NCBI RefSeq assembly: GCF_025398315.1
Contig: NZ_JAODOQ010000001.1
Span: 3,782,001 to 3,846,000 of the forward strand
Direction: 5' to 3'
DNA length: 64,000 bases
Origin: Shewanella phaeophyticola
GTDB lineage: Bacteria; Pseudomonadota; Gammaproteobacteria; Enterobacterales; Shewanellaceae
The position numbers and the translations under genes were made by a program. The notes under the pieces were generated by a model. It made no database searches and was not told the DNA's origin. It saw only the letters and a list, made by a program, of their open reading frames with translations. Positions 1-64,000 of the stretch are shown piece after piece; position 1 is the stretch's first letter; the number at the start of each line of letters is the position of its first letter.

Positions 1-1186
1 TTTAATCAGCCTTGTCGTGAGCTCTAGCCCTAAGCCAAAACCCAAATCTTCGCTGCTGTTCGCATAAGATTCGCACTGATTAACAATACTGACAGTGTAG
101 CCCTGCTGCACAATGCTCACACTGCCCTTCATGGTATGTTGCAGCGCATTGCGGATAAGGTTGGTCATAATTATCCGACATAATGTACCCGGTAGCTGTT
201 GAACAGACTCATCGGTTTCAATACTAATATCGATATCTTTACCTTTAGCTAAATAGGCCAACTCACTTACTAACTGGCGGATAAGCTGGTCTAAACTCAC
301 CTCAATGATGGGTAAACTTTTACCTTCACGCCGATTCAACCACAATAACGTTTCGGTTAAATCAGTCATGGTCAGCCCTGCACGCTCAATCCGTTCGACA
401 ACTTGTGCTTGTTTTTCAGTGTTCGCCCCTTTGGCGATTAGCTTTTGCAGTAGCTCTGTATTGGTGCGGATCACTGCAATAGGGGTGCGCAGTTCGTGAC
501 TGGCATAACTCAAAAACTGTTGCTCGCGCGATAAACTGTCTTGCACCTTGCTTAAACTGGTTTTGATGATGCTGGCGAGAGTATTGAGTTCACTGTAGTG
601 AAAATCAGGTGTTGCTTGTTCTAGTTGCTGAGTATTGAGCCCTTTTGCCCAGTTTTTTAACCGATCGACTGGCAACGTAACACGGCGCATCACCCAAATG
701 ATCACTACAGAAAAAGCAACAATTCCCAGCACCGCGGTAACAAATATCATTAAAAAATACGGTGGATCACTGCGTTTAAATGCGCCTACTTTATTACGCT
801 CAAATACCATTGATACAAAACGTGTTTCGGTACCATATGCCACTTTCATGGTAAAATAACCCGCATCGGGCGGGGTGATGAGATTACCGCCAATAATGGT
901 TTTATTCAGCACATTGAATTCTGTTGGTGGTTCAAGCATAACTTGACGTACGTTTTCAGGCAGATCTTGCCAGCGACTTGCCACCGTAAACGACTCAAAC
1001 CGATATGGCTTTCCGTCTGACACATTTTGCTGTTGGCTACTGTGCATACATAGAAACACGCAAAGAGGAGTCCATACCGGCAATAAAGTAATGCAGGCTT
1101 AATGCTGACAAAATCAATATTGTGCCAATGCCAGTGACCAACATCGCAAGCAACACATACAGCCGAATACTGGGGATAATCTTCAT
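1..1186 (-). CDS. Sensor histidine kinase, frameshifted and cut by window edge
   Basis: This is the inner-membrane sensor kinase partner of the regulator next to it. Its ATG overlaps the regulator stop as ATGA (1183-1186), so the two are translationally coupled. The N-terminus (from MKIIPSIRLYVLL) has one membrane segment, then runs into a stop near 1045. A shifted frame continues from MHSSQQQN with a periplasmic stretch, a second membrane segment, an H-box (SHELRTPIAVI, around 500-530), an N-box (NLIRNALQHT) and a G-box (GFGLGLEL) reaching the window start. One extra base near 1045-1060 restores a single frame, so I treat it as one kinase with an indel, probably a sequencing error. The last few residues lie outside the window. 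It likely phosphorylates the adjacent OmpR-type regulator to control the RND pump operon. Confidence 0.85.
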
Positions 1187-1872
1187 GATGACTGGCTTTC
1201 CTTTATTGCAAAACCGTAACCGCTAATCGTGTGCAATAATTTATGCTCATGCTCAGCATCGATGTGTTTACGCAAATTAAAAATGTGTACTTTTAAGCTA
1301 TTACTATCGGGTTGATCGTCTCCCCATACCGTTTGCATTAATTTTTCACGCGACACCGGGTTTGGGCTAGCCCGCATCAGTACGGTTAAAATCTTTAATG
1401 CGGTCGGCGACAGTTTTAATTCGCTTTGTGCTCGAAATGCCTGCTTTTTTTGCACATCGACAATCAAATTAGCGACCGCTAAACGCTGCACCTGACCACT
1501 GCGACGACGAGCCAACACTTTAATCCTGACAATGAGTTCTTCCATAGCAAATGGCTTAACCAAATAGTCATCTGTGCCATTAGCAAAACCGGTGAGCTTG
1601 TCGTCTAGGGTGTCACGCGCCGTGAGCATTAACACTGGTACATCAATGCCTTCTGCACGAATAGATTCACACACTTGCAGCCCATTCATTTTGGGTAAAT
1701 TTAAATCCAAAATAATTGCGTCATAGTGGTTTTGCTGGATTAAATGAAGCCCAGACAAACCATTAGCGCTGTGATCACACAAGATGTCTTCGAGTTCTAA
1801 ATACTCGATTACCGCAGTGGCAAGATCGAGATCATCTTCAACCAGTAATAACTGTAACTTATCGGTTGTCAT
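1183..1872 (-). CDS. OmpR/PhoB-family response regulator
   Basis: This 229-residue DNA-binding response regulator has a receiver domain at about residues 8-120, with the acidic pair in LLVEDDLD, the phosphoacceptor in IILDLNLP and the conserved lysine in DDYLVKPF. A winged-helix Trans_reg_C domain follows at about 130-225 (KVHIFNLRKHID, ISGYGF). It lies 18 bases below the RND pump gene and overlaps the kinase start, so pump, regulator and kinase form one transcript. A GGAG ribosome site precedes the ATG. It probably autoregulates the operon: a direct repeat of GTTAAGG with 11-bp period sits upstream of the first gene at 7721-7738. The signal sensed is unknown. Confidence 0.93.
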   Translation of the reverse strand: MTTDKLQLLLVEDDLDLATAVIEYLELEDILCDHSANGLSGLHLIQQNHYDAIILDLNLPKMNGLQVCESIRAEGIDVPVLMLTARDTLDDKLTGFANGTDDYLVKPFAMEELIVRIKVLARRRSGQVQRLAVANLIVDVQKKQAFRAQSELKLSPTALKILTVLMRASPNPVSREKLMQTVWGDDQPDSNSLKVHIFNLRKHIDAEHEHKLLHTISGYGFAIKESQSS

Positions 1873-1890
1873 CGAACTGGCTCCTTGGTT

Positions 1891-4800
1891 TTATACTGGC
1901 GCTGTTGCGTCATGATTAGGGCGTAACTTATTCATGATATTGGCGATAAACTCTTTTGCTTCACATTGAATCAACAACAATGACGGTGTCAAAATCAAGG
2001 TGATCACTGTGGCAAACAAAATACCATACCCCAGTGCTGCCGCTGCAGGAATTAAAAACTGCGCTTGTAATGAAGTTTCACCTAATAACGGTGCTAAGCC
2101 TGCAAACGTGGTTACCGATGTGAGCAGTACCGCCCGTAAGCGTCCGGTGCATGACTCAACAATGGCGTCGTGTACCGACAAGCCTTCTTCTTTAAGCAAT
2201 TCATTAAATCGTGACACCAGTAATAGGCTGTCGTTTACCACCACACCACTGAGCGCCAAAATACCATTTAACGATAAAATACTGATGGTTAAGTCGTTCC
2301 ACCAATGACCTAAAATCGCCCCAACCACACCAAACGGAATCGCGGTCATGATGATCACTGGCTGCACATATGACTTAAGCGGAATGGCTAATAAGGCATA
2401 AATGGCAATCAACGCCAACACAAACATCGACTCAATTGAGCTTGTGGTTTCAGCCTGTTGTTCAGCTTCGCCGGCGAAATTAAAGCTGACACCTGGGTAT
2501 TGCACTTCAAGTTGCGGTACTAACGACTGTTGTAATTGGCTCACTAACTCATTAGAGGCAATCTTGTCTTTATCTAACACCGCACTAATATACACCGCGC
2601 GTTGGCTGTCGATACGGGTGATACTTGATGGCTGATAGTCATTAAAAATATCAGCCACATGGCTTAATGGCACTATGGTTCCGTCGCTAGTGCGCACGTT
2701 AGCAAGTTTGACATCACCAATGGTTTGGCGGTCTTCATCAGGGTAACGCACACGCACTTTTACTTCGTCTTTACCCCGTTGAAAACGCTGTACCACGCCA
2801 CCGCCAAATGACTGCAACACTTGCCCAGATAAGGTTTCAGTATCAAACCCGAGTGCGCGGCCTTGAGCAGTTAACTCAAAGCGGTATTGTGGCTCACCTA
2901 AGTCTAGGTTGTTATCGATACCACTGACGCCGTCCATGGTTTCGATAGCCGCTTTTAACGCCTTGCCTGCAGCAAACACAGACTCGGTATCGCTGGCTTT
3001 AATCTCTACCTTAAAGTTATCAAGCATCTCTTTTTTAGCTAACACTTTTAGCTTTTTAACCCCTTCCATTTGGCCAACCGCTTCGGTCCATTTTACGGTA
3101 AACTCTTTTAGACCATAAGGCGCATCTGACGCTAATTCGACGATGACTTGGCCTGAGTCACTGCTGCTGGCAAGTACATGCAAACTCTCAAGGTTAGTGG
3201 CAGAGTCCTCATCGCTATATTGGGCAGAAAGCTGAGCATCTACGCGTTTAGCTGCCGCCTCTAAGGTCGTTAAGTTTTTATAGGTTTGACCAAAGCTAGC
3301 ATCATTTTGCATCGAAAAATCAGCCACGGCGGTGTCGCCAGTAATATCAGGGAAAAATGCCACCCTGACACTGCCTGTGATTGGCATGCCGGCCACCAAA
3401 ATAAACACCGCAATAAACACCATCACCACGGCGTAACGAAAACGCAAAGCAAACTCAATTAATGGCTGGTAAATCACTCGGCTAGACCATTTTAAACCGC
3501 TGTCGGCAGCATGTTGAATATGGTTAAACCATGATTTTTTAGCAGGCTTTTTAGTATCAATATGGGCAAGATGCGACGGTAAAATAAACTTAGATTCTAC
3601 CAGCGACAACATTAAACAAATTGCCACAACCGTTCCAAACTGGGCATAGATTTGCCCTAAACGCCCTTCTACATTGGCTAACGCGACAAACGCGACCACT
3701 GTGGTTAACACACCAAAAATAGTTGGCGTGGCCACTTTTAAGGTGCCTTTAATGGTGTTGTCGATATTGTCACCATATTTTTGTCTGGTGCTGTACACGC
3801 TCTCACCGACCACAACTGCGTCATCAACCACAATACCCAGTGCCATAATAAAGCCAAAAGTGGTCATCTCATTGAGGGTTAAGCCGGCAAAATTGTTGGT
3901 CATGAAAAACAAGGTGCCAAAGAACACAAACGGCAAACCTGCTGCCACCCAAAACGCCACTCGAAGGTTTAAAAATAACGCCAAAATGATAAACACTAAC
4001 GCAATACCGCTTAAGGCGTTCTTAACTAATAGGCTTAAACGTTCGGTAATAAGGGTACTTTTGTCATACCAAGAGGCAATACTGACATTTTCAGGTAATG
4101 CACTCGAGTTACGCCATTTTTCAACCACTTGCTTGGCTTGCTCGACAATATCAACGATGTCGCCGTTTTCATCCATCACAATTTCAATCGCGCTCGAGCT
4201 GACATTGTTATAGCGCGACAATACAAAGGTGTCGTCGGCAAATTCATCTTTTACGGTGGCGATATCGCCTAAGGTAATTAGCGACCCTTGGCTGTTAGTA
4301 ATGATGGGCAGTGCCATAAAGTCTTGCTGTTGATATGCCTGATCTGACACTTTTAAGCGCACGGTCTTATCGTCGTTGTACAAGCTGGTCGAAATTGACG
4401 TCGCAGATTCAGCGTTTACCGCATTTGAAACAGACTCTAACGTTAACCCATAGGCTTGCAGCTTAGCTTCATCGACTTCAATCGAAATCATTGGTTCGGC
4501 TTTGGCTTTAATCTCGAGGTCGTGAATGGCACTCTGGCTTAATAGATCTGACTTTAATTGCTCGGCTAATGCCTGCAATGTGGTGCGGTCTGTATCACCA
4601 TAAATCTCAATCCATAGCGCATGATCTTGCATGCGCATTTTATCGATGACCGGATTTTCTGCTTCGCTAGGAAAGTTATAAATGGCGTCGACATTGGTTT
4701 TAATGTCGGTTAGCAAAGTATCTAAATCATACGAGCTGGTTTTCTCAATAATCACACTACTGCCATTGGCATTAGAGGTTGAGGTAATGCGTTTAATCCC

Positions 4801-5049
4801 TGGTACGGTTTCTAAGGCATCTTCAATTTTGATTGCAATGCCTTCTTCGGCAAGCACAGGGTCGCCACTGTCGTAAGTGACAGACACAGTAACGCGATCG
4901 GGCTCTAAGCTCGGAAAAGCCTCTTTGCGTAAGCTATTAAGCGAGAACAGACCTACAACAATAATACCAATTAACAGTAAGTTAGATGCTACTGAGTTTC
5001 TGGCAAACCAGGCTATTGCCCCTGTGTGAGTCGATTGAGGATTAGACAT
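1891..5049 (-). CDS. RND efflux pump inner-membrane permease (AcrB/HAE1 type)
   Basis: This proton-driven tripartite efflux permease of about 1052 residues has the normal RND length. It has an N-terminal membrane helix (SVASNLLLIGIIVVGLFSL), a first porter domain, a six-helix bundle carrying the proton-relay acidic pair (FGFIMALGIVVDDAVVVGE), a second periplasmic domain and a second helix bundle (LNGILALSGVVVNDSLLLV). A GTG lies one codon upstream at 5050-5052, but the ATG at 5049 has better GAGG spacing. It starts at the stop codon of the adaptor gene, so the two are coupled. With the adaptor and outer-membrane factor it forms a complete export complex. Substrates cannot be told from sequence. 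Confidence 0.95.
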   Translation of the reverse strand: MSNPQSTHTGAIAWFARNSVASNLLLIGIIVVGLFSLNSLRKEAFPSLEPDRVTVSVTYDSGDPVLAEEGIAIKIEDALETVPGIKRITSTSNANGSSVIIEKTSSYDLDTLLTDIKTNVDAIYNFPSEAENPVIDKMRMQDHALWIEIYGDTDRTTLQALAEQLKSDLLSQSAIHDLEIKAKAEPMISIEVDEAKLQAYGLTLESVSNAVNAESATSISTSLYNDDKTVRLKVSDQAYQQQDFMALPIITNSQGSLITLGDIATVKDEFADDTFVLSRYNNVSSSAIEIVMDENGDIVDIVEQAKQVVEKWRNSSALPENVSIASWYDKSTLITERLSLLVKNALSGIALVFIILALFLNLRVAFWVAAGLPFVFFGTLFFMTNNFAGLTLNEMTTFGFIMALGIVVDDAVVVGESVYSTRQKYGDNIDNTIKGTLKVATPTIFGVLTTVVAFVALANVEGRLGQIYAQFGTVVAICLMLSLVESKFILPSHLAHIDTKKPAKKSWFNHIQHAADSGLKWSSRVIYQPLIEFALRFRYAVVMVFIAVFILVAGMPITGSVRVAFFPDITGDTAVADFSMQNDASFGQTYKNLTTLEAAAKRVDAQLSAQYSDEDSATNLESLHVLASSSDSGQVIVELASDAPYGLKEFTVKWTEAVGQMEGVKKLKVLAKKEMLDNFKVEIKASDTESVFAAGKALKAAIETMDGVSGIDNNLDLGEPQYRFELTAQGRALGFDTETLSGQVLQSFGGGVVQRFQRGKDEVKVRVRYPDEDRQTIGDVKLANVRTSDGTIVPLSHVADIFNDYQPSSITRIDSQRAVYISAVLDKDKIASNELVSQLQQSLVPQLEVQYPGVSFNFAGEAEQQAETTSSIESMFVLALIAIYALLAIPLKSYVQPVIIMTAIPFGVVGAILGHWWNDLTISILSLNGILALSGVVVNDSLLLVSRFNELLKEEGLSVHDAIVESCTGRLRAVLLTSVTTFAGLAPLLGETSLQAQFLIPAAAALGYGILFATVITLILTPSLLLIQCEAKEFIANIMNKLRPNHDATAPV

Positions 5050-5051
5050 CA

Positions 5052-6257
5052 CTATACCTCTTCCTTAGCAAGCACTTTGGTGCCGACTTTAAAGTTACTC
5101 AATGGGCGTTTTACTATTTGCATTTTGGCAGGCATGTCTTGCTTATTCGTCATCGGCGTCACATAAACAAAGCCGCCTTTTTCGAATGCAATATTGGCTG
5201 CTGACTTAGCTAATAGGCCATTATCGTCCACAAACCAAATGTCACCTTGTTGCGATATAGCCGACGAAGGTAATTGCCATAAGTTTGTTAGCGATTTGCC
5301 TTGAATCTTGGTTTTAACAAAGGTTCCTGGATACAAATCGGTTTGCTGAGCAAGTGGGTCATCAACCACCACAACTAATGAACGTTGACGGCTGGTTTCG
5401 GTTAAATGTTGCTCTACGCGCTCAATGTAGCCTTGCCATTGATATTGGCCATCGGTGCTTTGTAACGTGACATTCCAAGGCGTTTTGGCTAATTCAGCGT
5501 TATCAAAGGCAGGTAAATTTTTCCATTGCATTTCAGACAAAGGTACATTGATTTCAACTTCGGCCACACTGTACAAGGTGCCAAGTTCAGTGCCGGTTTG
5601 CACGTAGCTTCCTGGTTGTACATCACGGCTAATAATTAGCGCATCAAATGGCGCAGTGATTTGGGTGTAGGCCAAATCTTGTTGGGCTTTTTTAAGCGCA
5701 AGCTTGGCGTTGTCTAATGCGGCTTTAGCTTGGGCTAATTGAGGCGTGCGCAATACTAGCGGAGATGCTGGCTCACCAGACAAACCTGAACGTAACCACT
5801 CCGCTTTTGCTTGTTCGCCTTCGCGTTGTTCTTCTAATAAATCAAGTTCAGCTTGGGCGACATCAGATTGTGCTTGAGTGACAGCTTGCTGGTAACTGGT
5901 GTCATTGATTTGACCTAATACCGTACCTTTTTTGATCACTTGGCCTGATTCAAATTGACGATTTAGTTCAATCACCTTTCCGCTGACTTCAGCACTTAAG
6001 GTGAGCTCAAAGCGCGGTTTTGCTTCACCAAAACCAATGACTTCAGCTTGGTATTCTTGACCATTAACGGCTACAACACCCACTTGAGGTAATAACGCTG
6101 CAGGCGCACTTTTTTCAAGTGGCTTGGCCGGAGCTTCAGCCGCGGCGGCGTTTTGATTAGGCGCAGGCGGCAACTTAGAGGCGGTATAACCTAATGCTGC
6201 AAATATGCTGCCCACAGACAATACAGTGACGATGACGTTCATACGGTTAAATTTCAT
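5052..6257 (-). CDS. RND periplasmic adaptor (membrane fusion protein)
   Basis: This 401-residue adaptor links the RND pump to its outer-membrane channel. It has an N-terminal anchor or signal (about residues 8-27), an Ala/Pro-rich linker, a biotinyl-lipoyl-like half (GKVIELNRQFESGQVIKKG), a coiled-coil hairpin rich in Gln and Ala (about 110-190), the second lipoyl half (TQITAPFDALIISRDVQPG) and C-terminal beta-barrel and membrane-proximal domains. Its ATG overlaps the stop of the upstream outer-membrane gene (ATGA at 6254-6257), and its own stop abuts the pump start, so the three are translationally coupled. Confidence 0.94.
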   Translation of the reverse strand: MKFNRMNVIVTVLSVGSIFAALGYTASKLPPAPNQNAAAAEAPAKPLEKSAPAALLPQVGVVAVNGQEYQAEVIGFGEAKPRFELTLSAEVSGKVIELNRQFESGQVIKKGTVLGQINDTSYQQAVTQAQSDVAQAELDLLEEQREGEQAKAEWLRSGLSGEPASPLVLRTPQLAQAKAALDNAKLALKKAQQDLAYTQITAPFDALIISRDVQPGSYVQTGTELGTLYSVAEVEINVPLSEMQWKNLPAFDNAELAKTPWNVTLQSTDGQYQWQGYIERVEQHLTETSRQRSLVVVVDDPLAQQTDLYPGTFVKTKIQGKSLTNLWQLPSSAISQQGDIWFVDDNGLLAKSAANIAFEKGGFVYVTPMTNKQDMPAKMQIVKRPLSNFKVGTKVLAKEEV

Positions 6258-7661
6258 GCGGATACCCCTAGACCTAATGCCAGGCCTAAATCAATACGGT
6301 TAACAAGACGGTTGTAAATGGTGGTGGCAAGCTGCGCTTCAATATCATAGGTTTGCTGCTGCACTGTGAGTAGGTCAAAAATATCAACCAACCCTTGGCG
6401 ATACTTTTCTTCATAACTCACAAAACTACGCTCAGCACTCATTTGTGCCTCGGTTAAATATTGTTGTTGTTTAGCCAGTGAATACTCTTGGCCAACGCTG
6501 TTTTCAACTTCGTTGACTGCGGTTAATAGGGTGTCCTGATAAATCCAGTAACTTTGCTCAGTAGTTAAGCGTGCCAATTCGGCTTGCGACTTTAACAAAC
6601 CACCTTGAAATAATGGTGCTGATAACTGCCCAAGCACACTCCAGAGTGACTCAGTAAGCAGCACGTCACTTGGCGACTCAGCCATGTCGGTCAAGCTGGC
6701 CGATAAACTGATAGACGGTAACATCGCTTTATAAGCGGCATCGGTACGTAATGATTCTGCTTCGATATTATAAAATGCTGTTTTAATGTCTGGACGGCGG
6801 CCAAGGTTTTGCTCACCAAGTACACTAATTGGGTTTATCACTGCAGGAAATTTCTGCGGCGATATCGGCGGCTAACTCTTCACCGATCCATTGCCCGGTT
6901 AATAAGGTTAAGTCACGTTTACTTTGGGCAAGCTGCTCTTGGTAACTCGCTAATGTTGCGCGAGTGCTTGCCGCGCTGGTGTTGGCGTTATCAAGGTCTT
7001 CTAAACTGCCTAAACCTACACGATAACGCGCCATAATCAGTGCCCGGTTGTTTTCAAGTACCGCTAAGCGCTGGGTTTCAATCGCCACTAGTTGCTGCTG
7101 CAAGCTAATGTCTAACCAACTGCGCATCACATTAGCAGCCACTAAATCTTTGGCACTTTGTAAACTGGCTTGTGAGCTTGCAATGTCTTTTAGGGCAGCA
7201 TGACTGCTGTCGGCAATTTTTTGCCATAAATCTAATTCCCAGCTTACGGTAATGTCGGTGGTGTAGCTGTCGTCACTGTCTTCTGTTGCTGAACCACTAA
7301 AGCCCGCATCAACCGAGGGTAAGCGACTTGCGGAGGTGATCCCGTGCTGAGCGTAGGCCATATTTAACGCCACAACGCTTTGCTGCAAACTTGGATTGTT
7401 TGCTAGTGCGGTAGTTATAAATTGTTGTAATTCTGGCACGTTAACGAGGTCGGTCAATGTCGCAACTGCAGCGTGTGAAGATGTAGCGGCATCACTTTTT
7501 TGTGATTCTGCCAATAGCTGCGCCAATAAACGCTGGCTAAGCTCGGCCTCAGTTTGACTCGCTTGGTCACTATAATTGGCATAATCGACGCTGCTGCAGC
7601 CCAAAAGGGTCGACACCATCAGTGCGAGCATTGTGTTACGTAAAGCCGGTTTTACCATCAT
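6254..7661 (-). CDS. RND outer-membrane factor lipoprotein (NodT/TolC family), frameshifted
   Basis: This is the outer-membrane channel of the tripartite pump and first gene of the operon. A lipoprotein signal ends in LLGCSS (Cys at about residue 22). The first reading frame covers one TolC repeat and stops at 6825; a second frame carries the rest, including the family hallmark GRRPDI. Deleting one T from a TTT run near 6848-6852 joins them as AEIPAVINPISVLGEQ, giving about 468 residues, the usual size. I therefore read it as one intact gene with a homopolymer error. If the indel were real, the pump would lack its channel unless another TolC substituted. Confidence 0.9.
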
Positions 7662-7720
7662 GATTTGCGCCTCAAAACCTGTGTATTACACCATAATGGC
7701 ACTAGCATAACGAAAGGCAG

Positions 7721-7738
7721 GTTAAGGAGGGGTTAAGG
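7721..7738 (-). promoter_or_regulatory. Direct repeat GTTAAGG-N4-GTTAAGG, candidate response-regulator site
   Basis: Two GTTAAGG heptamers begin 11 bp apart (7721 and 7732), about 60 bp upstream of the first gene of the RND operon. Direct repeats one helical turn apart are the usual target of OmpR/PhoB-family regulators, and such a regulator is encoded in this operon. The link to that regulator is inferred. Confidence 0.5.
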
Positions 7739-7798
7739 TGGGAGTTGGTAAATGAAATAGTATGATGTATAGATCGTTAATATACGTTGATTGCCGTA

Positions 7799-7840
7799 AA
7801 TGACGGCTATATGGCGCTATTGAACATATAGCCGTCATTT
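7799..7840. terminator. Long stem-loop between haloalkane dehalogenase and RND operon
   Basis: The arms AAATGACGGCTATATG and CATATAGCCGTCATTT form a perfect 16-bp stem around an ~11-base loop. It lies just past the dehalogenase stop. A clear U-run is lacking on either strand, so termination is likely but not certain. Confidence 0.5.
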
Positions 7841-7869
7841 GTATTAAGTTGAGTGCAACTGCTTATCGA

Positions 7870-8778
7870 TTATCGATTATCGGCAATAAAGTTAACGATA
7901 ACCTCGGCTAGTACCTCACCTTGATCTTCTTGTAAGTAATGACCAGCTCTAGCGATAGTGGTGTGTTTTTGCCCTTTAGCACCAGGAATTATTTTTTGCA
8001 TCATTTTATCCCCACCTGCTGTGATCGGGTCTGAGTCACTAAAGGCAGTTAAAAATGGCTTATGCCATTGAGACAACATTTTCCAAGCTTCTCGGTTTTT
8101 ATGAGTAGCTGGATCATTAGGCGTAATAGGGACTAGTAAGGGAAATTCACGTGCGCCGGCTTTATATGTTTCATCAGGAAATGGAGCATCATAAGCAGCA
8201 ATAATGTCTTCTGATAAATCAGACACTGTTGCACCATTAATCATGTGTCCAGTAGGGAAGTCTTCAACTTCTTGCGAGTAATTAAACCATTGCATAAATG
8301 CGGGATTGGTTTCTTCATCACCTGTCGGTAACATGGTATTTGCCGCAACAATACGACTATAACGTGAAGCATCTTCAGCAGCCAAACGCAGCCCGATTAA
8401 TCCTCCCCAATCTTGACAAACAAGAGTCACGTTATTTAATTCGAGCTGTGAAACAAATGATTTCATCCAATCAACATGACGTTGATAAGTATAATCAGAA
8501 CGTTTACTGGGTTTATCTGAACGTCCAAATCCAACGAGATCAGGCACGATAACTCGATGGCCAGCAGCCACAAGGATCGGGAGCATTTTACGATATAAGA
8601 AACTCCATGAAGGTTCTCCATGAAGTAACAATAGCGGCTGAGCATCTTTGTTCCCTTCATCAAGGTAGTGCACACGTAACTGACTACCTTCACAGTCGTC
8701 AACGAAGAGATAATTAGGTGTAAATTGATAATCGGGTAAATTAATAAAGTATCTATCGTCCGTTCGTAAAAATTCCAT
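7870..8778 (-). CDS. Haloalkane dehalogenase (alpha/beta hydrolase, HLD-I like)
   Basis: This 302-residue cytoplasmic hydrolase would cleave carbon-halogen bonds to give an alcohol and halide. The oxyanion-hole motif HGEPSW is at residues 53-58, the nucleophile Asp123 lies in VCQDWGG with a neighbouring Trp that is typical of halide binding, the acid is probably Asp250 in SDSDP, and the base is His280 in ARAGHYLQ. Length and motif order fit haloalkane dehalogenases of subfamily I. The real substrate is unknown, and related members include poorly active enzymes. It is a single gene on the minus strand, with no halide-specific regulator beside it. Confidence 0.85.
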   Translation of the reverse strand: MEFLRTDDRYFINLPDYQFTPNYLFVDDCEGSQLRVHYLDEGNKDAQPLLLLHGEPSWSFLYRKMLPILVAAGHRVIVPDLVGFGRSDKPSKRSDYTYQRHVDWMKSFVSQLELNNVTLVCQDWGGLIGLRLAAEDASRYSRIVAANTMLPTGDEETNPAFMQWFNYSQEVEDFPTGHMINGATVSDLSEDIIAAYDAPFPDETYKAGAREFPLLVPITPNDPATHKNREAWKMLSQWHKPFLTAFSDSDPITAGGDKMMQKIIPGAKGQKHTTIARAGHYLQEDQGEVLAEVIVNFIADNR

Positions 8779-8929
8779 CGTTCTCTACCTTTCTGTTATT
8801 AAAAAAAACATCGACTTTATGAGTAGAACAACTCTACTACTATTACAACATCAAAACTTTTACGATTAGGGTTGTAAAAAATTAAAACACAGTTAATTCA
8901 TTAGAATTTATTAATTTAATATAATTAAG

Positions 8930-9382
8930 TTACCTCATGCTTTTAAGCATATTTTTACTTTCTATATCTATAGTGCAAACTTGGTTATATATCTTTTGAA
9001 TAAGACTTTTTAACTCATGATGATGTTGGCCATCATATTTTTTATTAGCCCAAACGTTTGATAAAGTTAGGATTAACCTTTCTGGTTGATTTAAACTAAC
9101 TCTCTGTGATGCTTTAACAAACAACAATTGACAACTGATGACTAAACACTTAAATACCAATTCATTCTTTAATGGTTTTTCAAAATTTCGTTCTTCATTT
9201 TTTAACCATGCAGGTACACCATCACTGTAAACTAGCGCAGCAATTAAATTAGTTACGGTGTTAATATCTGTGGCACCATTAAAGTGTTGCATAATGTCTT
9301 CTGAGCAACGTAAACTTAATAATAAACTGTAACCTAAATCAGCTTTGTGCCATTGTTGGACTAACGATTGTAAAAATGCCAT
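8930..9382 (-). CDS. dmsH: DmsH-like protein of the DMSO reductase operon
   Basis: This 150-residue soluble protein has no signal peptide or recognisable motif and is mostly helical by composition. It lies 10 bases after the TorD-family chaperone gene and is the last gene of the dms cluster, which is the position of dmsH (function unknown) in Shewanella. The name therefore rests on synteny. An accessory role in maturation of the DMSO reductase is an inference. Confidence 0.6.
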   Translation of the reverse strand: MAFLQSLVQQWHKADLGYSLLLSLRCSEDIMQHFNGATDINTVTNLIAALVYSDGVPAWLKNEERNFEKPLKNELVFKCLVISCQLLFVKASQRVSLNQPERLILTLSNVWANKKYDGQHHHELKSLIQKIYNQVCTIDIESKNMLKSMR

Positions 9383-9392
9383 AAATATTTAC

Positions 9393-10056
9393 CTATCGAT
9401 AAATTGCCATTTGTTTTGTTTTCAGTTCAAACACTTCTTCGAGATGGAAGAAATATTCACGAGTTAGAATCGCAAATCCTTTAAAATAATCCGTTTCGGC
9501 ATGAGCATACGCTAACGCTAAGCAACGATACGCCCAAGGCAGTAAATGTTGTTCCAGCAGCTGGTTAATAGTGGATTGATAGTATGAACTTTGTGGTTTT
9601 TCAATTAATTTGTTCAATAGATAAGCTAACACCGCCAATATTAACCCGATATGATCGACAGGCTCATTCGATTTCATGTCAATATTGATATTGTGTGAAA
9701 CGTAAAACTGCTTTAGCTCCATAGTGCTTGCGTCATTGAGTAACTGAGACGAGCTTGTGTAAGCCGATCCCCAAGGTGCTGCTCTAGGCGTACCGGCCGT
9801 AAAACAACATACCATAATCGAGTTTTAAATTGATTAAAGCTTCATCATCATCGCTCCATTGATCTAAAAATCGCTGTAAAAGCTCCAAAGCATGAGGGTC
9901 TGTGTCGCTGACCATCGAGACTGGCCAATTTTCAGCGATGCCCTGGTTTTTAAAGGTATTAATTAAATCTGGTTCTGGATACACACTAAGCACTGCATGC
10001 AATACATTGGCAATGGCTTGTAAATCTTGAAGCTTTTCAATGTTCATATCGTTCAC
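9393..10056 (-). CDS. dmsG: TorD/DmsD-family chaperone for DMSO reductase, frameshifted
   Basis: This cytoplasmic chaperone would bind the Tat leader of DmsA and assist molybdopterin insertion before export. The first frame ends LDYGMLFYG and the second resumes at GTPRAAPWGSAY. Together they make the family signature (YGxLFxGPGxxxAPPWGSxY-like) and about 220 residues, the usual TorD length. A small indel in the C/G run near 9795-9799 splits them. The gene follows dmsB but is separated from it by a strong stem-loop at 10075-10110. I read the split as a probable sequence error. Confidence 0.82.
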
Positions 10057-10074
10057 ATTTGCTTGTTAAATATC

Positions 10075-10110
10075 AAAAAAGATAGGGTGTAATAACCTTT
10101 ATTACACCCT
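10075..10110 (-). terminator. Rho-independent terminator/attenuator between dmsB and dmsG
   Basis: A perfect 12-bp stem (AGGGTGTAATAA / TTATTACACCCT, 10084-10110) with a 3-base loop is followed on the minus strand by a run of six U. It lies inside the dms gene cluster, so it may lower expression of the chaperone genes relative to the reductase subunits. Confidence 0.75.
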
Positions 10111-10116
10111 CCACTT

Positions 10117-10794
10117 TTATACTTCTCTAACGTTGAGGATTTTGCCAACGCTTGAGCCAACCGGTTGCGCTTTTTTTGATGCTTTAACAATTAAATTAGG
10201 CGATGTAATCGATTCCGATGGTAATGGTGCAAAATGACCATCTCCATCACCATATTTAGCGCGAAGGTTCTCCATTGTGTCAAAATCTAATGCTCTTAAA
10301 GGACATGATTCAACACAAATTGGTTTTTTCCCTTCAGCGAGCCTATCGTAGCAACCATCACACTTTGTCATGACCTTGCGTTCTATGTCGATTTGAGGCG
10401 CATCATATGGACAAGCTCTTGAACAGCTTTCACACCCAATACATAACGACTCTTCAACTAAGACTAATCCATCTTCTGAGCGTTTATGCATCGCACCTGT
10501 AGGACAAGCTTTAACACATACAGGTTCGTTACAATGGTTACAGCCTACAGAAGCATAATAAGCAAAAATGTCTTGTTCATAGCTCTCGTCTGCATTTTGG
10601 TCCCATGAACCACCGCCATATTCATACACTCGGCGCCATAACATACCAGGCATAGCTGATACACCTTGTGTGGTCACATCATCTTTGCTGCGTGTTTTGC
10701 CAACCATGCGATCTTTACAAGCGACATGACATGTTTTGCAGCCAGTACATTTACTGCTATCGAAATAAAAACCTAATTGAGTTTCTTGTGTCAT
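10117..10794 (-). CDS. dmsB: DMSO reductase iron-sulfur subunit DmsB
   Basis: This 225-residue electron-transfer subunit passes electrons to the molybdopterin subunit DmsA. Four cysteine groups for four [4Fe-4S] clusters are visible: CTGCKTCHVAC (near residue 16), CNHCNEPVCVKAC, CIGCESCSRAC and CDGC...CVESC. It lies 15 bases after the corrected end of dmsA. In Shewanella this subunit works with the extracellular or periplasmic DmsA rather than a DmsC membrane anchor, and no dmsC is present here. Confidence 0.95.
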   Translation of the reverse strand: MTQETQLGFYFDSSKCTGCKTCHVACKDRMVGKTRSKDDVTTQGVSAMPGMLWRRVYEYGGGSWDQNADESYEQDIFAYYASVGCNHCNEPVCVKACPTGAMHKRSEDGLVLVEESLCIGCESCSRACPYDAPQIDIERKVMTKCDGCYDRLAEGKKPICVESCPLRALDFDTMENLRAKYGDGDGHFAPLPSESITSPNLIVKASKKAQPVGSSVGKILNVREV

Positions 10795-10809
10795 TTTAAT
10801 TTACCCCTC

Positions 10810-13357
10810 TCAAGCCTTAACTACTTGAACACGATTAGTGTGTTGTGGATTTCCCTTTGATACCGGGGAAGGATGATATTTTGTGAGCGTGTTAATACAG
10901 CCACCCACATCAACAACATGGCCAGATGGCACCCACTTTTCCACTCGCATCAGGTTTATACCAAGCACCTTGCCCTAAAGAACACACGCCAGGAGTCACT
11001 CTTGGTGTCAGTTTTACAGGCAGTTCGATTGTTCCTCTACCGTTGTACACATGAACCATATCTCCATCAGATAGACCTCTGCTTGTAGCATCTTTTGGGT
11101 TCATCCAAACGGCATCTTCTACCGCTTCTCTTAACCATGCGACATTGTGATAGCTAGAGTGAGTCCTGCCTTTCGTGTGGTAACCGCACAACTGCAAAGG
11201 GTAGCCTGCATCAATCGTGTCTTGGTCCTGATAACCATCCCAAGTGACTACGTATTGAGGTAGTGGAGTGATTTTATCTCCTGCAGGTAAAGTCCAAGTT
11301 GCAGCCTTACGTGCAAGTGATAATGAGAAAATTTCGAATTTCCCAGAAATTGTCGGTCTAGGATTAGCTACCGGATCTTGAATAAAGGATTCAAATGCAA
11401 CGACAGATGAAGACATATATTTACGGAAAACCCCCACTTGCTGTGCTTCCTCGTAAGTGTCTGGCATATCAACATCGGCATTCATTGCCTTAGTTTGTTG
11501 ATACAGTTTTTCACACCATTGTTGCCCTGTTAGCCCTTCAGTATATTCAGCACCATTGCCCATCGCATTGGCAATACCCGCACAAATCTCATACATGGAT
11601 TGCGCTTCACCTAACGGTTTGAGTGAGGTGCTCATGAATGTTGCATAAGCCATTTGTCCAGATGCATAAGAATCGTTGGCATAATCCACCGACTCTAACC
11701 AAGTGCTATCTGGCAACAAGTAATCAGCAAATTTAGCTGAAGGAGTCATCCAGCAGTCACTGACGATAATCAGTTCACACAAACTGTCATCTTCTAAAAT
11801 TTGTGCAGTACCATTGCTGTCAGAATGTTGGTTAACAAGAGCATTACCCGCACAGTTGATAATCGCTTTAATGTTAGTACCCAAAGTAGCAGGGTTGTTA
11901 TCAACTCGTTCTTGGCTGCCACTGGCTGTAAAGCGAACACCGTCAGTGGTTCCTGTAAACTGCTCACCACGTACTACAGCATCTGACCACGTGTAAACGG
12001 GAATAGTGACATCGACTGGGTTACTACCTGTTGGCATTCCTGAAACACCAAAACTATAGCTTGATGGCATAGCACCGCTATTGACCCCTTCGCGACCAAT
12101 TTTACCCGTCATAATCGCAAGGGTATAAACGGCACGGGTGGCTTGATCACCATTAGCATGGCGACTAATTCCCGCGCCTGCTGAGATATACGGCGCATCG
12201 GCTGCCATGATGGCATCAGCTAACTGTTCAATTTTATAGACAGGAATACCGCACACACCTGCAGCCCAAGTAGGTGTTTTAGCACCATCGGACTCAAATG
12301 CACCCACACCCATAATGTAATCATGGTAGTTCTGAGTTGGGTCAATATATTGAGCATGCGAAGCAATAAACGGGTCAGCGTTTAACGTAACAGATGCTTT
12401 GGTATTAATCAGTGATGCTTCATCGTAACCAACAGCATATTTATCTAAAAATGATTTGGCATTTAGGTCAACCCAGCCACTGTTTATCATTTGGTAAATA
12501 ACCGCCTCAATCAATGCCGCATCAGTACCAGGACGAATCGCAAGCCACTCATCTTCATTACCGCGCATTGAGTCGGTGTAACGAGGCTCAATCATCCAAA
12601 CTTTAATATTTTTTGTATTATTTTCTAATGATTTGATAAAGTCATAGCCTTCACCGCTACCACTCATACGAATTTCATTTGGATTAAAGCCAAAACCGAT
12701 AAATAGGTCAGAATTAACAATTTCGCTTAATGAACTGCCACCGATACTATCCCACTGGTCACCATAAGTAGCCATACATGCTGGATACACACCCGCCCAT
12801 GAGTAATCCCAATGATGGTCTAAAAAACCACCATTTAAATTTAATAATCGGCCCCATGTTGCCGTATTAGATGAAAATCCATAATAAGCACCAGTACCGT
12901 AATGCATATAAATAGATTCTGGACCATAATTATCTTTAATCGCGGATAATTTTGAACCGATTTCTGAATAAGCTTGCTCCCAAGTAATCGGGACAAATTT
13001 TGCTTCACCACGCTTACCTACACGCTTCATTGGTGAGCGAAGTCTATCTGTGGCGTAGGTTCTTTGACGTAGTGAACGACCACGAGGACATGCTCTTGCC
13101 TGGTGATTGACACCATATTCATCCGTGGTTTCATGATCAGTTTCGATACGGCTAATCACCCCGTCTTTACTGAACACTTTAATTGGGCAGTTAGAACCAC
13201 AGTTAACTAAACATGCAGACCAGTTAAGCTGTTCAAGCGAGCTTTCTGGTACTTCTGGCTCTACCACCTTGATTTCTTTTGCACTATCTTCACATCCTGT
13301 GACAGTTGCTGCTGCACCCATAGCAGCACTCATTTTTAAGAAACTTCTGCGTTCCAT
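10810..13357 (-). CDS. dmsA: DMSO reductase molybdopterin subunit DmsA, frameshifted near the end
   Basis: This is the catalytic subunit reducing dimethyl sulfoxide to dimethyl sulfide, about 848 residues after correction. It starts with a twin-arginine motif (RRSFLK) followed by a lipobox (VTGC, Cys near 22), so it is predicted to be a Tat-exported lipoprotein. A cysteine group for an FeS cluster follows (CLVNCGSNCPIKV...CPRG). As given, the frame stops at 10910 after WYKPDASGKVG; removing one A from an AAAA run near 10950 gives SGKWVPSGHVVDVGG and continues to a stop at 10810, matching the normal C-terminus. Its neighbours DmsE and DmsF indicate extracellular DMSO respiration. Confidence 0.94.
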
Positions 13358-13400
13358 TGTGATGTCCTCTTACTAATGTAAATTTGGTTTTGGGTAACGT

Positions 13401-15392
13401 TTACAACAGGTAGCTGAAATTCAGCATGACCTGATGGGCGCTATAGTTATGATTTAACTCACCTAAAGTGATAAAGCTTGTCGTTTCATCAAGCGACATT
13501 TGTGCGTCATCAGTGTCGTAATAACGCTCATAGCGGTAAGTCAGTTTGAGTGCCATTTCGTTACTCAGGTTGTAGTTTGCGTACATGTTGACGCTGTGGT
13601 TGTAGGAGTAATAATCACCATAGGGCGTCGTACCTGTGCTGGTGATATAAGTGTCGCTGTTTGAGTTGCTAAACAAGTAGTCAGCACCAAGAGTCAGCTT
13701 GTTTTGGAGTAATCCACCGTAGTGAATACCGGTGCCGATATTGATAAATTCATCTTCAACGTCGGTATACCAGTCAGCTGTGCTATAACTTTGGCTACTC
13801 GCTTGCGCTGAATTAATCCATTGCTGACTGGCAAAGCCATATAAGCTGACATGTTTAGAAACAGTGGCATTAAGGTTAAGGTTGACGCCGTAGTCTTCTG
13901 ACTCGGTTAAGCCTATAACGGTGTCGTCGTAATCATCTTTGGCGTAGTGTGCACTGATGTCGACGCCTAACCAGTTGAGCGGGGTGTGGTTAATACTTAA
14001 CTCAACATTATTACGGGTTCTGTTGGCCAGGTAGTATTTGCGCATTAAGGCGTTTTCTTCTGACGAGGTTAGCTCATCAGTTTGGTACGTTGAGCCATCA
14101 CGGTTGCTGTGCTCTGCTTTAATATCAATAATAACGTTGTCTATAGCGCGAATAGACAATTTGCCCCATAGCGTATCGTCATGGGTTTCTTCACGGACAC
14201 TGTAGCTTCTGTCTATTTCTTCACGGTCGTAACCCGCTTGTAGGCGATAACCCTGGCTTATGCGGTATTTGGCGTTGAGCTTATACGTTGCACGCTCAAT
14301 GTCAGTAGCAATGTTTTCTTTAAAGGTGTCGTTTAAGTCATTAAAGGTGTATTGCTGAAATTCAAATACTGAGCTGTTGTTTTCGCGGTTGCTGTAGTCG
14401 TAGCTACCACCCACACGTAAACGATTACTCAACATTGATGACACTTTTAAGGTGGCATCTGTGGTATCAACTTCGCCATCCCAATTTTGTATGGGGTTGC
14501 CGTTCATTGAGATTAAGTCGTCATCTTGTATCATCCGGCCGACTATAAAACGGCCAGACATCACGGTGCTGTCTAATTGGTATTGACCCGAGAGTGAGAC
14601 TTGATGCGCTTCATTGTCTGGTGCTGCGGCATAGACATCGTCTAAATAAGTGAAGCTTAAATCCTGGCTGTTATTGTCGTACTGGCTTACAAAATAACTG
14701 AGTTCGGTAAGCCAATTAGCCCCATTTACTATCGCGCCTGCGGTAAATGAATCGGTGGTTGAGTCAACCACTAAGCCAATGTTAACAGGGCTTGGGTTCA
14801 TCACGCTGCTACTGGTGTAACCTGACTTATCTTCGGTGTCAAACTGCACATAACCTTGATACATGTCGTGTTGCACTTCAGCTTGCAAGGCCATTTTTTC
14901 ACGTTGCTGAGAAAGCTCAAACGCGTATGGCAAGGTGCTGCCAACAAGCGTGCCCTGGTCATAATATAAATTGCTTTGCGCATCACCCGATTGATATGTG
15001 GTGATTAACTGATAGCCGGCGTCGATGTTAAATAATCCCGGTTTACCGGCGCTCATCAAAGCAAAGCTGTTTTCGTAGCCTAATTGGTGAGTTTGAAACT
15101 TAGCTTGGTAGCCATCAGCATTTTGGTATTGCACGTCAGCATTGGCCGTGGCAACAAAGCCATCCTGGTCAGTACCGAATGCATTGGCCGCATGCACATC
15201 ATCACTTTCAATGTAGCCTGCTGCCACACTCACGTTACCGCGATAGCCTGAGTTCACTTCACAGCGCTTACATTGATAGTTTTGCTGGTCAACCTGAGTG
15301 ATATTGGCCTGACTTACGGCAAAATTCGCTGACAGTACTGGCGCAGACGCGAGCAATAATGAGGCGGTAATAATATTGAGTTTAAAATTCAT
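13401..15392 (-). CDS. dmsF: Outer-membrane beta-barrel DmsF (MtrB/PioB family)
   Basis: This outer-membrane porin would sheath the decaheme cytochrome DmsE so that electrons cross to DmsA on the cell surface. It has a signal peptide ending near SAPVLSA, a CxxC motif (CKRC) soon after it as in MtrB proteins, many alternating amphipathic strands and a terminal aromatic-rich strand (VMLNFSYLL). An ATG at 15407 overlaps the dmsE stop, but the ATG at 15392 has an AGGAG site at correct spacing and begins the signal peptide, so I chose it. The product is about 663 residues. Confidence 0.92.
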   Translation of the reverse strand: MNFKLNIITASLLLASAPVLSANFAVSQANITQVDQQNYQCKRCEVNSGYRGNVSVAAGYIESDDVHAANAFGTDQDGFVATANADVQYQNADGYQAKFQTHQLGYENSFALMSAGKPGLFNIDAGYQLITTYQSGDAQSNLYYDQGTLVGSTLPYAFELSQQREKMALQAEVQHDMYQGYVQFDTEDKSGYTSSSVMNPSPVNIGLVVDSTTDSFTAGAIVNGANWLTELSYFVSQYDNNSQDLSFTYLDDVYAAAPDNEAHQVSLSGQYQLDSTVMSGRFIVGRMIQDDDLISMNGNPIQNWDGEVDTTDATLKVSSMLSNRLRVGGSYDYSNRENNSSVFEFQQYTFNDLNDTFKENIATDIERATYKLNAKYRISQGYRLQAGYDREEIDRSYSVREETHDDTLWGKLSIRAIDNVIIDIKAEHSNRDGSTYQTDELTSSEENALMRKYYLANRTRNNVELSINHTPLNWLGVDISAHYAKDDYDDTVIGLTESEDYGVNLNLNATVSKHVSLYGFASQQWINSAQASSQSYSTADWYTDVEDEFINIGTGIHYGGLLQNKLTLGADYLFSNSNSDTYITSTGTTPYGDYYSYNHSVNMYANYNLSNEMALKLTYRYERYYDTDDAQMSLDETTSFITLGELNHNYSAHQVMLNFSYLL

Positions 15393-15406
15393 TGTGTGAC
15401 TCCTCA

Positions 15407-16352
15407 TTAACGCTGCAATGTGCTGCCAGCAGGGTGGTTAGAACCATGAATTTGGCTGTGGCAATTTAAACAACTTTTACCGCCACCAAAGGCGTCCACG
15501 CCTGGTTGCTGCACTACACGACTGGCATGGCCGTCATCGGCATGACATTGCTGACACAGTTGAGGTGCACGATGGGTGAGCATGCTTTCGTTTACGCTAC
15601 CGTGCGGGTTATGGCAGGTAACGCAGTTTTCGGTGACTGGCGCATGTTCCCACAGAACGGGACCACGTTTTTCGGCATGGCAGCTGTAACATGTGTCATT
15701 AATAGAAGGTTTGTTTAACGCGCTTTCGGTCATTGACCCATGTGGTGAATGACAATCGATACAGGTCATTTTGATCCCATTTCATTGGGTGACTAGAGCG
15801 TTTGTTCATGTCTGCTTTTTCACGTGTATGACAGTTGGTGCAGGTGTCGTTGACGGTGAGTTTTTCAAGTGCAGGGTCGGTTGCGGCATGGACAACATGA
15901 CAATCGGCGCAGGCAATGTCTTCAAGGTTGTGAGTGCTGTTATGCCACGCCATTTGCTTGGCATCATTGTGACACCCCTGGCAGACTGTATTTTGAGTTT
16001 GCGTAGACAGTTTGCTGTTTTGGCCAAACTGGATCATTGGCTCTTTACCACCGCGGTTGTGATTACCTAATGATTCATGACATGCTTCGCATTGTAGGCC
16101 TGCCATAGGAGATGCTGAGTTGGTGACATTGCCATGAACACCTTTAAAAATGTCCATTACTTTGTCATTTTTTTTATGACACATTAAGCAGCTATCAGCA
16201 CCTTTAGGTGAATAGTTACCCTCTGCAAATTTTTCAATGAGTGTTGTTTCTAGTTGCTCTGCAGTTAAATCGTCCCATGGTAATGCATGAGCACTTTGCA
16301 TTACGAATAACACACATCCAAATAATATGAATAATTGATACAGAGATCTCAT
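15407..16352 (-). CDS. dmsE: Periplasmic decaheme c-type cytochrome DmsE (MtrA family), frameshifted
   Basis: This decaheme cytochrome carries electrons from the periplasm through the DmsF barrel. A signal peptide ends near AHA. Five CxxCH motifs lie in the first frame (CLMCH, CEACH, CQGCH, CADCH, CTNCH) and five in the second (CIDCH, CYSCH, CVTCH, CQQCH, CLNCH), ten in all as expected. Removing one A from the AAAA run near 15767-15771 joins them as MKWDQMTCIDCH, giving 314 residues. It is the first gene of the dms operon. Confidence 0.93.
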
Positions 16353-16598
16353 TTTAAATATCTCCTTAAAACGATGTAATTAGCGTTCATGTCATTACCT
16401 GTAAGGAATAGCTTAATTAATATTAATGCATGCATTATTGATAAAAACTAATCGAAATTTTATACATATGAATATTAGATTTAATTAATGAGGGTGTTAA
16501 TTACGCATACCTAATTACCCTTCCCTCAATCTAGAAATAATTAAAACAAAACTTCTTTACAAAAACTTACATACGCATATAAACAATGACAAATAACA

Positions 16599-16614
16599 TG
16601 TGATTAACTTAACA
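16599..16614. promoter_or_regulatory. CRP-like site (TGTGA-N6-TAACA)
   Basis: This matches the CRP half-sites at nine of ten positions (right arm TAACA instead of TCACA). It lies about 250 bp upstream of dmsE and 180 bp upstream of the divergent regulator. Confidence 0.4.
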
Positions 16615-16647
16615 AATATATAAACTAAGAGAATCACAACAAAGGTT

Positions 16648-16663
16648 AGTGACAAAAATCACA
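16648..16663. promoter_or_regulatory. CRP-like site (AGTGA-N6-TCACA)
   Basis: This matches TGTGA-N6-TCACA at nine of ten arm positions. CRP is the main activator of anaerobic respiration genes, including DMSO reductase, in Shewanella oneidensis. Whether it serves dmsE or the divergent regulator is undecided. Confidence 0.55.
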
Positions 16664-16794
16664 GATACAATAAAAGCGTGATCGTCACCACACATAAACA
16701 AAGCGTAATGCAATGAGACTTGTTAAAGTTAAATAAGGTTTCTAAAGTGAATGACTGTTCAGTTATTTACAAAAAGCTATCAAGGCGAATTCAT

Positions 16795-17586
16795 ATGGCA
16801 TTAGTTATGTCTTTAAACTCTGACATGAAGAGTAAATCAACAATATTTCTTCCCGATATAGTGAAACCTGAGATTATGAGCTTTATTAAAGATCACGGTC
16901 ACAGTATCTCCTTAAAAAAGGGGGAGTTAATCCCCAAAAGTATCTTACTTAACAATTTCATATATTTAAAATCAGGACTTTTGTTCTATATAAAGAGAAC
17001 AAACAATTACACCAAACCTAAATTCGTTAATGTGATAACGCCTAATAGATTGACTGATTATCATTTGTTATTAGAAAATAACTGTACATGTTGTAAGAGT
17101 ATAAAAGTGGCAAGAGATAGCGAACTCATAATTGTAGATAAATCATTGATAAAAAACCTTATAAAAGATGATATCGAACTATTTACTCAATTTATGTTTG
17201 ATGCCAATTATTTTACAGAAAGGCAAACGGCACTGGCTATTTTTTTGCTGACATCATCTCCAGAAGATAAGTTGATAAAGTTTTTATTTGATATGCTTGT
17301 CGTTTATAACACTGAATTTTCATCACTTTGGCTGACAATTAACATCAAGCTTACTCGAGAAGAAATAGCGGATATTCTTCACATTAGTGTCATCAAATTA
17401 GATTTAATGATGGGAAGCTTAAAAAAACAAGGCTTGGTCACAAAAGAAAATGGACTCCTCTGCGTAAACACAGCTCTATTTAACGAATTATCCCCATGCC
17501 CTTTAGGCAGAGAGGATGCTCAAGGCTGCAAATCTAACAACATGTTGAAATTTAAGGTAAAAAACATGATTGAAATTAACAATTGA
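16795..17586 (+). CDS. Crp/Fnr-like transcriptional regulator, divergent from dms
   Basis: This protein of about 263 residues has an N-terminal cupin-like sensor half (HSISLKKGELIP...YLKSGLLFYIKR) and a C-terminal helix-turn-helix (LTREEIADILHISVIKLDLM followed by LKKQGLV) typical of the Crp/Fnr superfamily. It lacks the FNR N-terminal cysteine cluster; a CTCC group sits mid-domain (near residue 100) and further Cys lie near the C-terminus. A TTG frame begins at 16720, but the ATG at 16795 has an AAGG site nine bases upstream and starts the folded region. It is Lys-rich and more AT-rich than its neighbours. Control of dms is inferred from position only. Confidence 0.7.
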   Translation: MALVMSLNSDMKSKSTIFLPDIVKPEIMSFIKDHGHSISLKKGELIPKSILLNNFIYLKSGLLFYIKRTNNYTKPKFVNVITPNRLTDYHLLLENNCTCCKSIKVARDSELIIVDKSLIKNLIKDDIELFTQFMFDANYFTERQTALAIFLLTSSPEDKLIKFLFDMLVVYNTEFSSLWLTINIKLTREEIADILHISVIKLDLMMGSLKKQGLVTKENGLLCVNTALFNELSPCPLGREDAQGCKSNNMLKFKVKNMIEINN

Positions 17587-17837
17587 CAGTTTAATCTAAA
17601 GAGATAATAAATAAAAATTATAACTCTTTACTGAAAACTGACTACCTTTCATAAGTTTTTTCTTTATAAGAATATTTGCAATATAAATATTTATACAAAT
17701 TCCCTTAGTGGGAAATACATCAATAAAAATTCTATAATTGCAATTTACTCACATTGTATAAATACACAATATTAATATCTATATAATTCTGATGAGTTAA
17801 TTATTTTTAAATAATTAATGTTAAAACATATCTAAAC

Positions 17838-19217
17838 TTAATGCCCTTTTAAACGTCGGCTCAGGGCGCTTTGGCTGATCCCCAATATTTGCGCTGCCGC
17901 GGTTTGGTTGTTTGCGGTGCGACTCATGGCCTCATCGACTAATGCCTGGTTCATTTGGGCAATTGTCGGCAGTTGCTTGGGGAAAATTATCGTATTAAGT
18001 GGAGTATCATTCATTGATTTATGTTCATTAATCGCTTCCATAAAAGGGCTGGTATTGAGGGCAATACCATCACTTCTGCTTACTGCATCAAACACCATGC
18101 CTTTGAGTTCGTGTAGATTGCCAGGAAAGTCATAATTGGCCAACTGCGTGGCTAAATCTGCAGGTTGAATGGGGGCGGGTAAATTCATTTCTGTTGCAGC
18201 TAAGGCAATGAAATGATTAATCAACATTGAGATATCTAAGCGCCGTTCAACTAATGGCGGTAATTTAATTTTATGGACGCGCAGACGATATAAGAGATCA
18301 CTTCTAAACTTACCCGCTTGGTGAAGTTTAAGTAAATCATCCTGAGTGGATACCACAAATTTACATTTTACTGGGTAAGCGGTATCGCTGCCTAAAGGAT
18401 AGTATTGTTTGGTTTCTAATAAGGTAAGCAGCTTAATCTGAGCATCGAGCGGTAACGCACCAATTTCATTAAGATAAAGCACGCCACTGCCGACTTGATG
18501 CAGTAACCCTGCAACAGCTTCTAGCTCGCCATTATTATGATGATAAAGCTTGCCACACATTTTTTGTTCAAAGTATTCACTGCTAATCCCAGCAAGATTA
18601 ATACTCAATAGCGGTTCATTTGGGCTATAGAGTGCATGACATGATTTGGCAAACTCACTTTTACCTGTTCCGCTAGCACCATAAATTAACAGTGGTTCAG
18701 GGCTGGCAGACACGGCTTCAAGGTAGCGAAATTGATCTAATAATATCGGCTCACAGGTCAAAATATTATTAAATGCTTGCGGGTTTTCTAGGGTGCGGCT
18801 TAAAAACTTCTCTTTAATATATAAATAGTTACGCTCAAGCCCAACGACCTCAAGTGCACGGCGAACTGTACGCGCAAGGTCGTCAACATCATCGGTTTTA
18901 ATAAAGTAGTCGTAGGCGCCATTTTTAATGCAACGTACCGCGGTGTCGACTTCATTCACGCCGGTGACAATAATGACCCGAGTATTGGGAAAATCACTGC
19001 GAACCATGGCTAAAATGTCTTCGCCGGAATGAAATGGCATCGTTAAATCAACCAACACGAGGGCGTAGTCGCCCACTTGTAATCGATTTTGCACTTGGCG
19101 GCTATCAATACAAGTGTCAATTTCAGCCTCTGGCACCAACCTGTTAAGGGTTATTGCTAAAGTGCGTAACCAGGCAGCTTCATCGTCGACTAACAAAATA
19201 TTTCGGGCTAGTTTCAT
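17838..19217 (-). CDS. AAA+ response regulator lacking the GAFTGA loop
   Basis: This 459-residue NtrC-like regulator pairs with the kinase just upstream (3-base gap). The receiver has Asp11/12, phosphoacceptor Asp57 (VLVDLTMP) and Lys107. The AAA+ domain has a Walker A GASGTGKS at 180-187, but the sigma54-contact loop GAFTGA is absent (the aligned stretch reads about HHNNGE near 226-231) and the Walker B segment reads VLYLNEIG, with Asn where Asp is usual. A Fis-type helix-turn-helix ends the protein (AAAQILGISQSALSRRL). By analogy with HupR and TyrR-type proteins it may act without sigma54, which is inference. It probably controls the divergent fccA. Confidence 0.88.
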   Translation of the reverse strand: MKLARNILLVDDEAAWLRTLAITLNRLVPEAEIDTCIDSRQVQNRLQVGDYALVLVDLTMPFHSGEDILAMVRSDFPNTRVIIVTGVNEVDTAVRCIKNGAYDYFIKTDDVDDLARTVRRALEVVGLERNYLYIKEKFLSRTLENPQAFNNILTCEPILLDQFRYLEAVSASPEPLLIYGASGTGKSEFAKSCHALYSPNEPLLSINLAGISSEYFEQKMCGKLYHHNNGELEAVAGLLHQVGSGVLYLNEIGALPLDAQIKLLTLLETKQYYPLGSDTAYPVKCKFVVSTQDDLLKLHQAGKFRSDLLYRLRVHKIKLPPLVERRLDISMLINHFIALAATEMNLPAPIQPADLATQLANYDFPGNLHELKGMVFDAVSRSDGIALNTSPFMEAINEHKSMNDTPLNTIIFPKQLPTIAQMNQALVDEAMSRTANNQTAAAQILGISQSALSRRLKGH

Positions 19218-19220
19218 TGC

Positions 19221-21185
19221 TTACTCTTTTGCTAAGGCAAACGTTAAGCGAATGCGGGTACCTTTACCCACACTCGACATCATTTGCATTTCACCTTGAT
19301 GTTCTTTAATAATTTTACTGCAAACAGACAACCCTAACCCACTGCCACCTTCATGACGTCTTGTGGTAAAAAAGGGCTCTGTAATCCTTTTTAAGGTCGC
19401 ACTATTCATGCCGCAGCCATTATCTGTAATGCTGAGTATGGCAGTTGTGTCTTGAATACGGGTTTCAATTTCAATAACACCTTGCTGTTCAGTGCAGGCA
19501 TTACACGCATTTTGAATAAGGTTAATTAGCACTTGCTGTAACTGCTGAGCATCGCCATTAATACAGGGCTGTTGCTCTGTCAGCTGAGTAATAACCTGAT
19601 GAAATTTGGTTTGATTTGCCGTCAAACGCAACGTTACTTGCACCACATCATTAAGACACACTTGCGTATATGCATCGGCAATATGTGGCATAGCATAGCG
19701 CTTTAAATCATTAACAATTCGGCTGATACGTTTAGCCGCGTCTTCAATAGAGCCACAACTGTGCTGCAGTTCTTTGATGGCAATGTCGGGCTGTAATCCT
19801 GCAACAAGCCAAAAAGGATTTTGCTTTTGGTAATATGTCGCCGCGGGTGATATGTCTTTCATCGCCGCACTAAATAACGACACGGCATGGACGATAAGCC
19901 CAGTCGGGTTATTAATTTCATGGGCAATCCCCGCAGATAATTCACCCAGTGAAGCAAGGCGACTGGCCTCTTCGTTTGCTTGACGTAACCTGTGTTGCTC
20001 GGTTGTCTCTTCAAGCAAAATAACCACTTGTTCTTGAGCGATGGGGTAAATTTGTAACTGCCAAAATTGTTGCTGGTAACGCATGTCTGCAATAAATGAC
20101 TTTTGACTGGATAACACATTTAGCACGGCCGTTTTAAGTACAAATATATCGTTGTCTATGTAGTAAAATGCGTCTGAATCTAACAAATATATATTGTTAT
20201 CGTTACTCCATAAGTGTTGCAAGTCTTTACTGACGATGGTCACGCCATTAGGGATGCCATCGAGCACAGATTGAAACTGCTGTGACAGTTCAGAGATTTC
20301 CGCTTCAATCCGCTTACGTTGGATCAATTCGGCATCTAGTGTGTGGGTTTTACGACGTAAACTCGCGCTAATAAACCCAGTGTAAATAAGGCCGGCACCT
20401 GAAATGATTGCCACGATAATCGCCAGCGCAAACATTCGCTTTTCGCTAAATGTTAAATCCACTTTTTCGCGTCCGGTACCAAACCATTTATTAACTAATT
20501 GGTCGTATTCGCCCGATAACTTAAGTTGTCTCAGCGCCTCATTAATTTGGTACATTTGCTCGGATTTACTACTATTGGCAACAAAATTAAATGCACCATA
20601 AATTAATGCATCACTTGAGCTACGTACCGACGGGTACATTGGCAATAAGCGCCGCGCAACAAAGCTTTCTGCAATCACGACATCAACTTGGTTTGTTATC
20701 AGTAATTGAAAACCTGTTTCATACAGATCAACATCAACCCGATCAAATTTTTGCAGTTTGTCAGATAAATACACATCAACAAACGCGCCATTTTTAATGG
20801 CGACACGCTTATCCACTAAGTCAGCCCAATTATTAATAAGCGCCTTTCCTTGCAAGGTATAAGCTTTGGCATGGGTAGCATAAATAGGGTCAGATTGCGC
20901 TAACTGACGATCCATATTGACCGGACTCACCACGGCAATCACATCAATGTCGCTGTTTGGGTTATGAACATCATTTAACAGTTGCTGAAAACTCTTGCGC
21001 CGAACAATAATTCGCGTATTGGTTAGCTGGCCGATTCTGTTCAATAGCTCAACATTAAAGCCCTGATCAACCCCGTTATTGCGCCACTCTAAAGTGGCCG
21101 TATTTGAGTGCACACCAAATACAATGCTGTCTTGCGCCAGCACTGGCAAGGTAAAGAATATAATGAAAAACAATATCAATCTCAT
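19221..21185 (-). CDS. Sensor histidine kinase with periplasmic solute-binding domain
   Basis: This 654-residue kinase has a signal peptide (to about 18), a periplasmic SBP_bac_3 domain (20-240; IVFGVHSNTATLEW...YDQLVNKWFG), one membrane segment (251-271), a coiled-coil linker, a PAS-like region (about 300-395), then HisKA with His422 in AGIAHEINNP and an HATPase with NLIQNACNAC, DNGCGMN and GGSGLGLSV. It is the first gene of a two-gene operon with the AAA+ response regulator and diverges from fccA, so a small organic-acid ligand such as fumarate is a reasonable but untested guess. Confidence 0.9.
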   Translation of the reverse strand: MRLILFFIIFFTLPVLAQDSIVFGVHSNTATLEWRNNGVDQGFNVELLNRIGQLTNTRIIVRRKSFQQLLNDVHNPNSDIDVIAVVSPVNMDRQLAQSDPIYATHAKAYTLQGKALINNWADLVDKRVAIKNGAFVDVYLSDKLQKFDRVDVDLYETGFQLLITNQVDVVIAESFVARRLLPMYPSVRSSSDALIYGAFNFVANSSKSEQMYQINEALRQLKLSGEYDQLVNKWFGTGREKVDLTFSEKRMFALAIIVAIISGAGLIYTGFISASLRRKTHTLDAELIQRKRIEAEISELSQQFQSVLDGIPNGVTIVSKDLQHLWSNDNNIYLLDSDAFYYIDNDIFVLKTAVLNVLSSQKSFIADMRYQQQFWQLQIYPIAQEQVVILLEETTEQHRLRQANEEASRLASLGELSAGIAHEINNPTGLIVHAVSLFSAAMKDISPAATYYQKQNPFWLVAGLQPDIAIKELQHSCGSIEDAAKRISRIVNDLKRYAMPHIADAYTQVCLNDVVQVTLRLTANQTKFHQVITQLTEQQPCINGDAQQLQQVLINLIQNACNACTEQQGVIEIETRIQDTTAILSITDNGCGMNSATLKRITEPFFTTRRHEGGSGLGLSVCSKIIKEHQGEMQMMSSVGKGTRIRLTFALAKE

Positions 21186-21325
21186 GCGCTAATGTTACCG
21201 ATTTAATCTATTCGAAACTGTGCAGCATTCCGCATATGAGTAAATCATTATGTAATCAAAGTGAGATTAATTAAAGTAGGTAAATCAACAAGAAGCTGAC
21301 CTGAACTCAGTAACATTACATTCAA

Positions 21326-21341
21326 TGTGACCCTGATCGCT
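21326..21341. promoter_or_regulatory. Weak CRP-like site upstream of fccA (TGTGA-N6-TCGCT)
   Basis: Eight of ten arm positions match the CRP consensus. CRP control of fumarate reductase is known in Shewanella, which supports the call. Confidence 0.35.
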
Positions 21342-21347
21342 ATCCGC

Positions 21348-21363
21348 TATGCAAAAATGCATA
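21348..21363. promoter_or_regulatory. Operator 1, TATGC-N6-GCATA
   Basis: This is a perfect palindrome TATGCA-AAAA-TGCATA. It is repeated 30 bp downstream with the same arms and spacing, between the divergent kinase and fccA starts. Confidence 0.65.
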
Positions 21364-21377
21364 TACCCCTTTATAGC

Positions 21378-21393
21378 TATGCGTGTTTGCATA
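21378..21393. promoter_or_regulatory. Operator 2, TATGC-N6-GCATA
   Basis: The arms extend to CTATGC-N6-GCATAG. It lies exactly 30 bp (about three helical turns) from operator 1, which suits cooperative binding by a dimeric regulator on one DNA face. Confidence 0.65.
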
Positions 21394-21627
21394 GTTCATT
21401 TAAACGCTTGTGATTGAACAGGCATTTCTAGGCTCAATCTTAGCGATTTTATTGTGAGTATTGGCAGTGTGAGTAAGCTTAGTGTTAGCAATATAAATCG
21501 CAGGTCACTTAAACCATAAATGAACTGCATTTTTAAAGTGGCGTGATCAATTGTGCCATAGAAAACAAAAATAAAACTTCTATAGTTAATAGGCTTAACG
21601 CCATTTAAAAATAGAGAGGGGATACAA

Positions 21628-23418
21628 ATGAAAAAGATGAAACTTGCAGTCTGCCTTGCCACGCTAATGGGTAGCGCAGGCCTAATGGGTAATGCCGTAG
21701 CCGCCGACAACTTAGCCGACTTCCATACGCAAAACCAAGAATGTGATAGTTGCCACACTCCAGACGGTGAGCTTTCAAATGACAGTTTAACCTTTGAAAA
21801 TGCGCAATGCGTATCGTGCCACGGCACCTTAGAAGAAGTAGCAGAAACCACTAAGCACGAACATTACAATGCTCATGCATCTCACTTCCCAGGTGAAGTG
21901 GCTTGTACTTCATGTCACAGCGCTCATGAAAAATCGATGGTTTACTGCGACTCATGCCACAGCTTTGATTTTGATATGCCATATGCTAAAAAATGGCAAC
22001 GTGACGAGCCAACGATTGCTGAGTTAGCTAAAGACAAATCAGAGCGCCAAGCAGCACTAGCAAGTGCCCCACGCGACACCGTTGATGTGGTGATTGTCGG
22101 CTCTGGCGGAGCGGGTTTCTCTGCGGCAGTATCAGCCCATGACAATGGCGCTAAAGTCATTTTAATTGAAAAAGAACCCGTTATTGGTGGTAATGCTAAG
22201 TTAGCAGCAGGCGGTATGAATGCAGCTTGGATCGATCAACAAAAAGCCAAAGACATTAAAGATAGTCCAGAGTTAATGTACAAAGACACCATGAAAGGTG
22301 GCCGTGACTTAAACGACCCTGCATTGGTTGAAATTTTAACATCTCACTCAAAAGGCTCAGTTGATTGGATGACCCAAATGGGCGCAGATTTAAATGACGT
22401 TGGCCGTATGGGCGGCGCATCAGTTAACCGTTCACATCGTCCAACGGGTGGTGCAGGTGTTGGTGCTCACGTTGTGCAAGTGCTTTATGATAATGCCGTT
22501 AAACGCAATATCGACTTACGCATGAACACTCGTGGTATCGAAGTGCTTAAAACTGATGACGGTAAAGTCAAAGGTATCTTGGTTAAAGGTATGTACAAAG
22601 GTTATTACTGGGTGAAAGCCGATGCTGTTGTATTAGCAACGGGTGGTTTCGCTAAAAATAATGACCGCGTGGCTTCGCTTGATCCTAAACTAAAAGGCTT
22701 TATCTCTACTAACCAACCAGGTGCAGTAGGTGACGGCTTAGATGTAGCGGAAAATGCCGGCGGCGCGTTGAAAGACATGCAATATATTCAAGCACACCCA
22801 ACGTTATCTGTTAAAGGTGGTGTAATGGTCACTGAAGCGGTACGCGGTAATGGTGCCATTTTGGTTAACCGTGAAGGTAAGCGTTTTGTAAACGAAATCA
22901 CCACTCGTGATAAAGCCTCTGCGGCCATCTTAGGACAAACCGGTAAATCAGCATTCTTAATCTTCGATGATTCAGTCCGTAAATCACTGTCTAAAATCGA
23001 TAAGTATATTGGTTTAGGTGTTGCACCATCAGCTGACAGCTTAGTGAAACTAGGTGAAATGGAAGGTATTGACGGTAAAGCATTAACTGAAACCGTTGCC
23101 CGTTACAACAGCTTAGTCACTAGCGGTAAAGACTCTGATTTTGAGCGTCCTAACCTACCTCGCGCACTAAACGAAGGTAACTACTACGCAATCGAAGTGA
23201 CTCCTGGTGTTCACCACACTATGGGTGGCGTGATGATCGACACTAAAGCCGAAGTAGTGAATGCTAAGAAACAGGTTATCCCTGGTTTATATGGCGCTGG
23301 TGAAGTTACTGGTGGTGTTCATGGTGCTAACCGCTTAGGTGGTAATGCGATTTCAGACATCATCACCTTTGGTCGTTTAGCAGGTGAAGAAGCTGCAAAA
23401 TATTCTAAAAAGAACTAA
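21628..23418 (+). CDS. fccA: Periplasmic flavocytochrome c3 fumarate reductase
   Basis: This soluble periplasmic fumarate reductase of 596 residues is the main fumarate terminal reductase of Shewanella. It has a signal peptide (cleaved near AVAA), four heme motifs in the N-terminal cytochrome domain (CDSCH, CVSCH, CTSCH, CDSCH) and an FAD-binding domain beginning [16 protein letters not shown]. Active-site residues of the family are present: His in QAHPTLS, Arg in TTRDKASAA, His in GVHHTMGG and Arg in GANRLGGNA. Length and sequence strongly resemble the S. frigidimarina enzyme from memory. It receives electrons from CymA, which is not in this window. Confidence 0.96.
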
Positions 23419-23456
23419 GTGATTCGATTTTAAAACTGATTTGCTAGTATCAGTTG

Positions 23457-23485
23457 AGCCACAGCCCAGTGCTGTGGCTTTTTTT
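23457..23485 (+). terminator. Rho-independent terminator of fccA
   Basis: The stem AGCCACAGC / GCTGTGGCT with a 5-base loop is followed by seven T. Confidence 0.9.
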
Positions 23486-23506
23486 ATTCAATAATACTCA
23501 GTAGAG

Positions 23507-24076
23507 TTAAACACTCAACTCCATTTTTTGTTGCTGACGCCAATGAGACTCCATCACCGGGATGGTAAACCCGTAGCACAACACCACAATTAATGGTTGG
23601 ATTTGAAAGCTAAGTTCAGGCCATAGTTGAAAGGCAATAACACAGGCAATGGTGCGGACAATAGCATGTACAATGGCAATTTTTTGCGCGGCGATCACGC
23701 CATGCACTAGCCACATTAACCCTGTTTGAATCGCTAACACAAAAGGAAGCGCAAGATAATTTTCCATAAAAAATGGAATGCTAATGCCAAAGGTTAAAAA
23801 ACTCATCCCAACTGCAGCTAGAAACACATTGTCGAACCAATTACGATTAGCCGCTTTCTTAAAACCAAAGCCTTCCCCCGTTAGCTTAGAGACCCCCATG
23901 GCCAAATACACAATTGAGCCCGTACCAATAAATATAGCCATGACCATTTGTGAGTCGGATAGAGTAAAGCTTAAAGCAAATAAAATACTCCAAACAATCA
24001 TGCCAGATAATGGCATCGCCAATGCACGTTGTTGACGGTATTCAATTAACTGCTGATCCAATGATTTATATTGCAT
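23507..24076 (-). CDS. Small multi-span inner-membrane protein (possibly DUF7010)
   Basis: This protein of about 189 residues has five to six hydrophobic segments after a charged N-terminal helix (LDQQLIEYRQQRAL). The ATG at 24076 is preceded by a strong AAGGAGG site, so an upstream in-frame ATG at 24163 is rejected. I do not recognise a function; the pattern resembles DUF7010 membrane proteins, with low certainty. It is divergent from the DUF2798 operon, and a palindrome (24222-24240) lies between them. Confidence 0.75.
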   Translation of the reverse strand: MQYKSLDQQLIEYRQQRALAMPLSGMIVWSILFALSFTLSDSQMVMAIFIGTGSIVYLAMGVSKLTGEGFGFKKAANRNWFDNVFLAAVGMSFLTFGISIPFFMENYLALPFVLAIQTGLMWLVHGVIAAQKIAIVHAIVRTIACVIAFQLWPELSFQIQPLIVVLCYGFTIPVMESHWRQQQKMELSV

Positions 24077-24221
24077 GATAAAGCCTCCTTGTTGGTATGA
24101 ATTGATTATCAGCAAAACACTCATTATGCAGTAGTGCACTTTGTCAGCAATCAAAGATGACAAATGTCACCTTAAGTGTTTCATATCAAGTAGGGTGACT
24201 CACCGATCTCACAGAACCTAA

Positions 24222-24240
24222 TGTACGAGCCTCGTGTACA
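24222..24240. promoter_or_regulatory. Imperfect palindrome TGTAC...GTACA in divergent region
   Basis: The outer arms TGTAC/GTACA enclose GAGCCTCGT. It lies between two divergent genes and could be an operator for either. The evidence is symmetry and position only. Confidence 0.3.
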
Positions 24241-24262
24241 GAGTTTACACACTAAAAAACTA

Positions 24263-24277
24263 GTTGACATAATCAAC
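24263..24277. promoter_or_regulatory. Operator A, GTTGA-N5-TCAAC, overlapping the -35
   Basis: GTTGACATAATCAAC is a 15-bp inverted repeat. It contains the perfect -35 hexamer TTGACA of the promoter, so a bound protein would block RNA polymerase. Confidence 0.65.
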
Positions 24278-24292
24278 CTTGATGGATATGGT
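24264..24292 (+). promoter_or_regulatory. Promoter of the DUF2798-DUF3861-qorB-like operon
   Basis: A -35 TTGACA (24264-24269), a 17-base spacer and a -10 TATGGT (24287-24292) lie about 50 bases before the first gene. Confidence 0.6.
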
Positions 24293-24305
24293 TGACTTTA
24301 TCAAC
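24291..24305. promoter_or_regulatory. Operator B, GTTGA-N5-TCAAC, overlapping the -10/start region
   Basis: GTTGACTTTATCAAC shares the arms of operator A and begins 28 bp after it, overlapping the end of the -10. The pair brackets the promoter. Confidence 0.65.
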
Positions 24306-24341
24306 AGATATCGTCTCCATTTTAATCATTTGAGAAACAAA

Positions 24342-24833
24342 ATGCATTCACAACAGGTTCTGCCATTAGCCAACATTGACCCAAAGAAAACCCCTGTCAT
24401 CCATAAAATTCTGGTGGTACTTGCGATGATGACCATTATGGGTGGTTCACTCATTGGCTTAATGACATACATCAACTTAGGTTATAGCGACACCTTCTTT
24501 AATGACTGGCTAATGTCATTTCTGCTTGCCGCGGTCACGGTTATGCCTGCTGGGTTTATCTTCATGGCTTTATTCACTTATGTTGCTCAAAGATGCCTAC
24601 CTAATACCAGCGAGAAAAAGCGTAACATCGTCGTTGGCGTGTTGATGGCTATCACCATGGAATCGGCAATGGCATTGTCTACAGCCATTAATAATATTGG
24701 TTTTAGCAGCCATGCTGCATTGTTTAACCACTGGCTAGAGGCACTGCTTGCCGCACTGCCATTAGGCTTAACGTTAATGATCATTACCTCATTAACAATC
24801 AAACCTAAAATTGAACGATTTTTAAAAAGTTAA
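24342..24833 (+). CDS. Membrane protein with two DUF2798-like repeats
   Basis: This membrane protein of about 163 residues has four predicted helices arranged as two similar halves: each has a helix ending before a short FNDWL/FNHWL element, then a second helix (WLMSFLLAAVTVMPAGFIF and WLEALLAALPLGLTLMII). This matches the DUF2798 pattern twice. The ATG at 24342 (MHSQQ) follows a GAGAAA site; an in-frame ATG at 24279 would lie inside the operators and is rejected. It is the first gene of a three-gene operon. Function unknown. Confidence 0.75.
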   Translation: MHSQQVLPLANIDPKKTPVIHKILVVLAMMTIMGGSLIGLMTYINLGYSDTFFNDWLMSFLLAAVTVMPAGFIFMALFTYVAQRCLPNTSEKKRNIVVGVLMAITMESAMALSTAINNIGFSSHAALFNHWLEALLAALPLGLTLMIITSLTIKPKIERFLKS

Positions 24834-24849
24834 TCTGAGGCATTTCCCC

Positions 24850-25152
24850 ATGAGCAAAGACAATCAATATCGTATTACTGTTGAACATCTTGATGATAAT
24901 CAACAAAGTATTCTGCAGTTACAGTTTGAATTTCAAGACCGAGAAGATTTATTTAAACTCGTTGAAAACCTTAAAATAGGCAGTGGACTGCCAGCCGCAG
25001 AAGCCACTAAATTAAGTGTTGGTTTACGTTTATTAGGCCCATTGATGATGCATAACCGTAAACACCCGCTGTTTATCGATTTTATGCCGCACTTTAAAAC
25101 CTTTATGCAAAACTTAAAAACCACAGTTAAAAACGCGGTAACTAATAAGTAG
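24850..25152 (+). CDS. DUF3861 family protein
   Basis: This 100-residue soluble protein starts with an YRITVEHL strand and has the FEFQDREDLFKLVENL helix typical of DUF3861. It lies 16 bases after the DUF2798 gene and 37 before the oxidoreductase, so it is part of the same operon. No function is known to me. Confidence 0.78.
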   Translation: MSKDNQYRITVEHLDDNQQSILQLQFEFQDREDLFKLVENLKIGSGLPAAEATKLSVGLRLLGPLMMHNRKHPLFIDFMPHFKTFMQNLKTTVKNAVTNK

Positions 25153-25189
25153 ATAGCAACACCGACATATCATTAATAAGGCCAATATC

Positions 25190-26041
25190 ATGAACATTGC
25201 CATCACCGCAGCCAGCGGAAAACTAGGTAGCGCCATTGTTAAAGCACTACTTGCTCACTCGCCAGAGCATCATATTATTGCTCTGGCGCGCACTCCAGAA
25301 AAAGCCCAGCATTTAGGCGTTGAGGTCAGGCTCGGTGACTATAACGACCCAGCCCAACTGCTGCAGTCGTTACACTCTGTTGATGTGCTGTTACTGGTGT
25401 CAGGCATGGACTCACCAGACAAACGCATTCAACAACATCGCAATGTCATCGAAGCGGCTAAACAAGCTGGAGTACAAAAAATTGTGTACACCAGTGTTCA
25501 AGGCGCTGAAGCAGGCACCGCATTTTCTCCTGTGATCCAAAGTAATCGACAAACAGAAAAAGATGTGCGCGAAAGCACATTAGAGTGGGTCATTGGTCGA
25601 AACGGTATTTACATTGAGCCCGATGTTGAATACATCGACACCTATCAACAAGTAGGCGGCATTTTTAACTGTGCCGCAGAAGGTAAGTGTGGCTATACCA
25701 CTCGAGATGAGCTGGGTTTTGCCTATGCCAAAATGCTGACCGAAAACCACCATAACGACAAAACGTATAACTTAAGCAGTGAGCCAATCACTCAATATCA
25801 ATTGGCAGATTATTTAAATCTTGCTTTTGATACTCAGCTTACTTATCAACCAATCACATTTGAGCAATTTAAACAGCGCAGCATTACCGATCTCGGCGAG
25901 TTTATAGGCACTGTAGTCGCAGGAATATACCAAGGTATATCACAAGGTAAAGCCGATAACCCAAGTCACTTCACTCAAGCAGCAGGTCGGGAACATATCA
26001 GTTGGAATGATTACTTTAGTCAATTAAAGTCAAAGCATTAA
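25190..26041 (+). CDS. NmrA/QorB-like NAD(P)-binding oxidoreductase
   Basis: This 283-residue atypical short-chain dehydrogenase has an N-terminal dinucleotide-binding motif (ITAASGKLGSAIVKALL, about residues 4-20), ALARTPEKA for the second strand, and the VQKIVYTSVQGAEA segment of the QorB/NmrA group. The C-terminal half (YNLSSEPITQYQLADYLN) also matches. E. coli QorB reduces quinones with NADPH, so a quinone or redox-stress role is likely. The twin GTTGA operators upstream suggest repression relieved by such a stress, which is inference. Confidence 0.82.
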   Translation: MNIAITAASGKLGSAIVKALLAHSPEHHIIALARTPEKAQHLGVEVRLGDYNDPAQLLQSLHSVDVLLLVSGMDSPDKRIQQHRNVIEAAKQAGVQKIVYTSVQGAEAGTAFSPVIQSNRQTEKDVRESTLEWVIGRNGIYIEPDVEYIDTYQQVGGIFNCAAEGKCGYTTRDELGFAYAKMLTENHHNDKTYNLSSEPITQYQLADYLNLAFDTQLTYQPITFEQFKQRSITDLGEFIGTVVAGIYQGISQGKADNPSHFTQAAGREHISWNDYFSQLKSKH

Positions 26042-26072
26042 TCGTGGTGGCTCAAAATCCGCCTCCCAATAG

Positions 26073-27430
26073 TTAATTGACTAATACACCGCCGTTTGGA
26101 TCGATATCCAGGCGGCGCATGGTGCGAATAAGGTTACTTCGGTCAAGTTTTAGCGTTCGTACGACAGCGGCCAAATTGCCGCGTTTTTTCGCTAAAACTG
26201 CACAAATAACATGACGTTGATATTGATCGGTAGAGTCGCGTAAGCCATAGCGACAAACTTGTGCTAGCTCAATCTCTGCCGGGCTATCAACTTGAGTTAC
26301 AGGAGCCAACTCTGCAGCCACTTCTGGCTGATTAACAGCAAACTCAATCCCAAGATGAACACAGCCAATACTAATAATACTGGCAAGACGGCCTTGTTCG
26401 CTTATTGCCCGTAACGCAGCGCGACTCAATAAGTGTTCTAATTCGCGCACATTGCCCGGCCAGTCATATTGCATAAGTTGTTCAATCGCCGTTTGCTGTA
26501 ACCTCAGTTTGGCGACGCCCAATTGATGCTGACTTTTTTCGAAAAAATATCCTGCCAGTAAAATAACGTCTTTACCGCGCTCGCGTAATGGCGGCACAGG
26601 TAAAGGATAAACACTCAAGCGGTGATACAAATCCGCCCTAAAACGCCCTTCTTTCACTTCTTGCTGTAAATGGCGATTTGTCGCGGCAATAATTCTCACA
26701 TCAACCACAATAATCTTATCGCTACCAACGCGTTGAATTTCACCATTTTGCAGTGCACGCAATAGTTTAGCTTGTTCCGCTAATGGCAACTCGCCCACTT
26801 CATCTAAAAATAACGTGCCGCCATCGGCTAATTCAAAACGGCCACGGCGATCACTCACCGCACCAGAAAATGCCCCTTTAACATGACCAAACAGCTCGCT
26901 CTCTACAATACTTTCAGGTAATGCTGCGCAATTGATTTGTACCAGGGGTTGTAGATTACGCCGTGATTGTTGATGAATACTCTTTGCCTACGCCGGTTTC
27001 ACCGGTAATCAACACCGACAAATCACTATTAGCAACCGTATCAATTTCGGCCTGTAATGGTTAATAGCTGCACTTTTACCAATAATGCTTGAGAGATCCA
27101 TAAGGTCGCTTGAGCTACCTGGTGGCTTTGTTCAATTTTGGCCTCTAGTGCTTCAATGTGCTCACGGGTTTTAATCGCTGCAGCTACCCCTGCAATATAT
27201 GCTCGGGTTTCGGTAGGATTGAGGGCATCAAAGCTGCCTGCTTGCATCGCATCTAGGGTGAGCCCCACCACCGCAACAGGCATCAAATAATCGTGTTTGA
27301 GCTTTAATAACACCACTGCGTCACAAGGAATTGCACGTTGAATCGCTTGAATAAGTCGTAAATAACGCTCCGATTTAGCCAGATCGCGATTTAAGTCTTC
27401 TACAATATCAATGAAAGGTGAAATATTCAT
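26073..27430 (-). pseudogene. norR: NorR-like nitric-oxide regulator, multiply disrupted
   Basis: The start (27430) encodes the beginning of the NorR GAF domain, and 26858-26073 encodes the second half of the AAA+ domain (GTLFLDEVGELPL) and a C-terminal helix-turn-helix. Several lesions are visible. The GAF domain jumps from MPVAV to GLTLDAM, losing about 70 residues that in E. coli NorR hold most of the iron ligands. The linker near 27115-27125 seems out of frame. A T is missing at NHLQAEIDTV (about 27053). About 13 bases are missing right after Walker A (GETGVGKE, near 26980), which breaks the frame. The loop reads GAFSGA. The homopolymer loss could be error; the deletions are harder to dismiss. 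Confidence 0.8.
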
Positions 27431-27439
27431 GGCAAGTCA

Positions 27440-27462
27440 AATTAACCCAGTTTGGGTCAATT
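27440..27462. promoter_or_regulatory. Palindrome in norR-hmp intergenic region
   Basis: The arms AATTAACCCA and TGGGTCAATT (one mismatch) flank a 3-base centre, between the divergent norR and hmp starts. It may be an operator for NorR or another NO-responsive protein. A poor sigma54-like element (TGGCAT-N5-GTGT) lies downstream near 27510. Confidence 0.4.
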
Positions 27463-27589
27463 TAGCCTTTACCAGTATTATTTGTTATAAATCAACCAGA
27501 TAAATATTGGCATGTAATGTGTAATACAAACAGTATCGCAGATAAACAATTGAAGTTTATCGCAATTTTATACCTAAAAGGACTCATTA

Positions 27590-28786
27590 ATGTTAGACAC
27601 TGCAACTGTTCAAATGATTAAAGCCACCGTACCGGCATTACAAATTCATGCTAATGACATTACTAGTCATTTTTACCCTTTATTGTTTGCCCAGCACCCT
27701 GAAGTGTTACCTTATTTTAATCAAACTAACCAAGGTAAAGGCACTCAACCTAAAGCGTTGGCGAACGCAGTGATTGCCTATGGCGCCAATATTGATGAGC
27801 TAGGTAATTTAAGTGACGCCGTAAGTAAAATTGTTCAAAAACACACTGCATTAGGCATTTTTCCTGAGCAATACGACGCGGTCGGTAGCTGTTTATTGCA
27901 GGCCATTAAAGCCGTATTAGGCGACGCTGCAACAGATGAAGTGATTGATGCCTGAGTCAAAGCTTATGGTCAATTGGCTAATATTTTAATTGCCGCAGAA
28001 GAGTCGGTTTACACAGCAAATGAGCAAAAAGAGGGTGGCTGGCGCGGCGAGCGTGAATTCATTCTAGTTAAGCGTGAAGATGAAAGCTCGGTTATCACCT
28101 CATTTTACTTTCAGCCTTTTGATAACCAAGGCTTACCCGATTTTGACGCGGGACAATTTTTAACCATCGTGTTTGACGATATCGATGGCGTAGCAGTGCG
28201 TCGTAACTACAGCTTGTCAGATGCCGCAGGCAAAGATTACCTAAGAATCAGTGTTAAACGAGAGCCAAATGGTGTGGTATCAAACCATTTATACAATAAT
28301 ATTCAGCTCGGTGACAAAGTTAAGCTTCGTGCTCCTAGTGGTGATTTTACCCTACGTAGCAATACTAAACCGCTAGTTTTATTAACCGCAGGTGTAGGCA
28401 TTACTCCAGCCATCAGCATGCTCAATACCGCTGCAGGGTCTGGCCGTGACATTCGCTTTATTCATGCCGCAATTAACAGCGACGTACATGCCTTTAAACA
28501 GCATGTAGATACTCTTGCCGCAGGCAACAACAATATCAAACCACTATACATTTACAGCCAGCCACAAACGCATTGCCAACCTCATGCAACAGGCTTTATT
28601 GATGCTTCATTCATCGAAGCGCAATTGCCAGCAGATCGCGATGTAGAGTTATATGTCCTCAGTCCTATTGGCTTTATGAAATCCGCATTAACTATCGCCA
28701 CCAGCCTAGGCATCCCAAACAACCAGATCCATTATGAGTTCTTCGGCCCAGCAGAATCATTAATGCCAATCAGGATAAATAAGTGA
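27590..28786 (+). pseudogene. hmp: Flavohemoglobin (NO dioxygenase) with in-frame stop
   Basis: The globin domain (1-121) has the proximal His in IVQKHTALGI and distal-pocket residues. An in-frame TGA at 27953-27955 replaces the Trp expected in the conserved AWxKAYG motif (read here IDA-stop-VKAYGQLAN), and the same frame then continues through the linker, FAD domain (RRNYSLSD) and NAD domain (GVGITP) to 28786. The NAD-domain CGP motif reads LSP, another departure from the family. Full read-through length would be 398 residues, normal for Hmp. It is divergent from the damaged norR. A nonsense mutation is likely unless the base call is wrong. Confidence 0.85.
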
Positions 28787-28978
28787 TCAGAGATTGCGTA
28801 GGGAAAATCGCTTAGAATAAGGCAGAAATTGCAGCAAGCGAGTTATTTTACCTTCAAAATTTCTAACAAAATTATAAGCGATTTTAACCAGTAAGAATGA
28901 TCACATTCTTGTGCTGATTGGTATAACCGCTTAACAATAAAAGATTTTGAATTTTTTGAACTTGAATATTGTTAGATC

Positions 28979-29013
28979 AAAAAAAGCCCTGACAATAATG
29001 CCAGGGCTTTTTG
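28979..29013. terminator. Terminator at the end of ssb (bidirectional)
   Basis: AAAGCCCTG / CAGGGCTTT stem (28983-29010) with A/T runs on both sides serves ssb on the minus strand and could stop hmp transcripts on the plus strand. Confidence 0.8.
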
Positions 29014-29038
29014 TTAATTCGTTGCGTTAAGCTGTAAA

Positions 29039-29745
29039 TTAGAACGGAATATCATCATCCCAACCTTCATCCAAATCTGGAGTGAAGTTTTGTGCAGGCT
29101 GTGGCGCTGGGCGTTGAGCCGGTGCATTTTGCGGTTGGAAGTTACCTTGTGGAGCCGCGGCAGGCTTAGGCGCATAAGCAGGAGCTTGCTGTGCTGGTGC
29201 TGATGCAGGTTGTTGATAACCACCTTGTTGGCTCGCATTAGGCTGGCATCATGGTAAGTATTGGTATTGCCAGCAGGTGCTGCCTGGTTATTGTACTGAG
29301 GCGCACGTTGCTGAGGCGCTGCAGCTGGTGCTTGGCGAGCTGGCTGACCTTGGTTTGAGTTATAAGCGTTTTGGTTATATTGACCACCCGCGTTATCACC
29401 CGAGTTGCGACTGTCTAGCATTTGCATTTCCATCGCATTAATTTCGGTTTTGTAACGGTCTTGACCTGTAGTTTGGTCCTGCCACTTGCTGGTTTGCAAT
29501 TTACCTTCAAGGTAAACTTTAGAGCCTTTCTTTAAGTACTCACCTGCAATTTCAGCAAGACGACGGTACATTACAATGTTGTGCCATTCTGTGCGCTCTT
29601 GCACTTGACCTTGCTGGTCTTTCCACGACTCACTTGTCGCTATTGTAAAGTTGGCTACGGCATTGCCATTTGGCATGTAACGAACCTCAGGATCTTTACC
29701 TAAGTTACCGACCAAAATCACTTTATTCACACCACGACTCGCCAT
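29039..29745 (-). CDS. ssb: Single-stranded DNA-binding protein, frameshifted in the linker
   Basis: The essential SSB tetramer coats ssDNA in replication and repair. The OB fold is intact (about residues 5-110: [39 protein letters not shown]), followed by a Gln/Ala/Pro linker. The given frame runs off to nonsense after TYHDAS, but adding one C to the CC near 29248 ([14 protein letters not shown]) restores the linker and the conserved acidic tip DDDIPF, ending at 29039. Corrected length about 235. An SSB lacking its tip would not be viable, so this is a sequence error. It neighbours uvrA, as in many gammaproteobacteria. Confidence 0.94.
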
Positions 29746-29810
29746 CGAAATCTCCTGAGATTTTTATCTGTTTACTTTATCTGAATTCTAAACGAAATGA
29801 TCTACACGAT

Positions 29811-31180
29811 CTATTGTACAGAGCCTAACACAGCTCGGGCTTCGCTTAAATTGAATTTATCATCGGCCTTTAAATAAGCGGCTTTCTCTTCAAGCACCAC
29901 AATGGCTTCAACCACTCCGGCCAATTGCGACAACTCAGTCGCCATTACCTGGGCATCATTTTTATCTTTTATATTGGCTTCAAGGGTATAGCTTTTTAAC
30001 AGCACAGGTTTTTGCATGCCAAAGGTCAGTAATAACCACACAAACATCAATGCAAGTGCGACAAAAAATACTCCTGAGGCACCCACTAATTGATAAGCGC
30101 CACCGCCGAGCATGCCGCCACAAAATGCTCCTAAAAATTGGCTGGTTGAATACACCCCCATCGCAGAGCCTTTGTCGCCCACTGGGCAAAATTTAGCAAT
30201 TAAGCTTGGTAGCGATGCTTCGAGGTAATTAAAGCCGGTAAAGAACAACACAACAGCAGCACTTAACATCCAAATATTGTCAGCAAAAATGCCCATGGTT
30301 GCTAATGACAACATCATAATCACCAGCGACAATTGGAACATGGTTTTGGTGTTATTACGCTTAACCCCGATAATGATGAGTGGCACCATTAAAAAGAATG
30401 CGCCTACAAACGCAGGGAAGTACAACATCCAGTGCTTTTCTTTGACTAAACCGGCATCCACCAAATCTAGCGGTAAAGCCACAAACACCGCTGTTAACAC
30501 TAAATGCAGAATGAAAATACCTGCATCTAAACGAAATAGCTGCGGGTCTAACAACATGCGCTTTAATTTAGTTGGGGTAGCAACGGTGTCACCTTTTGGC
30601 GCTTGGCTAATTGGGTTCGGTACAAAAAACTGCACTATTAACATGCCCAATACCGCCAGTACTGCAGTCAATAAAAACAGCCCAGTTAACCCCAGGTATT
30701 GCGCCACAACCGGCACAACAAGAAGCGACAGCGCAAACGAAAAGCCAATACACATGCCTATTACGGCCATCACTTTAGTGCGTTGTTCATCGCGAGTTAA
30801 GTCGGCAGCTAATGCTAATACAGCAGCGGCAATGGCGCCCATACCTTGTACGGCACGGCTACCAATACCACGCCATAAATATGATCAGATGAAGCAGCAA
30901 TTAAACTGCCTATAGCAAATAATACTAAGCCCGCCAAAATAATCGGCTTGCGACCATACTTGTCTGACAAAATCCCCATTGGAATTTGCAGTACTGCTTG
31001 AGTCAGTCCGTAAGCACCAATAGCAATACCCACCCATAACGGTGAAAAGCCTTCAAGGTGCTGACCATACAACGCGAAGACAGGCATGATCATAAACAGC
31101 CCCATCATTCGTAAACCAAACACACTGGCTAACGAAAAAGCGACTTTTTTTTCTATACCTGACAGTCCATTACCGGCCAT
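29811..31180 (-). CDS. MFS transporter with C-terminal YajR-like domain, frameshifted
   Basis: This inner-membrane drug/proton-type transporter has 12 helices and motif A (GILSDKYGRKPII), then a soluble ferredoxin-like tail (about 390-456; EANIKDKNDAQVMATELSQLAG) as in E. coli YajR. The first frame goes astray after DHIYGVV and the second picks up at QGMGAIAAAV. Adding one base near 30872 (GVVIGSRAVQGMG) joins them into 456 residues, equal to the family length. It lies between ssb and uvrA, which is a conserved Shewanella arrangement from memory. Confidence 0.9.
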
Positions 31181-31424
31181 GCAATTGCCCTTTGAAAATG
31201 ATTCGTAAAACGATTAGCTGCGCATATTATCACAGCGTAATAAATTAGCTCAAAAGGAAATCGTAGTTTGCGACCTATGCTTCATTTAAATTACCTTTTA
31301 CTAAACTTATTGGTTATGACGGGCGTATACAAAACATTATTGATAACAAAATTGATCTGAAGTACTTCGATATCTATGCGATACTGATCATCGTTTTGTT
31401 TACACCAGTCATAGAGCGAGATAG

Positions 31425-34291
31425 ATGGATAAAATTGAAATACGCGGTGCCCGCACCCACAATCTGAAAAATATCAATCTAACAATTCCACGTGACAAAC
31501 TTATTGTTATTACAGGATTATCTGGTTCCGGAAAATCATCTTTAGCCTTCGATACCTTGTATGCAGAAGGTCAGCGTCGTTATGTCGAATCCTTGTCGGC
31601 TTATGCGCGCCAATTTTTAAGTATGATGGAAAAACCCGATGTCGATCATATCGAAGGCTTAAGCCCAGCCATTTCAATTGAGCAAAAATCGACTTCGCAT
31701 AATCCACGTTCAACCGTGGGTACCATTACCGAAATCTACGATTATTTACGCCTGTTATTTGCCCGTGTGGGTGAGCCACGCTGTCCAACCCATAACTTAC
31801 CTTTGTCGGCACAAACGGTCAGCCAGATGGTCGATAAAGTGCTGGCGATGCCACAAGACAGCCGGCAAATGCTACTCGCGCCAGTGGTAAACGACCGTAA
31901 AGGTGAGCACGTTAAACTGCTTGAAAGTTTGTCGGCTCAGGGTTACATCCGCGCCCGCATTGACGGCGAAGTGTGCGACTTAACCGACCCACCGACGTTA
32001 GATTTACACATAAAACATACTATTGAAGTGGTTGTTGACCGCTTTAAAGTACGTGAAGACATAAAACAACGTTTAGCTGAATCATTTGAAACGGCATTAG
32101 AGTTGTCAGGGGGTATCGCAAAAATTGCGAGCATGGACGACTCAACAACCGAAGAATTAGTGTTTTCGGCTAACTTTGCTTGTCCGCATTGTGGTTATTC
32201 AATGGCCGAACTTGAACCGCGCATTTTCTCGTTTAACAATCCGGCGGGGGCTTGCCAAACCTGTGATGGTTTAGGTGTACAACAGTTTTTTGACCCAGAC
32301 CGCGTGATCACCAACGACGAATTATCATTAGCCGGTGGCGCGGTAAGAGGCTGGGACAGACGTAACTTTTACTATTTCCAAATGCTCAGCTCATTGGCAG
32401 AACATTACAAATTTGATGTTGAAAAGCCGTTTTCCGAGCTCAGTGATAAAGTGAAAAAGATTGTCCTGTATGGTTCAGGCAAACAAAACATTGCCTTTAA
32501 GTACATTAACGACCGTGGTGACGTGGTGGTACGCAACCATCCGTTTGAAGGTATTTTAAATAACATGAATCGCCGCTACCGCGAAACCGAAAGTAATTCG
32601 GTACGCGATGAGTTGTCTAAATTTATTAATATGCAGCCATGTAATAGCTGTGGTGGCTCACGCCTACGTGAAGAAGCCCGCAACGTGTTTATTGGCGAGC
32701 TTAACTTGCCGCAATTAACCACCTGGTCCATTGGCGAAGCCAAAGCGTACTTTGATACAGTCGCCTTTGAAGGCCAACGGGCACAAATTGCTGAAAAAAT
32801 CTTAAAAGAAATCGGCGAACGCTTAGGCTTTTTGGTCAACGTTGGCTTGAATTATTTAAGCTTATCGCGCTCGGCCGAAACCTTATCGGGCGGCGAAGCA
32901 CAGCGTATCCGTTTAGCCAGCCAAATTGGCGCAGGTCTGGTAGGCGTAATGTACGTATTAGATGAACCTTCAATTGGTTTGCATCAACGCGACAACGAAC
33001 GTTTATTACAAACCCTTATTCACCTACGTGATTTAGGCAATACCGTGATTGTGGTTGAGCACGACGAAGACGCCATTCGCCTTGCCGATCATGTTATCGA
33101 CATTGGCCTTGGTGCCGGTGTACATGGCGGCGAAGTGATTTGCGACGGCACATTAGACGATATCCTTAACTGTGAAGAGTCGGTCACTGGCCAGTATATT
33201 TCCGGCAAAAAGCAAATTCACATCAGTGATGAGCGTACACCTATTGACCCTAAAAAGGTCATTGAGCTATTTGGCGCCTCAGGTAACAACTTGCAAGATG
33301 TCGACCTAACCATTCCGATTGGGCTGTTCACTTGTATTACTGGTGTATCAGGCTCAGGTAAATCGACCCTCATTAACGACACCTTCTTTAAAATTGCCCA
33401 TCGCATGCTTAATGGCGCTACGGTCGACGAACCTGCACCTTATAAAAGCATTAAAGGCATGGAGCAATGCGACAAAGTTGTCGATATCGACCAAAGCCCT
33501 ATTGGCCGTACACCGCGTTCAAACCCAGCAACTTACACGGGTATTTTTACCCCAATACGTGAGTTGTTTGCCGGCACGCAAGAGTCACGTACTCGTGGCT
33601 ATCTAGTGAGCCGCTTCTCATTTAACGTCAAAGGCGGACGCTGCGAAGCCTGCCAGGGCGATGGCTTAATTAAAGTTGAGATGCACTTTTTACCCGATGT
33701 ATATGTGCCTTGTGACTCATGTAAAGGTAAGCGCTATAACCGCGAAACCTTAGAAGTGAAATACAAAGGTAAAAACATTCACGAAGTACTGCAAATGACC
33801 GTTGAAGATGCCCGCAGCTATTTTGATGCTATTCCATCGATTGCGCGCAAACTGCAAACGTTAATCGATGTAGGTTTGTCGTATATTCGCCTAGGTCAAA
33901 GTGCAACCACCTTGTCTGGTGGTGAAGCGCAGCGGGTTAAGCTGGCAAAAGAGCTCTCTAAACGCGACACAGGTAAAACCTTGTACATTTTAGATGAACC
34001 AACTACAGGCCTGCACTTTGCTGACATTCAACTATTGTTAGATGTATTGCATCGCTTAAAGTCGCATGGCAATACTGTTGTGGTGATTGAGCACAATTTA
34101 GATGTGATTAAAACCGCAGACTGGATTGTAGACTTAGGCCAGAAGGCGGCGCTGGCGGCGGCATGATCTTAGCCACTGGTAGTCCTGAAGATGTCGCCGA
34201 GCACCCTGAATCACATACCGCGCGTTTTTTAAAGCCGATGCTGGCGATTCATAAACAGCGGGCTAAAACCAAAGCGAAAGCTAAAAAGTAG
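31425..34291 (+). CDS. uvrA: Excinuclease ABC subunit A, frameshifted near the end
   Basis: The damage-recognition ATPase of nucleotide excision repair has two ABC ATPase units. The first Walker A is [12 protein letters not shown] and the second [12 protein letters not shown]; signatures are [12 protein letters not shown] and [12 protein letters not shown]; zinc-binding cysteines occur as CPHC...CQTC and CEAC...CDSC. The given frame ends at 34166 with GQKAALAAA; restoring one C in GGCCCAGAAGG (about 34143) yields [10 protein letters not shown] and a normal tail to TAG at 34291 (about 955 residues). No clear CTGT-N8-ACAG LexA box was found upstream. Confidence 0.97.
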
Positions 34292-34332
34292 GCTTATGTT
34301 CCCATCCACCCATAACGAAGAGGAGTGCTAAT

Positions 34333-35304
34333 ATGTTTATGCCTCAAACTCGTTATCGGGTGGTTGGGTTGTTTTTATTACTCAGTCTAACCAGCGGTTG
34401 CAGCTCCAACTTACCCGAATGCTACTCCGCATATACCACCACTTGGCCTGACGCAACAGAGCAAATACATCACGATATCAGCCAACTGGCTTCTGCTGAA
34501 TTTCAAGGGCGTAAAACCGCTACATCTGGCTCTCACGCCGCACAAACGTTTTTGATTGCACGATTTAAGCAACTCGGGCTGACACCCTGGCACGACAGTT
34601 TTGCTATTCCCTTTACATTTGAACACCAATTTTCAACCATTACAGGCACTAACTTAGTTGCCACAATACCGGCAAAAGTCCCTTCACGACGTTGGCGGAT
34701 CATCACTGCCCATTACGATCATTTGGGCCAAAAAGGCAGCAAGTTATACCCAGGCGCAGATGACAATGCCTCAGGGGTTGCGGGTATGCTGGCGATTGCT
34801 CAGCGTTGGCAACAACAGACTGACATCGATAACGTTAACTTGATGTTAGTGGCAACCGATGCCGAAGAGCCAGGATTGTTTGGCAGTTATGCCCTAGTGA
34901 AGTTGTTACAACAAGACCCAACAATTGACGTTGAATTAAGTGTTAATCTTGACATGATTGGTCACCCCAATCGCCGCCGAGCAATTTATATGGAAGGCGA
35001 AAAGAATCTTGCACAGTTTAAAACCATTAGAGCGCAACTGATTCAAAAAACGCAATTATGCATTCGCACTCATCGCAGCAGTTTACTCAGCGGGCGCTTA
35101 CAAAAAGCTGATTGGTTAAGGGCATCTGATCATTACCCGTTTCACAAGGCAGGGTATAAATGGGTGTATTTTGGCGTACCGCCACATCCGCAATACCACA
35201 CTGAATATGACACCCCAGACACCCTCGATATTCACTTTATCGTGGCCGTGGCCGAAACCGTGTACCAACTGCTGCAGATTGATAAACTGACCGAGTCACC
35301 ATAA
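34333..35304 (+). CDS. M28-family zinc metallopeptidase lipoprotein
   Basis: This 323-residue aminopeptidase-like enzyme is predicted to be anchored as a lipoprotein (signal to SLTSGC, Cys near 23). The M28 zinc ligands and catalytic residues are visible in order: His/Asp in TAHYDHLG, Asp in GADDNASG, Glu pair in ATDAEEPG, Asp in NLDMIG and His in QYHTEYDT. It lies 41 bases after uvrA but has its own AGAGGAG site. The substrate peptide is unknown. Confidence 0.9.
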   Translation: MFMPQTRYRVVGLFLLLSLTSGCSSNLPECYSAYTTTWPDATEQIHHDISQLASAEFQGRKTATSGSHAAQTFLIARFKQLGLTPWHDSFAIPFTFEHQFSTITGTNLVATIPAKVPSRRWRIITAHYDHLGQKGSKLYPGADDNASGVAGMLAIAQRWQQQTDIDNVNLMLVATDAEEPGLFGSYALVKLLQQDPTIDVELSVNLDMIGHPNRRRAIYMEGEKNLAQFKTIRAQLIQKTQLCIRTHRSSLLSGRLQKADWLRASDHYPFHKAGYKWVYFGVPPHPQYHTEYDTPDTLDIHFIVAVAETVYQLLQIDKLTESP

Positions 35305-35424
35305 AAGTGTTGTTTAATTGCAACAAGTGTTCATTTTTCAACCAATTAGTTAGTTTTATAAATCAAGAATCAGGCCAATCTTAACGATTATTGGCCAAAT
35401 TGATGTTTATTTTCAGTTTTTACG

Positions 35425-35453
35425 TGGTCAAATCGCATACTTGCTGCTATAAT
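35425..35453 (+). promoter_or_regulatory. Promoter of deaD
   Basis: The -10 TATAAT (35448-35453) is perfect; the -35 TGGTCA (35425-35430) matches four of six at 17-base spacing. It leaves a ~100-base 5' leader, common for cold-regulated deaD genes. Confidence 0.6.
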
Positions 35454-35558
35454 ATGCCCCCTTATCGGCGCGGGAAATCGACACGGGGTTGATTTTCTGT
35501 CTGTGAAACTTTAGCACGAGCTTCCGAACTTCGTGCGCATCCACAAGGCTACAACCCA

Positions 35559-37384
35559 ATGTCATCCAATGAAAGAACTTTCCGCGAGCTCGGCCTGTCT
35601 GAGTTTTTGTTGCGCTCACTTGACGAGTTAGGTTACGAAAAACCAACTCCAATCCAGTCTGCTAGTATCGACCCGCTTATGGCTGGTAAAGATATTATTG
35701 GTCAAGCGCAAACCGGTACCGGTAAAACAGGTGCGTTTGCCCTGCCTTTACTAAACAAAATCGACATGAAAATCAATGCTCCACAGATTTTAGTGTTGGC
35801 TCCAACTCGTGAACTAGCCGTTCAGGTTGCAGAAGCTTTTGGTAGCTATGCAAAACACATGAAAGGTTTCCACGTACTGCCTATTTACGGCGGTCAAAGC
35901 ATGCAACAGCAGTTAAACGCCCTTAAGCGTAGCTTGCACAAGTGATTGTTGGTACACCGGGTCGTGTAATGGATCACATGCGTCGTGGCACACTAAAATT
36001 AGACACATTAAAAGCATTAGTGCTTGATGAAGCTGATGAAATGTTAAAAATGGGCTTCATCGATGATATCGAATGGGTTCTAGAACATAAGCCAGCTAAC
36101 AGCCAACTTGCGTTGTTCTCTGCCACTATGCCTGAGCAAATCAAGCGCGTAGCTAACAAGCATTTGAACAGCCCAGTTAACATTAGCATTGCTGCTAGCC
36201 ACACAACTGTTGAGTCAATTGACCAACGTTTTGTGCAAGTATCACAACACAACAAACTTGAAGCCTTAGTACGCGTATTAGAAGTTGAAAATACTGAAGG
36301 TATTATCATTTTCGTACGTACACGTAACAGTTGTGTTGAATTAGCCGAAAAATTAGAAGCTCGCGGTTACGCATCATCACCACTACACGGTGACATGAAC
36401 CAACAAGCACGTGAGCGCGCTGTTGAGCAACTAAAACGCGGCAAGTTAGACATTTTGATTGCAACTGACGTTGCAGCACGTGGTTTAGATGTTGAGCGTA
36501 TTGGTCACGTTGTAAACTACGATATCCCTTACGATTCAGAAGCTTATGTACACCGCATCGGTCGTACAGGTCGTGCTGGCCGTAAAGGTATGGCCATTTT
36601 GTTTGTGACCAACCGTGAAATGCGTATGTTACGCACTATCGAACGTGCAACCAACAGCCGCATTTCGCCAATGAAAGTGCCTAGCCCTGAGACGGTTGCA
36701 GAGCGTCGTTTATCTCGTTTAGGCGAGCAAATCCAAGAAACCTTAAACGGCGACTTAGATTTCATGAAAAACGCCGTTGCTGAATTATGCCAACAGCTTG
36801 AAGTTGATACCGACTTATTAGCCGCTGCATTATTACAACAAGTACAGCAAGAGCGTCCGTTACAGTTACCAACGATTACTGAGCGTCAACGTGATACACG
36901 TGATGATCGCAGTGACCGTGGTGATCGCGGTGGTGATCGTCCACGTCGTGAGCGCGGTAACCGTCCGGCGCCAACTAGCTTTGGTAGTGCAGACACCCTA
37001 AAAGATAACCCAGACGTGAAAATGAACCGTTATGTTATCGATGTGGGTCGTGAAAATGGTGTTGGTGTAGGTAACATTGTTGGTGCTATCGCTAACGAAG
37101 CTAACATCGACAGCCGTTTCATTGGTCAAATTCAATTATTCGACCAAGTGACTACCGTTGACTTACCAGATGGCATGCCAAAAGACATTATGTCTCATCT
37201 TAAAAAAGTACGCGTATGTGGCCGTCCACTTAACATTCGCGAAGCGGGTGATGAAGTGTTTGTTGACTCTGGCCGTGGTGCGCCACGCAAGCCCCGTGGT
37301 GACCGCCCTCGTGGTGATCGTCCACGCGGTGACCGTCCTGCTGGTGCAGAACGTCGTCCACGTAAGCCACGTGATAATGGCTAA
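35559..37384 (+). CDS. deaD: DEAD-box ATP-dependent RNA helicase DeaD/CsdA, frameshifted
   Basis: This cold-shock and ribosome-assembly helicase has about 608 residues once joined. Motifs are in order: Q motif (FRELGLSEFLL...PTPIQ), AQTGTGKT, PTRELAVQ, TPGRVMDH, DEAD (LVLDEADEML), SAT (FSATMP), and HRIGRTGRAGR. Then comes the RNA-binding DbpA-like domain (FGSADTLKDNP...NRYVIDVGRENGVGVGNI) and an Arg/Gly-rich tail (RGDRPRGDRPRG). The frame breaks near 35938; adding one G (SLAQVIVGTPGR) repairs it. The long leader and RGD tail match DeaD rather than RhlB or SrmB. Confidence 0.94.
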
Positions 37385-37404
37385 TCACTTTTGAGTGACA
37401 CCAA

Positions 37405-37436
37405 AAATGAATGGAGCCTAACGGCTCCATTTTTGT
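37405..37436 (+). terminator. Terminator of deaD
   Basis: The stem ATGGAGCC / GGCTCCAT with a 4-base loop is followed by five T. Confidence 0.9.
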
Positions 37437-37578
37437 TTTCTGCTTTAATAGTAAAGACTCTAGAGCGCTACGCTGCTAGGTTCTAGAGTTATAGTGCGCT
37501 TGTTATCATTTCTAGCAAGACGCAGTCCGCTCTAGCATCAAAGCTACCCCTAGTAATAATCCTTTTGTACCCAAATGG

Positions 37579-38547
37579 TTACAGTAACGTCCTAAACGCT
37601 TTTTCCTGCTTGCGCTTTTGATACATAGGAACGATTTGCACCGTAAATACTGCGCATACAATCAACACAATGCCCATCAATGATAATAAATCGATATTGG
37701 CACTGCTAAAGACTCCGCTCCACCAGCCTAAACTCACGACAATCTCAGTAGCCGTAAAACTCAATACTGGCGTTAACGATAACATTGCACTCACTTGTGC
37801 CGTTGGCCAATAATGCATTGCCTGAGCAAAGCAGCCATAGGCAATTAACGTATTCGCACCGCAAAATAATACTACCCACCATTGGGGTAATGTCATGGCG
37901 TCAAACTGACTAAAATCGCTAAACGGCGCCATAGCAACAATACCTAATACATAGATAAATAACAGCACATTACTGGGCGACAACTGTTGGCTCATCGATT
38001 TTTGTAATAGCGCATAACTGATCCACGACATCACTGAAAATTGTACAATCATAATGCCGATAAGCACTTGCTGATCACGAGCTTGATCCATATCGAGCTG
38101 CGGATGGAAAAACATCAACATGCCAAGTGCAAGCGTGGTAAAACAACTAAGCTGAAAAGCATTAAAACGTTCTTTAAAAAATAATACGCCACCAAATGCC
38201 AAGAAAAATGGCGCTGTTTGAAAATTAAGTTGTGCTGTACCTGGCGCTAAGTATCCCAGTGAATACACAAAAGACACGTAATTACACATCAACAACACAC
38301 CAGCCAACGTCAGTTTCAACCAAGTAAATCTTGGTAATCCTACAAATTGCCGTAGTGCACCCAATTTCCATTGAATCAACAATGTCACAACTAGCGCCAT
38401 TAAAAAGCGAAACCAAGTTAATGTCACAGGTGTAATAAAACCGCCAGACAACTTTAATGCTATAGGTAAAATGCCCCAAAAAAACACCGCTATAGAAACA
38501 AAAATTAATCCTAAACGAGTATTCGCGCTTTCTTGATTGCTGTTCAC
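37579..38547 (-). CDS. EamA/DMT-family transporter
   Basis: This 322-residue inner-membrane protein has ten hydrophobic helices in two EamA halves (about 12-150 and 165-310). It starts with LGLIFVSIAVFFWGILPIALK and contains the short acidic tract typical of helix 3-4 loops. Substrates of this family (amino acids, metabolites) cannot be predicted here. It stands alone between deaD and purC. Confidence 0.88.
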   Translation of the reverse strand: MNSNQESANTRLGLIFVSIAVFFWGILPIALKLSGGFITPVTLTWFRFLMALVVTLLIQWKLGALRQFVGLPRFTWLKLTLAGVLLMCNYVSFVYSLGYLAPGTAQLNFQTAPFFLAFGGVLFFKERFNAFQLSCFTTLALGMLMFFHPQLDMDQARDQQVLIGIMIVQFSVMSWISYALLQKSMSQQLSPSNVLLFIYVLGIVAMAPFSDFSQFDAMTLPQWWVVLFCGANTLIAYGCFAQAMHYWPTAQVSAMLSLTPVLSFTATEIVVSLGWWSGVFSSANIDLLSLMGIVLIVCAVFTVQIVPMYQKRKQEKAFRTLL

Positions 38548-38757
38548 GTTGGTTTATCCATAACATCATTAAGGCGTGAATTTTGCCTGATTAACCTAAT
38601 AAAGTCTTTATCTAGAAAGGCTAACCTTATGGTTGATTGTTCGCATAACAAAAAAGCCTATTTCAACACACCCTTTTCGCGTGGCAAATCCAGCTAATAC
38701 AGGTAAAATGGCCGCCATAAAAAACCTTTGTGACCCTACTACCTAAGGAACACTCGC

Positions 38758-39862
38758 ATGAGTCTTGCCGATTCCGTTCTTGCCGTGAACAATGATTTAC
38801 CTATCCGTACCGACAAGCCTGTCCACAGTGGCAAAGTTCGCAGCGTATACTGGTTAACAGACGCCGATAGCCGTCGCCTTATTCAGGACAAAGGTTACGA
38901 TGTCCCTGAAGATACCCCGCTTGCCATTATGGTGATCAGCGACCGCATTTCAGCCTTTGACTGTATTTTTCATGGTGAAGGTAACTTGCAAGGCATTCCT
39001 GGCAAGGGCGCTGCATTAAATGCGATTTCAAATCATTGGTTTGGTTTATTTGCTGAAAACGGTTTAGCTGATAGCCACATTTTAGATATTCCACACCCAT
39101 TTGTGTGGATAGTACAAAAAGCCCGTCCAATTAAAGTGGAAGCCATTTGTCGTCAATACATTACCGGCTCAATGTGGCGCGCCTACTCAAAAGGCGAGCG
39201 GGTATTTTGTGGCATCACCCTGCCAGAAGGCTTAAGCAAAGATCAAAAATTACCTGAACTGCTGATCACCCCATCAACCAAAGGCATTTTAACCGGTATT
39301 CCTGGCGTGCCTGCACAAGATGACGTTAACATCAGTCGCAGCGACATTGAAGCCAACTACCAGGCATTCGGCTTTGAAAAGCCACAAGATATCGACCTAT
39401 ATGAAACCCTGCTAAAGCAAGGGTTTAAGGTGATTTCAGACGCGCTAGCCAAGCTTGACCAGGTGTTTGTCGACACTAAATTTGAGTTTGGCTACGTCAA
39501 TGACAAAAACGGTCAGTCAAAACTGATTTATATGGATGAAGTCGGCACCCCTGACTCATCACGCATATGGGATGGCCCCAGCTTACCGCGACGGTAAGAT
39601 TGTTGAAAACTCAAAAGAAGGCTTCCGTCAGTTCTTATTAAATCATTTTGACGATGCCGACATTCTATTAAACAAAGACAGAATGCCTGAGCGTGAAGCC
39701 CTTACCCGTGACAATGACTTACCACTTGAAGCCATGATGAACGTGTCGCGTACCTACACTGGTGTGGCAGAAAAAGTCACAGGTCGCAGCATTGCACTGC
39801 CTGCTAATCCAAAAGCTGACATCATTAAGGTATTACGCGAGCAATATGATTTAATCGATTAA
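38758..39862 (+). CDS. purC: SAICAR synthase (purine synthesis), frameshifted
   Basis: This enzyme joins CAIR and aspartate to give SAICAR in purine synthesis. It has the GKVRSVY start motif near residue 24, the [17 protein letters not shown] segment and the [14 protein letters not shown] active-site region. The given first frame ends at 39597; removing one C from CCCC at about 39577 gives [15 protein letters not shown] and runs on to 39862, 367 residues, the length I recall for Shewanella PurC. It is essential for prototrophy, so a sequence error is likely. Confidence 0.95.
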
Positions 39863-39908
39863 TCAATCGCGCTCAATCAACATGCATCTTCTTGTTGATA
39901 TAAGTATA

Positions 39909-39934
39909 TAAAGGCGCCTTCTGGCGCCTTTTCT
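39909..39934 (+). terminator. Terminator of purC
   Basis: The stem AAGGCGCC / GGCGCCTT with loop TTCT is followed by a short T-rich run. Confidence 0.85.
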
Positions 39935-40009
39935 GTCACTTTACTGCACTGCCCCGCGCTAACAAAGCCACTTCAACGACCTTAAAATTTACAAAACCCA
40001 CAAAGTGTA

Positions 40010-40028
40010 AATGATAATGATTTGCATT
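40010..40028. promoter_or_regulatory. Fur box upstream of TonB receptor
   Basis: AATGATAATGATTTGCATT agrees with the Fur consensus GATAATGATAATCATTATC in the left two hexamers and most of the right one. It lies about 85 bases before the receptor start, implying iron repression. Confidence 0.75.
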
Positions 40029-40113
40029 AACTCAAAGTGTATTATCACGACTAAAACATAATTACTTATAACAGAACAGGGACTCGTTCATAGCCGTTGA
40101 AGATGATAACACC

Positions 40114-42303
40114 ATGAAATTAAATAAAATTAGCCTAGCTGTTCTATGCGCTATTAGCTTATCGCAACACGTCATTGCTGCCGACGCTCCTCTCGACGCC
40201 AACAATGACACTCAACACACCGATAACATTGAAAAAATTGAAGTGACTGGCAGTTATATTGCTGGTTACAACGCCCACTCAGTGAGTGGCGCATCACGTT
40301 TAGACCTCGCCATTATTGATATTCCTCAGTCTGTTTCGGTTATCACTGAAGCGCAAATGCAAGACTTTCAATTACACGATATTAATGCCGCGCTAGACTC
40401 CGCTACCGGGGTTAACGTTGAGCGAATTGAAACCGACCGCACTTACTATACTGCTCGCGGTTTTGATATTACTAACTTCCAAATTGACGGTATTGGTTTG
40501 CCACTTACCTCAGGTAATAACCATGCCGATGAAGACACCGCTATTTACGATCGCATCGAGGTTATCCGCGGCGCTAATGGTTTAATGACAGGTGTGGGGA
40601 ATCCATCGGCCACCATCAACTTTATTCGTAAACGTCCTACTGCAGACAACCAACTTACCGTTAGTGGTACTTATGGCAGCTTTAATAACACCCGGATCGA
40701 AGCGGATGGTTCAGTCAGACTTAATGACACCTTTGCTGCCAGAGCCGTTGCGGTAACCCAAAGTAAAGATTCGTATTTAGACCGCTATGAAACCGATAAA
40801 AATGTCTTTTATGTGTTTTTAGAAGCCAACCTAACTGACGACACCAGCTTGTCGCTGAGCCACAGTTACATTAATAATGATGCCACAGGCAATAACTGGG
40901 GCGCCCTGCCGTTGTTTTACACTGACGGTAGCGCCACCAATTACGACAGCTCAACTAACACCTCAGCAGACTGGTCTAACTGGCAGGTCGTTAAAAACAA
41001 TACCGTGTTTGAGCTAAGCCACCATTTTAATGATGATTGGCGTTTACGTGCGACCTATTCACATAAAACAACCGACGAAGACACAGAGCTATTTTATGTT
41101 TACGGTACACCAGACAAAGAAACCGAATTAGGGTTAACTGGTTATGGCAGTGAATATGACTTAGACGACCAAAGCGATTTAGTCGATATTTATGTAGACG
41201 GTAACTTCAGCCTATTTGGCCGCGAACATCAGCTTGTTGCAGGGGTTAACTATTCTAAAATGAGCTACACCGACAGCTCACTTTACGATTACACCACAGG
41301 TAATGGCTTCCCAGTGATGCCAGATCTCAACACTTGGGACGGCGATACACCCATGCCCACATTTGCTGATGGTCTACGAGGCAGTGATGTGACCCGTAAA
41401 CAACAAGCTGCTTACTTTACCGGTCGCTTTAGTGTTGTGGATGATTTACACGTGATTGTCGGTGGACGTTACAACGATTGGCAAGCAGAAGGCGAGTCAT
41501 ACGAAGTTAACCAAGATGCTGATTATGACAAATTTATCCCATATTTAGGTGCTGTTTATAGCTTTACTCCTGAACTAGTCGCTTATGCCAGCTACACCGA
41601 AAATTTTGTTGCACAAACTGAAGTCGACAGCGTGGGAGTGTTTCTTGACCCTATCACCGGAGAAAGCCGCGAAGTGGGCATTAAAAGCGAACTATTTAAC
41701 GGCCGTTTAATTGCCAGCCTAGCCTACTTTGACGTAGAGCAAACCAATATTGCAGTACTTGATCCTGAAACTGCAGAGTTACCCATCGACATGCAAACTT
41801 ACTATGGTGCAGACGGGATTAGTAGCACAGGTTTTGAGTTTGAAGTGGCCGGTGAAATATACCCAGGTTTGAATGCCAGCATAGGGTATACCGACTTTGA
41901 CATTGAAGGTGACGATACCGTTGCAGCTTACACCCCCAGCAAGCTATTAAAATTTGCCGCAACCTATGACTTTGAAACCATAGAAGGGCTCTCTATCGGG
42001 ATGAACATGCGCTGGCAAGATGATATCTCGCGCAATCAAGGAGTCGTAGCGGAGGGTTTTGACAACGCAGGCGCTGAGATTATTACCAAGCAAGACGCCT
42101 ATGCGGTGATTGATTTAATGGCTAAATATCAAATAACTGAGAATCTAGGATTAGCGGTTAATGCCAATAATGTTGGTGATGAAAAGTACATCAATAGCTT
42201 ATATTGGGCTCAAGGCTATTACGGTGCTCCTGCTAATTACAGTGCCACGTTAAGCTGGAAAAATGTAACTGACAACCCGTTAGAGCATATTGCCACGCTA
42301 TAG
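40114..42303 (+). CDS. TonB-dependent siderophore receptor
   Basis: This 729-residue outer-membrane receptor (FhuE/FpvA-like) takes up ferric siderophore using TonB energy. It has a signal peptide (to about 23), a TonB box region (IEKIEVTGSYIAGY), a plug domain (DIPQSVSVITEAQMQDF, IEVIRGANGLMTGVGNPSATINFIR split over two motifs) and a 22-strand barrel. An upstream Fur box supports iron-regulated expression. The ligand cannot be named. It ends LSWKN-VTDNPLEHIATL rather than with the usual terminal Phe. Confidence 0.92.
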   Translation: MKLNKISLAVLCAISLSQHVIAADAPLDANNDTQHTDNIEKIEVTGSYIAGYNAHSVSGASRLDLAIIDIPQSVSVITEAQMQDFQLHDINAALDSATGVNVERIETDRTYYTARGFDITNFQIDGIGLPLTSGNNHADEDTAIYDRIEVIRGANGLMTGVGNPSATINFIRKRPTADNQLTVSGTYGSFNNTRIEADGSVRLNDTFAARAVAVTQSKDSYLDRYETDKNVFYVFLEANLTDDTSLSLSHSYINNDATGNNWGALPLFYTDGSATNYDSSTNTSADWSNWQVVKNNTVFELSHHFNDDWRLRATYSHKTTDEDTELFYVYGTPDKETELGLTGYGSEYDLDDQSDLVDIYVDGNFSLFGREHQLVAGVNYSKMSYTDSSLYDYTTGNGFPVMPDLNTWDGDTPMPTFADGLRGSDVTRKQQAAYFTGRFSVVDDLHVIVGGRYNDWQAEGESYEVNQDADYDKFIPYLGAVYSFTPELVAYASYTENFVAQTEVDSVGVFLDPITGESREVGIKSELFNGRLIASLAYFDVEQTNIAVLDPETAELPIDMQTYYGADGISSTGFEFEVAGEIYPGLNASIGYTDFDIEGDDTVAAYTPSKLLKFAATYDFETIEGLSIGMNMRWQDDISRNQGVVAEGFDNAGAEIITKQDAYAVIDLMAKYQITENLGLAVNANNVGDEKYINSLYWAQGYYGAPANYSATLSWKNVTDNPLEHIATL

Positions 42304-42969
42304 CTTGATAAAGGATAAAAGGATGGCCAAATGGCCATCCTTTTTTATATGCGCCGAGAACACACAAAAACAAAGTAACAAATTAAATACCCAAAATACA
42401 ATAACTTAAGATAAAGCAGTGTTTTAGAATATGGTAAGCCTTAAGAAAATTGTTGTAACATTTTGGGTTTATCGTTTTACCCACTGACAATGCCTGCGGC
42501 CTTGCAAGAACTTGTTATTAAAAGCGTTTTTAACCAGACTCATTAAGTGAAGTCGCAACAACCATGCAACCACAATCCCTTTGTAAAATCGTCAGCAAAA
42601 TGTATTTTACAATGATAAAAATTAACCCATAAAAACATGTTTGCAATTGAAGGTGGGTGAGTTTTCAGTAAACTATGATTTTAGCGACATCACATTAAAA
42701 CAAGCGATACCGTAGAGGCTTTACAGTGTTAACTTAACGACATTAAAAATCAACAAACCCCTTAAGCTATTCGATTTTATGTCGATATATATCCAATAAA
42801 CCTGTCAGATGCATAACATTGAGCATCATCAGGAATATTGTGTAAAAAGTTAGCTGGTTTGTTATTTTGGTCATAATAACTGTAGTTTGCACAGTATTTT
42901 AGTATCAAAATACTGCTAGCTAATCTACTATTTGCATTTATTGTATTTACCGGTTTAGGTACCCTCGCT
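42304..42969. other. Gene-free interval between TonB receptor and MCP
   Basis: After the receptor terminator this 600-base AT-rich stretch has no convincing reading frame or repeat. A reading frame antisense to the MCP start (42777-43082) is not supported. Confidence 0.6.
42317..42346 (+). terminator. Terminator of TonB receptor
   Basis: The stem GGATGGCC / GGCCATCC with a 4-base loop is followed by six T. Confidence 0.9.
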
Positions 42970-44408
42970 ATGAAACAAGTTGATTTCAGAAATATCGATA
43001 AACTCTTTATCAAAATGTCAATTAACGACAAATTTTGGAGCATCTTTGCGCTATTCTTAATCGTATTATCCAGCGTATCCATCGGCAGTTATGTCAACAA
43101 AATTGATCAAATAGAGCAACAATCGATACAGGTTTTAGAGCAAAAAGTTGCAGCCATGGTGCAGGCACTTGATTCAACAGACCAACTTGAAAAAGCTGCA
43201 AACCTTGGGTTGCAGGTTTCTAGTCGCGCTCAAAACAGCACTCGTTCACAAGATACAGTCACAGCCGTATACGCCTCAGCAGGCCAATATTATACCCTTA
43301 GCGAATCAGTCTATAGCCATGAGTCAGATGCGAAACAAGCGGCTATGAACTCAATGTTACTGTCGTTTTTATGGATAATACCTTTTGCCATTGTACTTTA
43401 TTGCAACGCCACCTTTATTGGTGGAGCGTTATGGGTGTTATGGGATACCACAGAAAAAATTGCTAAAGGCGACTTAACCTCACGCTTAGGATTCCATCCT
43501 GGCCGCGACGAGTTTGGCACCATTGGTTGTGCATTAGACAAAGCCATGGACACCTTAAGTGAGCTGGTTATTGCTGTTAAAACCAATACCGATACCTTGC
43601 ATGCAACCTCAGACTCTTTTGCTCGCGATGCAGAGCAAAGCGCTGAACAAATTGACTTACAGTATGCCTCTTTAGATTCTGTCGCGACAGCTATGGAAGA
43701 AATGACCGCATCTGCTGCTGAAGTCTCTAACATTGCTCGTAACTCTACCGAACGTGTTGAGCAAGACTCAGAATACACTCGCCAAAGTTACGACAGAGCA
43801 AAACGTGCTATTAACGAAATTGAACAACTGTCAAAGTATATTGAGCAAACGTCAAACTCGGTGAACACCTTAAAGGTCAATGCCACCAACATTAATGATG
43901 TCATTACCACCATTAATGCGATTTCAGACCAGACTAACTTACTGGCGCTTAATGCGGCCATTGAAGCAGCACGTGCCGGTGAAATGGGTCGTGGATTTGC
44001 CGTGGTTGCAGACGAAGTAAGAACCCTTGCGGCCGTACTCAAGCTGCAACAGTAGAAATTCATAACATGATTGAGTTACTGCAAAGCGAAACGCTTAACA
44101 TCGACAGCATTACCCAAGACACCGTTAAACAAGCGCAAACCAGTAGCGACTTAATCAGTAACATTGGTACTGACATTGATGCGATTGCAGAGTCATCTCG
44201 TTCAATTATGGACATGAGCTTCCAGATTTCGACGTCATCTGAAGAGCAAAGTGCTGTTGCTAATGATATTGCTAAAGAACTAACTGACATTCGCCAAAAA
44301 TCGAATGTCATCCGCGGTTTGTCGCAACAATCTTCACATGGCGTGAAAGATCTAACCGAAGCCTCTGCTAACTTAGGTAAGATTTTAAGCCGTTACCGCA
44401 CTAACTAA
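42970..44408 (+). CDS. Methyl-accepting chemotaxis protein, frameshifted
   Basis: This transmembrane chemoreceptor has 479 residues when joined. Helix 1 is at about 22-41 ([20 protein letters not shown]), a short periplasmic domain of about 85 residues follows, helix 2 is near 129-153, then HAMP and a coiled-coil signalling domain with the hairpin tip [24 protein letters not shown] (seen as two parts). The frame breaks after VADEVRTLA; restoring one G to GGG near 44030 gives [11 protein letters not shown] and leads on to 44408. The sensing domain is too short to name a ligand. No C-terminal CheR-binding pentapeptide is seen. Confidence 0.93.
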
Positions 44409-44463
44409 AGTGAGCAGTTAATCAAAATATTAGCCGGGTTAATTAACCCAGCTAACTCAAAAT

Positions 44464-44501
44464 AAAACGACGTGATATCACCCCATATCACGTCGTTTTT
44501 T
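44464..44501 (+). terminator. Terminator of MCP gene
   Basis: A perfect 15-bp stem (AAAACGACGTGATAT and its complement) with a 6-base loop is followed by T residues. Confidence 0.93.
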
Positions 44502-44631
44502 ATTAGTCTTATGCCGATTTTTTGCAGTATACTTTTCAACCACATTGGATCTATACCTTTTACCGCTTTCAGGTATAATCCGCGCACTTTTTATCATCAA
44601 CATTAATCGCAACCTCTATGTGTGAGATTTT

Positions 44632-46047
44632 ATGACAATTGAAACCTTTACACCCAAGCAAACAACCACGCTCGATATCCCAGTAAAAACTCTTGCAGCC
44701 AACAGCACAAGCACCCCTAGCAATGGTAATCGAATTGGCTTTGTGTCATTGGGCTGTCCAAAAAACTTAGTCGACTCAGAGCGGATCCTCACTCAATTGC
44801 GCACCGAAGGCTATGATGTCACCAACAGCTATGACGATGCCGATTTGGTTATTGTGAACACCTGTGGCTTTATTGATAGCGCGGTACAAGAGTCGTTAGA
44901 AACGATTGGCGAAGCATTGGCGGCCAACGGTAAAGTGTTAGTCACTGGTTGTTTAGGCGTTAAGAAAGATGAAATTGTTGAACTTCACCCCAACGTGCTA
45001 GGCGTTACCTACGCACATGCCTATGATGAAGTGCTTAAACAAGTGCACCTGCATGTTGAAAAGCCTAAACACAATCCACTGATGGACTTAGTGCCAGATC
45101 ACGGTGTAAAACTCACGCCGAAGCATTACGCTTATTTAAAAATATCTGAAGGTTGTAATCACCGTTGTACCTTCTGCATTATTCCATCAATGCGCGGTGA
45201 TTTAGACTCTCGCCCTATTGGCGATGTATTAGGTGAAGCGCAACGTTTAGTCAACGCCGGCGTAAAAGAGCTATTAATTATTTCGCAAGACACCTCAGCT
45301 TATGGTGTGGATGTAAAACACAAAACGGCATTTTGGGATGGCATGCCCGTTAAAACACATATGCAGCAGCTTTGTGAAGAATTGGCCAAGCAAGGCGTAT
45401 GGGTGCGTTTGCATTATGTTTACCCATACCCGCACGTGGATGACATTATTCCATTAATGACCGAAGGTAAAATTCTGCCCTATTTAGACATTCCGTTTCA
45501 GCATGCCAACAAACGTATATTGAAGTTAATGAAACGCCCTGGTAGCTCAGACAAAGTATTAGAGCGTATCGCCAAATGGCGTGAGATTTGTCCAGAATTA
45601 GTGATTCGTTCTACCTTTATTGTTGGCTTCCCGGGTGAAACCGAAGAAGAATTTGAAGAGCTATTAGATTTTTTAGAAGAAGCACAATTAGACCGCGTAG
45701 GCTGTTTTAAATACTCGCCGGTAGAAGGCGCTAAAGCAAACGATTTACCAAACCATGTGCCAGAAGATGTTATGGAAGACCGATTACAACGCTTTATGGC
45801 GCTACAAGCACAAATCAGTGCCGACAAGCTGCAAGCACGCATTGGTCAGGAGTATTTAATCTTAATTGATGAAGTGAATACCGAAGGTGCTGTAGGTCGC
45901 TCGTACATGGACGCGCCAGAAATTGACGGTAAAGTGTATTTAACCGACGAGTTTGACGTACAGCCAGGTGATCAGGTTTGGGTACAAATTATTCATGCCG
46001 ACGAGCACGATGTATGGGGCGTAAAAGTGGAAGATGAAGACGAATAA
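44632..46047 (+). CDS. rimO: Ribosomal protein S12 methylthiotransferase RimO
   Basis: This radical-SAM enzyme beta-methylthiolates Asp89 of ribosomal protein S12. It has the N-terminal MTTase domain ([28 protein letters not shown] for the first iron-sulfur cluster), the radical-SAM motif CNHRCTFC (in [14 protein letters not shown]) and a C-terminal TRAM domain. The SLGCPKN signature distinguishes RimO from MiaB. The 471-residue length is slightly long owing to an N-terminal extension of about 28 residues; ATG 44632 is kept, although a later start is possible. A TATAAT -10 is at 44574-44579. Confidence 0.96.
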
Positions 46048-46083
46048 ACTTCATAAGCCAGTGCTATAACGCGTTAACACATA

Positions 46084-46115
46084 AAAAAGCCGATATCATT
46101 GATATCGGCTTTTTA
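46084..46115 (+). terminator. Terminator of rimO
   Basis: AAAAGCCGATATC / GATATCGGCTTTT stem with a 3-base loop; it can also act on the converging lipoprotein transcript. Confidence 0.9.
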
Positions 46116-46176
46116 GGCTTTAAAACTGGCTTAATTACTGTTTTGATACCGTATTAGAGACCAGCTTTAGGCTCAA

Positions 46177-47547
46177 TTATTCTAATGACGTTAATCTATG
46201 ACCTAGTGTACTTGTACTGTCTGGTGTCAGTACAAAAGTAAAGTTGCTGTCGCCACTAATATCTAAAGTCTCAGACTGATAAATCAGTGTTTGAGTGCCA
46301 TTATCAGCTTCATACACGATATTAATTTCGTAAAAGTCTTCTGGTAATGTAGTGCTTTGCTCTTCAACGAAATCTAAATCGGTCAAAGTATATTCGGCAG
46401 TTTCAATGGTTTCTGAATCACGTACAAAATATACGCTCAGATCATCGTAGTCATAAGACAAGTTAACGATATCGACTTTATATTCATAGGCACGTGGACG
46501 AAGGTCTTGAGTAATTTCCATCCCTTCCACTGAACCGTCTTCGTTTTGATATACAAGCACTGATTTCACATCATCTTGTTCAAACGTCACAAGCAAGTTA
46601 TTAAATAGCTGTGTTTTGGTTGTCGCATCATTTACAGTAATACCATAATCATTAAATGACGTTGATTGATAGTCAGATACTGAAAATGCTGCAACATCAT
46701 ACAGATATTGAGTTTCTTGCTGGCTCGATATCGTCACATCAATATTTTGAGTTTCAAGGCCATTGAATATTCGATAGTCTGCTGTTGATTCTAACGCAGC
46801 ATAATTATCAACTGTTGTTGTTGAATCAACACTGTCGATATTGATTTTAAGGTCACCGGCACCAAAGCTATTGCGGATAACCAATTTGTAAACAGTTTCA
46901 GTGGTGAAATCCATACTACCTGTAGTGTAAACTACATCTGTAGAGCCTGCTTCGGTCAAATAAACAATGTAATCTTCGGTGTCTAGGACCATTGAGTCAC
47001 TGTAAGTACCGTAACCCACAGAGCCTAACATTACCGCTTCATCAAAGTCTTGAGTATCAAGAGAGATATACGCATCAAATGTGCCTTCATCAGTAGCTAC
47101 GTTGGCAATAAGCACCTGCATTTTACTGTATTCATAATCATCATCCGCGTTAAGATCGTCCATATCTTCACGGTTGTAATTAATGTCTAGTAATTGTGGA
47201 TCGGTATAATCACCATGGAGCACAAATAAGTGGTTATCATCATCATCCATGTCTACTGTGTCAGTGTAAATGGTAACGGTTTCACCATCTTCATCCTGGC
47301 CTTCAATCTCTAAATCTACGCTGCCAGTACTGTAGCCATAACGCGGCATAGCATCAGCAAAGTCAATTGCGGTATACGAATAATCATCAAGCACTAACGA
47401 CGTCGAAGTACTGTTTGGTGAGGCATTGTAATACTGTACATAAGCAACATCGCTGCTACTGCTATCTGAACTGTCAGAACCACAACCGAACATCACAGTT
47501 CCAACCGCTGATATTAATATCAACCGGCCTAATTTCTTGTTAAACAT
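46177..47547 (-). CDS. Acidic DUF4397-like surface lipoprotein
   Basis: This lipoprotein of about 456 residues has a signal ending in MFGCGS (Cys near 22), a Ser/Asp-rich spacer, then two repeats resembling DUF4397 domains (AYVQYYNASPNSTSTSLVLDD and ADYRIFNGLETQNIDVTI begin each half). It is strongly acidic. The ATG at 47547 has a GGAG site and is preferred to an in-frame one at 47565. Function unknown; an envelope or surface role is inferred from the lipobox. Confidence 0.8.
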   Translation of the reverse strand: MFNKKLGRLILISAVGTVMFGCGSDSSDSSSSDVAYVQYYNASPNSTSTSLVLDDYSYTAIDFADAMPRYGYSTGSVDLEIEGQDEDGETVTIYTDTVDMDDDDNHLFVLHGDYTDPQLLDINYNREDMDDLNADDDYEYSKMQVLIANVATDEGTFDAYISLDTQDFDEAVMLGSVGYGTYSDSMVLDTEDYIVYLTEAGSTDVVYTTGSMDFTTETVYKLVIRNSFGAGDLKINIDSVDSTTTVDNYAALESTADYRIFNGLETQNIDVTISSQQETQYLYDVAAFSVSDYQSTSFNDYGITVNDATTKTQLFNNLLVTFEQDDVKSVLVYQNEDGSVEGMEITQDLRPRAYEYKVDIVNLSYDYDDLSVYFVRDSETIETAEYTLTDLDFVEEQSTTLPEDFYEINIVYEADNGTQTLIYQSETLDISGDSNFTFVLTPDSTSTLGHRLTSLE

Positions 47548-47774
47548 AATTGCTCCATTAACCACTTAGCTACATTTGCAGTATTATGACTCTTTGTATG
47601 CGTAAACGACTGTAAAGAAGTGTAAAGTTGGTATATAAAACGTCAACCTAATCTCAATTGGTTATAAAAAAACCTATTATCGACCGATAAGAGATTTCAA
47701 ATCGTACAATCGAGCAAAAAATCGACTAAGCGCGTTAAGCTGACTCCACATGCACCATGCAAATTTGTCATAAA

Positions 47775-48071
47775 CTAGGGTCTGTTGATCTTTCAAGGTT
47801 GTTTTTGCAGCGAATTGTTGGTCATTACTCACATTTACAAGTGCGCGGCAGTGACTTCGAGGTGTCGTTATTCTACATAAAAAGTCGATAACGCAGTAAA
47901 AATGGCCAACAAACGCTGCCCAAAGGGTTCGGCTAAAAACGTTTTACTCTTTGTTGAATGACTCTTTGCGAATAAAGAGTTGCTTAGATGACTAGGCATC
48001 AATCCATTCGCTTCGATTAAAACGTTTTTAACTCGAACAAAATTTAACCAGAAAAGTTCAACAGGCCCTAG
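47775..48071. mobile_element. MITE-like element copy 1, inserted at the pmbA stop codon
   Basis: This 297-bp element starts CTAGGGTCTGTTGATCTTTC and ends with the near-inverse of it (GTTCAACAGGCCCTAG). The interior is nearly the same as the reverse complement of copy 2 (56224-56492), with about 28 extra bases near 47955-47985. No transposase gene is inside, so it is non-autonomous. Its right-hand CTAG supplies the TAG stop of pmbA. Confidence 0.85.
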
Positions 48072-49447
48072 TTACCGGCGATCTTCATTTCACTCAGTAA
48101 AATGCCGCCGGTACGAACCGATGAACGTAAATCACGATCCTTACCTATACCTTGAATCCCTTTGAACATCTCTTTTAAGTTACCTGCTATGGTAATTTCT
48201 TCAACGGGGTAAAGTACTTCACCGTTTTCAACATAGAAACCTGCAGCACCTCGTGAGTAATCACCAGTAACACCATTAACCCCTTGACCCATTACTTCAG
48301 TCACAATCAACCCCGTGTTCATTGCTTTAACTAAGTCGTCAAAGGTTTGATTAGTATGGCTTAAGGTCCAGTTGTAAATGCCACCAGCATGGCCAGTATT
48401 AGTCATGCCGAGTTTACGGGCTGAGTAACTGGTTAGAAGGTAAGTCGCAAGTTGACCGTTGTCGATAATGCGGCGCGACTGCGTTGCAACACCTTCGCTG
48501 TCGTAATTTGCGCTGGCTAAGGCCCCGACTAAATGTGGCTGTTCTTCAATATTAAACCACTCAGGAAACACTTGGGTACCTATCGCATCAAGTAAAAAGC
48601 TCGACTTGCGATAAATACTGCTGCCGCTAATAGCACCAATTAAATGCCCCATAAGCCCTGTGGCTATTTCTGGTGCAAACAAGACTGGCATTTTAGCAGT
48701 GGCAATTTTACGCGCATCTAAACGACTTAAGGTTTTATTGGCCGCCTGTTGACCAACAGACTCTGGCGACAATAAATCCTGATATTTGCGGGCGACGGTA
48801 TAATCGTAATCGCGCTGCATATTGCCGTCCGACTCTTCGCCAATCACCACACAACTTAAACTGTAGCGCGAGCTACAATAACCGTTTAAAAAGCCATGGC
48901 TATTACCATAGACTTTAGCGGCAGTGTGCGCATTGGCTGAAGCGCCATCTGAATTACGAATACGGCTATCAACTGACAAACTGGCCGTCTCTGCACGAAT
49001 GGCCAATTGCGCTAACTCATCAGCATCAATATCTTGTGGGTGATATAGCTGTAAATCACGAATATCTTGCGCCATTAACTCTGCATCGGCTAAGCCACTA
49101 AAGGGATCTTCTGAGGTGTATTTAGCAATACCGTCTGCCGCTCTTACCGCTTCACGGATTGCCTCTGGGCTGAGGTCTGAAGTAGAAGAGTTGCCTTTGC
49201 GACCGTCGCGGTAAATGGTAATACCTAATGCACCGTCTTTATTAAACTCGACAGTTTCGACTTCTTTTTCACGCGTCGACACCGATAAACCTTGCTGCTT
49301 ACTAATGGCAACTTCGGCGGCTGTTGTTCCTAGTTGCTTCGCGTACTCTAATGCAACAGCAACAGCATCTTTTAGTGTCGATAATTCAGAATCAATTCTT
49401 GGTGTTGTTTCACTGGCGCTAGGCGCTGAAGAGGGATGAGAAGCCAC
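48068..49447 (-). CDS. pmbA: Metalloprotease PmbA/TldE
   Basis: This non-catalytic partner of TldD forms the TldD/TldE peptidase complex, which trims leader peptides and degrades CcdA in E. coli. It is 459 residues and has the family segments EVETVEFNKDGALGITIY near 60-80 and GVNGVTGDYSRGAAGFYVENG toward the end. It lacks a zinc motif, as expected for TldE. It ends in the native IAGN; the TAG comes from the CTAG end of an adjoining inverted-repeat element. tldD lies at 61570-63017, about 12 kb away. darP is divergent 147 bases upstream. Confidence 0.95.
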   Translation of the reverse strand: MASHPSSAPSASETTPRIDSELSTLKDAVAVALEYAKQLGTTAAEVAISKQQGLSVSTREKEVETVEFNKDGALGITIYRDGRKGNSSTSDLSPEAIREAVRAADGIAKYTSEDPFSGLADAELMAQDIRDLQLYHPQDIDADELAQLAIRAETASLSVDSRIRNSDGASANAHTAAKVYGNSHGFLNGYCSSRYSLSCVVIGEESDGNMQRDYDYTVARKYQDLLSPESVGQQAANKTLSRLDARKIATAKMPVLFAPEIATGLMGHLIGAISGSSIYRKSSFLLDAIGTQVFPEWFNIEEQPHLVGALASANYDSEGVATQSRRIIDNGQLATYLLTSYSARKLGMTNTGHAGGIYNWTLSHTNQTFDDLVKAMNTGLIVTEVMGQGVNGVTGDYSRGAAGFYVENGEVLYPVEEITIAGNLKEMFKGIQGIGKDRDLRSSVRTGGILLSEMKIAGN

Positions 49448-49594
49448 AAATTTACTCTTTAATTAGTCTAATTGTCGCTAGCATATCAAATAAAAAAGCC
49501 GATTGATAACCAAGCGCTTCTCTTGAATAAAATCTGCATATTCAATGCCAAATAAATGCTATCATTAGCCTATATTGACTCGAGGTTTAAGACT

Positions 49595-50128
49595 ATGAAG
49601 ATTGTTGGCGATTCTGAACACTTTCAGCAGCCCTATGATAACGATGACGATTACGTCAGCAGAACAGAATTTAAAAAAGAAAGCGAAGATGCTCAAGCAC
49701 TTGGCATGCGCTTAGTTGCGCTAAGTAAAACTCAACTAGATAAAATGGATTTAGATGAGTTTCTTTACGACGCTATCTTAAAATCAAAACTCATTAAGCA
49801 AAAAACCGAAGCGTATCGCCGCCATTTGCAATACATCGGTAAGCTAATGCGTGGCTTTGATCACGAACCTATTCAAACAGCACTAGATAAAGTCTTGAAT
49901 AAGAACAATAATGAAGCTGCTCAGTTACAAATCTTTGAAAAGATGCGCGAGCGCTTATTGGCTAACGGTGACGATGAAGTCCAAAGTTTATTAGATCAAC
50001 ACCCACAGCTAGAGCGTCAAAAATTGCGTCAATTGATCCGCCAAGCTAATAAAGAATTAGCCAAAGTGCCAGAATCAAAGTCGTCTAAAGAATTGTTTAA
50101 ATACTTACGTGCTGAGATAAAAGAGTAA
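49595..50128 (+). CDS. darP: Ribosome-associated protein DarP (YjgA, DUF615)
   Basis: This 177-residue basic/acidic helical protein assists 50S ribosome assembly. It carries the DUF615 signature features: ALGMRLVALSKTQLDKMDL, RRHLQYIGKLMR, and a helical tail KLRQLIRQANKEL. The ATG at 49595 (MKIVGDSEHF) with GAGG upstream is preferred to 49556. Its divergence from pmbA is the usual gammaproteobacterial arrangement. Confidence 0.93.
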   Translation: MKIVGDSEHFQQPYDNDDDYVSRTEFKKESEDAQALGMRLVALSKTQLDKMDLDEFLYDAILKSKLIKQKTEAYRRHLQYIGKLMRGFDHEPIQTALDKVLNKNNNEAAQLQIFEKMRERLLANGDDEVQSLLDQHPQLERQKLRQLIRQANKELAKVPESKSSKELFKYLRAEIKE

Positions 50129-50175
50129 GCCCTATACTCAAAATAGTCTGATTAATCGAAAGAAGGATGTGGCTA

Positions 50176-52657
50176 ATGCAGCTTGGAACAACGATACGTG
50201 CACTTTTTTTATCTCTTGCTTCAATATTGTTATTTACAGGTTGTAACGGAGCCTCAGATGACTCCGACTCAGATACATCAGATGACAGTTATAGCCTGTC
50301 GGTTAGCTACCAGGATGTAGTTAATGGCCAATGTGATGCCAGTACCGACAGTTTAGTCTTTGATCTCAACGACAGTGTTTGTGCCGTAGCCACACTGACA
50401 TTAGGTAATGCTAGCGTCAGTGGTGCACTTATCGAGTTTAGTACCAGCAATGCCACATTAAGCAATGCATCCGTATTAACCGATACAAGCGGCATAGCAA
50501 CGACTTTTATTACCTCTACCAGCACAGAAGCTGGCACGTTAACGGCAACCTACACCTCTGATGACGATGACAGTGTTAGCGACACTCGTAACTACCAATT
50601 TAAAGAGTACAGCACCACAGCCCCCGCTGAAGCGCTAAACTTTACCGTGTCAATCAGTGACAGTAGCGGAGTGATTACCCGTTTTAATGTGGATGACACA
50701 GTACAACTTAATGCAACGCTAACCGACAGCGAAAACCAGGGCATAGCCAATCAAATTGTGACCTTTAACGCTGGCAGCGCCACCTTATCTCCAACTACCG
50801 CACTCACTACAGACTCTGGCGTTGCAACGTTAAGCTTTACGCCTACCGATTCAGAATTAGGGGCTAGCCTTCTTACCGCTACCGCAGAATATGAAGACAC
50901 TACATTAACCGCGACCAGTGCCTATGAAGTGCTTGCATCGACCGATGTTACGACTGACGGCACTGTAATGATGGGCTCTTACAATGACAACGATGAATTT
51001 GTTGAAAACCTATTAGCGACAACCTTAACAGCTGATACAGAGGGTAATTACACCATTAGCGCGGGCGGCTCATTTGGCGTAACTGCCACCCTAGTGACAG
51101 AAGCAGACGATGGTACGATTACTCGCTTACAAAGCCCTATCAGTATCAGCTTTAGTTCAGACTGTACAACCAACGACAATGCAACCTTAGACACACCGGT
51201 GACCACAGTATCAGGCTCAGCCAGCTCGACGTTTTCAGACACCAGTTGTAGTGGCAACAGTGAAAGCACTGACACCATTGTCGCCAGTGCAACCGTGAAT
51301 GACACAAGCTTAAGCGCGAGCTTACCTTTTACATTAGCACGCCAAACATTATCAAATATTAGTTTTGTGTCGGCAGACCCAACTCAAATCCGCATCAAAG
51401 GTTCTGGTGGCACAGATACCACTGAGTCTTCTTTGGTGACGTTCTTGGTAAGCAGCGCAAATGGCCAACCTGCAGCTCAGCAAGAGGTTGACTTTAGCCT
51501 CGACACCACGGTTGGTGGCTTACAATTTTCTAATGGTGAAATTACTGATAGCAGCATCACTAATTCTGAAGGCGTCGTAAGTGTGAGAGTTCAAGCTGGT
51601 ACTATACCGACCCCTGTACGCGTGATGGCATCGACTACCGATGCCGACACAGGTGACACCATTACCAGCCAATCAGAACAACTCACAGTCAATACCGGAC
51701 TGCCGCAGCAATTGGGCTTTAGTATCTCGGCGTCAAGCTCAAACCCTGAAGCGGGCGACTACAATGGCGAAGATGTCACGATAACAGTCTATGCATCAGA
51801 CAGCTTTGGTAACCCAGCACCTGATGACACCACGGTTAACTTTACAACAGAAGGTGGCCAAATTGAGCCATCATGTAGCATCGTAAGCGGTACCTGTAGC
51901 GTCACCTGGACATCGACATCACCACGGGTAACCGATCACCGTATCACCATTTTAGCTTATGCACTTGGTCACGAAACCTTTTTCGATACCAATGGCAATA
52001 ACGTGTTTGATGATGAAGATGGCAGCGCCGTTAACGGCTGTATAAGCGGTACAACGTCTGTTGAGTGTAGCGGTAACGGCATGGATGTTGAAACCTATCA
52101 AGACAGTGGTTTTGTTGATTTACCTGACGCCTTTAGAGATGACGATGAGTCGGGCGATCGCCAATCTGCTGAGGTGTATTTCAATACTCAATCAAGTAGC
52201 ACCTATCAAGGAGCCGACGGTGTATTTAACGCTACCACAATGCCAAGGTGACTTATGTGACAGTTCGGCCATGACAACGTATATCCGTAAGGCATTAGTA
52301 TTAACCATGTCTGGGTCAACGGCTAACTTTACAGTAAGTCAAAATGGTTCAGTGATTAATGATTTTGATACTGACATTCAGGATATCGCCAATGGCGACT
52401 CGGCGACTTTTAGTGTGGTACTCAGCGACAGTGCCGACCAAATATTACCGTCTGGCACAACCTTATCTGTGAGCAGCAGTGAGGGTGAATTAACATTCTC
52501 TGGATACACAGTACCCGACCGTAACTCAGCTGGCGGCACCTCCACATCATTTACGATAACCAATGATGACAACACGGGCACTAGCTTCGTGACCTTAACC
52601 GCCACCACACCAAAAGGCGTAGTGACTGAACTGAGCTTCTTTGTCACCTTGCTGTAA
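50176..52657 (+). CDS. Multi-domain bacterial Ig-like surface lipoprotein, frameshifted
   Basis: This predicted lipoprotein (LLFTGC, Cys near 23) of about 826 residues is built from Ig-like (Big_1/invasin-type) domains of about 100 residues, seen from repeated phrases such as GIATTFITS, GVATLSFTP, GVVSVRVQ and SCSVTWTS. An EF-hand-like acidic loop (DTNGNNVFDDED) lies near residue 615. The frame breaks near 52237; removing one A (NATTCQGDLC) joins it to a last domain ending at 52657. ATG 50176 fits the AAGGA site. An adhesin or envelope role is inferred. Confidence 0.83.
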
Positions 52658-52678
52658 CTCATCATCATTACCATCAAC

Positions 52679-52708
52679 AAAAGCCTGCTGAATACGCAGG
52701 CTTTTTTG
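52679..52708 (+). terminator. Terminator of Ig-like lipoprotein gene
   Basis: AAGCCTGC / GCAGGCTT stem with a 7-base loop and a T run. Confidence 0.88.
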
Positions 52709-52871
52709 TGATTGGAATTTGTTGATAAGTTGTTACAATAGCAAGCGAGAATACCGTAAACCTTTTACTGAGTATTTCAATCTATCATCTGCGTAACCCA
52801 ACGATAAACAGGGCTAGTTTATTTATACGAGAAACAGGTAAACGTTTCTCGACGCATACTAAGGAACAATA

Positions 52872-53273
52872 ATGCGCAAACTTTATGTACTTTCTACTTT
52901 AACCGCAGGCGTGCTACTAAGCGCTTGTGCTGCAAAGCCACCTATCGTGGCACAAAATAAGACTGTGGTAGTCAATGACCAAACTATTGTATTTGGTGGT
53001 ATATACGACAAAGAAAAAAACAAATTGCAACTCATCGCCAATGGCGACGCAATCATGCAAGGTCGATTCCCTCCTATGACCCCAACCCAACACCTTAACG
53101 CTAAGTTAAATGGTATGGCTGTTAAAGGCGATTGCTATTTTGGTTCTGTTTTAGGTGATCAAGGTGGAGCTTTTGGTGTTGTGGCCAGTATTGTTCAATC
53201 AACAAAAAACAGCACTGCTGACAAGTGTGACATCTTTATTGATGGCGAGCAGAAAGAAACACTTTATTTCTAA
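52872..53273 (+). CDS. Small hypothetical lipoprotein
   Basis: This 133-residue protein has a lipoprotein signal (LLSACAA, Cys near 19) and an otherwise unrecognised domain with two later Cys (GDCYFG, DKCDIF) that might pair. An AAGGA site lies upstream of the ATG. It is monocistronic and of unknown function. Confidence 0.72.
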   Translation: MRKLYVLSTLTAGVLLSACAAKPPIVAQNKTVVVNDQTIVFGGIYDKEKNKLQLIANGDAIMQGRFPPMTPTQHLNAKLNGMAVKGDCYFGSVLGDQGGAFGVVASIVQSTKNSTADKCDIFIDGEQKETLYF

Positions 53274-53624
53274 TTGATAAACCCATTAAGCGCTAGCCCT
53301 GCTTACTTTGCTTTGGACAATTGCACACCTATGGTGCATATGGTTTTCAATAAAGCACTAATACGATTCAATTCGCTCATAACTTACATTGCAAGATTAT
53401 GTTTTTATATGATTTTATAGTGTGGTCTAATCTTTGCTGCAGTTATGTTTTAAAGCTATTTTTGTATATGCCCAATCGACCTGGTTACGAGTAACCCAAA
53501 CCATAGGTAAACGCTCATGCACACTTGGTATTCGTGTATAATCCGTAATACTGATGTAATGATGTTAATTGTGCCGTTATGCCAATCGAAAAAAGATACA
53601 AATCGCTTTGTTGTTGAGAATTAA
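53274..53624. other. Gene-free interval upstream of LysR gene
   Basis: No reading frame is supported. A short palindrome TGCAC...GTGCA lies near 53319-53335. A TATAAT-like element (GTATAATCC, near 53535) may be the promoter of the LysR gene. Confidence 0.5.
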
Positions 53625-54515
53625 ATGATCCCTTTACATACCTCTATGCGCGGCCTACGTTGTTTTTGCGTTGCTGCTGAATGCTTAAGCTTTAAAGAAA
53701 CAGCTAAAAAGCTGTACCTTACGCCGTCTGCGGTAAGCCACCAAATTAAGCAACTAGAGGAAACTCTCAATCAGCAATTGTTTATTCGTCAAACTCGTTC
53801 AATAGCCCTAACAGAAGTAGGATCGCGTTTTTACCAGGCTATCGAACCGGTAATGCAACAATTGGTCAATACTGTCAGCGAGTTCAACCAATCAGACCGC
53901 ATGCTCGAGGTCAGTATTTCGATGCCAGAATTTTTTGCCAGCGAACTGTTTATGCCTAAATTGATTGGCTGGTCATCTAAATACCCTAATATCAACCTCA
54001 AGCTTGAAACTATAAAGTCGCGCACCGATGCCATTAAGCACACCGACGTCTCTATTATGTTGTCAGGGAAACAACAAACTACTGACGATATTTATGATTT
54101 ATTCCCCATCACCTATATACCAGCATGCAATCCACAACTTCACAGTGATTTAGCCTCACAGGGGTTTAACGCGTTAACTAAAGTACCGTTAATATTGCAT
54201 AAAGCCAGACCATACGCCTGGCATCAATGGGCAGAAAGCGTCGGGTTTGATGGTTTTCAACCTAAGCAAATCATCCAATTAGACAGCATGTTTAGCGTTG
54301 CCCGTGCCGCAGAGCAAGGGTTGGGCGTAGCATTAATCCCGTTGCCCATCAGCCAAGCATGGTTTGACAATAAAACCTTAATTCCACTATTTAGCCACCC
54401 GCTGTTTAGCCACGACCGTTATTACCTTGTGCGTCACACCAACGAACAGCAGCGCCCAGAAGTACAACTGCTTATCGATTGGATCCTTAAAAGCTTTCAC
54501 GATGAGAATCATTAA
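53625..54515 (+). CDS. LysR-family transcriptional regulator (GcvA-like)
   Basis: This 296-residue regulator has an N-terminal winged helix-turn-helix (LRCFCVAAECLSFKETAKKL, LTPSAVSHQIKQLE) and a LysR substrate domain (about 95-290) with the GLGVALIPLPI segment. It most resembles the GcvA/AmpR type. No obvious partner gene lies next to it, so the target is unknown. Confidence 0.9.
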   Translation: MIPLHTSMRGLRCFCVAAECLSFKETAKKLYLTPSAVSHQIKQLEETLNQQLFIRQTRSIALTEVGSRFYQAIEPVMQQLVNTVSEFNQSDRMLEVSISMPEFFASELFMPKLIGWSSKYPNINLKLETIKSRTDAIKHTDVSIMLSGKQQTTDDIYDLFPITYIPACNPQLHSDLASQGFNALTKVPLILHKARPYAWHQWAESVGFDGFQPKQIIQLDSMFSVARAAEQGLGVALIPLPISQAWFDNKTLIPLFSHPLFSHDRYYLVRHTNEQQRPEVQLLIDWILKSFHDENH

Positions 54516-54548
54516 CTCTCGTAGATATTGAGCTAACCAGTAATGCTA

Positions 54549-54906
54549 ATACCAATTCCACTAATTATCTGGTCATTCAGCGGTAATTCTGTGCCTTCTA
54601 GGCAAGTAATAGGATTGTAGGCATAGTTGCTCTCGGCAACTGCTCCTGCGTTGCTCTACCTCCTGCATCCATGCAGTCGTCGGCAACTGCTCCTGCGTTG
54701 CTCTACCTCCTGCATCCATGCAGTCGTACGTCAAAATACTATTAAGCAGCATAGAAGGCACAGAAACCCGCCTTGCAGGAGGCGCTCAGACTGTCCATTT
54801 CTTTGTTGCATTGCCTTAGAAGGGAGTAACCATTATTTCAACAATGCGCCTCAAACTGAACAGTCTGAGCGACTCTGATTGGTCACATAATTAATGGAAA
54901 TGGTAT
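54549..54906. mobile_element. 358-bp inverted-repeat element with internal tandem duplication
   Basis: The ends match as inverted repeats over about 32 bases (ATACCAATTCCACTAATTAT at left; its counterpart ATACCATTTCCATTAATTAT read from the right). A second inner complementary pair (CTCAGACTGTCCA / CAGTCTGAG) flanks the right half. There is no transposase, and the short reading frames inside are not genes. It is distinct from the CTAGGGTCTG family. Confidence 0.75.
54634..54727. repeat. Two tandem copies of a 47-bp unit
   Basis: The unit beginning CGGCAACTGCTCCTGCG and ending CATGCAGTCGT occurs twice without any mismatch (54634-54680 and 54681-54727). It sits inside the inverted-repeat element, so copy number may vary between strains. 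Confidence 0.9.
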
Positions 54907-54935
54907 AACACGCTTTTTGCGCCACACTCGAGGGG

Positions 54936-55328
54936 TTAGCGACGGCCTTCTGGCTTTTCCATTCTCCAGGCTATATACGGGAATTGAAGCCAAAATGAAA
55001 AGTAGAAAAAGCTTAAATACCAGTATGAAAAAACAAAATTGATGCCTAAGTCTTTATATACCCCGAGAAGCAAATAATCGTAAATAAACAAAGGTAGGGT
55101 TAAGTAAAACGCAAGCCAGCATGAGTTAATAACATGCTTCCCATCACTCCAGTATTTTTTCAACGTAATCTTAGTAATAGGAATGTATAGCAAGGTTACA
55201 AGTGGCAATAAGGGTAATTTTATCCAAAACGGCCATTGTTGATAATAATCAGGCAGACCAATCAGATAAAAGCTCAGCCAAGTCACAAAACTATAGCCAA
55301 GCAGTTTACCGTGTTGAAGTGTATTCAT
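54936..55328 (-). CDS. Small hypothetical inner-membrane protein
   Basis: This 130-residue aromatic-rich protein has four predicted helices (about 9-25, 34-51, 66-85, 95-118) and a basic C-terminus (EKPEGRR). No family was recognised. It is a single gene. Confidence 0.62.
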   Translation of the reverse strand: MNTLQHGKLLGYSFVTWLSFYLIGLPDYYQQWPFWIKLPLLPLVTLLYIPITKITLKKYWSDGKHVINSCWLAFYLTLPLFIYDYLLLGVYKDLGINFVFSYWYLSFFYFSFWLQFPYIAWRMEKPEGRR

Positions 55329-55700
55329 TGTTATCCTTAATCAATCTGCGCTTAATGAGTTTGTGTCATCTCCACTTTGCGTCTTTGTTTTATGCTATCT
55401 CACTTTACTTTTATAGGGTAGCTTTCTGAAAAAAATCACCTAACAGATTGTTATAAAACGCTTTTAGAAAGAAAAAGCCTGTCATATTTTCAACATTTTT
55501 TGACTTGCCTCCATAAATCACGCTTTATACGGTATTACACAGTGCACGCCCACATCGGTTACCCCTTCGCTCAGCACCTCTTTATCTATAGATGAATAAT
55601 TTTAACCTATTAATGCGTTTTTTATCGTTTGTCGCCTGTATGCCTTTTCACTAAAGTTCAACTGTAGCGCGGCGCTACGACATTTTAGAGGAGCAACATC
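55329..55700. other. Gene-free interval upstream of the small TPR protein
   Basis: No gene is supported. A perfect short hairpin GTAGCGC-G-GCGCTAC (55664-55678) lies just before the GAGGAG ribosome site of the next gene and could affect its translation. Confidence 0.5.
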
Positions 55701-56213
55701 ATGAACAAGAACATCATTACAGGCCTAATCAGTGCCACATTATTACTGACCGCATCAGCAAGCGTTATGGCCGACAACCAAGGTCAACAAATCAGTAGCA
55801 ATGCATACAAAATGGTACTTGTTGAAGATGTGCCAGGCGTAGACGCATTGCAAACCGGCCATGTAGAAGAAGGCTTAAACGCAACTTTAGCCGCAAGTAA
55901 ATATACCGTGGATGACTATTCACGCAATGTGAATTTATGCGCCGGTTACGTACAAATGTCTGACATGGAAAAAGCACAAAAAGCCTGCAGTGCCGCAGTA
56001 AAAAGCGCACGTTCTTTAGTGGCTGTTCCATCTATGTCTGTTCGTGCTTACGCTTACAACAACCGTGGCGTAATGAAATTAATGAACCACGATAACTTAG
56101 GCGCACTCGCTGACTTTAAACGCGCAGCTAAAGTCGATAACAGCAGTATCTACAAGCATAACCTAAAGCGTTTAGAAGCCGCATTAAACACGGCACAAAC
56201 TGGCACCTTATAA
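55701..56213 (+). CDS. Periplasmic TPR-like small protein
   Basis: This 170-residue protein has a cleavable signal (ASASVMADN, cleaved about residue 25) and a C-terminal tetratricopeptide-like pair (YAYNNRGVMKLMNHDNLGAL followed by FKRAAKVD). An earlier half-repeat (NLCAGYVQMSDMEKAQKACSAA) contains two Cys. It has a strong GAGGAG site. Function unknown; a scaffolding role is only a guess. Confidence 0.78.
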   Translation: MNKNIITGLISATLLLTASASVMADNQGQQISSNAYKMVLVEDVPGVDALQTGHVEEGLNATLAASKYTVDDYSRNVNLCAGYVQMSDMEKAQKACSAAVKSARSLVAVPSMSVRAYAYNNRGVMKLMNHDNLGALADFKRAAKVDNSSIYKHNLKRLEAALNTAQTGTL

Positions 56214-56223
56214 TTAGCGTGAC

Positions 56224-56492
56224 CTAGGGTCTGTTGATCTTTGCTGGTTGAATTTTGTTCGAGTTAAAAATGTTTTAATCGAGGCGAATGGATTGATGCC
56301 TAGCAATCTAAGCAAAATCCATTTAACAAAGAGTAAAACGTTTTTAGCCGAACCCTTCGGGCAGCGTTTGTTGGCCATTTTTACTGCGTTATCGACTTTT
56401 TATGTAGAATAACTACACCTCAAAGTCTCTGCCTTGTACAAATGTCCAACAATTCGCTGCAAAAACAACCTTGAAAGATCAACAAACCCTAG
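56224..56492. mobile_element. MITE-like element copy 2 (inverted relative to copy 1)
   Basis: This 269-bp element is bounded by CTAGGGTCTGTTGATCTTT and its inverse (GATCAACAAACCCTAG). The interior is the reverse complement of copy 1 with few changes. A further partial end (CTAGGGTCTGCTTAG) directly follows at 56489, perhaps a remnant of another insertion. Confidence 0.85.
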
Positions 56493-56548
56493 GGTCTGCT
56501 TAGTTCAGTTAGTGAGAAATAGTCACATCTAAGTGAGTAAGATGCGAT

Positions 56549-56582
56549 AGACAGGCCAATCATTGCGATGCCTGTCTTTTTA
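56549..56582 (+). terminator. Stem-loop terminator after the TPR gene/MITE
   Basis: AGACAGGC / GCCTGTCT with a 13-base loop and five T on the plus strand. Confidence 0.7.
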
Positions 56583-56621
56583 TTTCGACAACAATTAACC
56601 ATGTTGAATGTAATCGCAAGT

Positions 56622-57770
56622 TTAACTTAACATCACTTTAGCCTGTTTTTGTCTCGCGGCTACCCTCATGATTGCAATACACGCAAACACCGCAAATAAT
56701 CCCCAAAGCTGTAGCCATTTAGGCATAACCGCTAACCAACCCGCACCAAGTTGATTGAGCTCTAGCATTCCCATAATGGCGGGCACTGCAGGAATGAGCT
56801 GCGATATCATCACCAACGGTTCAGGGATTAAGGCAATAGGCCATACAAATCCCGACACAAATAACACTGGCATCGACATCAATAAGTACACCTGAGTTGA
56901 TAAGTCACGCCGAGTAAATAAACTACTAAACACAATTCCCAACGCAGCTGTGGCTAATATAAATGGCAGCATAAATAAGCTCACTTCACTAATGGTTGCC
57001 ACAACACTGACCTGATACCAATAAAAGCAGTACCCCAAGTAAAAGCTACTGAACACACTATAAATCAGTAAAAATACACTTAAACGGGCAAACACCAAAA
57101 CGCCGGGGCTCACGTGTTGCCAATACCCAGGCCGACGCCATTGGCCTGCACCTAAAATCCCAGTGCCAATTAATAACGTTTGATGCAATATCAGTAAAAA
57201 GAGACCGGGGATCACATAAGGTGTATAACCCAAACTCGGATTAAATGCTGGCACTGAGTTGATATTAATTGAGTTAACACTTTGCTGAGCCAATTGCGGG
57301 TTTTGCCCTCGAGCCAGCAAGCCGATAAGTTGCACTTGTTTACTGGCATCTAAACCCGCAGCCACGAGCCCTTCTGCTACTGCAGAATAAATTAAAAAAT
57401 AACTGGCATCGCCGCCATAGCTTAACGTTGCGCCCTTACCTAGCAATAAATCTCGCCTAAAATTGGTTGGGATCACCAATAAACCATGAGCCTTGCCCTC
57501 GCTTATCCAGGTTTCAGCTTCATCAATACTGCCAAGATTGGCTAAAATATGAATTTTGGCACTGGCATCGGCATGGCGAGTCACTAAACGGCTTAGTGAT
57601 GAGTTGTCATGATCAACCACAACCACTTGTTGCTCGGTAGGTACTTGGTTTAAATACGGTAATGGATACAATACCGAATAAAACAACACCCCACCAAATA
57701 GGGTCACTATAATCGCTTTGTCAGCTAAAATAGCCTTAAACTCAGCAAGCATTAACTGCCAGAGGTTCAT
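56622..57770 (-). CDS. ABC-2 type permease subunit (second)
   Basis: This 382-residue permease of the ABC2_membrane_3 type has an N-terminal helix (about 16-36), a large periplasmic domain (to about 170) and five more helices. Its ATG overlaps the end of the first permease. The two are similar in layout and length and likely make a heterodimer. No ATP-binding subunit is encoded nearby, so it must borrow one or work otherwise. Confidence 0.9.
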   Translation of the reverse strand: MNLWQLMLAEFKAILADKAIIVTLFGGVLFYSVLYPLPYLNQVPTEQQVVVVDHDNSSLSRLVTRHADASAKIHILANLGSIDEAETWISEGKAHGLLVIPTNFRRDLLLGKGATLSYGGDASYFLIYSAVAEGLVAAGLDASKQVQLIGLLARGQNPQLAQQSVNSININSVPAFNPSLGYTPYVIPGLFLLILHQTLLIGTGILGAGQWRRPGYWQHVSPGVLVFARLSVFLLIYSVFSSFYLGYCFYWYQVSVVATISEVSLFMLPFILATAALGIVFSSLFTRRDLSTQVYLLMSMPVLFVSGFVWPIALIPEPLVMISQLIPAVPAIMGMLELNQLGAGWLAVMPKWLQLWGLFAVFACIAIMRVAARQKQAKVMLS

Positions 57771-58942
57771 TAACTTACCTCCTGATTAACGTCACTTGAG
57801 GTTAAATCAGTCTTTGGGACATCTTTGGCTTTATTGGCGAAAAACACAATGAAAGGCAACAACAATAAAAAGCCCCAATAATTACTGATTTGCCCCAACA
57901 CATGAGGTAACTCGACCCCATAACTGATCACGCTCACGTGAGAGTCTATGTAATGACTCGAGGGCATCACTAAGCGCCACCACTGGGCGAGCAAAGGCAT
58001 ATCATTCACCGGGAAGGTAATCCCCATAAATGCAAACGCTGGGGCAAATAATGCCGTGCAAAAGCTCACACTACGAGCACTATCACGCATCCCTGTAAAT
58101 ATCACTAATACCATTAACCACAGCGCCATTAACATTGCTAACTGCGCTAGCATTAAGTCAACCAAAGCGCCAGCGGCAGGTAACCCTAAGTAATGATATA
58201 ACCACAATAAAATGAACCCGCCATGCAGTAACATAATAGGGCTATAAAACAGAATCTTAGTGGCGATTAACGCCCAGATTTGTTTAGGGAAATAATAGCG
58301 ATTTTGGTATAAGATTAGCTCTTGATTGAGACTATTAACAAACACCAACATCGATAATAATTGCCATAATGCAATCAAAATGGGCGGCACTAAAAAACCG
58401 ACATAATTGTTATTACGATTAAATAATGCGGTGGTTTGATTGGTGATGGGGCTCAAACTAACATCGACGGTGGCTTTGTTAGCGCCATTAAGTAGCAAGC
58501 GCTGCTGACCTATTTGAGTCAGCCCCTCAGCTAAGCTCAGCTGTAACTGGCTTGACAGCAATTTACCCACCAGCAAAAACTGGCTGTTGTAGCGGATATC
58601 AATGGTGGGCTGCTTAGCCGTCAGCAGATCTTTTTTCAGCTGATACGGCAACACCACCATGGCATACACCTGGGTTTGGCGCATTGCCTCTATTGCTTGA
58701 GCTTCATTGGCATAGGATTGTGGCGCAATAACAGCGTTAGCAGCCAGTTGGCGAGTTAACATGCGGCTAATTTGACTGTTATCAACATCAACAACCGCAA
58801 CAGGCAGTTGCCGTGGTAACCCTGCGCTGAACAGCCACCATAATGCCAGTACGCCAATGAGTGGAATATAGCTTATCAAGGCCAACTGCCATGGCGAATG
58901 CCACAGGGCGTTGAATTCTCGCTTAAATAACTCTGTCATCAT
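57770..58942 (-). CDS. ABC-2 type permease subunit (first)
   Basis: This 390-residue permease has the same plan as its downstream partner: an N-terminal helix near 17-40 (LALISYIPLIGVLALWWLF), a periplasmic domain with VAVVDVDNSQISRML, and a C-terminal helical bundle (180-370). It follows the HlyD gene by 18 bases. It resembles YbhS/YbhR and YhhJ-like export permeases. Confidence 0.9.
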   Translation of the reverse strand: MMTELFKREFNALWHSPWQLALISYIPLIGVLALWWLFSAGLPRQLPVAVVDVDNSQISRMLTRQLAANAVIAPQSYANEAQAIEAMRQTQVYAMVVLPYQLKKDLLTAKQPTIDIRYNSQFLLVGKLLSSQLQLSLAEGLTQIGQQRLLLNGANKATVDVSLSPITNQTTALFNRNNNYVGFLVPPILIALWQLLSMLVFVNSLNQELILYQNRYYFPKQIWALIATKILFYSPIMLLHGGFILLWLYHYLGLPAAGALVDLMLAQLAMLMALWLMVLVIFTGMRDSARSVSFCTALFAPAFAFMGITFPVNDMPLLAQWWRLVMPSSHYIDSHVSVISYGVELPHVLGQISNYWGFLLLLPFIVFFANKAKDVPKTDLTSSDVNQEVS

Positions 58943-58960
58943 TAAGCCTTGTACTCTGGC

Positions 58961-59947
58961 TTATTGTGTAAGCGTGTCGACACGAAACAATACCGACATC
59001 CCCACGCGTAAGTCGGCGATGGGTTGTTTAGGCGTTAACTCAACTTCAAAGGTGCGCATGTCAAAGTCGTGACCGCTTTCGGTAGATCGCCATGTGGCAA
59101 AGTTACCCATCACACTGAGGTGCGACACTTCAAACTCGACCTGTTGTTGCAATGCCGGAATCTCTAAGGTTATGCTTTGCCCTTGTTTAAATTGGCTCAA
59201 TTGATCTTCGCGCACCTGCATTACAGCCCAGGCATCGGCCATATCGATAATACTCACCACTGGAAAACCGCTAGGAGCAAGTTCGCCCGCCTGCAGCAAG
59301 ACGTCACTGACTTCTGCGTGTTTGGGTGAGCGCATTTGGCTGTCGGCTAAAATAGCATTGACTTCTTTTACTGCCCCTTCGGCCATGCGAGTTTGCCCTG
59401 CAGCTGCAGCTTTGGTTTCACTACGAGCGCCTTCTTGTGCCATTTGGTACATCGCATAAGCGGCTTGTTCGGTATATTTAGCAGCTTGCCATTGAGTGTA
59501 GGCTTCATCGCGCTGCTGCCTTGCAACAACACCTTCTTCAAACAAGTTTTCAACTCGCTGATAAGTTTTAATCCGTAACTCAGTGGCTGCTTTTGCTTTA
59601 CGCCATTGCTCTTGCGCTGCGGTTACTTCTTGTTGCCTTGCGCCATTATTAGCTTGCTGTTGTTGAGCGGTGGCGGCATCTAACCCACCCTGGGCTTGCA
59701 TTAATTTGGCATCTAACTCAGGGCTACTAATGGAAAATAAAATATCGCCTTGTGCTACGCGGTCACCTTTACGCACTAACACTTGCTCAACACGCCCAGG
59801 GACTTTAGAGGAGATATTATATTCTCGCGCTTCAATTTGCCCCTGCAACACAGTTGGCTTAGGCGTAAACGCCAACATGACGCCATAGCCCAGTAATAAC
59901 AATAACAGCAGCAATGCGAATACTGCGATAACTCTGTTAGTTCGCAT
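58961..59947 (-). CDS. HlyD-family periplasmic adaptor
   Basis: This adaptor of about 328 residues has an N-terminal anchor rich in Leu (VIAVFALLLLLLLLGYGVML), a lipoyl half (PGRVEQVLVRKGDRVAQGD), a coiled-coil (about 95-210) and the return half. It bridges the permeases to the TolC-like channel. The ATG at 59947 has a GGGAG site and overlaps the last 11 bases of the TolC gene, so the two are coupled; an upstream ATG at 59998 is rejected. Confidence 0.92.
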   Translation of the reverse strand: MRTNRVIAVFALLLLLLLLGYGVMLAFTPKPTVLQGQIEAREYNISSKVPGRVEQVLVRKGDRVAQGDILFSISSPELDAKLMQAQGGLDAATAQQQQANNGARQQEVTAAQEQWRKAKAATELRIKTYQRVENLFEEGVVARQQRDEAYTQWQAAKYTEQAAYAMYQMAQEGARSETKAAAAGQTRMAEGAVKEVNAILADSQMRSPKHAEVSDVLLQAGELAPSGFPVVSIIDMADAWAVMQVREDQLSQFKQGQSITLEIPALQQQVEFEVSHLSVMGNFATWRSTESGHDFDMRTFEVELTPKQPIADLRVGMSVLFRVDTLTQ

Positions 59948-61433
59948 GTGAAGCTCCCTGATTTTGAATTCGATTAATATATTCGTCGACCTGACCACTC
60001 ACCGCCATCACTTTGGCATACGCTTGCATATAACGATATTTAGCCCCTAATTGTTTGGTTTTAACGGCGGTTAAATTCAGTTCAGCATCGACGCGATCAA
60101 TGGAGGTGGATAAGCCTTGGTTAAAGGCTAATTCGCGTAAACGTAGGTTTTCAGATGCCAGTTCAAGTGAAGCATTAAGCGCTTCAACTTCTTCTTGAGC
60201 TTGCAGCATTTGACGATAACTTTGATCAATTAGTAAGCTTAAATCTTGTTTCGTTTGCGCCTTGGTGTATCGCGCTTGCAATAAGGCACTTTTGGCCGCT
60301 AACACTTTACCACTGCGACCGTCACGGCTTATTAGCGGAATACTCACGCCTACGCCCACCATCCAATCGGGTTCCATTTGGGCAAATAAACTGTCGTCTT
60401 CATACAGGGTGTAATTACCATATAAGTACACTGTTGGAAAATAGCCGCCTTTTTCCAAATCAACCAAACCATTGGCTTGGGTTTCTTTTGCCTCAAGCAG
60501 TTTTAGTGCAGGGTGTTGGGCTAAAGTTAACTGACTTAAGCGCGATAAAGACGGTTGTTGCTTGAGCACAAATAATGGGGTGTTTGGGCTGACGGTTGGC
60601 ACATGCAGCATCCGCGCAAGGGCGATTTCGGCCATTTCATACTGGCGCTTAGCTTTGCCTAAATCAACTTTGGCATTTTCAAGAGCCACCTGCGCATTTA
60701 AACGTTCAACTTTGGCAATTTGCCCTTGTTGCTCGAGCTTTTCAGCATGTGACACATGTAAGCTTAACGAGTCCACTAGCTGTTGTTGAGTGTCAGCTAA
60801 GGTCTGCGTCACAGACACCGCATAATAACGATCAACTAATTGTAAAAATAGCTCACGGCGAGCTAATGCAAACTCCTGTTCTGACTCTGAGACTTTTGCG
60901 GCATGAATACCTTGTGCAGCCGTGATCCGTCCACCTGTGTAAATTGGCCACATGGCTTGCAAGCTGGCTCGGAACACATCTTGTTCAGTAAATGGTGTGA
61001 CATACATTGAGCTAGGGATGGTGGCTAATACTTCGGTTATCGCACTGGGTAATGAGCTGGCATCAAGCGAGGCCAGTGGGTTTAAATCTTGTAAATCCAG
61101 TTCGAGTGGTTTTTCGAGACGAGTATAGCTGCCAGCAATGTTGAGTGACGGGTAGTTTAATGCATCGCCTGCATGCTCTTCGGCTTTAGAACGGTTAACG
61201 TGTTGATTTTTAGCTTGTAGATGATCGCTCACTTGCTGTAGTTGTTGCCACGCCTGTGTAAACGAAAAAGGTTCTGCGTAAGCAAAACCCATAACAAATA
61301 TTGCACTAAGTCCTAGCGTAACACCTGCAACAATACGTGCAGAGCATGTAAAACATTGACCAATAAGACTGATTAAAATCACTATCACCTCTAGAACTGT
61401 TGCTCTATTTCCTGGATAGATTATACCCTGCAT
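59937..61433 (-). CDS. TolC-family outer-membrane channel
   Basis: This outer-membrane efflux protein has two OEP repeats with long coiled-coil helices (for example AEKLEQQGQIAKVERLNAQV). The longest frame begins at ATG 61433, but a TATAAT lies inside its first codons (61420-61425, minus strand), and a GTG at 61382 follows AGAGG and starts a better signal peptide (ending FAYAEP), so that GTG may be the real start, giving about 481 residues. It is the first gene of TolC-HlyD-permease-permease. Confidence 0.88.
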   Translation of the reverse strand: MQGIIYPGNRATVLEVIVILISLIGQCFTCSARIVAGVTLGLSAIFVMGFAYAEPFSFTQAWQQLQQVSDHLQAKNQHVNRSKAEEHAGDALNYPSLNIAGSYTRLEKPLELDLQDLNPLASLDASSLPSAITEVLATIPSSMYVTPFTEQDVFRASLQAMWPIYTGGRITAAQGIHAAKVSESEQEFALARRELFLQLVDRYYAVSVTQTLADTQQQLVDSLSLHVSHAEKLEQQGQIAKVERLNAQVALENAKVDLGKAKRQYEMAEIALARMLHVPTVSPNTPLFVLKQQPSLSRLSQLTLAQHPALKLLEAKETQANGLVDLEKGGYFPTVYLYGNYTLYEDDSLFAQMEPDWMVGVGVSIPLISRDGRSGKVLAAKSALLQARYTKAQTKQDLSLLIDQSYRQMLQAQEEVEALNASLELASENLRLRELAFNQGLSTSIDRVDAELNLTAVKTKQLGAKYRYMQAYAKVMAVSGQVDEYINRIQNQGASHAN

Positions 61434-61569
61434 CTATATTGTTTATACGCTAATCGTTGCGATCTATTGCACAGGTTGGTAAGAGGTTGCACCAATCACG
61501 TTAATATACACGTTTTAATGAGCTTAACTTACTGTAACACTCAACATTAAGCTCATTCATTGTCCTCAG

Positions 61570-63017
61570 TTAAGCAGTGCCGCCTACGGTCAAACGGTCA
61601 ATTTTTAATGTGGGTTGACCCACACCAACCGGCACGCTTTGGCCATCTTTACCACACACGCCAACGCCTTTATCTAGGGATAAATCATTACCGACCATTG
61701 AGATTAATCCCATGGCTTCTGGACCGTTACCAATTAAGGTGGCACCTTTAATGGCTTGAGTGACTTCGCCGTTTTCAATTAAGTACGCTTCAGAGGCTGA
61801 GAACACAAACTTACCTGAAGTGATATCCACTTGTCCGCCGCCAAAATTAGGTGCATAAATGCCTTTTTTGACTGACTTAATAATGTCGGCAGGGTCAGAT
61901 TCGCCTGAGTTCATATAGGTGTTGGTCATACGCGGCATAGGCAAATGAGCATATGATTCGCGGCGACCGTTACCGGTAGGGCCTGACCCATAAGGCGCGC
62001 ATTGAGCTTGTCTTGCATGTAGCCTTTTAAAATACCATCTTCAATTAGGGTGGTCTTTTGGCTCACAACACCTTCATCATCAATACTTAACGAGCCACGA
62101 CGATTCTCCATTGTGCCATCGTCTACCACGGTAACTAATGTTGATGCCACTTGCTGGCCAATTTTGCCGCTAAATGCACTACTGCCTTTACGGTTAAAAT
62201 CACCTTCTAAACCATGCCCTACAGCTTCATGCAATAACACGCCAGGCCAGCCACTGCCTAGTACCACGGGCATTTCACCCGCTGGGGCATCAATAGCATT
62301 GACGTTAACTTGAGCTTGGCGCACCGCTTCACGGGCAAATTCAAAACTGAGTGGTAAGCCAACGTCATCAGTGGCTAAAAAGACACTGTAGTCATGACGA
62401 CCACCGCCACCAGCACTGCCGCGCTCACGCTTGCCATTGTCTTCTAAAATGACGCTACAGTTAAAGCGCACGAGTGGACGAATGTCTGCAGCTAATGTTC
62501 CGTCGCTTGCGGCAATTAATATCTCTTCATGCACGCCTGATAAGCTCACCACAACCTGGATGATACGGCTATCTAAGCTACGGATATAGGCATCAGCTTG
62601 TTTAAGTAAATCGATTTTTTTGACTTCATCCATTGCCGCTATCGGGTCAGCACTGTCATACAGTTTATGAGCCGTTTGACGCTTAAACGCTTGGACCTTG
62701 TGTTGTTCGCCCGCACTGGCAATACCACGCGCGGCTCTGGCAGCTGCATCTAATGCTGTGGGGGTAATTTCATCGGCATAAGCAAAACCCGTTTTTTCGC
62801 CGTTAATGGCACGTACACCGACACCGCGTTCAATATGAAAACTACCTTCTTTTACAATGCCATCTTCTAATACCCACGACTCATGGCGGCTACCTTGAAA
62901 GTACAAATCTGAAAAATCAATATTGTGTTGATGAATAGTCGTTAAGTAACCTTGTAGCCCATCTAAGGTTAATCCATCTTGTAATAAGCTTTGCTCTACT
63001 TGGGTTAAAAATGGCAT
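61570..63017 (-). CDS. tldD: Metalloprotease TldD, frameshifted
   Basis: This catalytic subunit of the TldD/TldE peptidase carries the zinc motif [11 protein letters not shown] (HExxxH) near residue 260 and a conserved Cys in GVCGKDGQ near the end. The given first frame goes astray after ARLMGQ; restoring one G (GGCCC to GGGCCC near 61999) gives [21 protein letters not shown] and connects with the C-terminal part ending DRLTVGGTA. Joined length 482 residues, equal to the E. coli protein. Its partner pmbA is also in this window. Confidence 0.95.
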
Positions 63018-63075
63018 TCAAATTCTCTTTTATTAATAGCTAACGCGTAGTGCGAATAAGGTCTTAAGCGCCCAC

Positions 63076-63913
63076 CTAAACAGGGGTTAATTGCGGCGCA
63101 ATGAAACGGTTATGGCCGATTATCGGCATTTGCTGGCGTATACGTTGTAGCTCACTAAGCTCAACCTTAGCTTGCGCCCAACCACACTCGGTGGCGCGCT
63201 CGGCAATGACTCTGCCCCATGGGTCGACAATCATGCTGTGACTTCCAGGTTTCTCGGCTACCTTGATTATGTTGACCCCATTGGCCGGCACCCAATAAAT
63301 AACATTGAGTTTCAATGGCTCTGGCCTGTAATAACACTTGCCAATGCGCTTCTCCGGTCACTTTGGTAAAAGCCGACGGCAGTGCGATGTAATCTGCTCC
63401 CGCAAGGCGCAACGCCCGAAATAAATCACCAAAGCGAATGTCATAACAAATGGCAAGCCCCACTTTACCAAATGGCGTATCAACCACACATAAGTGATCG
63501 CCAGGATGAAAGGTATCACTTTCACGGTAGGTTTTGGTGCCATCGGCAACATCGACATCGAATAAATGCAGTTTATCGTAATGACCTAGGGTGACGCCAT
63601 GATCATCAAAAAAATAACAGCGGCTGAATACTCTACCGTCATCGGCGCGCATCGGTATAGTGCCTGCGATTAAGTACACATGATATTGTTTTGCTAAATT
63701 GGCTAACGCAGTTTTAAGGTCACTTTGATGTTCGCTACCGGCATATTGCAATTGTTGACTTTCATGGCCACCAAATAACAAGCAACATTCAGGCAGTACC
63801 ACGAGTTGTGACTCATCAATGTCGCGCGGTAACTGTTTAAGCTGCGAGTCGATAAAGGCTATATTGGCTTGAACGTCGCGGCTGCTCTGGCATTGTAATA
63901 AGCTGATTTGCAT
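63076..63913 (-). CDS. Nitrilase-family carbon-nitrogen hydrolase (Nit2-like), frameshifted
   Basis: This 278-residue amidase has the Glu-Lys-Cys triad: Glu in VVLPECCLLFGG, Lys in GHYDKLHLFD and Cys in LAICYDIRFG. Deaminated-glutathione or omega-amidase activity is typical of such Nit1/Nit2-like proteins. The frame breaks at RETW near 63255; removing one A of AA gives RETWSHSMIVDPWG and continues to 63076. It lies between tldD and a yhdP-like gene. Confidence 0.9.
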
Positions 63914-64000
63914 ATTGTGCTCCTTGTAGCGTCACGACATTGGTTATAGATGCAGGTGTGTCAACAGTTGACACTTCGGCTGTAGGTTGTGCTTCCGGTG
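63837..64000 (-). CDS. Possible C-terminal end of a yhdP-like gene (partial)
   Basis: An open minus-strand frame enters from the window edge (PEAQPTAEVSTVDTPASIT...) and stops at 63837, overlapping the hydrolase start by 77 bases. The Pro/Thr/Glu-rich composition looks like the tail of a large envelope protein, and yhdP (AsmA-like) commonly precedes the nitrilase-tldD pair in Shewanella. The other two minus-strand frames close within about 55 bases of the window edge. The overlap is long, so the stop may be wrong. Confidence 0.4.
   Translation of the reverse strand, partial: PEAQPTAEVSTVDTPASITNVVTLQGAQYANQLITMPEQPRRSSQYSLYRLAA

Follow-up and report, generated by a model that had tools for sequence, protein, structure and literature searches.

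A conserved promoter module of paired palindromes and CRP-like boxes upstream of fccA in Shewanella and the two-component system predicted to act on it

The window considered here, a 64,000-nt stretch of the Shewanella phaeophyticola genome, contains the fumarate reductase gene fccA next to a divergently oriented pair of regulatory genes. On the forward strand, fccA (21628..23418) codes for a tetraheme flavocytochrome c3 fumarate reductase (best PDB match 1qjd, E = 0; TIGR01813 above cut-off). On the reverse strand lie the genes for a sensor histidine kinase of 654 aa (19221..21185; Pfam domains SBP_bac_3 and HATPase_c, with HisKA below cut-off) and for a response regulator of 459 aa (17838..19217). 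The regulator consists of a receiver (PF00072), an AAA+ domain of the sigma54-activator type (PF00158), a lid (PF25601) and a Fis-type HTH (PF02954), each over its cut-off and in the order found in sigma54-dependent activators of the NtrC/DctD type. Between the kinase start (21185, reverse strand) and the fccA start (21628) sit two palindromes, located at 21348..21363 (TATGCAAAAATGCATA) and 21378..21393 (TATGCGTGTTTGCATA), which have no assigned strand and are predicted to be dimer sites of the response regulator. Both match TATGC-N6-GCATA exactly and their starts are 30 bp apart, in full agreement with an earlier note on this DNA that had described two palindromes with the same arms and the same spacing.

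Several other genes of the window look split or frame-shifted by eye (15407-16352, 26073-27430, 27590-28786 and 29014-29745), affecting a multiheme cytochrome, a NorR-like regulator, a flavohaemoglobin-like pair and an SSB whose C-terminus is odd; this points to base errors in the assembly. The kinase, regulator and fccA ORFs are intact. The region 13401-17586 contains ORFs for an MtrB/PioB-type porin and a multiheme cytochrome and resembles DMSO- or metal-reduction clusters; a neighboring gene there shows a CRP-like HTH just under the Pfam cut-off.

Lone TATGC-N6-GCATA sites are not commoner than chance, as the window holds 33 single sites with at most two mismatches vs. 45.8 in shuffles, and the 4.79-Mb genome holds eight exact single sites, where an independent-base model with 42% GC predicts about 5.5 and the reversed control gives two. 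As a pair, the two palindromes are genuine and vastly exceed chance expectation: the independent-base model predicts about 6e-6 exact pairs with 30-bp spacing per genome and one was found, while this genome contains no second 30-bp pair even at up to three mismatches. Over 68 promoters the motif sharpens to TATGCA-N4-TGCATA and most arm columns are invariant. This extended palindrome was found in one to four copies per genome in 12 genomes, with zero to two copies outside the fccA pair; the reversed control gave none in 11 of these genomes and one in the remaining genome.

Among 129 genomes of the genus, a full-length ortholog of the regulator (65-100% identity) was identified in 68. The other regulator matches among those listed reach at most 44% identity, with the exception of a broken 82% copy in genome G071, which also carries an intact ortholog, and the best regulator E-value per genome shows the same gap between orthologs and non-orthologs. 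The fccA genes fall into two groups, comprising 68 genomes at 78-100% identity to fccA of the window and 46 genomes at about 61-66%; in addition, the sole fccA relative of G086 is found at 45% and 14 genomes are without a match at threshold. The genomes that carry the regulator and those that carry window-type fccA are the identical 68 of 129. In 67 of these 68, the regulator and fccA matches share a contig and are separated by 2.3-2.7 kb, and the kinase was located between them in 40 of 45 loci.

An alignment of fccA upstream regions had been proposed in the earlier note as a check on the co-occurrence of the palindromes and the two-component system, whose connection would be contradicted by palindromes in front of fccA in genomes without the two-component genes. 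Upstream regions of 991 bp were compared for 69 window-type genes (68 genomes, one of them with two copies) and 46 genes of the other type. The 30-bp pair (at most three mismatches) is present in 68 of the 69 and in 0 of the 46 regions; yet this presence/absence split coincides with the two fccA types and may therefore reflect few events. The lone miss is S. gelidii (G033), whose fccA and regulator are situated on separate contigs. Searched for anywhere in the genome, the loose pair occurs in 81 of 129 genomes, 13 of which belong to the 61 without the regulator, compared to 6 for the reversed control. The pairs of these 13 genomes carry two to three mismatches among the matches listed, and none of them lies upstream of fccA.

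The pair is embedded in a longer conserved arrangement, whose TGTGA boxes (21326, 21409) and core promoter (21452-21480) are absent from the earlier note. CRP-like box 1 (21326..21341, forward strand, TGTGACCCTGATCGCT) starts 22 bp before palindrome 1, and CRP-like box 2 (21409..21424, forward strand, TGTGATTGAACAGGCA), which has a degenerate right half, starts 31 bp after the start of palindrome 2. Across the 68 promoters, TGTGA is found at the offset of box 2 (+61 relative to palindrome 1) in 68 cases and at the offset of box 1 (-22) in 57, with a count of 6 for the next offset. Compared with TGTGA-N6-TCACA, box 1 shows 1-5 mismatches of 10 (8 in one promoter) and box 2 shows 2-5, and certain copies of box 1 are good CRP palindromes (TGTTAGCTCGCTCACA). 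CRP-like sites with at most two mismatches were detected upstream of window-type fccA in 54 of 69 regions (~12 in shuffles) and upstream of the other fccA type in 20 of 46 (~7 in shuffles). Their enrichment in front of both types indicates that CRP is not specific to the four-box module.

Further downstream, the forward strand carries a predicted -35 element of the fccA promoter, TTGTGA (21452..21457), and, after a spacer of 17 bp, a predicted -10 element, AAGCTT (21475..21480; family consensus nAaaAT). They are located at offsets +104 and +127 from palindrome 1, where the mean mismatch to TTGACA (2.29) and to TATAAT (2.56), respectively, is the lowest among offsets 95-149. The T, T and G columns of the -35 element are conserved in 67 of 68 promoters each, as are A2 and T6 of the -10 element. 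Transcription is predicted to start near 21487 (+139 from palindrome 1); relative to such a start, the palindromes would lie at about -101 and -131, flanked by box 1 at about -153 and box 2 at about -70. A consensus promoter scan of the window did not rise above shuffles and missed this conserved promoter, which is visible by alignment only.

Start to start, the order of elements is TGTGA, 22 bp, palindrome, 30 bp, palindrome, 31 bp, TGTGA, followed by the sigma70-type -35/-10, and all three steps are close to whole helical turns. Judged from its sequence conservation, this four-box arrangement with its -35/-10 elements is a putative rigid composite promoter module. The four-box pattern (at most three mismatches) was found in 67 of the 129 genomes, every one of which carries the regulator (67 of 68), and in none of the 61 regulator-less genomes, one of which is just 52% complete; the reversed control yielded 0 matches in 129 genomes. 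In G045, the 68th genome with a regulator, one extra base is present between box 1 and palindrome 1.

The module is also found at other genes. In G117, a second fccA on another contig is preceded by the four boxes and the -35/-10 elements, and no regulator ORF was found in the 14 kb covered there; a porin-like ORF, recognized by eye, follows this second fccA (L178:7564-8580). In S. gelidii (L099:3823-6797), the full module with -35/-10 in place precedes two genes, one coding for a heme-less flavocytochrome-like protein of 445 aa below the TIGR01813 cut-off and the other, located near the regulator, for a GPR1/FUN34/YaaH-type (satP-like) protein. The four-heme fccA of S. gelidii retains a single good palindrome, lacks box 1 and shows a box 2 that is shifted by 1 bp, and the regulator is kept in this species. 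Two loci of a sister genus exhibit the kinase, the regulator, a four-heme fccA-like gene, the pair and box 2, though no box 1, and one of the two is without -35/-10 at the expected offset; a third sister-genus genome gave no regulator match at threshold. One sister-genus locus carries a porin gene (Pfam) between the kinase and fccA (L164:3993-5051). An extra palindrome pair with one mismatch, which is not part of a full module, is located inside an ORF without Pfam match in G031 (G031:C17:236835-236880; L100:4836-4881), near integrase- and transposase-like ORFs identified by eye.

Paralogous kinase-regulator pairs in six genomes, including that of the window, lie opposite an FMN_dh-type gene whose start is Tat-like (two assigned by Pfam, the rest judged by the N-terminus), and their regulators show 36-43% identity. 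The intergenic regions contain the exact extended palindrome in three of six cases, the shorter motif with one mismatch in two and neither in one; these genomes are related, so the six loci are not independent. The recognition helices of the paralogous regulators are near-identical to those of the window-type regulators. Recurrence of the palindrome beside paralogous regulators at a different enzyme gene ties the site to the regulator. Two of the six paralogous regulators look broken; in the genome of the window, the paralogous regulator is distributed over two overlapping frames (G000:C1:761558-762370; L101:4547-5891).

Comparison of the regulator of the window with the NtrC-family structures 4l4u and 1ny5 revealed that the GAFTGA position holds other residues and that the Walker B Asp is replaced by Asn. 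In the 46 orthologs counted (the regulator of the window and those of 45 loci), GAFTGA is present in none and the Walker B Asp in none (41 Asn, 5 Ser), while all 46 retain the Walker A Lys and the receiver Asp, and the two arginine fingers are found in 46 and 44. Lacking both of these sigma54-activating parts, the regulator is not expected to act via sigma54, and a comparable loss is reported for NtrC of Rhodobacter capsulatus and Caulobacter (PMC10274813). In the 68 promoters, no conserved GG-N10-GC was found (the top offset reached 9 of 68), and the best match to the -24/-12 consensus has three to five mismatches of 10 in each promoter. A regulator with NtrC-type domains, no GAFTGA and predicted sites upstream of -35/-10 would fit the type that acts with sigma70. 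Fifteen distant relatives, which are 37-43% identical to the regulator of the window, retain both the Walker B Asp and the loop, as GAFTGA or GAYTGA, and their loci showed no four-heme fccA. In the two sister-genus regulators, the loop is gone and the Walker B Asp is kept. In the FMN_dh-facing paralogs, the loop is deleted in five of six and altered in one, and the Asp and the arginine fingers are gone in all six. A distant kinase-regulator pair in G059 (L175:518-6877), whose regulator is 32-34% identical and has the loop GAYTNA, is located near a FAD_binding_2 flavoprotein gene.

For the sensor domain of the kinase, the best matches among SBP relatives in the PDB are amino-acid-binding proteins, and its predicted structure is weak (mean pLDDT 61). 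R93 and E173 are invariant in 26 sensor sequences. Amino acid binders presumably carry an Arg at the place of R93 and, at the place of E173, an Asp that contacts the amino group; the invariant E173 does not favor a bare dicarboxylate as ligand. In at least 6 of the 15 distant loci, genes for aspartate ammonia-lyase (aspA), a dicarboxylate-type symporter, DcuA/B or TRAP components lie near the kinase among the neighbors selected by eye, and such dicarboxylate-related neighbors are a hint. Most plausibly, the sensor would respond to fumarate or a related C4 acid.

Taken together, these observations lead to a model in which the dedicated two-component system co-activates a sigma70-type fccA promoter together with CRP, a reading to which we assign a probability of roughly 0.7. 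In this model, the SBP domain of the kinase would sense a small molecule, for which fumarate or a C4 acid related to it is the most plausible candidate, and the kinase would phosphorylate the regulator, as suggested by the conserved domains and by the receiver Asp, which is invariant. Two regulator dimers would then occupy the palindromes, approximately three helical turns apart, as their co-occurrence suggests, and, jointly with CRP at one or both flanking boxes, would recruit sigma70 RNA polymerase. fccA could thus operate as an AND gate, with CRP reporting the general respiratory state and the two-component system the specific substrate. Activators, rather than blockers, usually sit upstream of the -35 element, and all four boxes are located there. 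The weak -10 (mean 2.56 mismatches of 6) and the position of the sites clear of -35/-10 suggest a need for activation, and the fixed phasing with the CRP-like boxes fits co-activation. The more specific proposal that a kinase with an amino-acid-type SBP fold serves as a fumarate sensor of a new kind, coupled to a former sigma54 activator that moved to sigma70 and partners CRP through a single rigid module which has spread to other genes, is tentative and falls somewhat short of even odds. As part of this proposal, the graded loss of the loop, the Asp and the arginine fingers among present-day relatives would represent stages of the move from sigma54 to sigma70.

Alternatively, the regulator might repress fccA until phosphorylation or the ligand relieves it. 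There is precedent in Caulobacter NtrC, which also is devoid of GAFTGA and represses some sigma70 promoters (PMC10274813), but neither of the predicted sites, at about -101 and about -131, overlaps with -35/-10, the weak -10 suggests that activation is needed and the constant phasing with the CRP-like boxes resembles co-activation, which makes repression unlikely. It was also considered whether the palindromes might be sites of some other regulator acting at window-type fccA, with the two-component genes as mere neighbors, since, judging by the CRP-like boxes, a global factor is probably active at this promoter as well, and the co-occurrence, matching the two fccA types, may follow lineage. 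However, the sites are also found at two non-fccA genes in S. gelidii and opposite FMN_dh-type genes beside paralogous regulators with near-identical recognition helices, and the extended motif is limited to one to four copies per genome in 12 genomes, unlike the sites of a global regulator, so that we regard this explanation as quite improbable. The earlier assignment of the palindromes to the adjacent regulator finds good comparative support in the co-occurrence, in the recurrence in G117 and S. gelidii and in the exact sites in three of six paralog loci, and binding by the regulator is predicted.

The earlier note had named both fccA and the operon of the regulator as targets. For fccA this is supported by the conserved -35/-10 elements on its side, but autoregulation gained no support. 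A site that controls the kinase-regulator operon with fccA as a bystander would be compatible with the divergent region; nevertheless, footprinting of the fccA side located the conserved -35/-10 there, the distance from the pair to the kinase is not fixed, ranging between 103 and 368 bp over 40 loci, and full modules distant from the kinase point at a reductase or transporter gene, leaving this arrangement with very little probability. Least credible of all is a classical sigma54 enhancer from which the regulator activates fccA. NtrC enhancers are tandem dimer sites, which the pair resembles, and the regulator carries the Pfam Sigma54_activat domain; yet GAFTGA and the Walker B Asp are both found in 0 of 46 orthologs, and a conserved -35/-10 exists in place of GG-N10-GC.

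The predicted sigma70-dependent co-activation by the regulator and CRP can be compared to several known systems. DctB-DctD and DcuS-DcuR are C4-dicarboxylate systems with other sensor folds, in which DctD acts via sigma54 and DcuR is not an AAA+ protein; control by a C4-dicarboxylate is presumed here as well. Kinases with an SBP sensor of the 3h7m type, a structure which we take to be that of a Geobacter protein, are represented by the distant kinase L170, which matches 3h7m with an E-value of 1.9e-71. The 15 regulators of such kinases are the distant relatives described above and thus share 37-43% identity with the regulator of the window, but they keep the GAFTGA-type loop and the Walker B Asp, and no four-heme fccA was seen there. 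TyrR and HupR belong to the GAFTGA-less NtrC-family regulators that act at sigma70 promoters. Further examples are the NtrC proteins of R. capsulatus and Caulobacter and a V. cholerae protein (PMC10274813). The regulator described here shares with this group NtrC-type domains without the sigma54 loop, its action with sigma70 being predicted, but differs in its link to a kinase, its fixed CRP-like array and its loss of the Walker B Asp in 46 of 46 orthologs. Acceptor-sensing two-component systems beside reductases are known in Shewanella, and ThsSR and TtrSR, which respond to thiosulfate and tetrathionate, likewise combine a periplasmic binding-protein-like sensor kinase with a regulator beside the reductase under their control, also in Shewanella. 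In contrast to the SBP_bac_3 sensor and NtrC-type AAA+ regulator found here, they use a PhnD-like sensor and, in the case of ThsR, a FixJ-like regulator (PMC5408782).

S. frigidimarina is among the regulator-bearing species, whereas no S. oneidensis locus came up among the regulator matches. The structure 1d4d, presumably the fumarate reductase of S. oneidensis MR-1, scores like the other fccA type (783 bits), and MR-1 seems to belong to the group without the two-component system. For fccA of MR-1, one study detected neither a CRP nor a MetR motif (PMC13393422); reduced cAMP impairs Crp and lowers FccA according to another (PMC5114592). In S. oneidensis, stimulation of fccA by fumarate is reported to be confined to the late phase of aerobic growth (PMC3633839), which suggests that another route exists there. 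The fccA homologue of S. piezotolerans WP3 shows 63% identity to MR-1 FccA and changes little upon loss of Fur (PMC3790847). The main text of a Shewanella regulon paper does not contain the terms "fumarate," "fcc" or "two-component," and gives two regulons, SO1415 and SO3627, for a "flavocytochrome c" (PMC3223726). No description of the present system was found among the papers listed on Shewanella or fumarate regulation and on GAFTGA-less regulators, a coverage that most subscription papers, such as early work on fcc of S. frigidimarina, fall outside.

Studies of Shewanella respiration usually take S. oneidensis MR-1 as their model, and the fumarate reductase of S. frigidimarina is a structural standard. 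Roughly half of the genus (68 of the 129 genomes), S. frigidimarina included, appears to rely on a dedicated switch that cannot be observed in MR-1, and regulator-bearing Shewanella probably switch on fumarate respiration in a manner that remains invisible in the best-known species. The module yields testable predictions on how CRP may be combined with a specific sensor, and how an activator changes its sigma factor could be studied through the stepwise loss of sigma54 parts. The larger finding is a rigid composite promoter that combines CRP-like boxes with predicted sites of a regulator which appears to have abandoned sigma54.
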